A stretch of DNA of 64,000 bases from Pseudomonas sp. GD04019 (GTDB lineage Bacteria > Pseudomonadota > Gammaproteobacteria > Pseudomonadales > Pseudomonadaceae): assembly GCF_029837695.1 (NCBI RefSeq), contig NZ_JAOEEA010000003.1, positions 310,001 through 374,000 on the forward strand. Reading direction: 5' to 3'. The position numbers and the translations under genes were made by a program. Under the pieces are notes generated by a model that made no database searches, was not told the DNA's origin, and saw only the letters and a program-made list of their open reading frames with translations. Numbering within the stretch: the first letter of the stretch is position 1; every line of letters begins with the position of its first letter. Of this stretch, positions 1-64,000 are shown one piece after another.

Positions 1-127
1 TCACTACTCTGCCCTGATTGTCCTTGTAGCGATAGGACTCAATACCGGCATCTGCCGCATTGGCGACAGACGCCATATGAGGCATCGCGGCAATCATGAG
101 GACCACAAGCTTCGCCAATCGGAACAT
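1..127 (-). CDS. Exported DUF4124-like protein, 3' part beyond window
   Basis: Only the first 42 codons are in the window and the gene runs off the left edge. The start ATG follows an AAGGAAA ribosome site. The product opens with a typical signal peptide (MFRLAKLVVLMIAAM, ending in ANA before AD). The mature part then shows YRYKDNQGRVV, which resembles the start of DUF4124 (an aromatic residue followed by a D-x-x-G-R-V-V turn). A small secreted protein lies at this place beside pyrE in P. aeruginosa. The function is unknown. Confidence 0.7.
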   Translation of the reverse strand, partial: MFRLAKLVVLMIAAMPHMASVANAADAGIESYRYKDNQGRVV

Positions 128-147
128 GGAGCTTTTCCTTGTTATGG

Positions 148-789
148 TCAGATGCCGTACTGCGCGCGGTAAGCCTCCACCGCCGGCAGATGTTTTTTCA
201 GCTCAGCATCTTCTGCCAGATAATCCAGTACCTGCTCCAGGGACACAATACTGACCACCGGCATGCCGTAGTCGCGCTCCACTTCCTGGATCGCCGACAG
301 CTCGCCCTGGCCACGTTCCTGGCGGTTCAGCGCGATCAGCACGCCGGCCGCCTGGGCGCCCTGGGCCTGGATGATCTGCATCACCTCGCGAATCGCGGTG
401 CCGGCGGTGATCACGTCGTCGACGATCATCACCCGACCTGCGAGCGGCGCACCGACCAGGGTGCCACCTTCGCCGTGAGCCTTGGCCTCCTTGCGATTGA
501 AGCACCAGGGCAGGTCGCGGTCATGCTGCTCGGCCAGCGCCACGGCCGTGGCCGCCGCCAGCGGGATACCCTTGTACGCCGGGCCGAACAGCACATCGAA
601 GTCGATGCCAGCTTCGATCAGCGCCGACGCATAGAAGCGCCCCAGCCTGGCCAGCGCCAGGCCGCTGTTGAACAGTCCGGCATTAAAGAAGTAGGGGCTG
701 GTGCGCCCGGACTTGAGGGTGAATTCACCGAAGCGCAGCACGCCGCGTTCGATGGCAAAACGGATGAATTCGCGTTGATACGCCTGCAT
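148..789 (-). CDS. pyrE: Orotate phosphoribosyltransferase PyrE
   Basis: This 213-aa protein matches bacterial PyrE in length. It joins orotate to PRPP to make orotidine 5'-phosphate in pyrimidine synthesis, in the cytoplasm. The PRPP-binding loop is plain at about residues 119-133 ([16 protein letters not shown]). The N-terminal [16 protein letters not shown] and the [11 protein letters not shown] segment are also family hallmarks. It is divergent from crc, as in P. aeruginosa. Confidence 0.97.
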
Positions 790-881
790 GCAAAGCTCCG
801 TACGGCACGGATTTAGCTATGAATTTAGCTAATGGGAATGAGCTCGGGTATCATACACGCAGGTGTTTTTGGGGGCCATTT

Positions 882-1661
882 ATGCGGATCATCAGTGTGA
901 ACGTGAATGGTATTCAGGCCGCAGTCGAGCGAGGTTTGCTCAGCTGGCTGCAGGCCCAGAATGCCGACGTGATCTGCCTGCAAGATACTCGCGCCTCTTC
1001 CTTCGAACTCGATGACCCGGCCTTCCAGCTGGATGGCTATTTCCTCTATGCCGTCGACGCCGAAGTGCCCGAACAGGGCGGCGTGGCCCTGTACTCCCGG
1101 TTGCAACCCAAGGCGGTGATCCACGGCCTGGGCTTCGAATCGGCCGATCGGTACGGGCGTTATCTGCAGGCGGATTTCGACAAGGTCAGTATCGCCACCC
1201 TGCTGCTGCCATCCGGCCAGGGCGGGGACGAGAACTTGAATCAGAAATTCAAGTTCATCGACGACTTCACCGGTTACCTGGACAAGCAACGTCGCAAGCG
1301 CCGCGAGTACATCTACTGCGGCTCGCTGTTCGTCGCCCACCAGAAACTGGACGTGAAGAACTGGCGCGACTGCCAGCAGCTGCCGGGCTTTCTCGCGCCG
1401 GAACGCGCCTGGATGGATGAAGTGGTTGGCACCATGGGCTATGTCGACGCCCTGCGCGAAGTCAGTCGCGAGGGCGATCAGTACAGCTGGTGGCCGGACA
1501 GCGAGCAGGCGGAGATGCTCAATCTCGGCTGGCGCTTCGACTATCAGCTGCTCACTCCGGGCCTGCGCCGCGTGGTGCGCAACGCCAAGCTGCCGCGTCA
1601 GCCGCGCTTCTCCCAGCACGCCCCGCTGATCGTCGACTACGACTGGCTGCTCAGCGTCTAA
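882..1661 (+). CDS. crc: Catabolite repression control protein Crc
   Basis: This 259-aa protein has the exonuclease III / endonuclease-phosphatase fold. In Pseudomonas Crc is not a nuclease but works with Hfq to repress translation of catabolic mRNAs when preferred carbon sources are present. The ATG at 882 (MRIISVNVNGIQ) gives the expected 259 residues. An in-frame ATG 63 bases upstream lies in the pyrE-crc intergenic region and is unlikely. The position beside divergent pyrE supports crc rather than xthA. Confidence 0.95.
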   Translation: MRIISVNVNGIQAAVERGLLSWLQAQNADVICLQDTRASSFELDDPAFQLDGYFLYAVDAEVPEQGGVALYSRLQPKAVIHGLGFESADRYGRYLQADFDKVSIATLLLPSGQGGDENLNQKFKFIDDFTGYLDKQRRKRREYIYCGSLFVAHQKLDVKNWRDCQQLPGFLAPERAWMDEVVGTMGYVDALREVSREGDQYSWWPDSEQAEMLNLGWRFDYQLLTPGLRRVVRNAKLPRQPRFSQHAPLIVDYDWLLSV

Positions 1662-1680
1662 GCAGCCAGCCCCTCGCCGC

Positions 1681-2616
<936 letters not shown>

Positions 2617-2643
2617 TTCTGACTTCCTTATATGAGTGGTTGC

Positions 2644-2668
2644 AGAAAAAGGCCCCGCATGCGGGGCC
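2644..2668 (-). terminator. Rho-independent terminator after the DUF4870 gene
   Basis: A GC-rich hairpin (GGCCCCGC/GCGGGGCC, 2651-2668) is followed on the minus strand by a run of five T. It lies just past the stop of the DUF4870 gene and before the DUF808 start. Confidence 0.8.
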
Positions 2669-2676
2669 CGAGGGTG

Positions 2677-3042
2677 TTATTTGACCAGGCGCCAACACAG
2701 CGGATAGCGGTAGGTCTGACCTTCATTGGCCTTGATCCCGGCGATGATGGTCAGCACCAGGGCGGCCAGGCCGAGCAGCGGCAGCAGCAGGAAGCCGATC
2801 ACCACCACGGCGAGCAGCATGCACACCAGCGCGGCGAGCGACACGGTGATGTGGAAGTTCAGCGCCTCCTTGCCCTGGTCGTCGACGAAGGGATCAAGAT
2901 CGCGCTTGAGTTGCCAGACAATCAGCGGGCCGAGCAGGTTGCCGAAGGGGATCAGCAAACCGGCGAAGGCAGCGAAGTGGCAGAACATCGCCCATTGGCG
3001 GGCTTCCGGGCTCGGTGTGGGGGTGAGGTTCTGCTCTTCCAT
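2677..3042 (-). CDS. DUF4870 small membrane protein
   Basis: This 121-aa protein has a Pro/Glu-rich N-terminus followed by the DUF4870 pattern: WAMFCHFAAFAGLLIPFGN, then DPFVDDQGKEALNFH. Three hydrophobic helices span about residues 20-45, 70-90 and 90-108. The family has unknown function. It lies between rph and the DUF808 gene on the same strand. Confidence 0.85.
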   Translation of the reverse strand: MEEQNLTPTPSPEARQWAMFCHFAAFAGLLIPFGNLLGPLIVWQLKRDLDPFVDDQGKEALNFHITVSLAALVCMLLAVVVIGFLLLPLLGLAALVLTIIAGIKANEGQTYRYPLCWRLVK

Positions 3043-3066
3043 GGGGCTCTCCGCGGTTGTGGGAAA

Positions 3067-3786
3067 TCAGTCGGCCAGGGTCGCGCGCTGCAGTTCGAAC
3101 AGCTCGCGCATGCCCTGTTGGGCCAGCGCCAGCATGGCATTCAGTTCTTCCGGCTGGAAGGGGGCGCCTTCGGCGGTGCCCTGCACTTCGATGAAACCAC
3201 CGCTGTCGGTCATCACCACATTGAGGTCGGTCTCGGCGGCGGAGTCTTCCAGGTAGTCCAGGTCCAACACCGGCTCGCCCTGGTAGATGCCCACGGACAC
3301 GGCAGCGACCATCTGCTTGAGCGGCTCGCCCTTCAGCGCGCCGCGCTTCTTCAGCACCTTCAGCGCATCGACCAGGGCCACCATGGCGCCAGTGATGGAC
3401 GCAGTTCGGGTACCACCGTCAGCCTGGATCACGTCGCAGTCGATGTAGATGGTGTTCTCACCCAGCTTGCTCATGTCCAGCGCTGCACGCAGCGAGCGGC
3501 CGATCAGGCGCTGGATCTCCAGGGTGCGGCCGCCCTGCTTGCCGCGGCTGGCTTCACGCTGGTTACGCTCGCCGGTGGCGCGCGGCAGCATGCCGTACTC
3601 GGCGGTCAGCCAGCCCTGGCCCTGGCCTTTGAGGAAACGCGGCACGCCGGACTCGACGCTGGCGGTGCAGATTACCTTGGTGTCGCCGAACTCGACCAGC
3701 ACCGAACCCTCGGCGTGCTTGGTGTAGTTGCGGGTGATGCGCACAGAACGCAACTGGGTGGAAGCACGGCCGCTGGGACGTTTCAT
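3067..3786 (-). CDS. rph: Ribonuclease PH
   Basis: This 239-aa phosphorolytic exoribonuclease trims the 3' ends of tRNA precursors. The start [17 protein letters not shown] gives the standard length. RNase PH signatures are clear: [38 protein letters not shown] and [18 protein letters not shown]. It is divergent from yicC, a common arrangement in gammaproteobacteria. Confidence 0.97.
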
Positions 3787-3930
3787 CTGCTGATACCTGT
3801 AGAAAAGCGGAAATCTCGGGCGCCCGGCGCCCGACCTGCCGGCATTATAGCGCCGCGACGGGGCGGATTGGGCCGACGGTCGGTCTGCGCTACAATCCGC
3901 GCCCATTCGTCATTTCACGAGGCTCCCACC

Positions 3931-4794
3931 ATGGTGCATAGCATGACCGCCTTCGCCCGCGTCGAGTCGGCCGCCGCCCACGGCACCCTGAGCTGGGAGC
4001 TGCGCTCGGTCAACCATCGCTACCTGGAGCCACACCTGCGCCTGCCGGACCCGTTCCGCGACCTCGAAGGCGCGGTACGTGAAGCCCTGCGCCAGGGCCT
4101 GTCGCGCGGCAAGGTGGAATGCACCCTGCGCTTCGCCGAGGAAAACGCCGGCAAGAGCCTGCAAGTAGACGACGAGCGCGCCCGCCAACTGATCTCCGCC
4201 GCCGAACAGGTAGCGGCACTGATCCAGCAACCGGCACCACTCAACCCCCTGGAAGTGCTGGCCTGGCCCGGCGTGCTGGTGGCCGACGCTGCCGATCCGC
4301 AGGCCCTGAATGCCGCCGCCCTGCAACTGTTCGAGCAGGCCCTGGGCGAGCTGAAGAACGGCCGCGCCCGCGAAGGCGCCGAGCTGGCCAAGTTGCTCAA
4401 CGAGCGCCTGGACAGCATTGCCGCCGAAGTCGTCGCCCTGCGCGCGCTGGTGCCGGAGATGCTGGCCAACCAACGGCAGAAGATCGAGACCCGCTTCGCC
4501 GAAATGCGCGCCGAGGTGGACCCCCAGCGCCTGGAGCAGGAGCTGGTGCTCCTCGCCCAGAAGAGCGACGTGGCCGAGGAACTGGATCGCCTGAACACCC
4601 ATGTGACCGAAGTGCGCCGCGTGCTCAAGGTCGGCGGCGCCGCCGGCCGGCGCCTGGACTTCCTCATGCAGGAGCTCAACCGCGAGGCCAATACGCTCGG
4701 CTCCAAGGCCTTCGACCCGCGCAGCACCCAGGCCGCCGTCAACCTCAAGGTCCTGATCGAGCAGATGCGCGAACAGGTCCAGAACATCGAATAA
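3931..4794 (+). CDS. yicC: YicC family endoribonuclease
   Basis: This 287-aa protein starts MVHSMTAFARVESA and ends NLKVLIEQMREQVQNIE, both diagnostic of the YicC/YloC family. YicC proteins are reported to be endoribonucleases involved in degrading RNAs such as RyhB in E. coli. A longer open frame upstream is only an accident of high GC. The gene precedes gmk on the same strand. Confidence 0.93.
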   Translation: MVHSMTAFARVESAAAHGTLSWELRSVNHRYLEPHLRLPDPFRDLEGAVREALRQGLSRGKVECTLRFAEENAGKSLQVDDERARQLISAAEQVAALIQQPAPLNPLEVLAWPGVLVADAADPQALNAAALQLFEQALGELKNGRAREGAELAKLLNERLDSIAAEVVALRALVPEMLANQRQKIETRFAEMRAEVDPQRLEQELVLLAQKSDVAEELDRLNTHVTEVRRVLKVGGAAGRRLDFLMQELNREANTLGSKAFDPRSTQAAVNLKVLIEQMREQVQNIE

Positions 4795-4815
4795 GCCGCT
4801 AGGCTTGAGCCATAG

Positions 4816-5454
<639 letters not shown>

Positions 5455-5559
5455 CCGGCCGCCGAAAGGCCTTCCCTAATTGCTGGTGATTTTTTAGACT
5501 ATCCAGTCCGCTCGCCCATTCGGGCCCAGCCTTATTTGCTATTCGCCAAGAGGAACACC

Positions 5560-5826
5560 ATGGCCCGCGTTACCGTTGAAGACTGCCTGGAGAACGTAGA
5601 CAACCGCTTCGAGCTGGTCATGCTGGCCACCAAGCGTTCCCGTCAGCTGGCTACCGGCGGCAAGGAGCCGAAAGTCGCCTGGGAAAACGACAAGCCGACC
5701 GTCGTGGCCCTGCGTGAAATCGCGGCCGGCCTGGTCGATGCCGAGTTCGTTGCCCAGGAAGACCTGGTCGAGGACGAGCCGCTGTTCGCCGTCGCCTTCG
5801 AGGAAGAGGCCAACGAGCCTCTGTAA
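5560..5826 (+). CDS. rpoZ: RNA polymerase omega subunit
   Basis: This 88-aa protein starts [20 protein letters not shown], the omega signature, and has an acidic C-terminus. It helps assemble RNA polymerase and forms part of a ppGpp site in gammaproteobacteria. The ATG at 5560 follows AAGAGGAA. It lies between gmk and spoT. Confidence 0.97.
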
Positions 5827-5889
5827 GCCTATGCCTGGTCGAAGTCTCGCGGCACCGGGTCAAGCGCCAGCGCGGCAGGGGGTGATCCC

Positions 5890-7998
5890 TTGCCGAGCAT
5901 AGACTCCCTCGCCGACAGACTCTCGTCCTACCTGGCCGTGGATCAGGTCAACCTGGTCCGCCGCGCCTACTTCTACGCCGAGCAGGCCCACGACGGCCAG
6001 CGCCGCCGCAGCGGCGAAGCCTACGTCACCCACCCGCTCGCCGTCGCCAACATCCTCGCCGACATGCACATGGACCATCAGAGCCTGATGGCCGCCATGC
6101 TGCACGACGTGATCGAGGACACCGGCATCGCCAAGGAAGCGCTCACCGCACAGTTCGGCGAAACCGTCTCGGAACTGGTCGACGGGGTCAGCAAGCTGAC
6201 CCAGATGAACTTCGAGACCAAGGCCGAGGCCCAGGCCGAGAACTTCCAGAAGATGGCCATGGCCATGGCGCGCGACATCCGCGTGATCCTGGTCAAGCTG
6301 GCCGACCGCCTGCACAACATGCGCACCCTGGAAGTGCTGTCCGGCGAGAAGCGCCGCCGTATCGCCAAGGAAACCCTGGAAATCTACGCGCCCATCGCCA
6401 ACCGGCTGGGCATGCACAGCATGCGCGTGGAGTTCGAGGACTTAGGCTTCAAGGCCATGCACCCGATGCGCTCCGAGCGCATCCGCACGGCAGTCAAGCG
6501 CGCCCGCGGCAACCGCAAGGAAATCGTCGCCAAGATCGAGGAGTCGATCACCGCCTACCTGCAGCGCGAAGGCCTGCAGGGCGAAGTGATCGGCCGCGAG
6601 AAGCACCTCTACAGCATCTACCAGAAGATGCGCGGCAAGCGCCGGGCGTTCAACGAGATCATGGACGTCTACGCCTTCCGCATCATCGTCGACAAGGTCG
6701 ACACCTGCTACCGCGCCCTGGGCGTGGTGCACAACCTGTACAAGCCGCTGCCGGGCCGCTTCAAGGACTACATCGCGATCCCCAAGGCCAACGGCTACCA
6801 GTCGCTGCACACCACCCTGTTCGGCATGCACGGCGTGCCCATCGAGATCCAGATCCGCACCCGCGAGATGGAAGAGATGGCCAACAACGGCATCGCCGCC
6901 CACTGGCTGTACAAGTCCGATGGCGACGACGCGCCCAAGGGCAACCACGCCCGCGCCCGCCAGTGGGTCAAGGGCGTGCTGGAAATGCAGCAACGCGCCG
7001 GCAATTCGCTGGAATTCATCGAGAGCGTGAAGATCGACCTGTTCCCCGACGAGGTCTACGTGTTCACGCCCAAGGGCCGCATCATGGAGCTACCGAAGGG
7101 CTCCACCGCGGTCGACTTCGCCTACGCGGTGCACACCGACGTCGGTAACAGCTGCATCGCCTGCCGCATCAACCGCCGCCTGGCGCCGCTGTCGCAGGCC
7201 CTGGAAAGCGGCTCGACGGTGGAGATCGTCACCGCCCCCGGCGCGCGACCGAACCCGGCCTGGCTCAACTTCGTGGTCACCGGCAAGGCCCGCACCCATA
7301 TCCGCCACGCGCTCAAGCTGCAGCGCCGCTCGGAGTCGATCAACCTCGGCGAGCGCCTGCTGAACAAGACCCTCACCGGCTTCGACAGCCATCTGGAGAA
7401 GATCGCCACGGAGCGGGTGCAGGCGGTGCTCAGCGAATACCGCCTGGAAGTGATCGAGGACCTGCTGGAAGACATTGGCCTGGGCAATCGCATGGCCTAC
7501 GTGGTCGCCCGCCGTCTGCTGGCCGAGACCGGCGACGCCGCGCCCAGCCCGGACGGCCCGCTGGCCATCCGCGGCACCGAGGGCCTGGTGCTCAGCTACG
7601 CCAAGTGTTGCACGCCGATCCCCGGCGACCCCATCGTCGGCTACCTGTCGGCCGGCAAGGGCATGGTGGTGCACCTGGACAGCTGCAAGAACATCGCCGA
7701 CATCCGCCACAACCCGGAGAAATGCATCCAGCTCAACTGGGCCAAGGATGTCGCCGGCGAATTCAACGTCGAACTGCGCGTCGAGCTGGAGCACCAGCGC
7801 GGCCTGATCGCCCTGCTCGCCAGCAGCGTCAACGCCGCCGACGGCAATATCGAGAAGATCGGCATGGACGAGCGTGACGGCCGTATCAGCGTGGTCCAGC
7901 TGGTCGTCAGCGTGCATGACCGCGTGCACCTGGCCCGCGTCATCAAGAAGCTGCGCGCCCTCAACGGCGTCATCCGCATCACCCGCATGCGCGCCTGA
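5890..7998 (+). CDS. spoT: Bifunctional (p)ppGpp synthase/hydrolase SpoT
   Basis: This 702-aa protein makes and hydrolyses (p)ppGpp. Its HD hydrolase domain is at about residues 20-190 ([25 protein letters not shown]). The synthetase domain is at about 230-350 ([29 protein letters not shown]). A TGS domain follows at about 390-450 ([19 protein letters not shown]) and an ACT domain at the C-terminus. The start is a TTG preceded by GGGGTGA, a non-ATG start that agrees with the P. aeruginosa protein as I remember it. Confidence 0.96.
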
Positions 7999-8047
7999 CG
8001 GCGCCATGTCGCAGTACAAACCACAATTCATCGAATCGGAGTTCGTC

Positions 8048-8428
8048 ATGAGCAAGACCGTCATTTCCTCGCCCAACGCCCCGGCCGCCATCGGCACCTA
8101 CTCCCAGGCGATCAAGGCCGGCAACACCGTGTACCTGTCCGGGCAGATTCCGCTGGACCCGAAGACCATGGAACTGGTGCAGGGCTTCGAGGAGCAGACC
8201 GTGCAGGTGTTCGAGAACCTCAAGGCGGTGATCGAGGCCTCCGGCGGCTCGTTCAAGGACGTGGTCAAGCTGAACATCTTCCTCACCGACCTCAGCCACT
8301 TCGCCACGGTCAACGAAGTCATGGGCCGCTACTTCGAGCAGCCCTACCCGGCCCGCGCCGCCATCGGCGTGGCCGCCCTGCCGCGCGGCGCCCAGGTGGA
8401 AATGGACGGCATCCTGGTACTCGAATAA
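8048..8428 (+). CDS. ridA: RidA family enamine/imine deaminase
   Basis: This 126-aa protein hydrolyses reactive 2-aminoacrylate and other enamines formed by PLP enzymes. The start [33 protein letters not shown] and [19 protein letters not shown] match the RidA/YjgF family, including the conserved Arg near residue 105. It follows spoT closely on the same strand. An in-frame ATG 41 bases upstream has no supporting homology. Confidence 0.95.
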
Positions 8429-8432
8429 GCCC

Positions 8433-9164
8433 ATGCGTCGCCCCCTCCTGATCGCCCTCAGTGCCGGCCTGCTGACAGGTTGCGCCGGCCCTGACAGCCC
8501 CGACGGCACCTGGATCAACCAGCCGATCATCGACAGTGCCCGCCAAGGCGGGCCGCTGCGCGAGGCGTTGCTGGCCCACGGCCCCAACCTGGAATGGCGG
8601 CTCGACAGCCAGCGCGGCCTGGCCACCTACAGCAATGGCTTCGAGGCCCCCGAAGGCCGCCTGGCGTCCGGCGAACCGGGGCGCTGGCAAGTCAGTTATC
8701 AGGGCGACTATCAGGAAAACCTCGATCTGCAGGACGGCCAGTTGGTGCAGCAGGCCAGCAACTATGGCCCCGAGCAGCACTTCAGCCGCCCGCCTCGCCA
8801 GGCGGAGGACGGCGCGCCAATTGGCAGCAGCTTCGAATGGGCGCTGTACGACGCTTACCTGGGCGGCGAATGGACGATCCGCGAGGGCGTCGGCGAGGGC
8901 GGCCTGGTGCTGTTCCACCCGGACGGCCGCCTGGAAGGCCTGCCCGGCGCCGAGCGTTACGCCCTGTGCCTGGCCGGCGACTGCGCCTCGATGGCCGGCG
9001 AGCACGACAGCCTGTGGCTACAGCTCGGCCAGCAGGGAGCATCGTGGATCTTCGAGCGCGACGGCGACCAGCTGCGCATCCTCCAGGCGCTCAACCAGTC
9101 GGCACTGGACGAGGCACCCAGCTTCCGCCCCGGGCGCCAGGCCTGGCTGCTGCAGCGCGACTGA
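8433..9164 (+). CDS. Predicted lipoprotein, unknown function
   Basis: This 243-aa protein has a lipoprotein signal peptide with lipobox LTGC (Cys17). The mature part is acidic and rich in Gly, Gln and Trp, with a WRLDSQRGLATYSNGFEAP segment. A later stretch (SLWLQLGQQGASWIFERDGD) looks like a small beta domain. I do not recognise the family. The gene starts four bases after ridA and ends six bases before the next gene, so the three are probably co-transcribed. Confidence 0.8.
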   Translation: MRRPLLIALSAGLLTGCAGPDSPDGTWINQPIIDSARQGGPLREALLAHGPNLEWRLDSQRGLATYSNGFEAPEGRLASGEPGRWQVSYQGDYQENLDLQDGQLVQQASNYGPEQHFSRPPRQAEDGAPIGSSFEWALYDAYLGGEWTIREGVGEGGLVLFHPDGRLEGLPGAERYALCLAGDCASMAGEHDSLWLQLGQQGASWIFERDGDQLRILQALNQSALDEAPSFRPGRQAWLLQRD

Positions 9165-9169
9165 TCGGC

Positions 9170-9529
9170 ATGCGCCCGCTGCTGGTCGGCCTCCTGCTGG
9201 CAAGCCTGGCCGCCCAGGCGGAACAGCGCCATTACGACGACGGCGGCCGCTATCTGGGGCGCACCGACGACGATGGCCGCCGCTACGATGACAGCGGGCG
9301 CTACACCGGCCGTACCGATGCCGACGGCCGCCACTACGATGCCTCCGGCCGCTACACGGGACGCATCGACGGCGACGGCCGTAGCTATGACGACAGTGGC
9401 CGCTACACAGGCCGCCAGGATCAGGATGGTCGCCTCTACGACGACTCGGGGCGCTACCTGGGCCGCGACGACCCGGACGGAAGTCACTACGACGACAGCG
9501 GCCGCTACACCGGGCGCAGCGACGACTGA
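9170..9529 (+). CDS. Exported protein made of 17-residue tandem repeats
   Basis: This 119-aa protein has a short signal peptide (MRPLLVGLLLASLAAQA). Almost all of the mature part is five and a half copies of a 17-residue unit, consensus YDDSGRYTGRxDxDGRx. The regular Tyr/Gly/Asp turns suggest a solvent-exposed beta-repeat fold, possibly calcium or surface binding. That is inference only. The gene continues the ridA-lipoprotein operon and overlaps the convergent dehydrogenase gene by 25 bases. Confidence 0.8.
   Translation: MRPLLVGLLLASLAAQAEQRHYDDGGRYLGRTDDDGRRYDDSGRYTGRTDADGRHYDASGRYTGRIDGDGRSYDDSGRYTGRQDQDGRLYDDSGRYLGRDDPDGSHYDDSGRYTGRSDD
9233..9526 (+). repeat. 51-bp tandem coding repeats
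   Basis: Nearly six copies of a 51-base unit encode YDDSGRYTGRxDxDGRx, beginning at residues 22, 39, 56, 73, 90 and 107 of the exported protein. The copies differ mainly at third codon positions and in residues 11, 13 and 17 of the unit. Confidence 0.9.
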
Positions 9530-10377
9530 TCGGCCGCCAGCACCGCCGCGTATCCTTCGCGGTAGCTGGGGTACTGCGGCGCCCAGCCCAGCGCCCGGGC
9601 GCGGGCGTTGCTGCAGCGCTTGCTGCCGGCGCGGCGCACGCTGTTGTCCTCGGCCCACTGGGTCACACCCAGCTGCTCGCGCAGCCAACCCACCACCTCG
9701 TGCAGCGGCGCCGGCGCGTCGTCCACGCCCAGGTAGCAGTCGGCCAGTTGCGTACCTTCGGCATCTACCTGCAGCAGGAAGGCCAGCAGGCCGGCGGCGT
9801 CCTCGGCGTGAATGCGGTTGGCATACAACGGCGGTTCGCTGGCGACCCGGTAGCCCTGGCGCACCTGGTTGAGCAGCCACTGGCGACCGGGGCCGTAGAT
9901 GCCGGTCAGGCGCACCAGGGTCGCCGGCAGGCCGCTGTCCAGGGCCAGGCGTTCGGCTTCCAGCATCACCCGGCCGGAATAGCCCTCGGCCTCGGCCGGC
10001 GAATCCTCGTCGATCCACTCGCCGCTCTGCTGCACATAGACCCCGCTGCTGGAGACGAACAGCAGGCGCCGCGGACGCTGGCCATGCTCAGCCAGCCAGG
10101 TCAGCACATGCCGTAGGCCATCGACATAGGCGGCGCGGTAACCGGCTTCGTCGTGCTGGCTGGCCGCCGCGCAGTACACCAGATAGTCCAGCTCGCCTCG
10201 CGGCCAGGCCTCCGGGCAGGCTGGTTGCTGCAGATCGCCGGCTACCGGACGGATCTCGGCGGGCAGCTGCGCGACATCGCGCCGCAGGCCGTACACGTTC
10301 CAGCCGGCCGCAGCCAGACGCCGCGCCAGGCGACTGCCAACATCGCCGCAGCCAGCAATCATCAGGGTCTTGGACAT
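9505..10377 (-). CDS. SDR-type NAD(P)-dependent oxidoreductase/epimerase
   Basis: This 290-aa Rossmann protein is related to the YeeZ/WcaG-type atypical short-chain dehydrogenases. The N-terminus MSKTLMIAGCGDVGSRLARR holds the dinucleotide-binding glycine motif. LLFVSSSGVYVQ and the Arg-x-x-Gly-Ile-Tyr-Gly-Pro-Gly segment (RLTGIYGPGRQW) are typical of the group. The usual catalytic YxxxK is not evident: GYSGRVMLEAE stands in its place, so catalysis may differ. The substrate is unknown. Confidence 0.85.
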   Translation of the reverse strand: MSKTLMIAGCGDVGSRLARRLAAAGWNVYGLRRDVAQLPAEIRPVAGDLQQPACPEAWPRGELDYLVYCAAASQHDEAGYRAAYVDGLRHVLTWLAEHGQRPRRLLFVSSSGVYVQQSGEWIDEDSPAEAEGYSGRVMLEAERLALDSGLPATLVRLTGIYGPGRQWLLNQVRQGYRVASEPPLYANRIHAEDAAGLLAFLLQVDAEGTQLADCYLGVDDAPAPLHEVVGWLREQLGVTQWAEDNSVRRAGSKRCSNARARALGWAPQYPSYREGYAAVLAADQSSLRPV

Positions 10378-10462
10378 GACAGGAGGCACCTCGTGGAAGC
10401 GCCGAAATCAGTGCACTGAATCCGGCACGCGTGTCGAATAGTTACAGTGTATCTTTCACAAA

Positions 10463-10477
10463 CAAGAATTACTTGCA
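10463..10477 (+). promoter_or_regulatory. Candidate Fur-box upstream of exbB-exbD-tonB
   Basis: CAAGAATTACTTGCA matches the 7-1-7 Fur consensus (TGAGAATNATTCTCA) at about 9 of 14 positions. It lies 74 bases before exbB. TonB systems are commonly iron-repressed by Fur, so the placement makes sense. The match is weak. Confidence 0.35.
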
Positions 10478-10550
10478 ATAATACAGGCCGTTTTTGCACG
10501 GGGGTGCCGTTTCCTCCGTCCGACGCTCCCTCACTTCAGGTCCGGCCAGC

Positions 10551-11663
10551 ATGAATTCTACCGCCCTCCGCGCTCAGCCAACTCGCACTTCCCGCCTGCC
10601 AGTGGCAGCCCTGCTGCTCGGCCTGCTGCTGCCGTTCGGCGCCATGGCCGAGGAAGCGGCCCCGGTCGCGCAGCAACCGGCCGCCACCGCGCCGGCAACC
10701 GCCCCCACCGCCGCACCGCTGAGTGACGCCACTGGCGCCCCGGCTACCGCCGAGCAAGTTCCGGCGCCGGTCCAGCATCCCCAGGCCGCGGCCCTGCAGC
10801 AGAAGCTGGACACCCTGGGCGAACAGGCCACTGCCGAACAGATCGCCGCCGCCCAGCAGGAATTCCTGCAGCAGAACAACATCAGTGGCACCGATGCCGA
10901 GCAACTGCTCGCCGCCCTGCAGGCGCTGCAGGCTGAGCCAGCACTGGAAGGCGAGGAAGAGCTGCTGCACGACCTGTCGCCGTGGGGCATGTATCAGAAC
11001 GCCGACCGCGTGGTGAAGAGCGTGATGATCGGCCTGGTGCTGGCCTCGATCCTGACCTGGACCGTGTGGATCGCCAAGGGCCTGGAGCTGCTCATCGCCC
11101 GCCGCCGTCTGCAGCGCGAGCTGCCCGACCTGAAAGGCGCGCGCACCCTCAACCAGGCCGCCGAACAGGCCCGCGCCAAGCACAGCTTCAGCGCCCAGCT
11201 GATCGAGGACGCCCGCGAAGAGCTGCGCCTGTCCGTCGGCTGCAAGGAGAAGGAAGGCATCAAGGAGCGCGTCAGCTTCCGCCTGGAGCGCCTGGTCGCC
11301 GCCAGCGGCCGCAACATGAGCCAGGGCACCGGCGTGCTCGCCACCATCGGTTCCACCGCCCCCTTCGTCGGCCTGTTCGGTACCGTGTGGGGCATCATGA
11401 ACAGCTTCATCGGCATCGCCGAATCGCAGACCACCAACCTGGCCGTGGTCGCCCCGGGTATCGCCGAGGCCCTGCTGGCCACCGCCCTGGGCCTGGTCGC
11501 CGCCATCCCTGCCGTGGTCATCTACAACGTCTTCGCCCGCTCCATCGCCGGCTACAAGGCCCAGGTGGCCGACGCCTCGGCCCAGGTCCTGCTGCTGGTC
11601 AGCCGCGACCTCGACCAGCCGGCCGGCGAGCGCGCTCAAGCGCCGATCGCCAAGGCGGTCTGA
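10551..11663 (+). CDS. exbB: ExbB, TonB energy-transducing channel subunit
   Basis: This 370-aa MotA/TolQ/ExbB-family protein has a signal-like N-terminus and a long Ala/Pro/Gln-rich periplasmic extension (about residues 28-150). Three transmembrane segments follow, with the family core [14 protein letters not shown] and [21 protein letters not shown]. With ExbD it uses the proton gradient to energise TonB. exbD starts four bases after its stop and exbD overlaps tonB, so the three form one operon. Confidence 0.93.
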
Positions 11664-11666
11664 ACC

Positions 11667-12092
11667 ATGGGGCTGCATCTGCACGAGGGCGGTGACGACC
11701 TCCAGGAAAACCACGAGATCAACGTCACCCCGTTCATCGACGTGATGCTGGTACTGCTGATCATCTTCATGGTCGCCGCGCCGCTGGCCACCGTGGACGT
11801 GAAGATCGACCTGCCGGCCTCCACCGCCAAGCCGGTGCCGCGTCCGGACAAGCCGATCTACCTGAGCATCAAGGAAGACACCAGCCTGTACCTGGACAAC
11901 CAGCAGGTCGACGCGGCCCAGCTCGGCGCCTCCCTGGACCGCCTGACCGGCGCCAACAAGGACAAGACCATCTTCGTCCGTGGCGACAAGGGCGTGGACT
12001 ATGCCGACCTGATGGGCGTGATGGACAACCTGCGCGGTGCCGGGTACCTGAAGATCGGCCTGGTGGGCCTGGAAACGGTCGGCGCGCAATGA
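11667..12092 (+). CDS. exbD: ExbD, TonB system proton-channel subunit
   Basis: This 141-aa protein has one transmembrane helix. The conserved NVTPFIDVMLVLLIIFMV contains the essential membrane Asp. The C-terminal periplasmic domain shows the usual LYLDNQQVD and IFVRGDKGVDY segments. The stop overlaps the tonB start in ATGA, suggesting coupled translation. Confidence 0.95.
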   Translation: MGLHLHEGGDDLQENHEINVTPFIDVMLVLLIIFMVAAPLATVDVKIDLPASTAKPVPRPDKPIYLSIKEDTSLYLDNQQVDAAQLGASLDRLTGANKDKTIFVRGDKGVDYADLMGVMDNLRGAGYLKIGLVGLETVGAQ

Positions 12093-12802
12093 GCCAAGCG
12101 CGTCGCCTGCCGTTATGGGCTGTCAGCCTGATCGCCGTGATCGGCCTGCACCTGGTCGTCTATTACGCCGCCCTGCTGTGGCGCCCGGCCGTCACGCCGA
12201 TCCTGCTGCAACCGGCGGCCATGCTGATCGAGCTGGAGCCGATGGTCGCGCCGCCGGAGCCGACGCCACCGGAGCCAGTGATCGAGGAAGAGCCGGAGCC
12301 CGAGATCGTCGAGGTGCCCGAGCCGAAGATCGCCATCGTCAAGCCCAAGCCGAAACCCAAGGTCAAGCCCAAGCCGCAGCCGCCGAAGCCCGAGGTCAAG
12401 CCGCAGCCCGACGCGCCCAAGGTGGCGAACCAGGAGAAGACCGCGGCGCCGATCAAGGCCCCGGTGCAGCAGCAGGTCAGCACCGGCGAGATCGACCGCG
12501 AGCGCGCCATCTGGATGGCCAAGGTGCAGGCTTACCTGAGTAAGCACCTGCGCTATCCGGATCGCGAGCGGCGCTTCAACAAGCCCGGCAGCAAGCATGC
12601 CCTGCTGCTCAACTTCACCATCGACACCCGTGGCCGCATCCTCGCCGCCGAAGTGAAGCAGTCCACCGCCCGCAACTCGTTCGACCGCGACGTGCAGCGC
12701 CAGCTGCGCAAGGCCAGCCCGGTACCGGCGCCGCCGACCAAGGTGCTGAGCGGCGGCAGCATGTCGATCGACTATCCGCTGAACTTCACCCTCACCCGCT
12801 GA
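12089..12802 (+). CDS. tonB: TonB energy transducer
   Basis: This 237-aa protein has an N-terminal membrane anchor (about residues 8-30), a long Pro/Glu then Pro/Lys spacer (PEPTPPEP, KPKPKPKVKPKPQPP) and a C-terminal domain with YLSKHLRYPDRERR and SIDYPLNF. It links the ExbBD complex to outer-membrane receptors for siderophores and similar ligands. Confidence 0.95.
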   Translation: MSQARRLPLWAVSLIAVIGLHLVVYYAALLWRPAVTPILLQPAAMLIELEPMVAPPEPTPPEPVIEEEPEPEIVEVPEPKIAIVKPKPKPKVKPKPQPPKPEVKPQPDAPKVANQEKTAAPIKAPVQQQVSTGEIDRERAIWMAKVQAYLSKHLRYPDRERRFNKPGSKHALLLNFTIDTRGRILAAEVKQSTARNSFDRDVQRQLRKASPVPAPPTKVLSGGSMSIDYPLNFTLTR

Positions 12803-13017
12803 GAACCCGCCGCCGACGCCCTGCGCGTCGACCAGGCGGCGTTGCAAGCCGGCCCGGATGCTCATAAATGCGCGCCCTCGCCGGCTTGCGCCGTGCCTGA
12901 CTAGCACGCACGCCGACAGCAGGTTCTTTGTCTGTTAGGTCATATCTTTATCGGCGGCCCGGTTGGTTCCATTGAATGCAGTCGCTATGCTTGGCGGCAT
13001 CTCAATGGAATTTACCT

Positions 13018-13950
13018 ATGACCCTCACCGAACTGCGCTACATAGTGACCCTTGCCCAGGAACAGCACTTCGGCCGCGCGGCCGAGCGCTGCCATGTCAG
13101 CCAGCCGACCCTGTCGGTGGGGGTGAAGAAGCTGGAAGACGAACTCGGCGTGCTGATCTTCGAGCGCAGCAAGAGCGCGGTGCGCCTGACCCCGGTCGGC
13201 GAGGGCATCGTCACCCAGGCGCAGAAGGTGCTGGAGCAGGCCCAGGGCATCCGCGAGCTGGCCCAGGCCGGCAAGAACCAGCTGACCGCGCCGCTGAAGA
13301 TCGGCGCCATCTACACCGTCGGCCCCTACCTGTTTCCGCACCTGATTCCGCAGCTGCACCGGGTCGCCCCGCAGATGCCGCTGTACATCGAAGAGAACTT
13401 CACCCACATCCTGCGCGACAAGCTGCGCACCGGCGAGCTGGACGCGATCATCATCGCCCTGCCGTTCCAGGAAGCCGACGTGCTGACCAAGCCGCTGTAC
13501 GACGAGCCGTTCTTCGCCCTGCTGCCGGCCGGCCACCCCTGGGCCGAGCGCGAGACCATCGACAAGGAACTGCTCAACGACAAGAGCCTGCTGCTGCTCG
13601 GCGAGGGGCACTGCTTCCGTGACCAGGTGCTGGAGGCCTGCCCGTCGCTACGCAAGGGCGGCGAAGACTCGGCCAAGCACACCACGGTGGAATCCAGCTC
13701 GCTGGAAACCATCCGCCATATGGTCGCCTCCGGCCTGGGCATCTCGATCCTGCCGTTCTCCGCGGTCGACAGCCACCACTACGCCCCTGGCGTGATCGAG
13801 GTGCGCCCGCTGAGCGCGCCGGCGCCCTACCGCACCGTGGCCATCGCCTGGCGCGCCAGCTTCCCGCGGCCCAAGGCCATCGAAGTGCTGGCCGATTCGA
13901 TCCGCCTGTGCTCGGTGGCGCGCCCGCAGGGTGAAGCCATCCCGGCATGA
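13018..13950 (+). CDS. oxyR: OxyR hydrogen-peroxide sensing LysR regulator
   Basis: This 310-aa LysR-type regulator has an N-terminal winged helix (MTLTELRYIVTLAQEQHFGR, RCHVSQPTLSVGVKKLE). The redox pair is visible as GHCFRDQVLEAC, two Cys nine residues apart as in E. coli OxyR Cys199/Cys208. It activates catalase and alkyl hydroperoxide reductase genes. It overlaps recG by four bases, the Pseudomonas oxyR-recG operon. Confidence 0.96.
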   Translation: MTLTELRYIVTLAQEQHFGRAAERCHVSQPTLSVGVKKLEDELGVLIFERSKSAVRLTPVGEGIVTQAQKVLEQAQGIRELAQAGKNQLTAPLKIGAIYTVGPYLFPHLIPQLHRVAPQMPLYIEENFTHILRDKLRTGELDAIIIALPFQEADVLTKPLYDEPFFALLPAGHPWAERETIDKELLNDKSLLLLGEGHCFRDQVLEACPSLRKGGEDSAKHTTVESSSLETIRHMVASGLGISILPFSAVDSHHYAPGVIEVRPLSAPAPYRTVAIAWRASFPRPKAIEVLADSIRLCSVARPQGEAIPA

Positions 13951-16022
13951 TCGAGCTGGCGCAGGTCCCGGTCACCGCGCTGAAGGGCGTCGGTGACGCG
14001 CTGGCCGAGAAGCTGGGCAAGGTCGGTCTGGAGAACCTGCAGGACGTGCTGTTCCACCTGCCCCTGCGCTACCAGGACCGCACCCGCATCACGCCCATCG
14101 GCGCCCTGCGCCCGGGCCAGGACGCCGTGGTGGAAGGCATAGTGGCCGGCGCCGACGTCACCATGGGCCGCCGCCGCAGCCTGCTGGTGCGCCTGCAGGA
14201 CGGCACCGGCACCCTCAGCCTGCGCTTCTTCCACTTCAGCCAGGCGCAGAAGGACGGCCTCAAGCGCGGCACCGCCCTGCGCTGCTACGGCGAGGTGCGC
14301 CCCGGCGCCACCGGTCTGGAGATCTACCACCCGGAATACCGCGCCCAGAGTGGGGACGAGCCGGCGCCGGTGGAACAGACCCTGACGCCCATCTACCCGA
14401 CCACCGAAGGCCTGACCCAGCAGCGCCTGCGCCAGCTCAGCCAGCAGGCCCTGGCCCGCCTCGGCCCGCACAGCCTGCCCGACTGGCTGCCGGCCGAGCT
14501 GGGCCGCGACTACCAGCTGGGCCCCCTGGCCGACGCCATCCGCTACCTGCACCGACCGCCGCCGGACGCCGACCAGGAAGAGCTGGCCGAGGGTCGCCAC
14601 TGGGCCCAGCATCGCCTGGCCTTCGAGGAACTGCTGACCCACCAGCTGTCGCTGCAGCGCCTGCGCGAGCAGGTGCGCGCCCAAGCCGCGCCGGTGCTGC
14701 CACCAGCCAAGCAGCTGCCGCAGCGCTTTCTGGCCAACCTCGGTTTCGCCCTCACCGGCGCGCAGCAACGGGTCGGCGCCGAGATCGCCTACGACCTGAG
14801 CCAGCCCGAGCCCATGCTGCGCCTGGTGCAGGGCGATGTCGGGGCCGGCAAGACAGTGGTCGCCGCACTCGCCGCGCTGCAGGCGCTGGAAGCCGGCTAC
14901 CAGGTGGCGCTGATGGCGCCCACCGAGATCCTCGCCGAGCAGCACTTCCTGAACTTCAGCCGCTGGCTGCAGCCACTCGGCATCGAGGTCGCCTGGCTGG
15001 CCGGCAAGCTCAAGGGCAAGGCGCGCACTGCCGCGCTGGAGCAGATTGCCGGCGGTGCACCGATGGTGGTCGGCACCCACGCGCTGTTCCAGGACGAGGT
15101 GCAGTTCAAGCGTCTGGCCCTGGTGATCATCGACGAACAGCACCGTTTCGGCGTACAGCAGCGCCTGGCCCTGCGCCAGAAAGGCATCGATGGCCGCCTG
15201 TGCCCGCACCAGCTGATTATGACCGCGACACCAATACCCAGAACGCTGGCGATGAGTGCTTACGCCGACCTGGACACCTCGATCCTCGACGAGCTGCCGC
15301 CCGGGCGCACTCCGGTGAATACCCTGGTGATCGCCGACAGTCGCCGCCTCGAAGTGGTCGAGCGCGTACGCCTGGCCTGCCGCGAAGGGCGCCAGGCCTA
15401 CTGGGTGTGCACCCTGATCGAGGAGTCCGAGGAGCTGACCTGCCAGGCGGCGGAGACCAGCTACGAGGAGCTTTCCAGCGCCCTGGGCGAGCTGCGCGTC
15501 GGCCTGATCCACGGGCGCATGAAGCCGGCCGAGAAAGCCGCGGTGATGGATGCATTCAAGCGCGGCGAACTGCAGCTGCTGGTCGCCACCACGGTGATCG
15601 AGGTCGGCGTCGACGTGCCCAACGCCAGCCTGATGATCATCGAGAACCCCGAGCGCCTGGGCCTGGCCCAGCTGCATCAGCTGCGCGGGCGGGTCGGCCG
15701 GGGCAGCGCCGCCAGCCATTGCGTGCTGCTCTATCACGCGCCGCTGTCGCAGCTCGGCCGCGAGCGCCTGGGCATCATGCGCGAGACCTGCGACGGCTTC
15801 GTCATCGCCGAGAAGGACTTGGAACTGCGCGGCCCCGGCGAGATGCTCGGTACCCGCCAGACCGGTCTGCTGCAGTTCAAGGTCGCCGACCTGATGCGCG
15901 ATGCCGACCTGCTGCCGGCCGTGCGCGAAGCGGCGCAAGAGCTACTGGCGCGCTGGCCGCAGCATGTCAGCCCGTTGCTCGAACGCTGGCTACGGCATGG
16001 CCAGCAGTACGGCCAAGTGTGA
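13947..16022 (+). CDS. recG: ATP-dependent DNA helicase RecG
   Basis: This 691-aa SF2 helicase has an N-terminal wedge/OB domain (LPLRYQDRTRITPIG), Walker A GDVGAGKTVVA, Walker B IIDEQHRFG, motif III TATPIPRTLAMS and motif VI QLRGRVGRG. It remodels stalled replication forks and branched recombination intermediates. The length is normal. Confidence 0.97.
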   Translation: MIELAQVPVTALKGVGDALAEKLGKVGLENLQDVLFHLPLRYQDRTRITPIGALRPGQDAVVEGIVAGADVTMGRRRSLLVRLQDGTGTLSLRFFHFSQAQKDGLKRGTALRCYGEVRPGATGLEIYHPEYRAQSGDEPAPVEQTLTPIYPTTEGLTQQRLRQLSQQALARLGPHSLPDWLPAELGRDYQLGPLADAIRYLHRPPPDADQEELAEGRHWAQHRLAFEELLTHQLSLQRLREQVRAQAAPVLPPAKQLPQRFLANLGFALTGAQQRVGAEIAYDLSQPEPMLRLVQGDVGAGKTVVAALAALQALEAGYQVALMAPTEILAEQHFLNFSRWLQPLGIEVAWLAGKLKGKARTAALEQIAGGAPMVVGTHALFQDEVQFKRLALVIIDEQHRFGVQQRLALRQKGIDGRLCPHQLIMTATPIPRTLAMSAYADLDTSILDELPPGRTPVNTLVIADSRRLEVVERVRLACREGRQAYWVCTLIEESEELTCQAAETSYEELSSALGELRVGLIHGRMKPAEKAAVMDAFKRGELQLLVATTVIEVGVDVPNASLMIIENPERLGLAQLHQLRGRVGRGSAASHCVLLYHAPLSQLGRERLGIMRETCDGFVIAEKDLELRGPGEMLGTRQTGLLQFKVADLMRDADLLPAVREAAQELLARWPQHVSPLLERWLRHGQQYGQV

Positions 16023-16116
16023 TCCGCCGCACGTAATGCCGCTGGTCGCCCGTCCGGCGGACGAGCCTACCCCACGGGGCGCTGGTTATACTGCCCGTCA
16101 GTAGTTCCTCAGCCGG

Positions 16117-17535
16117 ATGTCGCCCATGACCGAAGTCGCCCTCGCCCCCGATTCCGCCCCGCGCCCGCCGGTGGTGATCCTGCAACTCCTCGAGAAACTC
16201 GGCGTCCCCTGCCATATCCGTCCCGACCACCCCGCACATCCCGCCGCTCGCCGCGTGCAGGCCGCGCTGCTGGAAGACGCGGTCGGTGCCCTGCTGGTGC
16301 TGTTCCCGCAGAGCCAGCTGCTCGACCTCAATCGCCTGGCCGAGCTGACCGGGCGCAAGCTCACCGCGGTCAAGCCCGAGCGCATGGAGCGCATGCTGGC
16401 CAAGCACAACCTCGGCCTGCTGCCCGGCCTGCCGCCGCTGACCAGCTCGCCCTGCCTGTACGACGAGCGCCTGCTGCAGGAGCCCAGCGTGCTGGTGGAG
16501 TCCGGCCAGGCCGGCGTGCTGCTGGAGATCGACAGCGAGCACTACAAGTCCATCCTCCTGGCCAAGGCCAGCGCCGCCCGCTTCGGCGAGCCGCTGCTGG
16601 GCATTCGCCCCAACCTGAACCGCCCGGACGACGACCGCGCCGAGATCACCCAGGCCGTGCAGGCCTTCACCGCCCGCCGTATCCAGCAGCGCCTCGAAGA
16701 GACCATCGAGATTCCGCCGCTGCCGGAGACCGCGCAGAAGATCATCAAGCTGCGCGTCGACCCGGACGCCACCGTGGACGACATCACCGGAGTGGTCGAG
16801 ACCGACCCGGCCCTGGCCGCCCAGGTGGTCAGCTGGGCCGCCTCGCCCTACTACGCCGCCCCCGGCAAGATCCGCTCGGTGGAAGACGCCATCGTTCGCG
16901 TGCTGGGCTTCGACCTGGTAATCAACCTGGCTCTGGGCCTGGCGCTGGGCAAGACCCTCAGCCTACCCAAGGACCAGCCACAGCAGGCCACGCCCTACTG
17001 GCAGCAGGCGATCTACACGGCCGCCATCATCGAGGGCCTGACCCGCGCCATGCCGCGTGCCCAGCGCCCGGAAGCCGGTCTGACCTACCTCGCCGGGCTG
17101 CTGCACAACTTCGGATACCTGGTGCTAGCCCACGTCTTCCCGCCGCACTTCTCGCTGATCTGCCGGCACCTGGAGGTCAACCCGCACCTGTCCGCCGGCT
17201 ATATCGAGCAGCACCTGCTGGGCATCACCCGCGAGCAGATCGGCGCCTGGCTGATGCGCTTCTGGGACATGCCGGAAGAACTGGCCACTGCACTGCGCTT
17301 CCAGCACGACCCGCACTACGACGGCGCCCACGCCGCCTACCCGAATCTGGTGTGCCTGGCCGTCAACCTGCTGCGCAGCCGCGGCATCGGCAGCGGCCCG
17401 CAACATGACCTGCCAGACGAGCTGTTCGAGCGCCTGGGGCTGACCCGCGACAAGGCCGACGATGCGCTGAACAAGGTGCTGCAGGCGGAAGTGGCGCTGC
17501 GCGAGTTGGCCTCGCAGTTCAACCACCCGCACTGA
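16117..17535 (+). CDS. YbaK-like plus HDOD domain protein
   Basis: This 472-aa protein has an N-terminal aminoacyl-tRNA-deacylase (YbaK)-like domain at about residues 20-160 and an HDOD domain at about 195-400 (LPETAQKIIKLRVDPDA, YLAGLLHNFGYLVLAHVFP). It matches the position of PA5346 beside recG in P. aeruginosa. HDOD proteins act in signalling without known HD hydrolase activity. A second in-frame ATG nine bases downstream is an equally good start. Confidence 0.85.
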   Translation: MSPMTEVALAPDSAPRPPVVILQLLEKLGVPCHIRPDHPAHPAARRVQAALLEDAVGALLVLFPQSQLLDLNRLAELTGRKLTAVKPERMERMLAKHNLGLLPGLPPLTSSPCLYDERLLQEPSVLVESGQAGVLLEIDSEHYKSILLAKASAARFGEPLLGIRPNLNRPDDDRAEITQAVQAFTARRIQQRLEETIEIPPLPETAQKIIKLRVDPDATVDDITGVVETDPALAAQVVSWAASPYYAAPGKIRSVEDAIVRVLGFDLVINLALGLALGKTLSLPKDQPQQATPYWQQAIYTAAIIEGLTRAMPRAQRPEAGLTYLAGLLHNFGYLVLAHVFPPHFSLICRHLEVNPHLSAGYIEQHLLGITREQIGAWLMRFWDMPEELATALRFQHDPHYDGAHAAYPNLVCLAVNLLRSRGIGSGPQHDLPDELFERLGLTRDKADDALNKVLQAEVALRELASQFNHPH

Positions 17536-17547
17536 GTGCCTGGAATG

Positions 17548-17573
17548 AAAAAGGGGCCTGCGGGCCCCTTTTT
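17548..17573. terminator. Bidirectional terminator
   Basis: The stem AAAAAGGGGCC/GGCCCCTTTTT has A and T tracts on both sides. It sits between the convergent HDOD and exported-protein genes, so it can serve both strands. Confidence 0.85.
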
Positions 17574-17592
17574 CGTTTCGTCGGCTGAATGG

Positions 17593-18321
17593 TTACTTGA
17601 GCTTCGCCCGCCTGGCGGCGAACACTTCCGGCAGGGCCTTGGCGCTGGCCTCCAGCACAGCGCGCAGCGGCGCCTGCTCGTACAGCGCGGCGTATTCGCC
17701 GAGCTTGTCGCTGGGGGTCTGGCGGTAGGCATAGAGCATGAAGGCCTCCACGCCGCTGGCGCTGGACGCGCGCAGCGGCGCCAGCTGGGTGGCGGTCTGC
17801 TCGGCCAGAGCCTTCTCGTCCAGATCGCCACCGCGGGCGCGCAGGGTCAGCAGGGCCTGGGTCTTGCCCACCTCATAGCGCAACAGGGTGGCCAGCTCGG
17901 TGGTGTGGGCGGCCTTGTCCAGGCGACGCACCAGATCCAGACGCTTGCCCAGCGGCGGGCGCTCCTGCAATTGCTGACGGTAGGCGGCCAGGCCACCATC
18001 CTCGCCCACCGCGCGCTCGGCGGCGGTGAAGTGCTGGGCCAGCGGGCTGTCGAGCAGCTCGAGCGCGGCCTCCAGCTGCTCGCGCTTGACCTTGAGCGCC
18101 ACGCGCTTGGCCAGGTCATCGCACAGCGGGCCGGCGGCGAATGTCTGGCCCAGGGACTTCTGCTGCTCGGCGCTCATGCCGCGCTGCAGCAGCGGTGCGG
18201 TCTGCTCGCACAGCAGCTGAACGCCGGCCAGCTCCAGCACGCGCTTCAGGGTAGCGTCGGGCGCCGCCTGGGCCGGAGCGACCAGGGACAGGAGCAGGGC
18301 GAGGATGAACAGCGGACGCAT
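17593..18321 (-). CDS. Exported protein of unknown function
   Basis: This 242-aa protein has a clear signal peptide (MRPLFILALLLSLVAPAQA). The helical mature part is rich in Ala, Leu and Glu, with two Cys (LLCEQ and GPLCDD) that could pair. I recognise no named domain. It lies between convergent terminators and the SCP2-like gene in a conserved Pseudomonas neighbourhood. Confidence 0.8.
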   Translation of the reverse strand: MRPLFILALLLSLVAPAQAAPDATLKRVLELAGVQLLCEQTAPLLQRGMSAEQQKSLGQTFAAGPLCDDLAKRVALKVKREQLEAALELLDSPLAQHFTAAERAVGEDGGLAAYRQQLQERPPLGKRLDLVRRLDKAAHTTELATLLRYEVGKTQALLTLRARGGDLDEKALAEQTATQLAPLRASSASGVEAFMLYAYRQTPSDKLGEYAALYEQAPLRAVLEASAKALPEVFAARRAKLK

Positions 18322-18390
18322 AAGGGGACTTCCGTGGAAAACGCCCAGCCTAGCCAAGTGGCGCGACCCGGGCCAGCAAGGGAAGGCGGC

Positions 18391-18789
18391 TCAGGCCGCT
18401 TTCTTGACCTCGGTCTTCTTTTTCTTCTTCGGCACCACGTGCTTGAGCAGGCCCTGGAACCAGATCACCAGCGCCGGGTTGCCCTGGATCTGGATGTCCT
18501 TGTTCTGGATACCCTGCATGAAGGCCAGCTGCTTGTTCTTGGCGTTCATGGTGGCGAAGCCGTAGACCGCGTCCTTGAAGCCAATGGCAAAGGCCGGCTC
18601 GCGGGCCGTGCCGGCATGGCTGGTGACGCGCTTGTCCTTGATTCGGTAGTGACGGGCGACTTTGCCGTCGAGGGTGTGCAGCTGGAAGACCAGCTCCTTG
18701 CCTTCCAGCTGTTGCTGGAACTCGGGATTGGTGCGGCTGGCCTTGACCATCAGGCGGCCCAGCATCCAGAGGAGAAAGCGGAATTTCAT
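18391..18789 (-). CDS. SCP2-like sterol/lipid-binding protein
   Basis: This 132-aa protein starts MKFRFLLWMLGRLMVKASR and contains an SCP2-like pattern (KELVFQLHTLDGKVARHYRI, ending in a hydrophobic pocket segment NPALVIWFQGLLKHV). It ends in a very basic tail (PKKKKKTEVKKAA). The family binds lipids; the ligand is unknown. In the ancestral arrangement it would lie next to the HU gene. Here the island separates them by 43 kb. Confidence 0.75.
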   Translation of the reverse strand: MKFRFLLWMLGRLMVKASRTNPEFQQQLEGKELVFQLHTLDGKVARHYRIKDKRVTSHAGTAREPAFAIGFKDAVYGFATMNAKNKQLAFMQGIQNKDIQIQGNPALVIWFQGLLKHVVPKKKKKTEVKKAA

Positions 18790-18890
18790 GGCGCGCGGCC
18801 TCGATGGTGGTGAAATCGGCGGCGCATTGTAGCGGATGGCGCAGAACACTACATCCCGTCTGGCGGGCGCTTCGGCGTTGGGGAGGGGGT

Positions 18891-18916
18891 GGCCCGGAGC
18901 CCTGCGGCTCCGGGCC
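18891..18916. terminator. Hairpin, probable original HU terminator
   Basis: An 11-bp perfect stem (GGCCCGGAGCC/GGCTCCGGGCC) with a four-base loop lies just past the leftover HU 3' end. It has no T tract on either side. Its place suggests it ended HU transcription before the island inserted. Confidence 0.55.
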
Positions 18917-18925
18917 GGGACTTGC

Positions 18926-18946
18926 TCAGTTGACGGCGTCTTTCAA
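18926..18946 (-). pseudogene. Leftover 3' end of the HU gene at the left island junction
   Basis: Read on the minus strand, these 21 bases encode LKDAVN followed by TGA, the C-terminus of Pseudomonas HU proteins. The intact HU gene at the other island end closes with the near-identical LRDAVN-TAA, written with different codons. This is the pattern left when an element integrates in a gene's 3' end and supplies a replacement. The hairpin just beyond fits an HU terminator. Confidence 0.75.
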
Positions 18947-18964
18947 TAACCATTGAGAAATACC

Positions 18965-19054
18965 GTTTCATTTTTTGAAACACCGCCACCCCCCACCAGA
19001 TCAGCTCACCGTTGAGAATTCTTTTGATCAAGCAGAACATTCGTTTCATTTTAT
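18965..19054 (+). repeat. Left subterminal recombinase-site-like repeats
   Basis: GTTTCATTTTTT (18965-18976) and TTTCATTTTAT (19044-19054) recur exactly but inverted near the right island end (61796-61807 and 61834-61844). The first copy is part of a small palindrome, GTTTCA-TTTTT-TGAAAC. They look like binding sites for the island recombinases. Confidence 0.5.
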
Positions 19055-19147
19055 AGAAAAAAGCTTGCCCCTTCGGGCGAAAACACCCTCAGGTGCTTCT
19101 ACCCGGCATGTCAAAATCGTCTCCATGTATCCTTTCGCCGCCCAAAA

Positions 19148-19867
19148 ATGACAGCTATTGCAAAACTCATTTCGATCAAAATCCTTGTCGCTCACGATCA
19201 CCCGGCACTGCGCTCACATATTCGAACCTGCCTTGAGAAGTTTGGCTACGAGGTAACAGAGACAGAAAGCTGCAAGCAAGCCACAATCGTCATGAATACA
19301 TCAAAGTTCTCGGCGATGGTTTTTAATGGTGACGCGCCAGACTTTTTATCCGAAGCCCCTTTAATAATCAGGTGCTCAACTATAAACAAAGACACCCCAT
19401 GCATTATTTTGGCGCAAGCTAATTCACTGATCATTAATAATAAAACCTTCAACCCGAAGATTGATGATTACTTGCTTAAGCCATTCAAAATTGAGGTTAT
19501 TGCAAAGCGCATCGCCGCCATAATAAAACCGAAGAATCTAGGATCTATTACGTCTATAGGCAGCATGACACTTTGCGACAAAAAAGGGACGCTCACTATT
19601 GGCGGATCAACGTCGAGGCTTCCGAAAAGGCAACATCAAATACTCTTTACACTAGCCAAACATGCGCCTCGAGTAGTCCATCAAGATCTAATTATTGCTG
19701 CACTTGATGCTCAGAAAGAATGCAAATCAAGCGATGATACGACTATCAAGTCTACGATTTATCGATTGCGCAAGAGCTTGCGAGATGCTGGCAGTGATGT
19801 ACGCATCAAAAACGTTCGGGGATGTGGATACAGAGTCCAAATCCCAGAATGCGAGCCATCGGACTGA
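19148..19867 (+). CDS. Atypical OmpR-family response regulator
   Basis: This 239-aa protein has a receiver-like domain (about residues 12-125, ILVAHDHPALRSHIRTCLEK and the conserved DYLLKPFKIEVIAKRI). A C-terminal winged helix follows (about 145-235, TIKSTIYRLRKSLRDAGSD, NVRGCGYRVQ). The usual phospho-acceptor Asp appears to be Asn (AMVFNGDAP). No sensor kinase is nearby. It may therefore act without phosphorylation. The gene is AT-rich, unlike the chromosomal flank, and is the first gene of the island. Confidence 0.8.
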   Translation: MTAIAKLISIKILVAHDHPALRSHIRTCLEKFGYEVTETESCKQATIVMNTSKFSAMVFNGDAPDFLSEAPLIIRCSTINKDTPCIILAQANSLIINNKTFNPKIDDYLLKPFKIEVIAKRIAAIIKPKNLGSITSIGSMTLCDKKGTLTIGGSTSRLPKRQHQILFTLAKHAPRVVHQDLIIAALDAQKECKSSDDTTIKSTIYRLRKSLRDAGSDVRIKNVRGCGYRVQIPECEPSD

Positions 19868-19969
19868 AAGCCCACTCGGCCTCAGCTAAAATTCGCGGCA
19901 AATATTCAAATACGGATGAGGAACATATCCCCAATGGCATAGAGCGGGTAAGAGTCGTTACATCTACGC

Positions 19970-20455
19970 TTACTCTCGGCGAATTTTAAGGCCTCCCACT
20001 ACCAATAAGGAATTCTGGTTTGGGTCTGACCGCATAATCCGAGCTGGCTTTGGTTTTTTATTTCCAAGCCTCCTCCACAGCGTGAGCGGGAATTTAATAA
20101 TTAGAAGTGCTGCTTGGTGAGATGGCGCACAACATGGCTCATCGCCCCAAATTGCCTCCTCAAGTACTTCACGGCGCACCACATGTGGACTCTTTTGCAT
20201 GAGAAGGGTCAGCAACTTGTGACCAACAGGGTTCAGCTTGAGGGGCTTGTCGGCGCGCGTCGCTTCTAGAGTATCGAGGTCATAGATCAGGTCGCTGACC
20301 TGCAGCTGACGTTTTCCTCCGCCAAGGCTGCGGCGCAACACTGCTTCAATGCGAGCCGCTAGCTCAGAGAGGGCGAAGGGCTTCACCAGATAGTCGTCTG
20401 CTCCGGATTGGAAGCCTTGTAGCCGGTCATCTAGTTGGTCGCGGGCGGTGAGCAT
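19970..20455 (-). pseudogene. Response regulator remnant, broken at both ends
   Basis: The frame begins inside a receiver domain (MLTARDQLDDRLQGFQSGAD, DYLVKPFALSELAARIEAVL) and runs into an OmpR-type DNA-binding domain (LKLNPVGHKLLTLL, VVRREVLEEAIWGDE). It then loses homology and ends in unrelated sequence. The 5' part is cut exactly at a transposon inverted repeat. It probably belonged to a ColR/CopR/PmrA-like regulator gene split by the chromate transposon. Confidence 0.8.
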
Positions 20456-20493
20456 TGGGTGCCCGCAGAATTCGGAAAAAATCGTACGCTAAG
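20456..20493 (+). repeat. Tn501/Tn1721-type 38-bp inverted repeat
   Basis: The inner part GAATTCGGAAAAAATCGTAC and the closing GCTAAG match the terminal repeat of Tn501/Tn1721-type Tn3-family elements as I remember it, with changes only in the outermost bases. It abuts the broken response regulator gene and probably marks the left end of the transposon that brought the chr genes. I see no matching right end. Confidence 0.7.
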
Positions 20494-20522
20494 CCGCGCC
20501 ATGTGCTTGCGCGCGAGCGCTC

Positions 20523-20783
20523 TCAAGAGGATGGTCCCTCGTACTTCCGAAAAGCGCGCCAAAGCACAACGTCATAGACGACCTTGAGTAGGCCGCAGGC
20601 CACCAGCGGCGCCGCCAGCCAGCCGGCGGCGAATAGGGCGCCGCCAATGGCGGGGCTCGCTATGGCATTGAGGCGCTTTACCGCACCGCCGTAGTTGTTT
20701 TCCCAGTGGCTGACGATCAGCTTCTCGGACAGGCCGGTGAGTTTGGCCGGATCGCATGAAAGAGGTTTCAGTTCGTAAGGCAT
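20523..20783 (-). pseudogene. Chimeric remnant: superoxide dismutase N-terminus joined to MFS C-terminus
   Basis: The 86-aa frame starts with about 41 residues of an iron superoxide dismutase N-terminus ([36 protein letters not shown]). It then switches to a hydrophobic tail ([18 protein letters not shown]) that resembles the last helix of a major-facilitator transporter. chrC in chromate-resistance transposons encodes such a dismutase. A deletion has probably fused chrC to a transporter gene. The metal ligands of the dismutase are mostly lost, so it is unlikely to be an enzyme. Confidence 0.65.
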
Positions 20784-20842
20784 CTTGGCTTCCTCAGCAA
20801 GGTGGATCGGAAACGGCGCGACGAAGGCTGACTCGATCAGGT

Positions 20843-22093
20843 TCAGCCTTGGTTCGGAAATACCAGCCACCCCGCCAATCCCGCCGCGAGGATCACGACG
20901 ACGACGTTGAGCTTGTTCTTCCAGGCATAAAGGAATGCCAAGCCTGCGGCGAAAATCGACATGCCCACCGTCAACGATGGGACACGTTCAGCAGTGACCT
21001 GCGCCAAGTCGATGGTGGTTGCGCCGATCAGGCCGACTACCCCAGCCGCGACGCCGTCCAGAAAGGCGTGCAGCCGTTTGTTCTCCACGACCGCCTCCAG
21101 CCGGTCGTAGAAAATCAGCGAGAACGCAAAGGCCGGAAGAAAGACACCCACCGTCATGGCCACCGCCCCGATCGGCCCCCCCGCCACATAGCCGACGAAC
21201 GTGGCGAAGATGATGAGGGGTGCCGGTAGCACACCGGACAGCGCCAGGCCGTCCAGGAACTGCCCATCCGTCATCCATCCGCGCCCGACGGCGTCGTTGC
21301 GAACGAACGGAATCGCTGTGTAGGCGCCGCCGAAGGTGAGCAAGCCGGCCTTCAGGCCCGACGCGAAGATGAGCAGCACCGAGGCCTGGCCCTGAACGAC
21401 CGCTTCCACAAGCTTCGCTGTCGGTGCAGCCCACAAAGCCACGGCCGCGGCCAGCGCCACCGCCGCCAGTGTCACCAAGAGCGCTGAGGCCCGATGATTC
21501 AGCACGAGCAGGGCGTACACAAGGCCGCCCGCCGGCAGGGTGATCCAGAAGTCGACACGACCTATGGCTGCCAGCGCGCAAACGATGGCAATGACCCACA
21601 ACCAGCGATCAAGCAGGATGTGCTCGCCGATACGGTGCACGGCGCGCACGATCAGGGCGATCACAGCCGCCTGCACGCCAAGGAACGCCGCGCCCAGCGC
21701 GGTACCCACGAATTCAATCTGGAAGTACAACCAGGACAGCGCGAACATCAGCAAGAATCCGGGAAGCATGAAACCGAGTCCCGCCAGCACGCCCCCCAGC
21801 CGCCCCTTTGCTCGGATGCCCAAATGAACGCATATTTCATGCGCTTCGGGTCCGGGCAGCACCTGCATCACCGCAAGCAGCTTGTTGAAGCGTTTGCTGG
21901 AGATCCAGCGTTCCTCGTCCACGAGCTCGCGGCGCAACATGTCGATCTGAGCCACAGGCCCGCCCCATGCGAGCAAGCCGAACTTGAGGAAGCGCGCGAA
22001 GAGCTGTGGGTAGCTCATGGGTGGAGGGACGGTTTCAGTCGTGGCATCCGTCGCCTTGCTCGGGCGATACGACTCTTCATTCGCAACGCTCAT
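20843..22093 (-). CDS. chrA: Chromate efflux transporter ChrA
   Basis: This 416-aa CHR-superfamily membrane protein has two homologous halves. The N-terminal half shows [19 protein letters not shown] and [18 protein letters not shown]. The C-terminal half shows the duplicated [14 protein letters not shown] and [14 protein letters not shown]. It exports chromate from the cytoplasm. It lies downstream of chrB on the same strand, separated by a short remnant of another chrB. Confidence 0.93.
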
Positions 22094-22133
22094 AGATCTT
22101 CTCCTTGTAGTTCAACAGTAACCAGTCAAATAC
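22093..22133 (-). pseudogene. Remnant of a second chrB 3' end upstream of chrA
   Basis: Immediately before chrA the minus strand encodes VFDWLLLNYKEKI. This mirrors the C-terminus of the intact ChrB (IFDWLLKSYEDKTT) with different codons. The intact chrB ends 130 bases further upstream. The simplest reading is that chrA originally followed a different chrB, replaced by recombination. Confidence 0.6.
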
Positions 22134-22263
22134 GGAAGTTGGCCAACAAGCCGTCGAATACGGCCGAAGCCTGCGGCCAGCAGCAGGTCGTCTTGGGTGA
22201 TGTCCCAGAAAGACGGACGGGCCGGGCGTGGTTGCGCGGCGGTCTGAGGACTGGTCGGGGCGT

Positions 22264-23208
22264 TCACGTTGTTTTGTCCTCGTAACTCTTCAATAGCCAA
22301 TCAAAAATTTCGCACGCGCGGGCAAGCAGCGCGTCGTCATCGGGTTCCGATGCGCGCAAGCCGGCGAGCAGCGATTCGATGCCCAGCGCTTCTGCTACCG
22401 GCAGCCCGCCCAAATCCAGGCAATGCACGAGCTTGCCCAGGCGTACCAGTGCAGGGGCGGAATCAAGTCCGAAACTCGCCAGCAGCGTCTCGAAGGTGAC
22501 CTTGGTGCCCACATGACTGAAGGCGGCGCCGTCGAAATCGAAGCCGAGCCAGCCATTGCGGCAGTCGGAGGGACTCGCCAGCCAGACGATGCGCGCGCTC
22601 GGGTCGATGAACCGCCGGATCAGCCAGGCCGAAGCGAGTCGGTCCACCCACGGGCGCGCCCGCGTGGCCCAGGTCCGACCCTGATAGTCGGCGCGGTTCA
22701 GCCGCGGAATATCCGTCTGCCGGGCGGTCGGCTCGTCGGGAGACATACGGCGGGTGATCGCGTCGCGCAGGTCGTCCAGCAGGCTCAAGGTCTGCCGCTG
22801 CGCCTCGCCGGGGAAGAAGTCGATGCGGTTCACCTGCTCGAAGCGGCGCACGAGCGGCTGGAGCTTGCGCATGGCATCGGCGCCGTCCGGGGATGCCAGG
22901 TTACGCCCGAGCGCTTTGATCTCCTCGGCGATGCTGGCGTACTCCTCGCCCCGGTCGAACAGGGCGCGTAGCGCGGCCTTCTGAGCTTCGTCACACCCCG
23001 ACAGTCGATAGACCTGGCCGCTGCCCCCGACTTCCACCGCCTGCGCCGCCACTTCGCCCAGCGTCGCCGCACTGTCCGCCGAGTCGGGCAGCAGATAGAC
23101 CCCGTCGCGCAGCGTTGCGCAGCCCTGCGCTTTGACAGAACGCCAGACGCGCATGCGGCCGGTCGATGCCTTGGTGGGCAGGCTGACGAATAGGGCAAGA
23201 AAGCTCAA
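22264..23208 (-). CDS. chrB: Chromate resistance regulator ChrB
   Basis: This 314-aa protein is typical of ChrB, a chromate-responsive regulator encoded upstream of chrA. Visible blocks are MSFLALFVSLPTKASTGRMR at the N-terminus and WVDRLASAWLIRRFIDPSAR with GWLGFDFDGAAFSHVG in the middle. The best start is a TTG eight bases after a GGAG. A sigma70-like promoter lies upstream. Confidence 0.9.
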   Translation of the reverse strand: MSFLALFVSLPTKASTGRMRVWRSVKAQGCATLRDGVYLLPDSADSAATLGEVAAQAVEVGGSGQVYRLSGCDEAQKAALRALFDRGEEYASIAEEIKALGRNLASPDGADAMRKLQPLVRRFEQVNRIDFFPGEAQRQTLSLLDDLRDAITRRMSPDEPTARQTDIPRLNRADYQGRTWATRARPWVDRLASAWLIRRFIDPSARIVWLASPSDCRNGWLGFDFDGAAFSHVGTKVTFETLLASFGLDSAPALVRLGKLVHCLDLGGLPVAEALGIESLLAGLRASEPDDDALLARACEIFDWLLKSYEDKTT

Positions 23209-23266
23209 GCACGGGCTCCTTCGTCAAAAAGATGATTAATGTTACAAATACTACAATAAGTTATAT

Positions 23267-23295
23267 CTAATACACAACTCATGTCGGAGCGTCAA
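23267..23295 (-). promoter_or_regulatory. Candidate promoter of chrB-chrA
   Basis: On the minus strand TTGACG and TATTAG are separated by 17 bases, about 60 bases before the chrB start. An imperfect AT-rich dyad follows (ACTTATTGTAGTATTTGT) and could be the ChrB operator. Confidence 0.5.
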
Positions 23296-23345
23296 TTTAA
23301 GGCATACCCTAACTGGATGTCAGGAATGGCCACGCTGCGCCGTCA

Positions 23346-23383
23346 GGGGTCGTCTCAGAAAACGGAAAATAAAGCACGCTAAG
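23346..23383 (+). repeat. Tn21-type 38-bp inverted repeat
   Basis: This begins GGGGTCGTCTCAGAAAACGG and ends AAAGCACGCTAAG, the Tn21 terminal repeat as I remember it. Its outer GGGG end faces left, so it is the left end of an element extending right. The resolvase gene ends inside it. Confidence 0.85.
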
Positions 23384-23936
23384 CGTGCGTGGAGGCTGGC
23401 ACCCAGCGGTACAGCGTCGGAATGGACACGCCGAGGTTCTTGGCCACGTCCTTGGGCGGCACCCCGCTGGCCAGCAGCTTCTTGGCCGACTCGATCTTGC
23501 TGTCGGTCATCTTCGGCTTGCGGCCGCCTTTGCGGCCGAGCTGCTTGGCGACTTCCAGCCCGGCGCGGGTGCGCTCGACGGTCAGCTCGCGCTCCATTTC
23601 GGCAAGGCTCGCCATGACGTGGAAGAAGAACCGCCCGGATGGTGTGCCGGTGTCGATGGAGTCGGTGAGGCTCCTGAACTGGACACCGTGCTTGTGCAGA
23701 TCGCCGACCAGATCGACCAGTTGCTTGACCGACCGGCCCAGCCGGTCGAGCTTCCAGACGACCAAAGTATCGCCTTCGCGCAGCATTTCGAGCGTCTTGG
23801 CCAAGCCAGGCCGGTCTGCCCGCGTGCCACTCACCTTGTCCTCGAAGACCTTTTTACATCCGGCCTTGCTCAAGGCTTCGCGTTGCAGCTCCAGGTTCTG
23901 ATCCTGCGTCGAGACGCGCGCATAGCCAATCAACAT
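23379..23936 (-). CDS. tnpR: Tn3-family resolvase
   Basis: This 185-aa serine recombinase has the catalytic Ser in MLIGYARVSTQDQN, plus LVVWKLDRLGRSVKQLVDL and ASLAEMERELTVERTRAGLE. A C-terminal helix-turn-helix follows (LASGVPPKDVAKNLGVSIPTL at the turn). It resolves cointegrates during transposition. No matching transposase gene is present beside it. Its start overlaps the upstream 123-aa gene, so it is translated with a small cargo operon. Confidence 0.92.
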   Translation of the reverse strand: MLIGYARVSTQDQNLELQREALSKAGCKKVFEDKVSGTRADRPGLAKTLEMLREGDTLVVWKLDRLGRSVKQLVDLVGDLHKHGVQFRSLTDSIDTGTPSGRFFFHVMASLAEMERELTVERTRAGLEVAKQLGRKGGRKPKMTDSKIESAKKLLASGVPPKDVAKNLGVSIPTLYRWVPASTHA

Positions 23937-24301
23937 GGCTTGTCTCGCGCCCGGTCGATGCGTTCCTGCATCGCCTGCATCACTTCTTCGTGGGTGTACG
24001 ATCTGGCGTTGGCGTCGGTGGCTTGCCGCAGGGCTTCCTCAACCTCGCGCGTCATCCGCTCGTAATCCTCCGGCCACAGCGCTTGCTCCATGCGCAGCGA
24101 CGCCTGACCCAGCAGGTGCAGCAGGCTGAACAGCCGCATGTCGTTGGTGGCGACGATGCGCTCCCGAATCTGCTCCTGAATAGCTTCGCTAGCCCGATGC
24201 GCTTGTGGTGTGGCAGTCCCCTCGTAGTCAGCGGGGAATTCCGCTTCCTCGGCAATCCTTGCCCAGGCGCTGGCCAGCGCCTCGATGGTTGACGTGCTCA
24301 T
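23930..24301 (-). CDS. Unknown 123-aa helical protein coupled to resolvase
   Basis: This starts MSTSTIEALASAWARIAEEA and is rich in Ala, Glu, Arg and Gln, with predicted helices throughout. It ends YTHEEVMQAMQERIDRARDK. I do not recognise the family. The ATG overlaps the upstream stop in ATGA and its stop overlaps the resolvase start, so all are translationally coupled. The C-terminus looks somewhat like small antitoxin tails, but that is weak. Confidence 0.7.
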   Translation of the reverse strand: MSTSTIEALASAWARIAEEAEFPADYEGTATPQAHRASEAIQEQIRERIVATNDMRLFSLLHLLGQASLRMEQALWPEDYERMTREVEEALRQATDANARSYTHEEVMQAMQERIDRARDKPC

Positions 24302-24798
24302 TTCCGCCGCTCCTGTGCTCTTTGGCGAATCAACCGGCCAAGGGGCCTCGACGCGAAAACCAGCAGCATCACGCCTATCGGATACCAGGTCGAGAAGACC
24401 ACCAAGGCATCGAAGGCTGGCCGTCCGGTGTTGGTAGGCAGTACGGCGGTCACAGCCATCAACCCGCCGACCGTCCAGATGATGCGCCACACGTAGGGCA
24501 TCACGCGGGGCACGTAGCCGTCATCGAAAGCGGTCTGGTAGTAGCGGCGCAGGCCGCGCTCGGCAAGCGCCTGGCGCTGCCGCTCCGACAGCGCATCCGT
24601 CCGGCCATACCAGCGCCGGAATGGTGGACAGCGCAGCAGCAAAGGGGTGAAGAGGATCATCACCGCCACGATCGCGACACCCCACGCCATGACGGCGCCG
24701 GCATCGGGCCGCTTGGCGTTCTCGATCACGGGCGCGAAGACGCCCGGAGCACCGATCATCCAGAACAGCGCAATGTGCTGATGGAAGGAGAGCTTCAT
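24298..24798 (-). CDS. Unknown 166-aa membrane protein
   Basis: This starts MKLSFHQHIALFWMIGAPG. There are hydrophobic helices near residues 30-50 (MAWGVAIVAVMILFTPLLLR), 105-125 (WTVGGLMAVTAVLP) and 130-150 (FSTWYPIGVMLLVFAS). A basic soluble loop separates the first from the other two. I do not recognise the family. It overlaps both neighbours by ATGA, in a four-gene coupled set with the resolvase. Confidence 0.7.
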   Translation of the reverse strand: MKLSFHQHIALFWMIGAPGVFAPVIENAKRPDAGAVMAWGVAIVAVMILFTPLLLRCPPFRRWYGRTDALSERQRQALAERGLRRYYQTAFDDGYVPRVMPYVWRIIWTVGGLMAVTAVLPTNTGRPAFDALVVFSTWYPIGVMLLVFASRPLGRLIRQRAQERRK

Positions 24799-25121
24799 TT
24801 GCTCATCCACTTGCGCAGCAGGCGCTTTTTCAGGGAGGCGCGTTCTTGCGGGTTGCGTCCCTTGTGATTGGCGATGCGATCCGCCGTGGCGGCCTGGCGC
24901 TTGACGGGCCAGTAGGAGCGGCCATCCTTGCCCATCGACCAGACGCTGCTGGCCTGGTTTTCCAGCAGGGGCAGATGGGCGCTCAGGGCTTCGGGCGACG
25001 CGCTGGTCAGCGCCGTGCGCTCACGGGTGCGCCAGCGCTGATGCCAGAGCTTCTTGTCCTCGCGCTCGCTGCCGCAGGTCGTGTGCCCGACGATGGGTGT
25101 TTTGCGGCGGCTGCGGCTCAT
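24795..25121 (-). CDS. Unknown 108-aa basic protein
   Basis: This starts MSRSRRKTPIVGHTTCGSER and is very basic, with HQRWRTRERTAL, SVWSMGKDGRSYW and a final KKRLLRKWMSK. The charge suggests nucleic-acid binding. I do not recognise the family. It is the first gene of the coupled operon that ends in the resolvase. Confidence 0.65.
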   Translation of the reverse strand: MSRSRRKTPIVGHTTCGSEREDKKLWHQRWRTRERTALTSASPEALSAHLPLLENQASSVWSMGKDGRSYWPVKRQAATADRIANHKGRNPQERASLKKRLLRKWMSK

Positions 25122-25375
25122 AACGTAGTGGTCTCCAAGAACATTCAGGACTGATCCCAGGCGTCGATGGTCAAGACCTGATCGGCAGGACAGGCGGCTA
25201 CGCGGTCGGGAACTGGATGGTGTTCAGTCTCATGCCGACCCCATTCGATTGATCGCGTCGCTTGCGGCACGCTGCGACGCAAGGAGGTTTGCGACCTGGT
25301 TTAGCAGCCGTGTCCGCTGCATGTCTGTTACCTATCTCCCCGACCGCTCATTGGACCAACTCCAGAGATTGGGCT

Positions 25376-25732
25376 CTATCGCTCAGCCAATACGAAACCG
25401 GCATTGGCTGATGCCACAACCGAGACGAACACAAATGGCTCGGTACCTGTATTTCGCGCCCCGTGCACTTGGCCCGGTCTTGCCACGGCTATCTCACCTT
25501 CCCTGAGGGCACGAACAATCCCATTGCCCTGAAAGTAATCAGCCATTCCCGACAAAACAGTCCACGTGTCTTGGCCGTGAGGATGAATGTGAGCCGCAAT
25601 TTCCTGCCCGGGATGGACATGCCAAACCACGATAATTGAGTCTCGGGTTTCAAGCACAACGGAACGAATAGGCTCGCCTTCGGACGGCTGAACATACTCG
25701 GCTACAGAAAATATTCTCGATTCAACAGTCAT
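25376..25732 (-). CDS. Cupin-domain protein
   Basis: This 118-aa single-cupin protein has motif 1 WHVHPGQEIAAHIHPHGQD and motif 2 around EIAVARPGQVHGARN. Both contain the His residues that bind a metal. The function and substrate are unknown. It stands alone between the resolvase operon and the HepT/MntA pair. Confidence 0.8.
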   Translation of the reverse strand: MTVESRIFSVAEYVQPSEGEPIRSVVLETRDSIIVVWHVHPGQEIAAHIHPHGQDTWTVLSGMADYFQGNGIVRALREGEIAVARPGQVHGARNTGTEPFVFVSVVASANAGFVLAER

Positions 25733-25779
25733 CGGAGATCCCTCTTTCACAGTGCCCCCAGACAGGCTGGATATGAGTT

Positions 25780-25953
25780 CTAACTCGAATTTGAACGGGA
25801 GGCTGGTCGTGCGGTCGTGCAGTTGCCGATGAGCGTGTCGGCTGCTGCCTCCTTGCCCACCAGCGAACTCACGTCCGTTGCGGCCATCCAGAAGGTCTTG
25901 CCCGAGCGCGGCTCATAGGTCGCGGGATCGAACACGCCAGAGGGGCCGAACAT
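25780..25953 (-). pseudogene. Possible gene fragment (57 codons)
   Basis: A short frame begins MFGPSGVFDPATYEPRSGKT and continues FWMAATDVSSLVGKEAAADT. The composition looks like real protein, but the frame then runs into sequence of no clear coding character. It is probably the stump of a larger cargo gene; its family is not recognised. Confidence 0.35.
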
Positions 25954-25968
25954 CGGCGGCTTGATTGG

Positions 25969-26355
25969 TCATGGCTCCATGCCTTTGTCGTTACGGTCTT
26001 CATCGTCGGCATCCTGACGCACGGCGGGCAATTGCTGGAGCAACGCCGGCAGCCATTCCTGTACCGTCTCCCACACCACATCGAGGTTGATGTCGAAATA
26101 GCCGTGAGCCATGCGATTACGCATATTGCGCATGCTGCGCCACGGCACGTCGGCATGCGCCTGGGTGAACTCGACGTAGCCATCCATCACCTTTGTGGCC
26201 GCCTCGCCGATGACGATCAGGCTCATGATGACGGCCTGCTGGGTGCGCTTGTCGGCCAAGAAGTCGTCCTTGGCCATCCCTTCCACGAAGCTGCGCGCAT
26301 CGGTTGCGGCCTGCTGAATGTGGTCGAGGTAATCGGGCAGGCGGTTCTCGCTCAT
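25969..26355 (-). CDS. hepT: HepT-like toxin (DUF86)
   Basis: This 128-aa protein is a HEPN-type RNase toxin of the HepT/MntA family. The active-site R-x4-H-x-Y is visible as RNRMAHGYF near residue 84. LIVIGEAATKVMDGY is typical of DUF86. Its start overlaps the stop of the nucleotidyltransferase gene, the standard arrangement of this type VII toxin-antitoxin pair. Confidence 0.9.
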   Translation of the reverse strand: MSENRLPDYLDHIQQAATDARSFVEGMAKDDFLADKRTQQAVIMSLIVIGEAATKVMDGYVEFTQAHADVPWRSMRNMRNRMAHGYFDINLDVVWETVQEWLPALLQQLPAVRQDADDEDRNDKGMEP

Positions 26356-26648
26356 ATCGGTTGCGCCTCCGCGAGCACCTTGGCCCGGAACTTCGGCGGC
26401 AGGTCGCCGGGAGTCAGCAGATCGACGTCAACGCCGAGCAGCGATTTCAGTTCTTCTTCCAAATCGCCCAAGTCCAACAACGTGGCACCGGGCAGCGCAT
26501 CGACCAACAGGTCGAGGTCGCTGCCATCCCGGTCGGTGCCATGCAGCACCGAGCCGAAGACGCGCGGGTTCGCGGCGCGAAAGCGGCCTACCGCTTCACG
26601 CACTGCGCTTCGCTTCATGTCAAGCACAACAGACGGTCGCATGGGCAT
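26352..26648 (-). CDS. mntA: MntA-like antitoxin nucleotidyltransferase
   Basis: This 98-aa minimal nucleotidyltransferase has the motif GSVLHGTDRDGSDLDLLVD (GS-x10-DxD). MntA enzymes inactivate HepT by adding AMP groups. It is upstream of and overlaps hepT. Several in-frame Met codons near the start make the exact N-terminus uncertain. Confidence 0.88.
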   Translation of the reverse strand: MPMRPSVVLDMKRSAVREAVGRFRAANPRVFGSVLHGTDRDGSDLDLLVDALPGATLLDLGDLEEELKSLLGVDVDLLTPGDLPPKFRAKVLAEAQPI

Positions 26649-26810
26649 CCTTTCTTATCGAAACTCGTTGAGATGATATGCAATCAAGAATAGAATTTCA
26701 AGAACTATTTTCGAGAATCGCAATGCCTTGATTCCCGTGCCGCGCCTGTCACTTTCAGAAGGCGACAGCACGAAATATCAAAAGTCGACCGCACGGTCTT
26801 TTCTGACGTT

Positions 26811-26848
26811 GGAGTCGCCTCAGAAAACGGAAAATAAAGCACGCTAAG
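26811..26848 (+). repeat. Second Tn21-type 38-bp inverted repeat, mer left end
   Basis: This is almost the same as the repeat at 23346, differing at two outer positions (GGAGTCGCCTCAG), and lies in the same orientation. It stands 16 bases before the 3' end of merR, as at the left end of Tn21-like mercury transposons. Confidence 0.85.
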
Positions 26849-26864
26849 GCGTAGTTCCCTCGGG

Positions 26865-27299
26865 CTACACCGCGTCCGCACTGCGCGGTTCTTTCTTCCC
26901 TTGCAGTGACGCAATCAGCGGGCAGGAAACGTTCCCCTTCCGCGCATGGCAGGCGCACACCAAATCAGACAGCACGGCCTCCATGCGCGCCAGGTCAGCC
27001 ATCCTCTCGCGCACGTCCTTGAGCTTGTGCTCGGCCAGGCTGCTGGCTTCCTCGCAATGGGTGCCATCCTCCAGCCGCAGCAGCTCGGCGATCTCATCCA
27101 GGCTGAAGCCCAACCGCTGGGCTGATTTCACGAAGCGCACCCGCGTTACATCCGTCTCGCCATAGCGGCGAATGCTGCCGTAAGGCTTGTCCGGTTCCGG
27201 GAGCAAGCCCTTGCGCTGATAGAACCGGATGGTCTCCACATTGACCCCGGCCGTCCTGGCGAAAACGCCAATGGTCAGGTTCTCCAAATTGTTTTCCAT
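26865..27299 (-). CDS. merR: Mercury-responsive regulator MerR
   Basis: This 144-aa MerR protein has an N-terminal helix-turn-helix ([20 protein letters not shown]). The three mercury-binding Cys are visible in GTHCEEA, VCACH and VSCPL. It represses, and with Hg(II) activates, the divergent mer operon. The sequence is of the Tn21/Tn501 type. Confidence 0.97.
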
Positions 27300-27304
27300 A
27301 TCGC

Positions 27305-27335
27305 TTGACTCCGTACATAACTACGGAAGTAAGCT
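27305..27335 (+). promoter_or_regulatory. mer operator-promoter
   Basis: TTGACT (-35) and TAAGCT (-10) are separated by 19 bases, the over-long spacer typical of MerR-controlled promoters. The spacer contains the MerR dyad CCGTACATAACTACGG. It drives merT-merP-merF-merA'. Confidence 0.92.
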
Positions 27336-27370
27336 TAAGCTATCCAATTCAGATTCGAAAGGACAAACGT

Positions 27371-27721
27371 ATGTCTGAACCTCAAAACGGGCGCGGCGCG
27401 CTCTTCACTGGCGGGCTGGCCGCCATCCTCGCCTCGGCTTGCTGCCTCGGGCCGCTGGTTCTGATCGCCTTGGGGTTCAGCGGCGCTTGGATCGGCAACT
27501 TGACGGTGTTGGAACCCTATCGCCCCATCTTTATCGGCGTGGCGCTGGTGGCGTTGTTCTTCGCCTGGCGGCGCATCTACCGGCCGTCAGCCGCCTGCAA
27601 ACCGGGTGAGGTTTGCGCGATTCCCCAAGTGCGAGCTACTTACAAGCTCATTTTCTGGGGCGTGGCCGTGCTGGTTTTGGTCGCGCTCGGATTTCCCTAC
27701 GTCGTGCCATTTTTCTATTGA
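27371..27721 (+). CDS. merT: Mercuric ion transporter MerT
   Basis: This 116-aa inner membrane protein has three helices. The first holds the Cys pair (ASACCLGPLVLIALG), and a cytoplasmic loop has a second pair (ACKPGEVCAIPQ). It imports Hg(II) delivered by MerP. The start MSEPQNGRGALFTGG matches the Tn21-type protein. Confidence 0.96.
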   Translation: MSEPQNGRGALFTGGLAAILASACCLGPLVLIALGFSGAWIGNLTVLEPYRPIFIGVALVALFFAWRRIYRPSAACKPGEVCAIPQVRATYKLIFWGVAVLVLVALGFPYVVPFFY

Positions 27722-27736
27722 TCACAGGAGTTCACC

Positions 27737-28929
<1,193 letters not shown>

Positions 28930-28982
28930 CTCTGAATCCCACCGTAAAGGGGCTTTCCGATCTCCAGCTCACCCGCCAGGCA

Positions 28983-29381
28983 TTACTCTCTGATCAGTGC
29001 CTCGATGATCGGGCAGATCGTTCCGCCGTCTCCCGCATCACATTGCTGCACCAGTTCGCCTAACAGTTGCTGCATGACGACCAAGTCGGCCATCTTCTGC
29101 TCGATCAACGCGAGCTTGCGTGCAGCCCGTGCTCGCGTTTCGGCACAGGCGCACGACTCATCCAGCGTCAGCAGTCCACCGACTTCCGAGAGCGTGAAAC
29201 CCAGCGCCTGAGCCCGCTTGATGAAACGCAGTCGCTTCACCATGTCCACCGGATAGCGCCGATGGCCACCCAAGGGTTTGGCTGGTTCATCCAGCAGCCC
29301 GCGTCGCTGGTAGTAGCGGATCGTCTCGACGTTCACCCCGGCGGCGTCTGCCAGCTTGCCAATGGTCAGCTCTGTGGCCAT
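28983..29381 (-). CDS. merR: Second MerR regulator (Tn5563-type)
   Basis: This 132-aa MerR-family protein has a helix-turn-helix [20 protein letters not shown]. Mercury Cys are at ESCACAETR, VQQCDAG and TICPIIE. It differs clearly from the Tn21-type MerR at 26865. The ATG at 29381 follows AAGGAGAAAG. It controls the divergent merT-merP of the same transposon. Confidence 0.93.
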   Translation of the reverse strand: MATELTIGKLADAAGVNVETIRYYQRRGLLDEPAKPLGGHRRYPVDMVKRLRFIKRAQALGFTLSEVGGLLTLDESCACAETRARAARKLALIEQKMADLVVMQQLLGELVQQCDAGDGGTICPIIEALIRE

Positions 29382-29391
29382 CACTTTCTCC

Positions 29392-29423
29392 TTGATTCCG
29401 TACTTTGGTACGGAGTTTAGAAT
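29392..29423 (+). promoter_or_regulatory. mer operator-promoter of the transposon
   Basis: TTGATT and TAGAAT flank a 20-base spacer containing the dyad CCGTACTTTGGTACGG. This is the same layout as the mer promoter at 27305. Confidence 0.8.
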
Positions 29424-29449
29424 AGCACCTAGGCAATCAGGCTCAGGAG

Positions 29450-29806
29450 ATGGGAATGGGGATGCAACTCACCGGGAAAGGCTCGCTGGTCGCGAGTTCG
29501 CTGACCGCCATCGGTGCGTCGGTGTGCTGTGTCGGGCCACTGGTGCTGTTGGCACTCGGTGTCGGCGGTACGTGGGTGGGCGCTCTGACCATGATGGAGC
29601 CACTACGCCCCCTCTTCATCGGGTTGACTCTACTGTTCCTGGGATTGGCATTCCGCAAGCTCTACCTGGTGCCACAGGTTTGTACGCCAGGTACACCCTG
29701 CGCCGATCCGCGCACGCTCGTGCGACAGCGACTCGTGTTCTGGATCGTCAGCGTGCTGCTGCTCGGCCTATTGGCCGTGCCGTGGCTCGCCCCGCTGTTC
29801 TACTGA
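29450..29806 (+). CDS. merT: MerT (transposon copy)
   Basis: This 118-aa protein has three transmembrane helices, the Cys pair in GASVCCVGPLVLLALG and a loop Cys pair in QVCTPGTPCADP. It imports Hg(II). The sequence is well diverged from the Tn21-type MerT at 27371. Confidence 0.93.
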   Translation: MGMGMQLTGKGSLVASSLTAIGASVCCVGPLVLLALGVGGTWVGALTMMEPLRPLFIGLTLLFLGLAFRKLYLVPQVCTPGTPCADPRTLVRQRLVFWIVSVLLLGLLAVPWLAPLFY

Positions 29807-29818
29807 AGGAGATTAACC

Positions 29819-30094
29819 ATGCGCAAACTGCTGATCGCCGTGCTTTTCGCCTTGCCCTTCGTGGCGCTGGCGGCTCCCCCGAAAACCGTCACGCTCGACG
29901 TGCAGAACATGACGTGCGGACTCTGTCCGATCACGGTCAAGAAGTCGCTGGAGAAGGTGTCCGGCGTGAGTGACGTCCAGGTCAATTTCGACCAGAAGAC
30001 GGCGACCGTCACCTACGATCCCGATAAGGCCCAGCCCGAGGCACTGACTGAGGCGACCGCGAACGCGGGATACCCCTCCACAGTGCAGAAGTGA
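29819..30094 (+). CDS. merP: MerP (transposon copy)
   Basis: This 91-aa protein has a signal peptide (MRKLLIAVLFALPFVALA) and an HMA domain with NMTCGLCPITVKKSL. It binds periplasmic Hg(II). It starts 12 bases after merT behind AAGGAGA. Confidence 0.93.
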   Translation: MRKLLIAVLFALPFVALAAPPKTVTLDVQNMTCGLCPITVKKSLEKVSGVSDVQVNFDQKTATVTYDPDKAQPEALTEATANAGYPSTVQK

Positions 30095-30101
30095 GGTCAC
30101 G

Positions 30102-30314
30102 ATGAGCGCCATTGTCCTTGAGTCCGTGCTGACTTGCCCGCGCTGCGGCTTCGCCAAGCCGGAAACCATGCCCACGGACGCCTGCCAGTTCTATTACGAG
30201 TGCAGCAACTGCAAGGCGCTGCTGCGCCCCAACCCAGGGGATTGCTGCGTTTTCTGTTCGTTCGGCTCGGTGAAGTGCCCGCCGATCCAGCAGCAGCTTG
30301 GGTGTTGCTCATAG
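30102..30314 (+). CDS. Small Cys-rich GDCC-motif protein
   Basis: This 70-aa protein has ten Cys, paired as TCPRCGF, ECSNC, GDCCVFCSFG, KCPP and a final GCCS. It resembles the small GDCCxxC proteins often found after merP in mer loci. The Cys clusters suggest metal binding, perhaps mercury or zinc. It begins seven bases after merP, so it is co-expressed. Its role is not established to my knowledge. Confidence 0.85.
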   Translation: MSAIVLESVLTCPRCGFAKPETMPTDACQFYYECSNCKALLRPNPGDCCVFCSFGSVKCPPIQQQLGCCS

Positions 30315-30326
30315 CGTTTAGGGGGA

Positions 30327-33320
30327 TCACAGGTCGTCGTCTGGATTACGCAGTGGCCGCAGCTCGCCGCGCGCAACTTCTTCCGGTACCGCAAAGGAAT
30401 ACCGCCCGAGCATGTTGATGTGCTCGTAGATCAGCGGCGATAGCCGGGCCAAATCCTCTTCCAGCACTGGATAGCCGTGCTGCTTGAGCCGTTCCACGGC
30501 CGCCGTCATGTAGAGGGTGTTCCACAGCACGATGATGTTCACCACCAGGCCCAGAGCACCGAGCTGGTCTTCCTGGCCTTCGCGGTAGCGCTGGCGGAGC
30601 TCGCCGCGTTTGCCGTGGAACACGGCGCGGGCCAGGCTGTGCCGGCCTTCGCCTCGGTTCAACTAGGTCAGGGTGGCGCGGCGCTTGGACTCGTCGTCGA
30701 TATAGGTCAACGTGTGCAGAGTCTTTTCGATCCGCCCGAATTCGGCCAGCGCCTGGGCCAGCCGGGTGGGTCTATCTCCCGTTTGCAGCGTGCGCATGAT
30801 GCCAGTCGCCGGCACCCGGCCGAGTTTGAGCGAGCCGGCCAGGCGCAGCAGGTCGTCCCAGTGCTCGGCGATCAGGTCGAGTTTGACCGACTGGCGGGCC
30901 AGCCCGTTGAGCTTGCCGTAGTCCGCGTCCGGGCGCGTGCGCCAGAAGCGGGTACCGCCGACATCGGCCAGCCGCGGACTGAAGTGGTAGCCAAGTAGGC
31001 GGAAGAGCCCGAACACCACATCGCTGTAGGCCCCGGTGTCGGTCATGATTTGCGTCGGCTGCAACTCGGTCTGCTGTTCCAGCACGACCGCCAGCAACAC
31101 CAGGCTGTCGCGCAGCGTGCCGGGCACGGTGATGGCGTTGAGGCCGGAGAATTGGTCGGAAATCAGGTTGTACCAGGTGACACCCCGGCCGGTGCCGAAA
31201 TACTTCGGATTGGGGCCGGCATGCACGGTGCGCACCGGTACGACGAAGCGCATGCCATCGGCGGAGGCGACCTCGCCGCCACCCCAGACTTGGGCCAGTT
31301 CCAGTTGGCTTTGCGCTCCGACCAGGATGGCGTTAGCCGCTGACAGGGTGTCGTCGCGGATATAATTCTGGCTGACCCAGGACAGCCGGTCACGGCGCAG
31401 CGCCGGGTTGTCGGTGCGGATCAAGGGCTCCAGGCCGGTGTTGCAGGCCCCGCCCAACAGCACCGCGCAGAGGCTGGTGACCAGGTTGTCGGCGCGTGCA
31501 TTGCGTTCGGAGACATGGGTGAAGGCCTCGGAAAAGCCAGTGCGGGCGGCGATTTCCAAGAGGATTTCCGGCAGATCGACACGCGGCATCAGGTCAGACA
31601 CGGCCGCCCGCAGTTGCAGCAACGAGCAGGGCTCGTCCAGCTTGTCCAGCGCCCCGAGCGACAGTTCGGTCTTGCCCTCGGTGTTCTCGCTCAGTTGAAT
31701 CGCCGGGTTGTCGGGCAGGCGCGCGGCTACTGCCAGCCAGGTTGCATCCAGCTCGACGGACAAGGCGTCCAGGGTGGTTTTGGCGTCGATGGTCAGGCCC
31801 AGTGACCGGCAGATGATCGGTCGCGCCGCCAGCCATTCGGCACCGTCGAGCAGGCCAAGACGCGGGTCGGCATAGCGCCAACTGGGCGAGACGAAGACAT
31901 CGCGGCGGCGCAGGGCCGTGCGCAGCGCATCGAGCGTGCAGAACACATAGGCACCCATGTCGAGGGAGCCATCTTCGCGGGTGATGTGCTTCTGCCAAGC
32001 CTTGGCCACGATCTCCTGCGGCGCGTCATCCTCTGGCTTCCGGCGCGGCAGGTTCAGTTGCAGCCACTCCAGACTAGCCGCCACGCCCTTGCCGGCCGGG
32101 CTGAAGCCGAAGCGGATGTGCTTGAGCAGGTCGGGCAGGAAGCGGCGCACGCTGCGGTAGCGCGCTTCCAATGCAAGAAAATAGACGTCATCTACCGGGC
32201 GGATCAGCGCGTTGACCTCTTCCAGGGCCTTTTCCAGGGTGGTCCTCGGCAGGTCGTTGAACAGCCGGGCGCGCACGTTGTCATCGCTGATCGAGCTGTC
32301 CAGCACGACCTTGCACGCGGCGGCGAGCGTCGCGGCCGACCGATCCAGGTCTTTCAGGCTGCGCATGCGGGCTTTCTTGTCGGCCTTCTCCGCGTTGCTG
32401 AACAGGTCGCGCAGCAAGGCCTCCAGGACTTCCAGTGCGTCGTCGTGCGCAGTCGCCTCCAGGCAGAGTGCGAAGGCCACCAGTGTCGCCATCCGCCGCG
32501 ACGCCGGCAGCCGATTAATCGCGGTGACCTTGGCCGTGTTGGCGAAGCGGGCCAGGGCGGCGATACGGCTGGGAGGGATGTGCGCCGCCGCCGGCAAGGT
32601 GATGCCGATGCCGCGCACGTCATCGAGCCGGCGCAGTGCCCGAATCAACGCGGGGCCACTGACCATGACCGGGCCGGAGCGCAATTGATCCAGCCGGGAG
32701 CTGCGGTTGCCTTCGGCCACCGTCAGCAAGTCTTGCAGTTGCAATCGCTGTTCCTCAGTCACGCTGCGGCCCAGCGTAAACCAGAGGCGTTCTTCGACCC
32801 GACTGCGCAACTGGGCGATAAAGCGCTCTAGTTGAGACACACCAGGCAGGAGGACTTTCTGTGTGAACAGCCACGAGGTGGCTCGCTCAAACAGCACTCC
32901 CGGCCGGTCGGTGCCCGTCCAGCAGAGGGCATACAGCCAGCGGCTCAAGCGAAAGCCGATGCCCGGATCGGTGAAATGACGATAGCCAAAGCGGTTCTGA
33001 ATATCGGTGGCATGTATCCAGCGGCGATGATCGCTATAGCGCTGGAGGCAGTCGGGGTCTGGAATCGCCAGTTGTCGGCAAAGCACCTGCAGGACTTCCA
33101 CCGGCACGGCGGCGGGCTTGTCCGGCAGAACGCCAACGAAGCGGACGGTGGTCAGCAGAACGGCATAACCCAGACGGTTATGGTTACCCCGCAGCACCTG
33201 GATGGCTTCACGGTCTTCATCGCTCAGGTGGAAGTAACGTTCCAGCTCTTCACGGCTGGGCGAATCAACATAGCGGCCAAAACCGTCGCGTTGCTCTTGA
33301 GTCAGAAAACCGACCGGCAT
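30327..33320 (-). pseudogene. tnpA: Tn3-family transposase TnpA with an in-frame amber codon
   Basis: The frame starts MPVGFLTQEQRDGFGRYVD and runs 885 codons to a TAG at 30665-30663. It continues without a shift for 111 more codons (LNRGEGRHSLARAVF, EDQLGALGLVVNIIVLWNT). The total of 997 codons is normal for this family. The stop stands where a CAG (Gln) would be expected between ATLT and LNRGEG. A terminated protein lacks the conserved EDQLGALGL segment, whose Glu I take to be a catalytic residue. Self-transposition should therefore be lost unless the codon is suppressed. Confidence 0.9.
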
Positions 33321-33323
33321 TGA

Positions 33324-33734
33324 TCACAGCACCTCGACGCAGAACACGGCGGGCGTGACGATCCGCGTGCGTTCGATGTGCCCGCGTTGCAGCAGGCCGG
33401 CGCGGCGATCACCGGTTACCAGGTAGTCCGCATCGCCCGCCAAGGCCATGGCCAGCAAAAACGAGTCATCCGGATCATCGGCTTCGACCTCGATGGTCAG
33501 GCGCTCCAGTACCACAGCCCGTTGCAGGTTATTGATCATGGCGCCCACCTTGGCGGGCTGTAGGATGGCCTGAAGCTTGGGATAGCGGCTGGCTCGACGA
33601 ATTTCATCGAGTTGCATCCGCGAGGTCACCACCTCGAAACGCGCCGCCCGCCAGGCACGGTAGATCGCATCGGGCGCGCCATGTGGCGAGATCAGGGCGC
33701 TGAACAGGATGTTGGTATCCAACACGACCCGCAT
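33324..33734 (-). CDS. PIN-domain toxin (VapC/PilT-N type)
   Basis: This 136-aa PIN-domain protein starts MRVVLDTNILFSALISPHG. Conserved acidic residues appear at DTN, at DEIRR and in ADDPDDSFLLAMALAGDADY. PIN toxins cleave RNA. It overlaps the upstream ribbon-helix-helix gene by one base, forming a toxin-antitoxin pair carried between tnpA and tnpR, as in Tn5563. Confidence 0.88.
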   Translation of the reverse strand: MRVVLDTNILFSALISPHGAPDAIYRAWRAARFEVVTSRMQLDEIRRASRYPKLQAILQPAKVGAMINNLQRAVVLERLTIEVEADDPDDSFLLAMALAGDADYLVTGDRRAGLLQRGHIERTRIVTPAVFCVEVL

Positions 33735-33973
33735 CAGCGCTTACGTGCCCAGTCGAGCGCTTCGTCAACCGCGTTGGTCAATTCTGCCTCACTCAGATGG
33801 GCGTTAGCGGCCTTGGCCTGCTCAGCGCTCAGCTCCAGGATGTGTGCCCGTACCGCTTCTTCGATGAAGCGCGACAGGTCGCCCTTACGGCCGCCGCCCT
33901 GGCTGGCCAGAAACATCCGAAGCGACTGGTCGGTGTCGGCCGAGACGGCGACATTCCAGCGAATGGTATTCAT
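33734..33973 (-). CDS. Ribbon-helix-helix antitoxin
   Basis: This 79-aa protein starts MNTIRWNVAVSADTDQSLRM, a ribbon-helix-helix opening, and continues GRKGDLSRFIEEAVRAHIL. It probably binds DNA as a dimer and neutralises the downstream PIN toxin with its acidic C-terminus. Confidence 0.82.
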   Translation of the reverse strand: MNTIRWNVAVSADTDQSLRMFLASQGGGRKGDLSRFIEEAVRAHILELSAEQAKAANAHLSEAELTNAVDEALDWARKR

Positions 33974-34174
33974 AGCGTTCTCCGCTAATAGGTGTTTGTG
34001 TGTTTATACGCCAATCACAAAGGGCGATGCAATGGTTCGACAAAACGAAGGTTTTGCCGAACTCTATCGAGGAATGGCTCGGTTCGTTAAGCTCCCCGCG
34101 CTACGGTTCAAATAACTGGTACGCTTAATCAAAGTTCAACTATTACTAACGTAGTCGAGTAAACAGTACTTTTG
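33974..34174. other. Probable res site region
   Basis: About 200 bases separate the divergent toxin-antitoxin/tnpA genes from tnpR, the usual place of the resolvase recombination site and promoters in this family. Short inverted repeats such as AAAACGAAGGTTTT are present. The individual subsites cannot be assigned by eye. Confidence 0.4.
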
Positions 34175-35104
34175 ATGAAGATCGGTTATGCGCGAGTGAG
34201 CACTCGGGATCAGAAAGCCGACCTACAAGTCGATGCCCTGAAACAGGCCGGGTGCGAACGCATCTACCAAGACATCGCCAGCGGCGCGAAAAGCGCCCGG
34301 CCGGAGTTGGACAAACTGCTGGCCAACGTGCGGCCGGGTGATGCCGTGGTGATCTGGAAGCTGGATCGCCTTGGGCGTTCCCTCAAGCACCTGGTCGAGT
34401 TGGTCGGCGAGCTGGCAGAGCGCAAGGTCGGCTTACAGAGCCTGAATGACCCCATCGACACCACCCACGCCCAAGGCCGCCTGGTGTTCAACCTGTTCGC
34501 CTCGCTGGCGGAGTTCGAGCGCGAGCTGATCCGCGAGCGGACTCAGGCGGGTCTGTCGGCCGCACGGGCGCGTGGCCGGATCGGTGGCCGTCCCAAGGGC
34601 CTGCCAGCCAAGGCTGAGGCCACCGCCATGGCGGCCGAAACCCTCTACCGCGAAGGTCGCCTGAGCGTCAGCGCGATCGGCGAGAAGCTGCACATCTCCA
34701 AGAGCACGCTGTACAGCTACCTGCGCCACCGTGGTGTCGAGATCGGCGCGTACCAGAAGAGCGCCAGGTCACGCGACCAGCAGCCTTCGGCCGCGTCGCC
34801 GGCAGAGCCGCCCGCCGCCGAGCGGGTGGCCACCGTCACCCTGCGCCTCGCGGTGGTGAATAACAGCAAGTTCGTGCGCGGCCGGAAGCGGGCCACGGAG
34901 AACATTGAGCGCTACTGCCTGGAGCCCTATGGCATGAAGCGGCTGGATGCCGGCCACTATGAGTTGACCATTCCGTATCGGAGCGACGATGAGCTGGACA
35001 AGAGCGTGCATGACCTGCTGACCGAGATCAGCCAGGAGGCCGACATGCGCAACTGTTTTGTCGAGATGGGCGCCTGGGAAGAAGACACCGAAAAGCGTTG
35101 GTAG
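34175..35104 (+). CDS. tnpR: Resolvase TnpR with C-terminal extension
   Basis: This 309-aa serine recombinase has the catalytic Ser in MKIGYARVSTRDQKADLQ, plus VIWKLDRLGRSLKHLVELV and a helix-turn-helix (VSAIGEKLHISKSTLYSYLR). A further 110 residues follow, with VTLRLAVVNNSKFVRGRKRA and FVEMGAWEEDTEKRW. Ordinary Tn3 resolvases are near 185 residues; the long tail is of unknown role but seems typical of this transposon type. The gene ends two bases before the right inverted repeat. Confidence 0.93.
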   Translation: MKIGYARVSTRDQKADLQVDALKQAGCERIYQDIASGAKSARPELDKLLANVRPGDAVVIWKLDRLGRSLKHLVELVGELAERKVGLQSLNDPIDTTHAQGRLVFNLFASLAEFERELIRERTQAGLSAARARGRIGGRPKGLPAKAEATAMAAETLYREGRLSVSAIGEKLHISKSTLYSYLRHRGVEIGAYQKSARSRDQQPSAASPAEPPAAERVATVTLRLAVVNNSKFVRGRKRATENIERYCLEPYGMKRLDAGHYELTIPYRSDDELDKSVHDLLTEISQEADMRNCFVEMGAWEEDTEKRW

Positions 35105-35105
35105 G

Positions 35106-35143
35106 GCTTACGTTGGTTTTTGGTTCCATTGCTCCCCAAACCC
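35106..35143 (-). repeat. Right terminal inverted repeat of the Tn5563-like element
   Basis: This is an exact reverse complement of 28892-28929, beginning CTTACGTTGG and ending CCCCAAACCCC. merA sequence does not resume after it. Confidence 0.95.
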
Positions 35144-35355
35144 CAGGTACTGTAAAATAGAAGAGTGAGCACTTGATTTGCTGGTGCTTTCAAACAACGG
35201 TGTTGTTTTTTTAACAGCCGAACTGGAAAGGGAGGCTGAGCTGCTCAGTGATCACTTTATCCGTTGGCTGATTTACGCCGGCATGTTCGCTACAGGCACT
35301 GAACGACAACGCAGATGGTATGGTCTGTGCGTTCTGACTCGTCAAGGATCGGCCA

Positions 35356-36201
35356 ATGGATCGTTTGTCTAATTTGCTCTCGCGGTTCGGCGTGCGGGCC
35401 AATCTGTTCTATGACGGCGACCTATGCGGCTCTGCATCTTACGATGGCGCCGAGCGGCGAGGTTATATCCATCTGCTTCAGGCCGGCAGCGTGACGTTGC
35501 TTGGTCCCGATCGCAAGGATTTGCAGCTCACTCGCCCTAGCTTGATTTTTATGCCACGCCCCGCCAAGCATCAATTGTTTGCGGGTGAGTCCGATGGCGC
35601 AAAGTTGTTGTGTGCTTCCATGGAGTTTGAGGGCGGAATTGATAATCCTTTGTCGGCTTCATTACCGGACTGTTTGGTGCTCGCACTCGATGATCTGCCC
35701 ATGCTGGCAGACACGTTGGAGTGGATGTTTGCCGAGGCGGCAAATGTGCATTGTGGAAGGGAAGCCGCGCTTGAGCGCTTATTTGAGCTCCTAATCATTC
35801 TGTTGCTCCGTTACCTGCTCGATCATCACCAGTTGCGCACCGGAATGATGGCTGGACTGGCCGACATGCGGCTTGCCCGATCGCTTTTACAGATGCACAA
35901 CTCCCCGGAACATGCCTGGTCAATAGCAGAGCTGGCCAGTGAGTCAAATATGTCACGCGCTGCGTATGCCGTGCATTTCAAGAGTGTCATCGGACAGACG
36001 CCTGCTGATTATTTGTTGAGTTGGCGAGTTAGCCTGGCTCAGAAGCTGATGCGAGAAGGGCGCTCGATTACGCTGATTGCAGCTCAAGTCGGCTACGAAA
36101 GTCCTTCGGCGCTGTCTCGCGCATTTAGACGCAAGACGGGGTTGAGCCCTCGTGACTGGTTGAAAGATCTGGCGGGGGAAAATGATGGCAAAAAGGCCTA
36201 A
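35356..36201 (+). CDS. AraC-family regulator with cupin sensor (RclR-like context)
   Basis: This 281-aa protein has an N-terminal cupin-like sensor domain (about residues 5-170). A C-terminal AraC DNA-binding domain follows (about 185-275, HAWSIAELASESNMSRAAYA and VGYESPSALSRAFRRKTGLS). It ends 29 bases before the convergent DUF417 gene. AraC plus DUF417 recalls the rclR-rclC pair for reactive chlorine resistance. A Cys occurs in the sensor (LLCASMEF), but I cannot align the RclR redox Cys with confidence. Confidence 0.85.
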   Translation: MDRLSNLLSRFGVRANLFYDGDLCGSASYDGAERRGYIHLLQAGSVTLLGPDRKDLQLTRPSLIFMPRPAKHQLFAGESDGAKLLCASMEFEGGIDNPLSASLPDCLVLALDDLPMLADTLEWMFAEAANVHCGREAALERLFELLIILLLRYLLDHHQLRTGMMAGLADMRLARSLLQMHNSPEHAWSIAELASESNMSRAAYAVHFKSVIGQTPADYLLSWRVSLAQKLMREGRSITLIAAQVGYESPSALSRAFRRKTGLSPRDWLKDLAGENDGKKA

Positions 36202-36230
36202 GGCATTACTGCCTTAAGCCATTGAAAAAA

Positions 36231-36749
36231 TTATGCATTAATTTTACGTTTTTCCAGTTCAACCAGCGAATGGCCTGCCACAAATATCGAAACAGCAAGC
36301 AACCCTAAGTCTTTAAGCAGAAACTGACCTGGCGCAACGGAAATCGCCGGAAACCCTAAACTAGGCTCAATGACGCCCGGAGTGGAAAACATAAAGCTAA
36401 GGGTTGTGAAGAACAGGCCTGCAGACAGAGCGCCTCCTACCACGGATAGTTTGGGCGACAGCATGCGGCCTGCGATCAGAGTGCCGATCGAAATCTCTAG
36501 TATGCCGAGCAGGCTGGAGAACATGTCGACCGAAAAAATGCTATACACCCATCCCAAAAGCGGGCTGTTGCTCACCAGTGGAACCAGGCCCTCGGCCTCG
36601 TAGTGGGTAAATTTCATGCCGCCGAACCAGAAGTAAATAATAGCGAGAGCCAAGTACGCGCCATAGATACCTAGCCCCATAGTTTTGGTTCCAAGCGTTA
36701 AGTGGGCCTGTACGCTGGACTTCGAGTTTTCAATGCCTATGGTTTTCAT
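36231..36749 (-). CDS. DUF417 (YkgB/RclC-type) membrane protein
   Basis: This 172-aa protein has four hydrophobic helices and the DUF417 hallmarks YFWFGGMKFTHYEAEGLVPL and FLLKDLGLLAVSIF. The E. coli member RclC (YkgB) is in an operon induced by hypochlorous acid. It is convergent with the AraC-family gene and is the first of several redox-stress genes in this part of the island. Confidence 0.88.
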   Translation of the reverse strand: MKTIGIENSKSSVQAHLTLGTKTMGLGIYGAYLALAIIYFWFGGMKFTHYEAEGLVPLVSNSPLLGWVYSIFSVDMFSSLLGILEISIGTLIAGRMLSPKLSVVGGALSAGLFFTTLSFMFSTPGVIEPSLGFPAISVAPGQFLLKDLGLLAVSIFVAGHSLVELEKRKINA

Positions 36750-37479
36750 GTCTGAGCTTCCAGTAGTGAGTGAGAGTGTGTTGGCTGCCGAACGCCGTAT
36801 GCGTTGGCGATGAGATGATTATGGCTGGCATCTCTAATCAAGAGGCATCAGAAAGTATTGATTTCAGTGCAGATCGTCTTGGGCGGTGCAATTCGCGATG
36901 AAGGGATCGCCGTGGAGAGCGATGAGTGCACTATTTCGATAAAGGAGTCGTTTTACATAGGTCGATGAAGCGCGTTGCGGCATCGCCTACTGTCATTTCT
37001 CAAATCTGACTATGGGGCTTGGGGCGAAGGGCGGCACTGACTAGGCTTAGAACAGCTACCAACTAGCCGCGCGGCCGCGATGCACAAAGAATGGTAACTG
37101 AGCCGTGAGTGCGGTGGGCGCCCGCATTTATTTCCAAACCCTACAGATACATCGATCTTCGACTTCAACCGGGCAGATAGCTGTTGCAGCAAGCCTATCA
37201 ATCGACTTTGACGTGTTAAAGAGGATAGGTTTTCCAGGGTTGGGGAACAGCATGCCCTGCAGAACGACACACGTCACTTTTGTTAAATTAATAAGCTAGC
37301 TACCTATTGGGCATAACCTTGCAATTTGCTTCAATTTACGCACATGCACTTGCGACCTCAAAATGCAACGTAAGCCCCGAATATCTCCATTATTGTCGCC
37401 GCCAGCCTTAGTTACAGCTGCTATGATGAATGAGATCGAAAACTGAAATCCCCCACTAGAATTGTTGACTGGAGTCAAA
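36750..37479. other. Intergenic region without a convincing gene
   Basis: About 730 bases lie upstream of both the DUF417 gene and sdhC. Frames here are short and of random composition. It probably contains the two promoters; I cannot place them firmly. Confidence 0.5.
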
Positions 37480-37854
37480 ATGAATAAAAAGCGGCCGGTT
37501 AATCTTGATATTCGAACCATTCAGCTTCCTCTCACGGCGCTTACATCGATTCTGCACCGGATTTCAGGAATTATGCTCTTTATTTTTCTGGGACTGATAC
37601 TGTATATGCTGAGCAAATCGTTGGAGTCAGAAAAGGGTTTTAATGAAGTCAAGGAGATTTTTTCTTCACCTTTCGGCAAAGTTAGTTTCTGGTTGGTATA
37701 CTCTTCATTTATTTATCATCTCGTAGCCGGAATTCGACACCTAGTTATGGATGTGGGTGTTGGTCATACTTTGAAAGGCAGCAATCGCGCCTCTACTATT
37801 GTTTTAGTAGTGTCGGGTGTTTTAATGGTTGCTGGCGCCGTATGGATTTGGTAG
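37480..37854 (+). CDS. sdhC: Solitary succinate dehydrogenase cytochrome b556 subunit SdhC
   Basis: This 124-aa protein is a complete SdhC: KRPVNLDIRTIQLPLTALTS, the quinone-site SILHRISG, and GIRHLVMDVGVG with the heme-ligand His. Three transmembrane helices are present. SdhC normally acts with SdhD, SdhA and SdhB, encoded together, but no other sdh gene is here. It is AT-rich compared with chromosomal Pseudomonas genes. An accessory SdhC could replace the normal subunit in complex II and change inhibitor sensitivity; that is inference. The ATG at 37480 is chosen by homology over an earlier TTG. Confidence 0.88.
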   Translation: MNKKRPVNLDIRTIQLPLTALTSILHRISGIMLFIFLGLILYMLSKSLESEKGFNEVKEIFSSPFGKVSFWLVYSSFIYHLVAGIRHLVMDVGVGHTLKGSNRASTIVLVVSGVLMVAGAVWIW

Positions 37855-38714
37855 CTGTGGAGTCGTAATGCGTATTTACAAGGACTAAAAGCGTCCTTTA
37901 AAGCTAACTTACGAAAGTATTTATAATCGACGGTTCACGCTTAAACGGTTGAATCCTTTCGGGCTTCCGAATAGCTGTTAGCTGAAAGCTATCATGAGCT
38001 AAGTTTTCTGTGCATCATCAAATGTGTTAATGGGAGCGCCATAGTACTAGGTACAAATATGGCTCTAGGACAATGTTAGATGTTTTGGATTTTGAGGCGG
38101 ATCGCTCTTATCGAAGATCGTCTAATTCGCTCTGAAGCGCAGGTTTTTTGAAACTATCACCTGGTTGGCACACTGTGCGAATCAACATCAGATATGAGAA
38201 AGCCAATCAGGTGAACACTACCCTCGAGGGCTCATCTGTCCAGTTAAAGCCTCGAGTCTTTCTGGGTGCGCAAAAGACAAGAAGGTTATATGGGAAAATT
38301 ATGAGGCCTGGATACCATGCGTCATGGGCGTGCCGATGCTGTGAGTGACAGAGCGAGAAGCAAGTGAAAGTCCCTGAAGTAGGGGCGGGATGCGCCCGAG
38401 TGGCATTTTTTGTCTTAAGGTAGATCGCGTAGCTGTTCTTCAGAATAATCTTCAGAGCGTTGACGACAGCCATCGCTGTGCATTCCTCAAGAATAGAATG
38501 TGTCGGAAGGGTGGCGTCATTGGTGTTAGTCATCGCTTAGGATTTCTCAATCTGGCTTACACGGGCGCCTGTACCGATATCCCCGCGGATGGCGACGTAT
38601 CGATGTTGAATTCCTCGCCAGACGAAGTGCAATGAGCTGCGGCTATAGGCTTGCGCAGCCTTAGATAGCCGGCCGTCGCAGGCGCGCCGGTTGGCCGGGA
38701 TCTTCTTCTGCCCG
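37855..38714. other. Long intergenic stretch, no gene recognised
   Basis: About 860 bases with only short frames of random composition. A GC-rich imperfect hairpin near 38372-38400 (around GGGGCGGGATGCGCCC) could be a terminator or RNA structure. Base composition changes here from AT-rich (left) to the more GC-rich redox block (right), so a junction between acquired segments is likely. Confidence 0.45.
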
Positions 38715-38990
38715 TCAGGTGTCCGGTCGGAACTCCAGCACGAACGCTACGACCTTTTCGGCGGACATTTCGCACGGCTTCAACAATGTCCTATCTGATG
38801 TAACGCGGAAGAGGTTGAAGCTGACAATGTCAGTCCCGTCCAACTCCCTGGCGAACAGACTGTTGCGACGTCCGTCCCCAGATCGCCGGACGATCAAGCT
38901 GAAACGCCGGCCTTCATAAGTCCCTTCTCTGTATCCCTCCGCAAGCTTCGCGAAAGCGGCATCGAACTCGGAATGCTCCATGTCATCCAT
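38715..38990 (-). CDS. Unknown 91-aa protein
   Basis: This starts MDDMEHSEFDAAFAKLAEGY and has a compact alpha/beta look (YEGRRFSLIVRRSGDGRRNS, DGTDIVSFNLFRV). I do not recognise the family. It is the last gene of the minus-strand redox block. A second Met three codons in is an alternative start. Confidence 0.65.
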   Translation of the reverse strand: MDDMEHSEFDAAFAKLAEGYREGTYEGRRFSLIVRRSGDGRRNSLFARELDGTDIVSFNLFRVTSDRTLLKPCEMSAEKVVAFVLEFRPDT

Positions 38991-39150
38991 CCTTATTGAT
39001 AGAACAGAGGCGCGGCGGGTGCGAGACCGCCAGTGCCGGGTCGCGCTAAGGTGCCGGGCAGATTCCTGCAGCCGACGAGGCCCGGGGTGGGCAGGATAAT
39101 TGAGATGTCGGCGCCCGCATGGCTATCAGCGAAGTCGTCCGTCCAGTCTG

Positions 39151-39432
39151 CTAGGCAACGTCCACGCCTTTCCAGAAAGCGATGTAATCCCGGATACCCT
39201 CGGCATCCGGAGTGGGGGCGGGATAGGTCCAAGCGGCGTTCACGTTGAGCGCGTCACCCGCGCGAACATGAAAGAAGCGCGCGGCGCCTTTGATCGGACA
39301 GACAGATGTGTGCGGGCTCATCTCAAGCAGGCTCAGGTCGACTCCTGACGGTGGGAAGTAGTGATTTCCCTCGACGATGACTGTTTCGTCGCTTGTGGCG
39401 ATAGTAGTGTCTTTCCAGATGGCTGAGACCAA
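39151..39432 (-). CDS. DUF427 protein
   Basis: This 93-aa protein has the DUF427 pattern: AIWKDTTIATSDETVIVEGN, YFPPSGVD, and the Cys-containing SVCPIKGAARFFHV. The family is small and of unknown biochemical role. The start is a TTG preceded by AAGGAGAGTCCG, a good ribosome site. Confidence 0.85.
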   Translation of the reverse strand: MVSAIWKDTTIATSDETVIVEGNHYFPPSGVDLSLLEMSPHTSVCPIKGAARFFHVRAGDALNVNAAWTYPAPTPDAEGIRDYIAFWKGVDVA

Positions 39433-39499
39433 CGGACTCTCCTTTTGTATTCATCAACCGGCGAAGGCTCGCGGGCTGGCTGCCCCAAGCCGCACCTCC

Positions 39500-39772
39500 T
39501 CAGGTGGCAGGCGGGTTGCGCCCGAGAAGTTTGTCGAGCTCGCCTCTGACATCGAGCGCGAATAGCTCATCGGAGCCACCGATAAGGGTGCCATTGATGA
39601 AGATCTGCGGCACGGAGCTTCGCCCCGACGCTTCCGCCATGGCCTGCCGGTGAGCCGGATCCGCCTCAATATCGAGCTCCTTCCATCGCACGCCCTTTTC
39701 CTTGAGGAGCGCCTTCGCTCGGCGGCAGAACGGGCACCAATTCGTGGTGTACAGCAATACATCAGTTGTCAT
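39500..39772 (-). CDS. grxC: Glutaredoxin (GrxC type)
   Basis: This 90-aa protein has the dithiol active site in LLYTTNWCPFCRRAKALLKE and the glutathione-binding SSVPQIFINGTLIGGSDEL. It reduces protein disulfides using glutathione. Its start overlaps the 3' end of a decayed thiolase gene. It belongs to the redox block. Confidence 0.93.
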   Translation of the reverse strand: MTTDVLLYTTNWCPFCRRAKALLKEKGVRWKELDIEADPAHRQAMAEASGRSSVPQIFINGTLIGGSDELFALDVRGELDKLLGRNPPAT

Positions 39773-40077
39773 ATTGCATCTCCGGCAGTTGCACGCGGAT
39801 CGCTGTCATGGCGTTGATCTCCAATTCGCGGCGTTCAAAGATGGCGACTGCACCTTGGCCGACATCGGAGCAGATGCTGACGATTGGCCGCTATCCAGGC
39901 GACATGGCCCAAAGTGCTTTCACCGCCAGGCAGAGGCCGCACGCGCCTCCTGTAGCGCCGAGCCGATGCTCTAAGGTAACCGAGCCTCGATTGGGACGGA
40001 AGCGGTCCCGCTCGAATCGCCCATCATGCTGGTCGAGCATATCAGGACGACGGATAGTGCAGGAACTTTCAAATTGA
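39762..40077 (-). pseudogene. Decayed thiolase C-terminal fragment
   Basis: The frame NRGSVTLEHRLGATGGACGL continues to IVSICSDVGQGAVAIFERRE. It resembles the thiolase end pattern (N-x-x-G-G-A-I-A-x-G-H-P-x-G-A-T-G, then C-x-G-x-G-x-G), with key residues changed. An in-frame TAG (39893-39891) splits it after AMSPG, where Gln would be plausible. The conserved GHP has become EHR. The 5' two-thirds of a thiolase are absent. The frame end overlaps the glutaredoxin start. Confidence 0.6.
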
Positions 40078-40225
40078 GCTTGATGTCGAGCCAGGTATCG
40101 CGAGCGAAGGCGTTCTAGAGGCCGGGGGGTACGAAGACTGTGTTCGGCAAAACGGTTCACGTTGATCGCCAAAGCTTCCCAGGGCGCACGTCTACGATCG
40201 GCGCGACGTGAGATAGCTCGCGCCG

Positions 40226-40972
40226 CTAGCCCCCGTAGCGCTCCGTCTTGATGATGGAGGCGTCCAAGCCCGCCAGCAGCGCGCTATCGGTTGCGATGTT
40301 GACGAATCCGTTAGACCCGCAGACGAACACTTGCGTCGGCTTTCCCTGAAGCCTGGTTAGAATTTCTTGGACCATCATGCCGTCGATCCGTCGCGCAAAG
40401 TCCGATGCGCGAACCGGTTTCTCGCGCGTAATCGCGAGCGCCAGGACGAACGCCGGATCGCTGATTTCGATGCAATGAAGTTCTTCTGAGAAGAGAACGT
40501 CCTCGGCGGTTCGTGCGGACAGGAGCAACGCTGTCGGAACGGCTTGGGCCAATGCGCGGCGCTGCCGGATCATTGCCATCAACGGCACGAGGCCGGAGCC
40601 TCCCCCGATCAACAGAACCGGATCTATGGCAGGCTCAGGCCAAAGGAAATGGCCACCGAGCGGACCGCGAACTTCGATTTCGTCACCAATCGCCGCGATG
40701 TCGTGAAAAAACGGCGAAACTTCGGCATCCGGCATGCGCTCGATAGCTATCTCGACGATCGGGGTCGAAACTGCCGATGACGCGATCGAGTAGCTGCGCA
40801 TTGCACTGTAGCCGTCGGGCGCGGTCAGCCGGATATCGACGTGCTGACCTGCGGTGTGCGCGAACGGCTTGCTCAACCGAAGGAAGAAGCTCTTGATACT
40901 CGGTGTTTGCTGGATGATGTCGTCGATCACGCATGATTGCCACGAACGGACTTGCGCTTCGTTTTCAGTCAT
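40226..40972 (-). CDS. Flavin (FAD/NAD) ferredoxin-reductase-like oxidoreductase
   Basis: This 248-aa FNR-family protein has the FAD-binding AMRSYSIASSAV (RxYS) at about residues 64-75. The NAD(P) pocket is VLLIGGGSGLVPLMAMIRQR and the C-terminal block QVFVCGSNGFVN. There is no iron-sulfur domain. Its ATG overlaps the stop of the sulfite-oxidase-like gene by eight bases, so the two are translated together. It probably passes electrons to or from that enzyme. Confidence 0.88.
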   Translation of the reverse strand: MTENEAQVRSWQSCVIDDIIQQTPSIKSFFLRLSKPFAHTAGQHVDIRLTAPDGYSAMRSYSIASSAVSTPIVEIAIERMPDAEVSPFFHDIAAIGDEIEVRGPLGGHFLWPEPAIDPVLLIGGGSGLVPLMAMIRQRRALAQAVPTALLLSARTAEDVLFSEELHCIEISDPAFVLALAITREKPVRASDFARRIDGMMVQEILTRLQGKPTQVFVCGSNGFVNIATDSALLAGLDASIIKTERYGG

Positions 40973-41567
40973 GGGTGTATCGTTGTTCGCGCCACGGATC
41001 GCCGTAGATGTGATAGCCGTGCAGCTCCCAAAAGCCGGCCTCGTCACGCGTCGTGAATTGCAGCGCATTCACCCATTTGGCGGATTTCCAGAAGTAAAGG
41101 TGCGGCACTAGAAGACGCGCCGGCCCCCCATGATCGCGGGAAAGTGGCTTGCCCGCATAACTGAGGGCGACCATCGCTTTCCCGGAAAGCAGATCCGTCA
41201 GAGGGACGTTTGTCGAATAATTATCGTAGCAGTGCGCCAAGACGAAATCGGTAGGCCGATCAAGCTCTGCATCTGCAAGGATGTCTTCAATGAGTACACC
41301 CTCCCAAACGGTATCCAGTTTGGACCAAGAGGTGACGCAGTGAATATCCTTTGTCACCTGGGTCTTTGGTAGAGTGTTGAATTCGCCCCAATTCCACGTT
41401 TTGACGGGCTTCGGACCAATTTTGACTGTGAATTTCCAGTCGGAGGGCTCTACCCTCGGCGTAGGGCCGGCCGACAGAACAGGGAAATCCTCCACCAGAT
41501 GCTGACCTGGCGGAATCCGATCGGACTGGTCGCCTGAACCGCGACCGGTGAAACCTCTGGTGACCAT
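40965..41567 (-). CDS. Sulfite-oxidase-like molybdopterin oxidoreductase
   Basis: This 200-aa protein has a single oxidoreductase molybdopterin-binding domain. The molybdenum-ligand Cys appears in DIHCVTSWSKLD, and HDHGGPARLL-type sequence appears as SRDHGGPARLLVPHLYFWKS. The start at 41567 follows AGAGGGG. There is no Tat signal, so unlike MsrP/YedY it should be cytoplasmic. It resembles the short YuiH-type enzymes. The partner is the overlapping flavin reductase. The substrate is unknown; a sulfoxide or sulfite is a guess. Confidence 0.88.
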   Translation of the reverse strand: MVTRGFTGRGSGDQSDRIPPGQHLVEDFPVLSAGPTPRVEPSDWKFTVKIGPKPVKTWNWGEFNTLPKTQVTKDIHCVTSWSKLDTVWEGVLIEDILADAELDRPTDFVLAHCYDNYSTNVPLTDLLSGKAMVALSYAGKPLSRDHGGPARLLVPHLYFWKSAKWVNALQFTTRDEAGFWELHGYHIYGDPWREQRYTHD

Positions 41568-42034
41568 AGTGACCCCTCTTGCTCGATACGGCAGACCGAA
41601 GCCGGCCTTCATTTCAGTACTCTGCGTAAAGCATTTGCCCGCACATCCGCCGAATAAGCCAATCGACTAAAAATCAGATACAGATGCTCTATCATCGTAA
41701 AAAATCGCGTATCGAACATAGCGTCAGGCCAGCATGATTCCCAATACCCAATGGCTATAGGGTAGATAACCCCAAGGCTGCGTACGCTGATCTGCGGTAT
41801 GCGGAGCGGAAGTTGCAGGTTCGCTCTCAAACGGATGGGCAGCGTGCAAAGCTCAAGGCTCACCAGCGCATGGTTGCCCAGTTCGCGCTCGCCGGCAGCT
41901 TGAGTATATTAAGGACGAAATGTCGATCTGATCTATTCTGGCTTCAGGAAATAGGGAAAATAAGGTCGGACGTTCGCGCACCGTCGCGACGCGCGATCAT
42001 CCACTAAGCTTCTGTATCGGGGTTGGAGGATCAG
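41568..42034. other. Intergenic region with possible gene debris
   Basis: About 470 bases separate the divergent sulfite-oxidase-like and thioredoxin-like genes. A plus-strand stretch near 41760-41900 (NPKAAYADLRYAERKLQVRS) has protein-like composition but no start. It may be the end of a lost gene. Promoters for both flanking genes are expected here. Confidence 0.4.
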
Positions 42035-42505
42035 ATGAACGAGATCGAACGACAAGCGCCTGAGCTGCGGGTGCAAAAATGGATTGGCAAAGATGGGGAA
42101 AGTATCGCGCCGTTCAAACTGTCAGATATCGGGCCCGGCCCGAAAATCTTGTTTGCCTTCCAGCATTGGTGCCAAGGTTGCCATTTGCATGGGTTTCCGA
42201 CGCTACAAAAGTTGCATGCAGCGTTGAGCTCAAAAGACGTGGGGTTCGCAGTGATCCAGACCGTCTTCGAAGGAACGCATGAGAATACCTTCGAGAAGTT
42301 GCGCGTGAACCAGCTCAAGTATGAGCTTCCTATCGTTTTCGGTCACGACGAGCAACCGACCGGCTCGCCGTTTCCAACCTTCATGGAAGACTACCGCACA
42401 CGAGGAACTCCGTGGTTTACGGTTATCGACGCTGGCGGTAGCATTGTTTTCTCGGACTTCCATCTCGACGCGGAGCGACTAGTGAAGCAACTTGAGCAAG
42501 GTTAA
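42035..42505 (+). CDS. Thioredoxin-fold (AhpC/TSA-like) protein
   Basis: This 156-aa protein has a thioredoxin-like fold with a WCQGCH active-site motif in ILFAFQHWCQGCHLHGFPTL. A later cis-Pro region is RGTPWFTVIDAGG. It may be a disulfide reductase or peroxiredoxin relative. The ATG at 42035 follows GGAGG. It is the only plus-strand gene of the redox block. Confidence 0.82.
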   Translation: MNEIERQAPELRVQKWIGKDGESIAPFKLSDIGPGPKILFAFQHWCQGCHLHGFPTLQKLHAALSSKDVGFAVIQTVFEGTHENTFEKLRVNQLKYELPIVFGHDEQPTGSPFPTFMEDYRTRGTPWFTVIDAGGSIVFSDFHLDAERLVKQLEQG

Positions 42506-42636
42506 TCGTTGGAAGGTGGGCAATCATCCTGATTGCCACCCATCCCCTGATGCCCACTACAGGCGTTGCGCGCTGTAACTCTGTTGATCAGCGTGCGAAA
42601 ACCCGGATCCGGATAGGAGGAGCGTCAACGATTGAA

Positions 42637-42834
42637 TCAATCCGTTGGGAGAGGGCGGCTCCGCTCCGTCAGCTCGGCAATAGATAACCCATTCTCGCCG
42701 AGCAACTCTCTGATCCGATCGACGATATGAGCCCCTAGCGCCGCTGTCTTGGTCCCCCCCACAGATTCCCAAGATGCGAGTTCACACGCCGATACCTCGT
42801 GGTCAGCGCCGAAGTGCTTCTGTCGGTATGTCAC
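42637..42834 (-). CDS. Possible 65-aa protein, unknown
   Basis: A GTG start overlaps the DUF1330 stop by four bases (GTGA). The frame reads VTYRQKHFGADHEVSACELA and then DRIRELLGENGLSIAELTER. It may be a real coupled gene or a decayed remnant. I do not recognise it. Confidence 0.35.
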   Translation of the reverse strand: MTYRQKHFGADHEVSACELASWESVGGTKTAALGAHIVDRIRELLGENGLSIAELTERSRPLPTD

Positions 42835-43124
42835 CGCCGCCCTTCAATGATAAAGGCGCGGTAACGGGAACCGGCAAAGCGATGAGCAGCGATGGTTTGG
42901 TAGGCGGGACTGTCATACCAGTCGCGAGCGGCCTGCATCGTCGGGAAACGCAAGATTACGGCCCCTTCGATGGGCGGCCCCTCCAAATGCTGGATCGCGC
43001 CATAAGCGGCGAGAAAGGTAACGTCGTGACCATCGAACGATGGTCCGACGCCTGCAGAATAGGTTGCGAGTGCATGTGGGTCGCTGGTTTCTTCCCGCGT
43101 AAAGACGACGAACGCTTCCATCAT
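42831..43124 (-). CDS. DUF1330 protein
   Basis: This 97-aa ferredoxin-like-fold protein has the DUF1330 pattern: AFVVFTREETSDPHALATYS, then GAVILRFPTMQAARDWYDSP. The function is unknown. The start at 43124 (double ATG) follows GAGAGG. Confidence 0.83.
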   Translation of the reverse strand: MMEAFVVFTREETSDPHALATYSAGVGPSFDGHDVTFLAAYGAIQHLEGPPIEGAVILRFPTMQAARDWYDSPAYQTIAAHRFAGSRYRAFIIEGRR

Positions 43125-43182
43125 TAGGCCTCTCAAAGGTTGGATCTGTTGGCCATTACCACCGGTGATGGCCTCACAGTCG

Positions 43183-43614
43183 TCAGGCTGGCAACTGGAA
43201 CCCGATTTTCATGAGTGCCTCGACGCACGCATCCTGATCCTGCTGATAGTTGCCTCCGGAGATGCCTATGCCGCCGATCAACTTCCCATCCTCCAGAATC
43301 GGATAACCGCCGCCGACAGCGACCATCCGAGGGCGATAGGCTAGCGGCGCCACTTTTGGATCGTTGGTCACATAGTCGTTCCAGACATGGGTCGGGAACC
43401 CAAACGAGGCGGAACTCCAGGCCTTGTCGATGGCAACATCGACGGTAAGGAACGGCGCATCGTCGGTGCGCTCGAACGCGCGCAGGTTACCGGTGGCGTC
43501 GACGACGGCGACGGCAGCCGGGATGCCGATGGCACGGGCCGCAGCGAGCGCCGCGTCGATGAGGGCGACTGCGGTTTCGCGGTTGATCGAGGCGGTGGCA
43601 ATAGATTTGGTCAT
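43183..43614 (-). CDS. GlcG/HbpS-family heme-binding-type protein
   Basis: This 143-aa protein shows the GlcG/HbpS (DUF336) pattern: RETAVALIDAALAAARAIG, AVAVVDATGNLRAFERTDDA, and the closing GKLIGGIGISGGNYQQDQD. HbpS binds heme and iron and senses redox stress in Streptomyces. The member here has no signal peptide, so it is likely cytoplasmic. Confidence 0.87.
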   Translation of the reverse strand: MTKSIATASINRETAVALIDAALAAARAIGIPAAVAVVDATGNLRAFERTDDAPFLTVDVAIDKAWSSASFGFPTHVWNDYVTNDPKVAPLAYRPRMVAVGGGYPILEDGKLIGGIGISGGNYQQDQDACVEALMKIGFQLPA

Positions 43615-43686
43615 GGGATTCTCATCGCTGGGGCATAACCCGTTCGGCTTTTTGAGGTTGGACAAGATGTTTGGCGATCGCGGTCG

Positions 43687-44700
43687 TTAGAAGCCTTCGA
43701 GGACGATCTTGCCTTTAGCCGCGCCACTTTCGATCAGTGCATGCACCGTCTTCAGATTGGCGGCATTGATCGGCGACAGTCGCCGGGTCAGCGTCGTGCG
43801 GATTTTGCCGTCGTCAACCAGCGCTGCCATCGCATCCAGAATCTCGCCCTGCTCATTCATGTCGGGCGTGCCGTAGATCGACCGCGTGAACATCAGCTCG
43901 TGGTGGATCGACACCGCCTTGCGCTTGAAAACCATGATATCGAATGCCTTGGGATCGTCGATCAGTCCGAACCGTCCTTGTGGGGCGATCAGTTCGGCGA
44001 TGTCGGCGACATGTTGCTCGGTATGTGTGGTCGAAAAGACGAAAGCGGGAGCACCGATGCCGAGTTCGGCGATCTGTGGCGCGAGCGGACGAGAATGGTC
44101 GATGACGTGGTGAGCTCCAAGCCCTCTTACCCACTCTTGGGTTTCCGGTCGAGAGGCTGTGGCGATGACGGTGAGGTCCGTGCGCTGTCGCGCGATCTGG
44201 ACGGCGATCGACCCAACCCCGCCCGCGCCACCGATGATGAGGATCGCCTCCGCCGCACCGGGTACGGGCTTCGCCACGTCCAGGCGGTCGAACATCGCCT
44301 CCCAGGCCGTCAACGTCGTCAGCGGCAGCGCCGCCGCTTCCGCCCAGGAGAGCGACGCAGGTTTGTGACCGACAATCCGGGCGTCGACGAGATGGAACTC
44401 CGCATTGGTACCGGGCCGTGTGATCGATCCGGCATAATAGACCTCGTCGCCTAACTCGAACTGCGTGACGTCGGGGCCGACCTCGCGCACAATCCCGGCG
44501 GCATCCCATCCCAGCACCTTCCAATCGCCATCTGCCGGCGGCGTGCTGTTGCGGACCTTGTAGTCGACCGGGTTGACCGAGACGGCCTTCACCTCAACCA
44601 GGATATCGTATCCTGCAGCGACAGGCCGAGGCAGATTGATGTCGACCAGCGCGGCATCCGCGGCGATGGGTCGCGGAACCTTGTAACCAATGGCTTTCAT
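43687..44700 (-). CDS. Zinc-type alcohol dehydrogenase / quinone oxidoreductase family
   Basis: This 337-aa medium-chain dehydrogenase/reductase has the zinc-less quinone-reductase look. VNPVDYKVRNSTPPADGDWK and GDEVYYAGSITRPGTNAEF are in the catalytic domain. The NADPH pocket is ILIIGGAGGVGSIAVQIARQ. It probably reduces quinones or reactive enones. It lies in the redox block, just upstream of the HbpS-like gene. Confidence 0.9.
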   Translation of the reverse strand: MKAIGYKVPRPIAADAALVDINLPRPVAAGYDILVEVKAVSVNPVDYKVRNSTPPADGDWKVLGWDAAGIVREVGPDVTQFELGDEVYYAGSITRPGTNAEFHLVDARIVGHKPASLSWAEAAALPLTTLTAWEAMFDRLDVAKPVPGAAEAILIIGGAGGVGSIAVQIARQRTDLTVIATASRPETQEWVRGLGAHHVIDHSRPLAPQIAELGIGAPAFVFSTTHTEQHVADIAELIAPQGRFGLIDDPKAFDIMVFKRKAVSIHHELMFTRSIYGTPDMNEQGEILDAMAALVDDGKIRTTLTRRLSPINAANLKTVHALIESGAAKGKIVLEGF

Positions 44701-44745
44701 AAATGTCTCCAGCTTGCTTGATCGGATGACGCGAATGCTCGTTAG

Positions 44746-45054
44746 TCAACTTCTTCTACATTGAGGTCCCGACTCTTGAACTGGGTCGCGGTAGCAGATT
44801 TCATCGAACACGTCGATCAACAGGCCCTTATGCTCGGTCGCCGGATCGGTGATCGCGTAGAGGGTGGAGGCGTTATCGCCATCATCACCGCTTCCGAGGC
44901 GAAACGCCGCGTCGACGCAGATGCCGCACGGACCGATGGTTGATCCTGGCTCGAGATCGACGAGATTGCTGTCCTTGACGCGCTATTCGCGGTCTTAGCC
45001 CTTGGCGATGAAGGACTGAACTGCTTGTAGAGCGTCGGTCAGCTGCTATGTCAT
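44746..45054 (-). pseudogene. Small gene with three in-frame stops, all at likely Gln codons
   Basis: A 103-codon frame begins with ATG at 45054 and closes with TGA at 44748-44746. It contains TAG, TAA and TAG at codons 3, 20 and 24. Otherwise it reads as sensible protein: QLTDALQAVQSFIAKG, RVKDSNLVDLEPGSTIGPCG, then TLYAITDPATEHKGLLIDVF. Each stop is one C-to-T change from CAG or CAA. No frameshift is present. I do not recognise the family. It is most simply a recent pseudogene. Confidence 0.6.
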
Positions 45055-45147
45055 GGACGCACCTTCATCTTGAGTTGGATTGGACAAGCTTCCGTATAAG
45101 GCCCGCTGTAACCGTCAGATGACGGCGAAGAAAACGATGGGCAGTAT

Positions 45148-46116
45148 TCACAGCCACTTAGCCTTCTTGAAGCGCACAAATAGGAAAACGCACGATATCG
45201 CTATCACTCCGAGCACGACAAAGTATCCGTAGGCCGTGTCCAGCTCCGGCATGTGCTTAAAGTTCATGCCGTATATTCCAGCGATCGCCGTCGGGACTGC
45301 CAGTATTGCCGCCCAGGCCGCGAGCTGGCGGGTGACCACACCGATCCTTTGCGCTTCCAGAAGGCTGCTGGCCTCAAAGACCGTGGACAGGACAAGCAGG
45401 AGGCCGTCGACCATGGACTGCACGCGGTGGACATGGTCCGCGACGTCGTGGAAATATGGTGTCATTTCGGCGCTGATGCAGGGAAAGTGGCCGCGAACGA
45501 GCTTTCGCACCAGCTCGGCCATAGCCCTGAGCGTGCGCTGGAACCGCGTGAGTTCGGACCTTAGTTCGAAGATTCGCGCCACCTCTTCTGGCCCGAGGAA
45601 ATCGTGCAGCGACCGTCGCTCCATCGCCAGGACGTCGTCCTCGATCATTTCGAAGATGGGCAGATACTGGTCGACCACGCGATGCAAGATCGCGTGCAGC
45701 ACATAGTCGACACCCTTGCCGAACTGCGTCGGCGATGCCTCGAGTTGCTCCCGAAGTTTGCCCAGCGCTCCGGCATTGCCGTGCCGCACGGTGATAAGGT
45801 GATTGTGACCGGTGAAGATCGCCATCTTGCCGTAGCTGATCCGGTCGCCGACCAGCTCGGCGGTCTGCGCGACGACGTACAACTCATCGTTGTAGACCTC
45901 GAGCTTGGGCGGGCACAGCGGGTGCATCGCGTTGTCGATCGCCAACGGATGAAGATTATATGTCCTTTGGATCGCGAGTAGTTCCTCGGGGGTGGGTTCG
46001 CTAAGCGCGATCCAGCAGAAGCCCGAGCGACTCTCGCCCAACTTGACGTGCTCATCGAGCGCGATTTCGCGAACTCGCTTGCCTTCGTTGTAATAATAGG
46101 CGGCGATGATGCTCAT
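45148..46116 (-). CDS. corA: CorA-family divalent metal transporter
   Basis: This 322-aa protein ends with two transmembrane helices joined by the signature YGMNFKHMPEL (GMN motif). The long N-terminal cytoplasmic domain starts MSIIAAYYYNEGKRVREIAL. It transports Mg2+, Co2+ or Ni2+. Its ATG overlaps the glutathione transferase stop in ATGA, so the two are coupled. Confidence 0.92.
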   Translation of the reverse strand: MSIIAAYYYNEGKRVREIALDEHVKLGESRSGFCWIALSEPTPEELLAIQRTYNLHPLAIDNAMHPLCPPKLEVYNDELYVVAQTAELVGDRISYGKMAIFTGHNHLITVRHGNAGALGKLREQLEASPTQFGKGVDYVLHAILHRVVDQYLPIFEMIEDDVLAMERRSLHDFLGPEEVARIFELRSELTRFQRTLRAMAELVRKLVRGHFPCISAEMTPYFHDVADHVHRVQSMVDGLLLVLSTVFEASSLLEAQRIGVVTRQLAAWAAILAVPTAIAGIYGMNFKHMPELDTAYGYFVVLGVIAISCVFLFVRFKKAKWL

Positions 46117-46817
46117 GCTGGCCTCGCGGGAATGTGGAGGCCACGCTGGACGGCCGGTCGAGCCAGCCCGCGTCCAAGCCATGCGCGGACGTTCGAAAAG
46201 CTGCTGAGGCCAAGGATGTCACCCGCAGCGTAGAATTCCACCAGCGCATTCACCCAGCCGAGCGTCGCGATGTCCGCGATCGAATAGTCGTCGACGATCC
46301 AGTCGCGGCCTTCCAGCCGGCGATCCAGAATCCCCAGCAGACGCGTGGATTCGTCGATAAAGCGCTGTTGCGGCCGCTTGTCCTCATAGTCCTTGCCGCC
46401 AAATCGCAGGAAGAAGCCGAGCTGACCGAACATCGGCCCGATGGCCGACATCTGAAAGAACACCCACGCTAGGGTCTCGTAACGCTGGCCTGGTTCGGTG
46501 GAGATGAACTGACCCGTCTTGTCGGCCAGATAGAGGAGGATCGCACCGGATTCCCATAAGGCGATGGGTCTACCGTCAGGGCCAGCCGGATCGATGATCG
46601 CCGGTATGCGTCCGTTCGGGTTCAGCGACACGAACGCCGGATCCTTCGACTCGTTGTTCGAGATGTCGATCAGGTGGGGCTCGTACGCCAGGCCAGTCTC
46701 CTCAAGCATGATCGAGACCTTGACGCCATTGGGCGTAGGGGCTGCGTAGAGTTGCAGGCGATCGGGATGAGATGCCGGCCAGCGCTGCGTGATCGGAAAG
46801 GACGAGAGGTCTGGCAT
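46113..46817 (-). CDS. Glutathione S-transferase family protein (YfcG-like)
   Basis: This 234-aa protein has a thioredoxin-like N-terminal domain (RLQLYAAPTPNGVKVSIMLE, NPNGRIPAIIDPAG, LWESGAILLYLADKTG) and an alpha-helical C-terminal domain (YSIADIATLGWVNALVEFY). The pattern is that of the YfcG/YghU group, which have disulfide-bond reductase activity with glutathione. It is coupled to corA. Confidence 0.9.
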   Translation of the reverse strand: MPDLSSFPITQRWPASHPDRLQLYAAPTPNGVKVSIMLEETGLAYEPHLIDISNNESKDPAFVSLNPNGRIPAIIDPAGPDGRPIALWESGAILLYLADKTGQFISTEPGQRYETLAWVFFQMSAIGPMFGQLGFFLRFGGKDYEDKRPQQRFIDESTRLLGILDRRLEGRDWIVDDYSIADIATLGWVNALVEFYAAGDILGLSSFSNVRAWLGRGLARPAVQRGLHIPARPA

Positions 46818-46957
46818 AAATCTGCGATCCTGGTGTTGCGATGGCGACTGACTGGAACGAGCCGTCACTCTGAAGTAGGGTTCGATGACCGCGTCGCTGA
46901 ACGACGCGGTCACGAAGATTGCGGACCGGACCGGCGCAGTGGCAACGGCAGTGAAGC

Positions 46958-47497
46958 CTATTCCGCCGCGGTCCCGGCCGCTGGCTGTACGTCGTCAACC
47001 TTTTGGCGCTTCGGAAGCACCCAGCCGGGACGGACGAAGTGGCAGGTGTAGCCGCCCGGGCGCTTCTCCAGATAATCCTGGTGATCGGGCTCGGCCTCCC
47101 AGAACTCGCCGACCGGCTGGACCTCGGTCACCACTTTGCCATCCCACAGCCCCGAGGCATCCACATCGGCGATCGTATCCTCGGCGACGCGCTTCTGCTC
47201 CTCGTCGACATAATAGATGCCCGACCGGTAGGAGAGCCCACGATCATTGCCCTGGCGGTTCAGCGTCGTCGGATCGTGGATCTGGAAGAAGAATTCCAGG
47301 ATGTTCCGGTAGCTCGTCACTGTCGGGTCGAAGACAATCTCGATCCCCTCGGCATGCGTGCCGTGATTACGATACGTGGCGTTCGGAATATCGCCGCCCG
47401 TGTAACCCACACGGGTCGAGATGATGCCGGGCCGCTTGCGGATCAGATCCTGCATGCCCCAGAAACATCCTCCTGCGAGAACAGCGCGCTGATGCAT
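46958..47497 (-). CDS. msrA: Peptide methionine sulfoxide reductase MsrA
   Basis: This 179-aa protein has the catalytic motif [14 protein letters not shown] and [14 protein letters not shown]. It reduces the S form of methionine sulfoxide in proteins. It starts one base after the msrB stop, forming an msrB-msrA pair, and has no signal peptide. Confidence 0.96.
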
Positions 47498-47498
47498 G

Positions 47499-47942
47499 TT
47501 AAGCCTCCTCTACTTGATCGAGATATTCACCGTATCCCTCGGACTCCATCTCGTCGCGCGGGATGAAGCGAAGGGACGCTGAGTTGATGCAGTACCGCAG
47601 ACCGCCGCGGTCGGAAGGACCATCGGGGAACACATGGCCGAGATGACTGTCTGCGTGTACTGACCTGACCTCCGTCCGGACCATGCCGTGTGCGCTGTCC
47701 CGCACCTCGTTCACGTTTGCCGAAACGATCGGCTTGGTGAAGCTGGGCCAGCCAGTACCCGAATCGAACTTGTCCGTCGAAGCGAACAGTGGCTCTCCCG
47801 ACACTATGTCGACGTAGATGCCAGGCTCCTTGTTGTCGTTGTACTCGCCCGTGAAGGGCCTTTCGGTGCCCGCCTCCTGGGTAATTCGGTGTTGCTCGGG
47901 AGTCAGGTGGTCGATTGCTGTCTGTGACTTTTCAAACTTCAT
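47499..47942 (-). CDS. msrB: Peptide methionine sulfoxide reductase MsrB, zinc-less
   Basis: This 147-aa MsrB has the catalytic Cys in [18 protein letters not shown] and the TGWPSF block. The usual structural CxxC zinc pairs are missing: [14 protein letters not shown] and [13 protein letters not shown] stand in their place. Zinc-less MsrB forms are known. It reduces the R form of methionine sulfoxide and pairs with the adjacent MsrA. It is the first gene of the minus-strand block. Confidence 0.94.
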
Positions 47943-48268
47943 TACAGTCTCCAATACTTATCTAGAGGGCCAGGCACGCTACCGCTAATTTTTTATGTCT
48001 CCTGATTTGCTCCTACAATGGTAGTGGGATGGCAAACGAGGTTTTACTAAGTGTTGGAAAATTAGAGATTTAAATTTCGCGTCTATTAATTCTAGCGCAA
48101 CTGAGTGGTTAAGCAAGTACGTAATCAGTAAATATTAAAAAAATAACACAAAAGCACGATTATATAATACAGTGTCAGTGTTTTATGATAATCAACAACG
48201 CCTGTTTAGATGCTGGTAGATGCGAATTTTTTGGCGTACAGTCAAAATTTTCTGATGGTTGCTTAGTG
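47943..48268. other. AT-rich intergenic region upstream of msrB
   Basis: No gene is evident. The stretch is strikingly AT-rich compared with msrB and the IS on either side, for example ATATTAAAAAAATAACAC near 48130. It should hold the msrB promoter and could attract H-NS/MvaT-type silencing. Confidence 0.5.
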
Positions 48269-48462
48269 TGTTGGCGCTGATGGAAAATTGACCCACCCTG
48301 CCGATTGAAATTTGACCCAGGGCGGATTGCTGATTTTGTTACCAGCAACTGTGGATAAGTCTACCAGCGCAGCTGCTGTTGCCCCCACTCCTTCGCTAGC
48401 CCAGTTCAGTTGTTTAAGACCTGCCACACGCAGCCATGTAGCAGGCCGTCGTCGCCATGAAA

Positions 48463-49266
48463 TCAGAACGGCTCATCGTCCTCCGGTTCCTGGCCGCCCT
48501 TACGCTTTCGCTCCCGTGATTTGATCTTGGCCTGGGCCGCCAAGCTACTGTGTTGCAGGCGATAGGACTCGTTACCGGTTTCGACGATGTGGCAGTGGTG
48601 GGTCAGCCGATCCAGCAGGGCGGTGGTCATCTTGGCGTCGCCGAACACGCTCGACCATTCGGCGAAGCTCAGGTTGGTGGTGATCACCACGCTGGTGTGT
48701 TCGTACAGCTTGGACAGCAGGTGAAACAGCAACGCACCGCCAGCCTGGCTGAACGGCAGATAACCCAGTTCGTCGAGGATGACCAGATCCATGCGCAGCA
48801 GTGCCTGGGCGATCCGCCCGGCTTTGCCGTCGTGTTTTTCGCGCTCCAGCAGATTGACCAGATCGACCGTGGAGTAGAAGCGCACGCGCTTACCGTGCCG
48901 GGTGATGCCGGACACGGCCAGCGCGGTGGCTAGGTGGGTTTTACCGGTGCCTGGCCCACCGATCAGCACCACGTTCTGCGCGGTGTCGGTAAAGGCCAGG
49001 CTGGCCAGCTCGCTGATCAGGCGTGCGTCGGCGCTAGAGGCGTTGAAATCGAAGCTGGCCAGATCGCGGTGCATCGGCAGCTTGGCCATGTTCATCTGGT
49101 GGCTCACCGAGCGCATGGCGCGATCTGTGTGCTCTTGTTCCAGCAGGTGTTCGAGCAGCCACTTGGATGAGGCTGTGTTCGACTCACCCTGTGCAGTTAA
49201 CTCCGCCCAGGCCGTGGCCATGCCGTGCAGGCGCAGTTCCTTGAGTTCCGCCATCAAATCACGCAT
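48463..49266 (-). CDS. istB: IstB-like ATP-binding transposition protein
   Basis: This 267-aa AAA+ protein has Walker [18 protein letters not shown] and Walker [17 protein letters not shown]. It helps the IstA transposase of IS21 elements choose targets. It starts inside the istA 3' end with an eight-base overlap. The length is normal, so the gene looks intact although its partner is truncated. Confidence 0.93.
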
Positions 49267-49768
49267 GACCGATCTCCTTGGTCTGGCCACGCAGGCGGTC
49301 GTAGCGCGCCGTGTTGGCGACGGGGGCTTCCTTGAGCGACAAGTGGGTTTCGACGCTGGGCGGCGGTTCGGATGCTGTCAGCCGTGCCACGACATTGAGG
49401 ATGTGTTCGGCGCTCAGGCTGCCGCTTTCCAGTACCAGCTCAACAGCCACCAGCACCGCATCGAGCCCGGCGACCGGTACGGCAGCCAGAACTTGCGCCA
49501 TGATCCGGTCACCGCCGGCATGACGCCCCAGACCGTGCTTAAGCTGACGCAGCGGCGCCGGCAGATCAGCAAAGGGCGCGCCGTTGCGCAGCGCACCGGG
49601 CTTGCGTTCGATCAGCGGGAGGTAGTGCTGCCAGTCATAGCTGACCTGGTCGCGATCCAGCAAGCGGACATGGCTGGCGATCAGCGCGTCGTCAGCCACC
49701 ACCTCGATTCGCGTCGGATACAAACGGCTGCTGACCCACTTATGCCCGTTGTGCTGACCTCGATGCAT
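49259..49768 (-). pseudogene. istA: IstA transposase C-terminal remnant
   Basis: The frame contains the C-terminal part of IstA (WVSSRLYPTRIEVVADDALI, HYLPLIERKPGALRNGAPF, ending [16 protein letters not shown]). The catalytic DDE domain is absent. It stays in frame with the upstream rsmN-like start, so a 208-residue fusion could be made. Confidence 0.8.
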
Positions 49769-49885
49769 GTGGATGGTGATGCCATCGCGCAGTAGCAGCG
49801 CGAGTAGTTTCTCAGTGTCGACGCCGGGGTCGATGGTGAGGCGGATGGTCTCGCCTTCGCGGCGAGTGACGGTCAGAAATCCCAT
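49769..49885 (-). pseudogene. 5' part of an RsmN/CsrA-type regulator gene
   Basis: The first 39 residues (MGFLTVTRREGETIRLTIDP, then EKLLALLLRDGITIH) match the N-terminus of Pseudomonas RsmN/RsmF (MGFLILSRREGEGITLSL and QLREGGIRI as I remember it). The C-terminal half with the RNA-binding Arg is replaced by IstA sequence. A ribosome site (AAAAGGA) precedes the ATG. The island therefore once carried a CsrA-family translational regulator. Confidence 0.7.
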
Positions 49886-49990
49886 GGCGAAATCCTTTTC
49901 CGGTTGGGGAATGTGCGTCCTGCGCGAGCAGTCTAGAACAGGAAGACGAGCACCAAATGTGCAGCTGCGCGCAGCTCGAGGAGGTAGTCG

Positions 49991-50425
49991 ATGTGCGGAG
50001 GTGTTGAGGCCCGCGAGGCTGAGAAGGTCTGGAAAATCTACTTCCCCAATCCCAAGGCAGCCCTACCAGTGCTTCTGGAAGGCTCCGGCCAGCTCGATTG
50101 GATTCAGTGGGGCCGGCGCAAGGAAGAGCCTGGCGAAGGTCCACCTGGTGGCTGGGCAAGGCTCAGCACTGTGCAGGCCGGCGGGTGGGCCAAGTATCGG
50201 CCGCGGCAAGGGCTGGCAATGGTGCAGCGCTTCATGGAGAAGGACGGTCATCCGGGCGACAAGAACCGACAGTCCCACTGGTTCGATGTGCCGGAGGGCT
50301 CCGCTTTGGAGTGCTTGGTCATTGGGGAGGGCGAGCAGCGCCGGGTGTATATCGTGACTACCAACGCACCGGCTGAGTACACCTGGATTCATGATCGATG
50401 GCCGCTTCTCGCAGGTAGCTGCTAG
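49991..50425 (+). CDS. Divergent SRAP (YedK/HMCES-like) domain protein
   Basis: This 144-aa protein starts MCGG, placing a Cys at position 2 as in SRAP proteins, which crosslink abasic sites in single-stranded DNA. Other SRAP-like blocks are PVLLEGSGQLDWIQWGRR, QSHWFDVPEG and VTTNAPAEYTWIHDRWPLL (compare the IHDRMP motif). It is shorter than the usual 210-230 residues. A strong GAGGAGG ribosome site precedes it. It is divergent from the rsmN remnant. Confidence 0.7.
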   Translation: MCGGVEAREAEKVWKIYFPNPKAALPVLLEGSGQLDWIQWGRRKEEPGEGPPGGWARLSTVQAGGWAKYRPRQGLAMVQRFMEKDGHPGDKNRQSHWFDVPEGSALECLVIGEGEQRRVYIVTTNAPAEYTWIHDRWPLLAGSC

Positions 50426-50985
50426 CCCTTGGGTATCGCTCCGAGCGACAAGGTGACTGGGCAGTCAGTGACATTATGAATTTTCGCATAATTCCACATA
50501 ATTCTCATGATGAGGCTTCGATTGCCAGGACTCCTGGCTTGCGCGGTGATTAATTGTCGATTCTCCTGGTTATGCGCTCGTTCCTGTCCTCCTGCGACTT
50601 TATAGAGAATTATTCCAGGGCGATAATTATTGGCCTGGAATAATTCTCTATAAAAGGCTGGGGCAACCGGTTGATCACCTATCGGCCTTGCCCATGGCGG
50701 ATCATGTTGTGTGGAGAGAGCTAATGCGGGGCGATGCCACGCGGCAGCTACCGGCTGTCGGTTAAAGCTGAGATTGTCCCTTCTCGATTTCGCCGAGTAC
50801 TCTATCGCCCCTTGCAACGGCTCGAGCTCGATTAATCTGAGCGTCTCTAGTGAGAGCAGGATCACTGAAGGCTCAGCCGTTGAGCGCATCAGCTATAGTC
50901 GCCTAAAGGCAGTTGGTCAGGAGACTCACTTCCGAATGAATCCGTCTGACAAGCTGGGCGACCATTTAGAACATTGGAGATTGGG
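50426..50985. other. Intergenic region with a long perfect inverted repeat
   Basis: No convincing gene; a 155-codon minus frame has random composition and spans the inverted repeat. The region holds several ATAATTC motifs and a 21-bp inverted repeat (listed separately), upstream of the Panacea toxin-antitoxin pair. Confidence 0.5.
50599..50654. repeat. 21-bp perfect inverted repeat with 14-base spacer
   Basis: TTTATAGAGAATTATTCCAG plus G at 50599-50619 is exactly mirrored at 50634-50654. The AT-rich arms could be a regulator or recombinase binding site or a strong cruciform. ATAATTC also occurs twice near 50480-50510. Confidence 0.8.
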
Positions 50986-51471
50986 ATGACAAAGCCTGTT
51001 GCCGTCGCAAACTGGTTTGTGAACAACCTAAGCGACCATGCGGCTGGCGAGGTCGTAACGCATCTGCAGGTGCAGAAGCTTCTCTACTTCGCGCAAGCTT
51101 GGCATTTGATGGCCTTAGATCGGCCATTGTTTGATGAAGACATGCAAGCATGGCCTCATGGTCCGGTAGTACCTTCCGTTTGGCACGAATTTAAGCGCTA
51201 CGGCTGGCAACCGATCGTACCTGGTGGCGCATCCGAAGGTATTGATGCGGACTCTCTTAATATATTGGAGCAGGTTCGCGATGCTTACGGCTCATTTGCT
51301 GCCAAGAAGCTTGAAGCTATGACTCACTCCGAGCGTCCTTGGATCAGCGCCCGCGGCGGCCGCGACCCTGAGGAGCGTTGCGAGGAAGTGATTTCAAAGG
51401 ACTCAATTCTTAGCTTCTATAAGGAGGTTTACGGGGAGTTGGAAGATGGTGAAGAAACTACCCAAGGATAA
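50986..51471 (+). CDS. Panacea-domain antitoxin (PanA/SocA/GepA family)
   Basis: This 161-aa protein has the Panacea pattern: MTKPVAVANWFVNNL, THLQVQKLLYFAQAWHLMAL, and FDEDMQAWPHGPVVPSVWHE. Panacea antitoxins neutralise very different toxins encoded beside them (PanAT systems). The downstream gene overlaps its 3' end by 26 bases and is the probable toxin. Confidence 0.85.
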   Translation: MTKPVAVANWFVNNLSDHAAGEVVTHLQVQKLLYFAQAWHLMALDRPLFDEDMQAWPHGPVVPSVWHEFKRYGWQPIVPGGASEGIDADSLNILEQVRDAYGSFAAKKLEAMTHSERPWISARGGRDPEERCEEVISKDSILSFYKEVYGELEDGEETTQG

Positions 51472-51934
51472 AATACACCAGCAAGCACAGTCCGCTAGCA
51501 AGCTATCTCCCATTGAAGAGAAAGTCTTTTCTCTTAATAACACAATGAACGGCGGCTCGGCTGACAATGAAAACCCATTTGTCACACTAAAATATTTTTG
51601 CAACGCCTTTGAGTGCTTTTCTGCATGGGAGAAAGATGAGCTCAAAAGTTTCAGCGACTTTATTTCTGCGCTTCGCGATCGAACCTGGCGCCAGGTTTTA
51701 GAAACCAGCGGGAAAGGCGATAACAAAGCCGGTTTAGCCTATACGCAGTACGATATAGCCACTATAAAAAATGGCGCCGAAGAACATCTGAAGAGAGTGC
51801 GAAAGCAGATCGGAGACGACATCACATTCTTCGAACTACGAGTGAACCAAAAAATGCGCGTTCATGGTTTTCGAGCAAAAGCCGCATTCTTTTTAGTTCT
51901 ACTGGATCGCGAGCATCGAGTTTTTCCTTCCTGA
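51446..51934 (+). CDS. Probable Panacea-associated toxin
   Basis: This 162-aa protein starts MVKKLPKDKIHQQAQSASKL and ends KMRVHGFRAKAAFFLVLLD followed by REHRVFPS. The ending resembles small toxins with a closing LDRxHRVxP motif. I do not recognise a named family with certainty. The 26-base overlap with the Panacea antitoxin gene and its AT-rich sequence support its being the toxin half of a PanAT pair. Confidence 0.65.
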   Translation: MVKKLPKDKIHQQAQSASKLSPIEEKVFSLNNTMNGGSADNENPFVTLKYFCNAFECFSAWEKDELKSFSDFISALRDRTWRQVLETSGKGDNKAGLAYTQYDIATIKNGAEEHLKRVRKQIGDDITFFELRVNQKMRVHGFRAKAAFFLVLLDREHRVFPS

Positions 51935-52038
51935 GCCAAACCGCCAAGTGGCAGGTTTTCTCTACCACGCTTTCTCTAAGCGTAGAGTTCTATCGGTATA
52001 GCATTCGTTCTGACCAACCGCCGCTCGCAGCAGCTAGT

Positions 52039-52065
52039 AAAAAGCCAGGCAATACCTGGCTTTTT
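52039..52065. terminator. Bidirectional terminator
   Basis: AAAAAGCCAGG/CCTGGCTTTTT around a five-base loop, with A and T tracts on both sides. It lies between the convergent toxin and mvaT-like genes. Confidence 0.88.
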
Positions 52066-52083
52066 CATCCAACGAGATAGGCC

Positions 52084-52449
52084 CTACTGCAACCAGCCTT
52101 GAACCTTCGCAGCCCCGTACTTGTCTTTCCAAGCCTTCAGCACTTTATTGTTGCCGCCTTTGGTTTCTACAATCTCGCCAGTTTCTTCGTTTTTGTAAAC
52201 TTTGAGCTGGCGCTGACGGCGGTTTCCTCTAGTGGTAGGAACAGGTGTTGCTCCAAGAGAGCAGGCCTGCGGATCGAGCAGAGCAATGATTCCCTTCAGG
52301 CCAAATCCATATTCAGCCATCAATTCGCGAAGCTTCTCCTCAAACTCAATCTCTCGCTTAAGTCCATCGTCATTTTTCAGCTCATTTAGCTGTTTAAGTT
52401 GGGCGGCGAGTTGGGCTTCAAGTGCCTTGAATTCAGCAAGTTTGGACAT
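52084..52449 (-). CDS. MvaT-family H-NS-like silencer
   Basis: This 121-aa protein has an N-terminal oligomerisation coiled coil (MSKLAEFKALEAQLAAQLKQ) and a C-terminal DNA-binding part (ETKGGNNKVLKAWKDKYGAA). Both are typical of Pseudomonas MvaT/MvaU/TurB. Such proteins coat AT-rich foreign DNA. An island-borne copy could silence the island itself or mix with the host paralogs. Confidence 0.9.
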   Translation of the reverse strand: MSKLAEFKALEAQLAAQLKQLNELKNDDGLKREIEFEEKLRELMAEYGFGLKGIIALLDPQACSLGATPVPTTRGNRRQRQLKVYKNEETGEIVETKGGNNKVLKAWKDKYGAAKVQGWLQ

Positions 52450-52577
52450 ACATCGGCCTTTTCTAAGGAATGGCTGGGGAGCACCACTCTACTTGGAGGC
52501 TGGTTTTGGTGAAAGATGTCATAAGGTCAGACCTAGCGTTGCCGCCAAGAGCCATCCCGCGAGAGCGCTCGAGGAGT

Positions 52578-53378
52578 TCAGAAAAGGCGTTGCCAGTCCC
52601 TGTTAGCGAGCTCTCTACACACTTCAGGGGCGCCACCAAAGCATCGCCTCGATACGCTCATCATTTGCGCCACGGAGTGGTATGTGACCGGTAATCCATC
52701 CTGGTTCAGAAGCACACCATTTGCGCCTGTCAAAAGAGCATGGCCGGCTACGACATCATGCGCGCCCACCGATACAAGGGACGCACCTGCGATTGCATCA
52801 CCGACGGCAACTCGTGCTAACCGATAGGCAATGCTTGGCATGGGACAACAATTAGCGGGCGAACATAACTCTGCATTCAGGTCAGCTTTACTACCTGCAG
52901 CTGTACTCATCAGAACCTGGCTACCAGACGTTAGTGGCCCACGTTGCAACCCTGAAAGAACTTCCTCCCCATTGCGAATGACGCGGGAGCATCCTTCCGC
53001 CCAAGCAATGCAATCAGGACCACGGTCGACCGTGATCGGCGCATAGACCACGCCAAGAACCGGCCTAGAACCACGCAGTAGCCCGACAGAAATAGCTGAT
53101 CCCTGTCGCCCGAGCAGGAAATCTCTAGTCCCGTCGTTGGGATCAACAACCCAACAGTATTCATGCCCAGAAAGGTGATAGCCGGTTTCCTCTCCCCAGA
53201 AATCGCAGCCCAGCAGTTCAAGCAAGCTTTTGCGTAGAAGTACTTCGATCTCTGTGTCCACGCTTGCTTTATCCCCCGAGCCCCTGGGCCCACCTGAGCG
53301 CTTCCACTCAGCAGCCAGCAGTTTGCCAGCCAACTGCACGCACTTGGTAACTGGGGCTAGTAACTCGACGCAGCTCAT
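52578..53378 (-). CDS. CysQ/inositol-monophosphatase-like phosphatase
   Basis: This 266-aa protein belongs to the lithium-sensitive phosphatase superfamily. Metal-site motifs are visible: CDFWGEETGYHL (GEE), WVVDPNDGTRDFLLGRQG (DPxDGTxxF) and VGAHDVVAGHALL in the place of WDxAAG. Family members hydrolyse 3'-phosphoadenosine 5'-phosphate or inositol phosphates. The chromosomal cysQ normally lies elsewhere. Here the gene follows the helicase by 51 bases behind a GGAGG site, so it is part of the candidate defence operon. The substrate is unknown and might be a nucleotide signal. Confidence 0.85.
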   Translation of the reverse strand: MSCVELLAPVTKCVQLAGKLLAAEWKRSGGPRGSGDKASVDTEIEVLLRKSLLELLGCDFWGEETGYHLSGHEYCWVVDPNDGTRDFLLGRQGSAISVGLLRGSRPVLGVVYAPITVDRGPDCIAWAEGCSRVIRNGEEVLSGLQRGPLTSGSQVLMSTAAGSKADLNAELCSPANCCPMPSIAYRLARVAVGDAIAGASLVSVGAHDVVAGHALLTGANGVLLNQDGLPVTYHSVAQMMSVSRRCFGGAPEVCRELANRDWQRLF

Positions 53379-53429
53379 ACAAGCCTCCAAAAGCAAGAAG
53401 TTAGTGCCCCACAAGCCTCAGATGAAGAC

Positions 53430-54818
53430 TTAGAAAAGCGCTAACAACTGATAGTGATAGCGCTGTGAGAAACTCAGTCGGTAGAGCGAAGTGGAATCGG
53501 AGTCGCTCGGGGAAAGCCCCAACGAGAACCCGCAAATTGATGGCGCAGCATCATCGCTCGACGGGCACCTCAACTCGTAGCTTGGTGCCAGCTCGCTGAT
53601 CAGATCTTCGACTATGTCAGGCGGAGCATGCACCCGACTGAGAATGGCTAAATCTTCGGGCAGGTCATCAGCCACTCGTTGAGAGAACCCTTCAAGGGTC
53701 GACTCTGCCAACACATACAACCAAGCCTGGTCATCAGCCGCTCCAGTTCGACGCAAAACACGCCCTAACACCTGGCGGTAATGCAACTCCGTGCGAATAC
53801 GGCTGAGGTAGCAACAAACCTGCAATCGGGGGATATCTGTCCCTTCGCTGATCATCCCCACAGCTACGATCCAACGAGAAGCGCCATGCCTGAACTCGTT
53901 AATTCCATCCTGAGCACGTTTATCTCTGTTGGTCACGATTCGGCATGATTCACCCCTAGCCTCAAGTGCCAGCGCTACTTGGTGCGCATGCTCAACATCA
54001 GTGGCAACCACCAGACCGCCTGCATCCGGCTTAACCTTTCTGAGGTCATCGAGTTTTGCGATCGCAAGACCGAGCATCTGACTGATGATTTCAGGGTTCC
54101 GAAGCAGCTCCTCATAGGAAACCGGGGACTCACAGAGCAACTGATTAAAACTAGGGAAAAGTCGTACTGGGTTGTCACCACTGGACTCCTCCGTCAGCTT
54201 CACAGAGTGATTGTCCAGCAGCACGATGCGAGGGGCGCGACAAACATTATCTGAAATGGCCTCGCGGAGCCCGTAGCGGTAGTCGCAGACTAATCGACCT
54301 TCTGCTGTCGAATAGCGAGCCAGTGCAATGCCCTTATCATCGGAACGCCAAGGCGTCCCTGAGAGCGCCAAGGTGAAGGCTGCCTGATCCTGGACGTTCT
54401 GGATGATTTGCTGGCCCCAAGCATTGCTCAGAAGGAGATCATGACCGGCGCAATGATGAATCTCATCGAAAATAGCCAACACTCGATAGTTTTCTAGGAG
54501 CGCCCAGAAAGCTTCATCCTGGTAGTCCATTGCCTGATAGGTACAAGCAGCTCCCACAGCACCAATGAGACCATCAAGGCGCCTACCCAAGACCTTGGAA
54601 AAGGTAGATCGGAAACCTTCGACGACTTGGCACGAGGGTGCGAAACAGAGCACAAGATCGATCTTGTCCAGCTGGAGCAAGCGATTGGCAAGCTCTGCAG
54701 CCATCCAAGTCTTTCCAGCCCCAGGCGTAGCCTGACAGAAGAAGTGCGGCGCAACAGCGTACCGTTCTAGGGCAGCATCAATGCATCGACGCTGCCATTC
54801 TCTTAGCGTCGACTTCAT
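53430..54818 (-). CDS. SF2 DEAD/DEAH-type helicase
   Basis: This 462-aa protein has Walker A QATPGAGKTWMAAEL at about residues 29-43, a DEIH box (LAIFDEIHHCAGHD), motif III LALSGTPWRSDD and motif VI YRQVLGRVLRRTG. The helicase core fills most of the protein. The C-terminal 80 residues are unlike known nucleases. It resembles the helicase part of type III restriction or similar defence proteins. The start overlaps the upstream gene stop in ATGA. Confidence 0.88.
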   Translation of the reverse strand: MKSTLREWQRRCIDAALERYAVAPHFFCQATPGAGKTWMAAELANRLLQLDKIDLVLCFAPSCQVVEGFRSTFSKVLGRRLDGLIGAVGAACTYQAMDYQDEAFWALLENYRVLAIFDEIHHCAGHDLLLSNAWGQQIIQNVQDQAAFTLALSGTPWRSDDKGIALARYSTAEGRLVCDYRYGLREAISDNVCRAPRIVLLDNHSVKLTEESSGDNPVRLFPSFNQLLCESPVSYEELLRNPEIISQMLGLAIAKLDDLRKVKPDAGGLVVATDVEHAHQVALALEARGESCRIVTNRDKRAQDGINEFRHGASRWIVAVGMISEGTDIPRLQVCCYLSRIRTELHYRQVLGRVLRRTGAADDQAWLYVLAESTLEGFSQRVADDLPEDLAILSRVHAPPDIVEDLISELAPSYELRCPSSDDAAPSICGFSLGLSPSDSDSTSLYRLSFSQRYHYQLLALF

Positions 54819-55399
54819 GCTTTGGGTGCGAAGGTCTTTAGAGTTTTCTCGACCGCTCGAAGGTGCCCAAGAAGCCGAGAGCTTCGATCTCGCGCGTCGA
54901 AATATTCCACTTCAACCCTAGGCTTTAGGTGGGGCATGTCATCAAGGAGTTGCTTGTACCGCTCCGTTTCGCCCATCGACGTCAGAAAGTCGAGGCGAAT
55001 TTCCTTCTGCAGTGATTCCAAATGCTCTAGTACGTCTGCCTCCGTGACGGAAGGGGACACCGAAGCTGAACTCCCAACCTGTGGTAACTCCAGCAGTGGA
55101 GGAGAAGTCGAAGTGAATCTGCCATCCACAAGCTCAAGATCAAGACCTGAAGGGATTGGTCCTAGATGGTAGACCTGACCGCGCTTTCGTCGCACTTCGT
55201 CGTAGGTAACCCAGCCCACGCGCAGCATCCGTCGAATCTGCTCATACACGTAATAACGAACTTCCGTGATGTCAAAGCTCACGCTGCCTAAGCACTGGGC
55301 GTAGGCGTCACGCAGATCACGAGTCGTAAATTTCGCGAACCTATCCTGCTGCAGCAGCTGGTACAGCCGACTATCGAAAGTGAATGAATCCGATTTCAT
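54815..55399 (-). CDS. Winged-helix-like partner of the helicase, unknown family
   Basis: This 194-aa protein starts MKSDSFTFDSRLYQLLQQDR. Residues 10-75 look like a winged helix (YYVYEQIRRMLRVGWVTYDE, then RKRGQVYHLGP). A linker and a helical C-terminus follow (DVLEHLESLQKEIRLDFLTS, LLGHLRAVEKTLKTF). I do not recognise the family. It is the first gene of the helicase-phosphatase operon and overlaps the helicase. It may sense DNA or guide the helicase. Confidence 0.7.
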   Translation of the reverse strand: MKSDSFTFDSRLYQLLQQDRFAKFTTRDLRDAYAQCLGSVSFDITEVRYYVYEQIRRMLRVGWVTYDEVRRKRGQVYHLGPIPSGLDLELVDGRFTSTSPPLLELPQVGSSASVSPSVTEADVLEHLESLQKEIRLDFLTSMGETERYKQLLDDMPHLKPRVEVEYFDARDRSSRLLGHLRAVEKTLKTFAPKA

Positions 55400-55440
55400 G
55401 CGGGTACCTGGAACGGGTCGCGCGGAACAGCCGAAAATAC

Positions 55441-55468
55441 GGATTATAGTCCGTGGCCGAATAGTCCG
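55441..55468. promoter_or_regulatory. Controller-type operator between the divergent genes
   Basis: ATAGTCCG occurs twice as direct repeats (55446-55453 and 55461-55468). The first is inside a near-palindrome, GGATTATAGTCC. This resembles the C-boxes (GACT...AGTC) bound by controller proteins of restriction-modification systems. The site is 42 bases before the XRE gene and upstream of the helicase operon. Confidence 0.55.
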
Positions 55469-55509
55469 CAAACACAGGATAGTGCCGGCTCACAAGAGCC
55501 GAGGCGGCC

Positions 55510-55725
55510 ATGGGTCAGCTTGCGATCGCATTGGGCAAGTCAATCCGAGCACATAGGAAAGCCAAGGGCATTCCACAGGATGCCCTAGCGTTGGCATGCA
55601 AAATTGATCGGAGCTACATGGGACGTATCGAGCGAGGCGAGGTAAACCTCACTGTTGAAAAGCTGTACAAAATTGCAGAAATACTTCAGTGCGAGCCAGC
55701 GGCACTACTTCCCGCAGTCTTCTGA
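55510..55725 (+). CDS. Small XRE-family controller-type regulator
   Basis: This 71-aa protein is a single helix-turn-helix domain: GKSIRAHRKAKGIPQDALAL, SYMGRIERGEVNLTVEKLYK, IAEILQCEPAALL. The length and sequence resemble C proteins that time expression in restriction-modification systems. It is divergent from the helicase operon, with operator-like repeats between them. Confidence 0.85.
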   Translation: MGQLAIALGKSIRAHRKAKGIPQDALALACKIDRSYMGRIERGEVNLTVEKLYKIAEILQCEPAALLPAVF

Positions 55726-55755
55726 CTCACCACCTAACGCCCTACAGTGAGCCTA

Positions 55756-56211
55756 TTAGGTTTCCTTTGATGGAAGCTTGATCACCTTGGCTGCTTTGCC
55801 TGCTTTCCTGAACAGCGGGGTCTCCTCCAAGAACTCAGCAGGGTCGATATTCTTTCTCCTAGCAATCATCGAGGCGTAGAGCACTCTTTCCCGCTCCCTG
55901 CTCAGCTGCCGGGTTAATTCTTCGACCTGCGCCTTCAGCTTAACGATCTGTTGGTCGTATTCGCGGATCCTGGCAGTTTCCAAAGAAACTACCTGATCAA
56001 AGTACTGCTCTCCTCCTGCGTAGTTCTTTGTCAGGCTTTTAACACGCTGAAACTCGCGGACAAAATCCTTGTTTCGCCAGAGAGTAGGCTTGGATATACC
56101 GCATTTCTCCACCATGTAATTCCAGCAGAAGAGCTCTGGTGAAATCAATTGCCTCTCAAACTGCTGGAGAGTAGAGAAAGCAACATCCCATTGATTAGCA
56201 GATATAGTCAC
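55756..56211 (-). CDS. Small coiled-coil protein of the recombinase operon (TnpC/GmtX-like)
   Basis: This protein of about 151 aa has a helix-turn-helix-like N-terminal part (YMVEKCGISKPTLWRNKDFV) and a coiled coil (RIREYDQQIVKLKAQVEELT). This resembles Tn554 TnpC, an accessory factor for recombination, and fits the role of GmtX in gamma-mobile-trio modules. The GTG at 56211 is preceded by GGGGCGA. A GTG at 56229 would overlap the recombinase gene by 16 bases. Confidence 0.7.
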   Translation of the reverse strand: MTISANQWDVAFSTLQQFERQLISPELFCWNYMVEKCGISKPTLWRNKDFVREFQRVKSLTKNYAGGEQYFDQVVSLETARIREYDQQIVKLKAQVEELTRQLSRERERVLYASMIARRKNIDPAEFLEETPLFRKAGKAAKVIKLPSKET

Positions 56212-56213
56212 TA

Positions 56214-58871
56214 TCAAGTCGCCCCGCACTGAAAGACACAGTCACTCGGGATAGAACCCTCATGAACAAATGGTTGATAGTCTTGACTTTGTTCAACCTG
56301 CTCCTGAGTGAGAACAATATCAGAACGATCCAGTATGTAACTTGCATTTCTGAAAACCGTCATTTGATGCTCAATATGCATCTCAACAGACTCAACCGGA
56401 ACGTCCGGCCTATTAATTGCTTCGAATAACCTGGAAAGCTCATTCTCTGCGCGACTGCGCTCCGCCTCGATCTGCTTTACTTGTATTGGATCAGACATAT
56501 CCACTACAAATTCCCGACAACCTTTCCCAGCATTTCCGGTTAAGCATTTTAGGTGAAACTCACAGGGCTTGAGGTTGATGTCGCGAAAACAATGACCGAG
56601 GGGGCCATAATGAACAGTTTGCAGAGTGTTGTTGAGGTAGCCTTGGATATGCTCATCTGAAACATTAGTCCCAGACCAAGACTTGACCTTATTGGCTAGC
56701 TCACCAATGAACCTAGACTGCTCAGAGAGCATCAATTCACTTACTTTAGCGGCCCGCTCTCGTGGAGTCTGATGATCATAATGATCGCCTTGACTGTCAG
56801 TTCTACCCATCCATTTATTCACGATACTTGCAGCTAAGCCCGCGCGAAAAAGAGAATTGGTTTGCCAATGCCTTCCCTTGTGGCTTTGAAAAGACTTAAT
56901 CAGCTTCTCATCTGCAGCAATGCCATAGCGGAAGAACGCCGAGCGGGCAATATTGGTCGGCTTTATTACATGCAGTACAGCATGATAATCAAAGATGGAA
57001 GGTAAGTATTCATTATACACGCCACCCAGAGAGGCCGGAACCAAGAACAGGTAATCAGATACCTGCTGATTTATTCCAAAGGATGCAGAGCTTATTTGCA
57101 TCCCATCCGCCAAGAATTCTTCCTTAATATCCTCAACTAGCGCCGCAGAAACTCTAGAGTTAATTGAAACAAAAGAGCTCTCCACAGCATCAATAATACT
57201 GCTTTGATCAATTAGAAAGCCATACGCAGCACGATATCTAAGCTCTGATGGCAGAGGTGATGGTCTATAGAAATTTTTTCGCGCACTAGAAAGCTTTAAA
57301 AATGAGTAAAAGCTTCTCTCTGAATCGAGTGCCACTGAGGTCAGTGTCTTCTGGTTAAAAAACTCAGGGAATAACTGCTCAGCATCAAGCACAGGAATGT
57401 ACTTGGCTTTATCATATCCGCCACCCACAACCGTACGCACTGCAAGTAGGGCGTCCGCGCGACTTAGATAGACAGTTCGACGCCCGTGTAAAGAGGGCTC
57501 CCCGGTGAATGCAAAACATTCAAAGGATGACATGATCCAGAGTTTCAATTTATCTTTGAATGCGAAACGATCTTTAGACCCGTTCTTAGCCGGCTGACGG
57601 CCATGGAGGATTTCGAAAACCTCATCGTAAAGCAAAAAGCCGCGCCTTAACTCGACAAGCTCTTTGATGCGCTTCTTAAGATCCCTACCTTGCACATAGT
57701 GAGCGCATTTTTTCTTGCCTAATGGCTTAGAAATCAAATTGAAGCCATTGGCTCTATAGAATTTCAGAAGCGAAGCAGCAGACGTAGAACTCGAAGCAAC
57801 TGGTAGATATTCAGCAAGATTCTTCAGCTCAATCATTTCATCGTCTGAAACGCTTTTCAAAAGATGCAGACGAGATTTTGTGTCGGCGACATTCGAGCGG
57901 ACCTTGCAGTGCAACCTCTCGAGAGCGTTCTGCACTTCGGACTCAATTTTATTTGCTCTTGCGTGGAATCGCTCTTTCAACTCGTCAGCAAAGGAGCCGT
58001 TCTCAATGCTCAAAGCCCGAGCTCTGTAGGGCTGGCAAATATTATTGATGCTATCAACCGCATCGCTGAATGCAGACCGCCATATGGTAGGGACATATCT
58101 AGCAATGGGCTCAGACCCTTTTTCGGTCCAGACCCGGCAATACATTTCTCCGCCTATCTCAACCAAACAATTTTTGGGGAGACGAAGAATTTCACCTATT
58201 CTCAGACCCAATCCAAACTGAAAGACCTGAGTTAAAACTGCAAGATAATCAATTTGCGCTCTAAGGCTCCCATCCCACTGCGTCTTGATAGCCCATTTTA
58301 ACGCGATTATTGCCTTAATAAGCTCTGGAAGGGGCAGTTTGTCACCAGCCTCCAAGCGGCCATATTTATCTCTCTCCTCAAGGTCGTGTGCACCAATCAG
58401 ATCGAAGTTCTGCGGTGCCAACCCGGAGTCGAATAAGAAACGAACAAAGTAGTTAATCGCTCTACAAGGACCTGCGGGATATTTGTACCTCGACTGCAAA
58501 AAGCCAAAGGTGCGAAAGTAATAGTCCTGATCTAGGTCTACCAGGGAAGTGGAGCCTTGCGATACGAAATTTTTAATGGGTGAAATCAAATCGCGCACGC
58601 GCGAGAAAGAAACTTGCTTGCTTGAGGCTCGTCTTTCCCATAAATAATTTACAATAAAGACCTTATTCAATAGCGTCAGCTCTTGGCTGCATGAGCCTCT
58701 AGCAAATAAGTTTAATTTTTCCCGCCCCTTATATCTCCAAACATCCTCCTGCCAGGTAGAGCCTTTAAAGACAACAAGCTTTGAAAATTGCACCTCAGCA
58801 CTGCTTGCAAGTTTCTTTAGCTTTAGCAGCAACTCTTCATGCAGGATATCTCTAACCACTTTAACCTGCAT
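56214..58871 (-). CDS. Large tyrosine recombinase (885 aa)
   Basis: Core recombinase residues can be seen: box I Arg in GLGLRIGEILRLPKNC, and box II around SHKGRHWQTNSLFRAGLAAS. The likely nucleophile Tyr follows in GDHYDHQTPRER. Long N-terminal and C-terminal regions surround the core, with several Cys and His late in the protein (HYGPLGHCFRDINLKPCEFH, GNAGKGCREF) that may bind zinc. It is third in an operon of overlapping recombinase genes. The size recalls GmtZ or an enlarged TnpB. Confidence 0.82.
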   Translation of the reverse strand: MQVKVVRDILHEELLLKLKKLASSAEVQFSKLVVFKGSTWQEDVWRYKGREKLNLFARGSCSQELTLLNKVFIVNYLWERRASSKQVSFSRVRDLISPIKNFVSQGSTSLVDLDQDYYFRTFGFLQSRYKYPAGPCRAINYFVRFLFDSGLAPQNFDLIGAHDLEERDKYGRLEAGDKLPLPELIKAIIALKWAIKTQWDGSLRAQIDYLAVLTQVFQFGLGLRIGEILRLPKNCLVEIGGEMYCRVWTEKGSEPIARYVPTIWRSAFSDAVDSINNICQPYRARALSIENGSFADELKERFHARANKIESEVQNALERLHCKVRSNVADTKSRLHLLKSVSDDEMIELKNLAEYLPVASSSTSAASLLKFYRANGFNLISKPLGKKKCAHYVQGRDLKKRIKELVELRRGFLLYDEVFEILHGRQPAKNGSKDRFAFKDKLKLWIMSSFECFAFTGEPSLHGRRTVYLSRADALLAVRTVVGGGYDKAKYIPVLDAEQLFPEFFNQKTLTSVALDSERSFYSFLKLSSARKNFYRPSPLPSELRYRAAYGFLIDQSSIIDAVESSFVSINSRVSAALVEDIKEEFLADGMQISSASFGINQQVSDYLFLVPASLGGVYNEYLPSIFDYHAVLHVIKPTNIARSAFFRYGIAADEKLIKSFQSHKGRHWQTNSLFRAGLAASIVNKWMGRTDSQGDHYDHQTPRERAAKVSELMLSEQSRFIGELANKVKSWSGTNVSDEHIQGYLNNTLQTVHYGPLGHCFRDINLKPCEFHLKCLTGNAGKGCREFVVDMSDPIQVKQIEAERSRAENELSRLFEAINRPDVPVESVEMHIEHQMTVFRNASYILDRSDIVLTQEQVEQSQDYQPFVHEGSIPSDCVFQCGAT

Positions 58872-60475
58872 TAGAATTCCTTAGAATTAATCAGCAAAAC
58901 TTCATTGCCTTCTGAATACGCTATGGCGGCATGACAACCGGCAATTGCCTGGTCAATTACTGACACGACATTGGCTGTACTAATCATAAGTAATTGTTCC
59001 TTTCTCTCTATTAGTCCCTCCAATGCGGCCTCATGCGCTACAGTACTTTTGTTCGGACAAAATCTACTGCAGGAGTAGCAAGTAATGGCTGGCTCCTCAA
59101 AGCAAATCGACTTTGATGCACACTTCCCAATAACATTGAAATTTCTGGGCTCACAAACCTGGCTATATACATTACCCTTGAGCTCACCTTCCTTCATCCA
59201 TGCAGCCGTAAAGTGTTTCTGCTCAATGCGGTTCAGCGTCGCAGCCTCAAGAATTTCCCACATTTCGTGAGTAAAGCGAAAATAATGCTTAATACTACTT
59301 GTGCCTTCATGATCCAAAAGATCAGCTACTTCTTCAGGGGTGCAACCAGACATAACAGCCTGGGTCCCTACCGTGTATCGAAATCTATAAGCACACAAGT
59401 TGAATCTCTTACCGGTTCTAGGCGACAGAGGCAGTCTATGCTCATTACCCCAAAGCATATAATTAATTCGGCATGAAGATTTATGATACTGCACGGACAT
59501 CTTCGCTTCATCCGCGAAATAATCACTCGAAATTCTCTCGTCATCTTCCCAATAGTGACTCCCTCGGGAATTACCGTCGGCCTCTAGATCTATAGCCTTA
59601 GGCGAAATAAATATGGGTAACTCCCCAGGATCGAAACCAATCGGGGTATCGGAAGAATTAATATAAAATTCTAGTAGATTGGCTGTTCTTTCTGAGAGAA
59701 GCCTGGAGCTGAACTTACTTCTTCTTTTAGCAGATCGCTGTTTCACACGCGGAACGTTCAAGTATCGAACGCCAGTTACAACGTCTTTGATGAAGTCTTT
59801 TCGCTTCAGCATAGAAAGCTGAATAGGCCTCAAGCCGAAACACAAACAGAGGTCCAAGATCAGACGAAAAGCTAGCGGGAGCGATTCGTTGTCTACTTGA
59901 GCAGATAGTATGGTGATCTCTTCTTTGCTAAATGGACCTCTTTCCTCATCCATCATAAAGAGAGACAAATACGAATTTTTTCTTCCCGAGTAGTCACGAA
60001 GCCTCATAAAATCTTCGTACTTATCTAGACACAACCATTCATATTCATGCAAGAGAGCGAACCGCAAGAATTCTTTGCAAGTCGAAATAAACTGCTGCCT
60101 ATGTCTTCCGTTTAACGCAGAAACCTCATCAAGGAAGTCATTTAGACTAGTCCCTCTAGTCAACTCTTTAGCAAGCCTGTCGATGAATTTGAATTTATGC
60201 CGGACAGTTGAAGAAAGATTCCGCTCTAAAATATATCGCAAATAGCTTGCAACGATTCCCTTTAAGTCATAATCCAGATAATTTATATACTCAGACCTGA
60301 GATATGTGAACTCACTAGTATCATCGGGAACTATTATTACGTTTCGAAAGTCACCCTTAGAATCAAGTAGCTCAACTCGGTAACCTAGACGACTGCTTAC
60401 GAATCTCTCATTCTCTTGGATATCTGAAATAATTTCAGCAGTAGGTGAAAGGCGTACATCCTTAGCTGAAATCAT
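58871..60475 (-). CDS. Tyrosine recombinase (534 aa)
   Basis: Visible motifs are box I CFGLRPIQLSMLKRKDF and box II AYRFRYTVGTQAVMSGCTPE, then LLDHEGTSSIKHYFRF with the probable catalytic Tyr. Near the C-terminus a Cys-rich segment (ITCYSCSRFCPN) looks like a zinc site. Its ATG overlaps the first recombinase stop (ATGA) and its stop shares one base with the next gene. Confidence 0.85.
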   Translation of the reverse strand: MISAKDVRLSPTAEIISDIQENERFVSSRLGYRVELLDSKGDFRNVIIVPDDTSEFTYLRSEYINYLDYDLKGIVASYLRYILERNLSSTVRHKFKFIDRLAKELTRGTSLNDFLDEVSALNGRHRQQFISTCKEFLRFALLHEYEWLCLDKYEDFMRLRDYSGRKNSYLSLFMMDEERGPFSKEEITILSAQVDNESLPLAFRLILDLCLCFGLRPIQLSMLKRKDFIKDVVTGVRYLNVPRVKQRSAKRRSKFSSRLLSERTANLLEFYINSSDTPIGFDPGELPIFISPKAIDLEADGNSRGSHYWEDDERISSDYFADEAKMSVQYHKSSCRINYMLWGNEHRLPLSPRTGKRFNLCAYRFRYTVGTQAVMSGCTPEEVADLLDHEGTSSIKHYFRFTHEMWEILEAATLNRIEQKHFTAAWMKEGELKGNVYSQVCEPRNFNVIGKCASKSICFEEPAITCYSCSRFCPNKSTVAHEAALEGLIERKEQLLMISTANVVSVIDQAIAGCHAAIAYSEGNEVLLINSKEF

Positions 60476-61701
60476 TGCTTATTTTCCTGCGAACGAAGTA
60501 TCTCCTCCTGTAGAAGAACTTGCAGGCCTGCAACTTTGGCTTGTATTGACCCTCTAGAATAACGGTCAGGCATATCACTGTTTCTAGCCCAGCCTCCCGC
60601 TGCCTCCTGAATAGGCGCCTTCATTATCTTGCGGCTTAATCCACTAGCTCCTTTGAATTTCTTATCCAGCGCTTGATTCAGAAGATCATGAAATGTGTTA
60701 CGTAGGCGGTGGGGGCTTAACAATCCAGAAAACTCAGGGTGCCGCAGGATAAGTTCATTCAATATCGAGTTTGGCGTTTGGACCGACAATGGATTTCCAT
60801 CACGGCATGAAAGAAATAAATAGCTAGATCTCTGCCAGCCTTCGAACTCTTTTCTTACATGGACTATGTAATGCTCAATCAGGGATGCGAAATCATCGTG
60901 TAACTCAACTTGCCGACCATAGGTTTTTACGGACGGAGACTCTGCGCGCGGATAGTTGATTACATCAGTGTTCTTCAATATATCGAAATACTTCCTCCTA
61001 CCCGTAAGCTGAAAATCGTTCAGCTTTAATAGTAGCGTCTCACCCTTTCTATTCCCCGCAAGCATCAGAAGCAGCAGAAATATATAGTTCCGCCACTTCA
61101 CCTTTGACGACTTCCAAGGATTACTCTTATTACTATAATCAGGGTCGATGATAGTTATGAACTTCACCTGCAGCTCAGGAGTAAGGCCAATCTTGTCTTT
61201 CCTGTCGCCCTTGTAAGGAGACTTAAGGTACAGCTTAAATCCTGCGTCCATTCGTTCATATAAACGCTTTGCTGCCTTTAGCTGCTGTATATTTCGCGAA
61301 TACTGCCCCTCGTAAAAGAGCCAAAGGTATTCTAAAAATTTTCTTGCTCCCCGCATTCTAGCGCTATACCAGTTCTCGCCCACTCGCTCCCCGGATTGTA
61401 GGCCGTATCCACAATATGAGGAGAATGACTCAATCTCACCGATAGTGAACGGCACAAGATCCACTATCCGCTGAATCAAATTAATATTCTTGCTCTCGCA
61501 GAACCTATACAGGGCCAGAATTGAATTCTGGTCCACCCTTATTGTGTTAGGTTTCGCACCATTATCGAATCGTTGTAGTGCATATGCTCCGGCAAATAGA
61601 TCAATTTGATCGTTTTCAGCCACGAGCTGGAGTTTGAGCCCACCTAACTTAGTGAACTCAACTTGGACTAATGAATATCGAGAGGGCTTCAAATGACACA
61701 C
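60472..61701 (-). CDS. Tyrosine recombinase (409 aa), first gene of the trio
   Basis: Catalytic motifs are box I LMLAGNRKGETLLLKLNDF, box II SPHRLRNTFHDLLNQAL, and GGWARNSDMPDRYSRGS with the Tyr nucleophile. The start is probably GTG at 61701. It reads away from the HU gene, from the right island end inward, as expected for an integrase beside its attachment site. It is co-transcribed with two further recombinases and the coiled-coil protein. Confidence 0.87.
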   Translation of the reverse strand: MCHLKPSRYSLVQVEFTKLGGLKLQLVAENDQIDLFAGAYALQRFDNGAKPNTIRVDQNSILALYRFCESKNINLIQRIVDLVPFTIGEIESFSSYCGYGLQSGERVGENWYSARMRGARKFLEYLWLFYEGQYSRNIQQLKAAKRLYERMDAGFKLYLKSPYKGDRKDKIGLTPELQVKFITIIDPDYSNKSNPWKSSKVKWRNYIFLLLLMLAGNRKGETLLLKLNDFQLTGRRKYFDILKNTDVINYPRAESPSVKTYGRQVELHDDFASLIEHYIVHVRKEFEGWQRSSYLFLSCRDGNPLSVQTPNSILNELILRHPEFSGLLSPHRLRNTFHDLLNQALDKKFKGASGLSRKIMKAPIQEAAGGWARNSDMPDRYSRGSIQAKVAGLQVLLQEEILRSQENKQ

Positions 61702-61751
61702 CGCACAAGAACGAGCGCGGCAGCCTAGAGGCAGCTAGATGAGGAGTCAAT

Positions 61752-61844
61752 AATGAAACGAATTAACAGCTATACGATCATTTTTTCCGAGATGAAAAAA
61801 ATGAAACACGTTTCAAGCCGCTGTAGAGAATGCATAAAATGAAA
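61752..61844 (-). repeat. Right subterminal recombinase-site-like repeats
   Basis: AAAAAATGAAAC (61796-61807) and ATAAAATGAAA (61834-61844) are exact reverse complements of motifs at the left end (18965 and 19044). A shorter AATGAAACG lies at 61752-61760. The first is extended to the palindrome TGAAACACGTTTCA (61802-61815). Confidence 0.5.
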
Positions 61845-61864
61845 AGCCCCGACTAGCGGGGCTT
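61844..61864 (-). terminator. Terminator of the HU gene supplied by the island
   Basis: The stem AAGCCCCG/CGGGGCTT with a five-base loop is followed on the minus strand by a T tract. It lies 38 bases past the HU stop. It differs from the GC-rich hairpin left at the other island end. Confidence 0.85.
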
Positions 61865-61901
61865 ACAGAGAGTTATCCACAGAAAATGAGATAATCTCTA
61901 T

Positions 61902-62174
61902 TTAATTCACCGCATCGCGCAGGGACTTGCCCGGCTTGAAGGCAACGGTGTTGCTGGCTTTGATCTTGACCGGGGCGCCGGTCTGCGGGTTCTTGCCGGT
62001 ACGGGCACCGCGGTGACGCTGGAGGAAGGTACCGAAACCGACCAGGGTAACGCTGTCCTTGCGGTTCAGCGCGCCGGTGATTTCTTCGAGCACGGCGTTG
62101 AGTACGCGGTTGGCCTGGTCTTTGGTCAGATCAGCCTTCTCGGCAATGGCCGCGGCGAGTTCAGGTTTGCGCAT
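61902..62174 (-). CDS. hupB: DNA-binding protein HU (island target gene)
   Basis: This 90-aa protein is a typical HU: MRKPELAAAIAEKADLTKDQ, the LVGFGTFLQRHRGARTGKNP arm and ASNTVAFKPGKSLRDAVN at the end. It compacts and bends DNA. Its last codons and terminator appear to come from the integrated island. The start ATG is chosen by homology; a longer frame upstream is non-coding. Confidence 0.95.
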   Translation of the reverse strand: MRKPELAAAIAEKADLTKDQANRVLNAVLEEITGALNRKDSVTLVGFGTFLQRHRGARTGKNPQTGAPVKIKASNTVAFKPGKSLRDAVN

Positions 62175-62409
62175 AGATGCCTCTTTGACTGTTTGTTGTT
62201 GTTGTGTGTCCGAGCTGTCCTTCCAGAACAGCGCCAAAGGCGCCGCAACGGCTCTGCGCTGCGGCAGACTCGGGGAGAATGGCACGCCATCCGGGACTGC
62301 GCCAGTGCTGCCGGGCAGTTTGCCCGGCGGCGAATATGGCGAAGCAGACAGAACATCCGCTATTTCCGCCAGAAGCTGATCGTTGCTCCGAATTTTCCGC
62401 AGAAACGCG

Positions 62410-62433
62410 AACGGCGGCCCTGGGGCCGCCGTT
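62410..62433 (-). terminator. Terminator after rubA
   Basis: ACGGCGGCCC and GGCCGCCGT form a strong hairpin just past the rubredoxin stop, with a modest T-rich stretch on the minus strand. Confidence 0.7.
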
Positions 62434-62454
62434 CGGGCGTATCGAGCAGGGCGA

Positions 62455-62622
62455 TCAGCCGATCTCGATCATCTCGAAATCGGCCTTGCCCACGCCGCAG
62501 TCCGGGCACAGCCAGTCGGCCGGCACGTCTTCCCAGCGGGTACCGGCGGCGATGCCGTCATCGGGCCAGCCCTGGCTCTCGTCATAGATCAGGCCACAGA
62601 CCACACATTGCCACTTCTTCAT
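62455..62622 (-). CDS. rubA: Rubredoxin
   Basis: This 55-aa protein has the two iron-binding knuckles [10 protein letters not shown] and [12 protein letters not shown] and starts [10 protein letters not shown]. It carries electrons, in Pseudomonas often to alkane hydroxylases. P. aeruginosa has two rubredoxins and a rubredoxin reductase between HU and ubiC. Here only one rubredoxin is seen and no reductase. Confidence 0.95.
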
Positions 62623-62852
62623 GCTCTACCTCATCGCGGGCCGTCTCTGGCGGACGTTGCCCTGGTCAAAAAAGCGTCGGGAACGGTTTTTGACGTCGCC
62701 CTTGGGCGACGGCCCGATGGGCGGCCGCCAAAGATGGCGGGCCACAAAAAATCAACAGGCTTTGTACTGACATGCAGGCCTGCGCGCAAGTGCCTGGCGA
62801 TGGCGCTCGTCGTGTTAAGCTCGCCGCCTTCCCGGTAGCCGAAGCCGTTGTC

Positions 62853-63401
62853 GTGCCCTCCTCCGCCCTCGCCCACCCGCCCCGCTGGCTCAACGCCGGC
62901 CAGTTGCATCCTGCCCCCGCACCGCTGCTGCGCGACTGGCTGTTCGGCCAAGGCTCGCTGACCCGCCGCCTCACCGCCCTGAGTGCCGGGCGCTTCGCCG
63001 TGCAGCCGCTGCAGCAGGGCTGGCAGGTGTTGCGCGCCGACGAGTGCAACGCCCTGCAGGTGCCGGCCGGCAGCATGGGCTGGGTGCGCGAGGTGTTCCT
63101 GCTCGGCGCCGGCCAGCCCTGGGTATTCGCCCGCAGCGTGGCGCCGCGCGCCGCCCTGGAAGGCTCCGGCTTCGAGTTGGGCAAACTGGGTAGCCGCTCT
63201 CTCGGCGAGCTGCTGTTCAGCGACCGCGCCTTCGTCCGCGGCGAGCTGCAGGTGTGTCGCTACCCCGCGGCCTGGCTGCCGGCCGAGGCACGCGCCGAGC
63301 AGCTCTGGGGACGCCGTTCCTGCTTCCGTCGCGACGGCCTCGGCGTGCTGGTGGCCGAAGTATTCCTGCCGGCGTTCTGGGACCAGGCCGCGCAGAACTA
63401 G
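62853..63401 (+). CDS. ubiC: Chorismate pyruvate-lyase
   Basis: This protein of about 182 aa converts chorismate to 4-hydroxybenzoate, the first step of ubiquinone synthesis. [39 protein letters not shown] and the closing [20 protein letters not shown] are typical. The GTG at 62853 gives the usual length; an ATG at 62772 is in frame but adds 27 unsupported residues. It is followed by ubiA. Confidence 0.92.
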
Positions 63402-63468
63402 ACGCCGCCCTCGCTCCTGGCCCGGTCGCTGCTCGTATAATCGGCGCACCTGGCCCGGAGACCCACCG

Positions 63469-64000
63469 ATGTACCAATCCTTCCTGCTCGCCCTGAACCG
63501 CCTGCATCCGCGTACCTGGGACTTCGTCCAGCTGATGCGCCTGGAGAAGCCGATCGGTATCTACCTGCTGCTGTGGCCGACCCTGTGGGCCCTGTGGGTG
63601 GCGAGCAAGGGCGTGCCGGACTTTGGCCTGCTGCTGATCTTCGTGTTCGGCACCCTGTTCATGCGCGCCGCCGGCTGCGTGATCAACGACTACGCCGACC
63701 GCGACTTCGACGGCCATGTGGCACGCACCAAGGCACGCCCTCTGGCCGATGGTCGGGTGACGCCGCGCGAGGCGCTGATCCTGTTCGCCGTGCTGGTGGG
63801 CCTGAGCTTCATCCTGGTGCTGTTCACCAACCTCACCACCATCCTGCTGTCGTTCGGCGGCCTGGCCCTGGCGGCCTGCTACCCCTTCATGAAGCGCTAC
63901 ACCTACTACCCGCAGGTGGTGCTCGGTGCGGCCTTCTCCTGGGGCATGCCGATGGCCTTCAGCGCCGTCACCGGCGAGCTGCCGCCGGCCGAGGCCTGGC
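63469..64000 (+). CDS. ubiA: 4-hydroxybenzoate octaprenyltransferase, 3' part beyond window
   Basis: The first 177 codons are present. The start [20 protein letters not shown], the first Asp-rich motif [20 protein letters not shown] and several transmembrane helices identify UbiA. It attaches the polyprenyl chain to 4-hydroxybenzoate in the inner membrane, using the product of the adjacent ubiC. The gene continues past the right edge. Confidence 0.96.

Follow-up and report, generated by a model that had tools for sequence, protein, structure and literature searches.

A divergent XRE controller gene, a winged-helix gene and the SF2 helicase gene that follows it make up a conserved mobile unit in the 64,000-nucleotide stretch of Pseudomonas DNA analyzed here (the window), and we put at roughly one in two the chance that this unit is an unnamed, controller-regulated defense module. 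A role in defense is inferred from its neighborhood, the family of its motor and its mode of regulation.

The conserved unit

The controller (55510..55725, plus strand), a C-protein-type XRE protein of 71 aa (HTH_3, 48.4 bits), is divergent from the minus-strand gene for a winged-helix protein of 194 aa (54815..55399). The latter shares a 4-base overlap with the gene for a ResIII/XPB/RadD-like SF2 helicase of 462 aa (53430..54818, minus strand). An IMPase-superfamily phosphatase gene (52578..53378, minus strand; Inositol_P, 83.1 bits) lies 51 bases beyond the helicase gene if ATG 53378 is taken as its start, or 15 bases if TTG 53414 is taken. The winged-helix gene most likely begins at ATG 55399, because a start at 55471 would place the conserved promoter described below within the gene. 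The database copy P0001 begins at the same start, although a longer N-terminus is given for some relatives, P0019 among them.

In a comparison of 80 related loci, the helicase gene directly followed the winged-helix gene in 78 of the 79 that were assessable (L082, at a contig end, was left out); the single miss, L075, has a broken winged-helix gene. Of the 77 loci assessable for the controller (L043, L046, and L084 have no upstream DNA), 76 had a divergent XRE gene ahead of the winged-helix gene; the exception was L082, though a 37% XRE match is present there. Pairwise identities of the module proteins are correlated (0.92, 0.87, and 0.86), and the winged-helix–helicase pair is retained in six distant Gammaproteobacterial loci whose helicases are 42–51% identical. 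Occurrence is patchy: of 398 genomes sampled within the family, 67 have the unit. These comparisons show that the XRE controller and the divergent winged-helix and helicase genes constitute a conserved module that travels as one unit.

The initial annotation had proposed a compact operon of three same-strand genes, phosphatase included, with the divergent XRE gene as its controller. All four genes are present, and the constant association of the XRE gene with the winged-helix and helicase genes supports a candidate unit under a C-type controller. The boundaries of the operon were misdrawn, in that the phosphatase splits off from the other genes when co-occurrence is examined and falls outside the conserved unit; likewise, the reported overlap is real, but the 51-base gap is right only for the ATG start of the phosphatase. 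The unit worth cloning thus consists of the XRE, winged-helix and helicase genes, with the phosphatase omitted.

The phosphatase is a separate, occasional passenger. It was found within 8 kb in 9 of the 80 module loci, and 8 of 75 places had it no more than 5 kb away. Among 20 phosphatase regions fetched, which were selected by hand out of the best of 91 places, only L118 and L120 carried the helicase. Membership of the IMPase superfamily holds, but the description “CysQ-like” is not supported, since the protein scores 46 bits against the CysQ equivalog TIGR01331 (cut-off 228.8); against HisN it scores 56.2 bits (cut-off 275.15). CysQ or PAP chemistry was rejected because of these scores and the rarity of co-occurrence. 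Being optional and not CysQ by NCBIfam, the phosphatase leaves the earlier idea of nucleotide metabolism or signal removal tied to DNA sensing without basis.

The controller and its control region

The resemblance of the XRE protein to restriction–modification controllers is borne out by its best solved relative, C.AhdI (E 5.5e-10), and by a match of 45.9 bits to the PADLOC control protein. A distant CAST copy of the module has a controller of the C.Csp231I type, so that C-protein-type controllers of two kinds (C.AhdI-like and C.Csp231I-type) are found with the module. Between the divergent genes lies the palindrome CGGACTATAATCCG (55440..55453, read on the minus strand), within which TATAAT at 55443–55448 is the putative -10 box of the winged-helix–helicase promoter. 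A palindrome of the form CGGAYTATAATCCG with a perfect -10 box inside was present in all 68 distinct intergenic sequences examined, and this pattern has a single match in the window; the XRE protein is predicted to bind it. A consensus scan of the control region returned no sigma-70 promoter because the -35 element is weak. The repeated operator-like sites initially noted here, ATAGTCCG, are a weaker proposition: the two copies in the window were equalled in 25 of 100 shuffles and the second is not conserved, leaving one palindrome as the conserved site. Small XRE controller, divergent layout and palindrome over the promoter recall the restriction–modification (RM) systems governed by C.AhdI and C.Csp231I, with the difference that the controlled genes here encode a DNA-binding protein and a helicase rather than a methyltransferase and an endonuclease, RM genes being only optional neighbors.

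Carrier elements

The unit does sit, as first reported, immediately after a recombinase module, which is a ginABCD-like operon (55756–61701, minus strand). The carrier shares with GInt islands a four-gene operon with integrase-like proteins, a small last gene and cargo that begins behind ginD. The gin names follow this layout. The ginA-like tyrosine recombinase (60472..61701) exceeds the Pfam cut-off (Phage_integrase, 33.1 bits against 27.1), whereas the ginB-like integrase (58871..60475) falls below that of NCBIfam (NF041502, 148.9 bits against 350). The large ginC-like protein (56214..58871) has no match in Pfam or NCBIfam and is placed by gene order and because its relatives lie in gin-like operons; the small ginD-like protein (55756..56229) belongs to no confident family in either collection and is placed by position and by 70% identity to its homolog in L007. 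A 12.6-kb block (49741..62321) is shared with L118, a genome of another genus, at 99.6% identity (blastn), its left limit at 49741 being set by an IS-like insertion rather than by a proven element end.

Elsewhere the module adjoins the Gmt trio, whose gene names are taken from record annotation, and Tn7-like/CAST genes as well as further GInt-like recombinase operons; a Vibrio CAST carries the XRE–winged-helix–helicase trio as a divergent copy. L155 was rejected as a Gmt-associated locus, its neighbor being HsdR-like. The wider tally, in which 19 of 80 loci have a mobility gene no more than 8 kb away, includes weak similarities of about 22–34% and is not relied on. In the accessible part of PMC12452197, hipB and ssl2 belong to the most enriched genes in the cargo of Shewanella I-F3 CASTs, together with type I RM. 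This pairing of an XRE-type regulator with a COG1061-type helicase resembles the present unit, and the two genes may correspond to its XRE and helicase genes, but that portion of the paper names neither a unit nor a winged-helix partner. It is nevertheless the nearest account in the literature searched, where no description of the unit as such was found; in the accessible text of PMC8649781, on Tn7 cargo, “helicase” occurs once, for Gabija.

Thirteen gin operons were assessed, comprising 9 of 15 type-2 GinC matches and all four type-1 matches; omitted were G171 and G181 (contig end or partial), G282 (broken), and G060, G363, and G275 (28–33% identity). Six carry the module, one a remnant only and six neither, with presence in G231, G229, G198, and G020 judged from coordinates. 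The module is therefore cargo and not transposition machinery.

These observations bear on the possibility, in our view unlikely, that the unit is an establishment helper: the XRE protein would repress the pair in a settled host, and on entry into a naive cell the helicase would aid survival, replication or integration of the incoming DNA. The position next to GInt-like, Gmt and Tn7-like mobility genes favors such a role, as does the repressor-type layout of the control region; controller-type regulation would fit an establishment gene too, which was counted against the defense reading. Yet six of the 13 gin operons lack the module and one has no more than a remnant, a minimal GInt without cargo still moves (accessible part of PMC5385486, which does not mention the module; neither “helicase” nor “XRE” occurs in the main text), and in 38 of the 80 loci the scans for mobility and restriction genes found nothing within 8 kb.

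Restriction and defense neighborhood

Restriction genes or their remnants occur within 8 kb in 27 of the 80 loci, in several arrangements (the remnants include L023, L024, L040, L069, and L072), and type I genes adjoin the distant copies L151, L152, and L155. Among long loci, 24 of 58 had such genes, against none of 17 control regions (p 0.0007), an enrichment that is only suggestive, given that it comes down to 8 of 39 groups after sequence grouping and that the controls are the 20 phosphatase regions minus L118, L120, and L137, three of them being 10–11 kb rather than 16 kb. When 20 long neighbors were hand-picked from 19 loci, mostly ones lacking restriction genes or close gin matches, six matched GajA (2), Avs2, Drt8 or mad3 (2), and 14 had no clear defense family.

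If the motor and its DNA-binding partner served neighboring type I or IIG enzymes, with the XRE protein timing expression, the frequency of restriction neighbors would be accounted for, as would L152, where the XRE and hsdMSR genes run in the same direction. We regard such an accessory function as improbable: in 53 of the 80 loci the scan for restriction genes found nothing within 8 kb, and in L011 and similar loci hsdR is directed toward the XRE gene, which therefore does not lie upstream of it.

The helicase and the winged-helix protein

Assignment of the motor to SF2 is sound, with ResIII (49.8 bits) and Helicase_C (25.7 bits) both above cut-off and the helicase motifs kept across 23 aligned homologs. 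Its structural model (pLDDT 59.7) is too poor for detail, and fold matches merely repeat the SF2 assignment. Its best solved relatives are RadD and XPB, and it shares an SF2 core with these and with PbeA/DndF-like helicases at weak scores (RadD 40.1, PbeA 49.6, and dnd_restrict_1 35.4 bits), but lies far below the cut-offs for RadD (NF053632, 720) and dnd_restrict_1 (600). A DNA-repair or stress gene pair riding on islands by chance is likewise improbable. The kinship with RadD and XPB speaks for it, as do the 9 of 80 loci with a umuC-like gene no more than 8 kb away; against it stand the low RadD score, the patchy occurrence and the presence of umuC-like genes near 2 of 19 phosphatase regions as well, so that proximity to umuC is not specific to the module.

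The winged-helix protein was modeled by AF2 (pLDDT 80.8) with a winged helix at residues 1–91, in agreement with the initial annotation, and a C-terminal helical hairpin at 120–190; the top fold match is PadR-type. Matches from VIA-align were set aside, being mostly helical hairpins of unrelated proteins. The protein has no family in the Pfam release scanned, PADLOC 2.0 (2023; E 0.01), NCBIfam or PHROGs. Relatives recovered by homolog search carry the newer Pfam accessions PF27192 and PF27213, which that release did not return and of which no mention was found in the literature searched. A phage origin was rejected: no relatives of the winged-helix protein occurred among 50,697 phage records, and 32 pattern matches in IMG/VR yielded no confirmed relative. 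Helicase relatives were found at 22 IMG/VR loci, their best segments at most 35% identical. The four contigs inspected encode a longer helicase (594–613 aa) with an N-terminal part that is HNH-like by eye, and no winged-helix-type partner was recognized on them; on the strength of these 4 of 22 loci, the IMG/VR helicases are taken to be a different family.

The locus had been put forward for defense-system searches. In PADLOC 2.0 the XRE protein matches the control protein, as noted, and the helicase matches PbeA weakly; none of the other nine local proteins scanned there matched a Pbe or Dnd partner. A known system close to the unit is Hachiman, which pairs a HamA nuclease with a HamB helicase (accessible part of PMC12278908) and resembles the unit in having two proteins, one an SF2-type helicase, and a suspected role in DNA surveillance. 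The partner here is instead a winged-helix protein without a recognized nuclease, and neither protein matched the Ham models in PADLOC. No nuclease was recognized in the unit; this, the missing PADLOC 2.0 model for the winged-helix protein, the 14 long neighbors with no clear defense family, the shrinking of the restriction enrichment on grouping, the negative sigma-70 scan and the 38 loci with no scanned mobility or restriction gene nearby were likewise weighed against defense.

A possible mechanism and its implications

Were the unit a defense module, the XRE protein would repress the winged-helix–helicase promoter through the palindrome and may also stimulate its own, giving a switch like those of CI or C-proteins. 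The pair would then be produced on arrival of the DNA in a cell that lacks the XRE protein, or when the level of that protein falls. The winged-helix subunit would bind DNA and its conserved hairpin load or hold the SF2 motor, which could move along foreign DNA and either block its replication or expose it to a nuclease, for example from a neighboring restriction system. More tentatively, GInt-like elements, Gmt trios, CRISPR-targeting Tn7-like elements and restriction islands may each have acquired one immune module in which a winged helix guides an SF2 motor under an exchangeable C-protein switch. Switched on at entry, this module would attack rival DNA without modification, CRISPR or a recognizable nuclease, in effect as a weapon that one element uses on another.

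The unit occurs in the family and on GInt-like islands, a Gmt element and Tn7-like elements, and is without a name in Pfam, PADLOC 2.0, NCBIfam or PHROGs. If it does act in defense, it would add a helicase system that has, instead of a nuclease, a partner that binds DNA and a switch operated by a controller. A general question thereby becomes testable: for what reason mobile elements with no relation to one another retain one gene pair as the cargo adjoining their recombinases.

Gene Organization and Conservation

Reading frames agree with the initial annotation in placing three genes on one strand of the window and a divergent 71-aa XRE gene beside them. The minus strand carries a phosphatase gene (52578–53378 from an ATG start, or to 53414 from TTG), a helicase gene (53430–54818) and a winged-helix gene, which ends at 54815 and most likely starts at ATG 55399, where its database copy (P0001) begins; the XRE gene occupies 55510–55725, divergent from all three. 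For some winged-helix relatives the database gives an extended N-terminus whose reading frame crosses the control region.

A winged-helix profile search of a genome collection returned 86 relatives, and 80 of those loci were analyzed. Where enough DNA was present, the helicase gene followed the winged-helix gene in 78 of 79 loci and a divergent XRE gene preceded it in 76 of 77; the sole helicase miss (locus L075) has a broken winged-helix gene. The co-occurrence expected of the proposed operon therefore holds for the XRE, winged-helix and helicase genes but not for the phosphatase, found within 8 kb in 9 of the 80. Pairwise identities among the three proteins correlate (0.92, 0.87, and 0.86), which is explicable by co-inheritance and requires no contact. 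Winged-helix matches occurred in 67/398 genomes of the family sample and in 7/398 of a phylum-wide sample, five of the latter distant. At these five places and on one Vibrio plasmid the winged-helix gene is again followed by a helicase gene, its product 42–51% identical to the window helicase, and ahead of each of the six pairs lies a small divergent gene, of XRE type where recognized.

The phosphatase is a recurrent passenger. Its profile match is to the inositol-monophosphatase superfamily (83.1 bits), and its metal-binding motifs appear intact by eye; the proposed likeness to CysQ was not borne out (46 bits against an NCBIfam cut-off of 228.8), and HisN was likewise rejected (56.2 bits; cut-off 275.15). 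Relatives are present in 65 of the 398 family genomes; 8 of 75 winged-helix places have one within 5 kb, and among 20 phosphatase regions fetched, the helicase was present in L118 (from another genus) and L120, and a gin operon in L137. Both families occur in 31 genomes, more than expected (odds ratio 7.5), as might be the case for two island genes. Beside the window phosphatase lies an MvaT/MvaU-family silencer gene (52084–52449, minus strand; 166.6 bits, cut-off 75), and the same gene cluster is also seen around phosphatase genes in L121, L123, L131, and L133. Farther out (50974–51934, plus strand) is a Panacea/SocA-domain gene (75.6 bits) and, next after it, a gene that just reaches the MAG6450-family cut-off at 40.0 bits and that PADLOC matches to NsnC at 32.7 bits; the two are likely a toxin-antitoxin or defence-type pair within the block shared with L118. 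At 48463–49885 (minus strand), where the L118 sequence differs, are a putative IS-like ATPase gene and a cut-off frame that seems to start like a CsrA/RsmA protein.

Control Region and Encoded Proteins

Between the XRE and winged-helix genes, each of the 68 distinct sequences analyzed contains the palindrome CGGAYTATAATCCG; this set excludes the distant loci L152, L154, L155, and L156, which were set aside, and L151 and L153. The palindrome includes the hexamer TATAAT, read toward the winged-helix gene. A TTTGCGG-like block at a fixed spacing from it would, judged from sequence, be a weak −35; a sigma-70 consensus scan of the control region did not count this combination as a promoter. The XRE leader has an inverted repeat whose sequence varies among loci. 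The window XRE is nearest to C.AhdI, in keeping with the C-protein-type controller first suggested, and an XRE borne on a CAST (a Tn7-like element with CRISPR targeting) closely resembles C.Csp231I (E = 1.8e-16), with a slightly better score for an uncharacterized chain. In L155 and L156, CTTAG-N5-CTAAG repeats, which we take to be the C.Csp231I site type, replace CGGAYTATAATCCG. The differing proteins and repeats indicate a switch to another class of controller within an unchanged layout. Excerpts of PMC12150760 describe repression and autoregulation like that of lambda CI by an XRE protein of a Vibrio CAST; this is a different protein from the module XRE and a parallel only.

The winged-helix protein gave a usable structure model (pLDDT 80.8, pTM 0.46) with a winged helix at residues 1–91 and a long helical hairpin at 120–190; its top fold matches are PadR proteins, one with E < 0.001. 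The hairpin is well kept in close relatives and is a candidate partner surface. As the helicase model was poor, the assignment of this protein is based on profiles; SF2 motifs are kept from Pseudomonas through Vibrio. No nuclease was recognized in either protein. Viral helicases of 594–613 aa from IMG/VR (L178, L179, L182, and L183), are distant relatives of the window helicase in which the N-terminal region, judged by eye, resembles HNH.

Mobile Carriers

Behind the XRE gene, four minus-strand genes (55756–61701) are arranged like ginABCD of GInt islands. The GinA-like protein exceeds the Pfam integrase cut-off, and the match of the GinB-like protein to an integrase model falls short of that model's cut-off; Pfam and NCBIfam gave no confident family for the GinC-like and GinD-like proteins. 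In the available portion of the GInt description (PMC5385486), cargo is reported to start at the ginD end, where the module lies in the window. A 12.6-kb block (49741–62321) is present at 99.6% identity in a genome of another genus and so moved recently. A gene of ~90 aa adjoining ginA recurs in the window, L007, L010, and L118; in L007 its product belongs to the HU family (117.1 bits) and may stand in for a host factor in recombination.

On annotated plasmids the module lies behind gin-like operons (in one case with an intervening insertion sequence) or adjoins GmtY, VPA1269, and GmtX; on two others it has no adjoining mobility genes. In Vibrio it is flanked by TnsC and TniQ of a Tn7-like element that also has a type I-F Cascade gene, and L151, named from gene similarity to L156, is a second such case. 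The chief rival reading, that the module is an establishment helper for mobile DNA, seems to us unlikely. Type-1 GinC occurred in 4/398 family genomes, with the module adjoining in G000, G122, and G020 and none beside the operon in G307. Type-2 GinC occurred in 15/398; of nine assessed, three carry the module (G231, G229, and G198), five lack it (G239, G368, G264, G277, and G223), and G351 (locus L168) has a remnant in which the XRE gene is intact and the winged-helix gene truncated. Behind this remnant a Sir2 gene (L168:4178–4948, plus strand; 168.8 bits) occupies the helicase's place. Excerpts of PMC5385486 report both integration and excision of a synthetic minimal GInt without cargo; together with the gin operons lacking the module, this indicates that the module is unnecessary for movement.

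Possible Association With Defence Genes

Our preferred reading, at a probability of about 0.5, is that the unit is a small mobile helicase module, regulated by its controller and leading a defence-like life. Of the 80 loci, 27 have restriction genes or their remnants no more than 8 kb away (hsd 21, IIG 6). The arrangement varies: hsdMSR directed toward the XRE gene, hsd in inverted order in L076, a different type I set in L065, L073, and L081, and a IIG enzyme accompanied by helicase and GIY-YIG genes. The distant copies L151, L152, and L155 likewise have type I genes next to them. Such genes occurred in 24/58 long module loci against 0/17 phosphatase control regions (Fisher p 0.0007), an enrichment that is only suggestive, since the loci are related and the figure drops to 8/39 when they are grouped at 90% identity. 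Among 20 long neighbors, PADLOC recognized GajA (L009 and L034), Avs2 (L018), Drt8 (L026), and mad3 (L051 and L057); for the other 14 no defence family was clear, and these include a TnsB (L054) and a RecD-like protein (L074) whose matches are to candidate systems only. Cargo farther out varies and takes in genes for phosphite uptake and mercury resistance, Ter proteins, and, in L002, a DUF499/DUF3780/DUF1156/PLD set with an anti-phage annotation. Two genes are seen repeatedly behind the helicase, one a small BPSL0761 gene and the other DUF6088/AbiEi-like (L004:8744–9657, L161:3186–4075, and similar); AbiEi scores 179 bits for L004, and the DUF6088 cluster occurs in 17 of the loci clustered.

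In the portion of PMC12452197 available, the cargo genes most enriched in Shewanella CASTs include hipB and ssl2, and type I restriction-modification is enriched as well. These two genes probably correspond to the XRE and helicase of the module, and their enrichment as cargo, as far as that portion reports it, is the most useful outside hint on the module.
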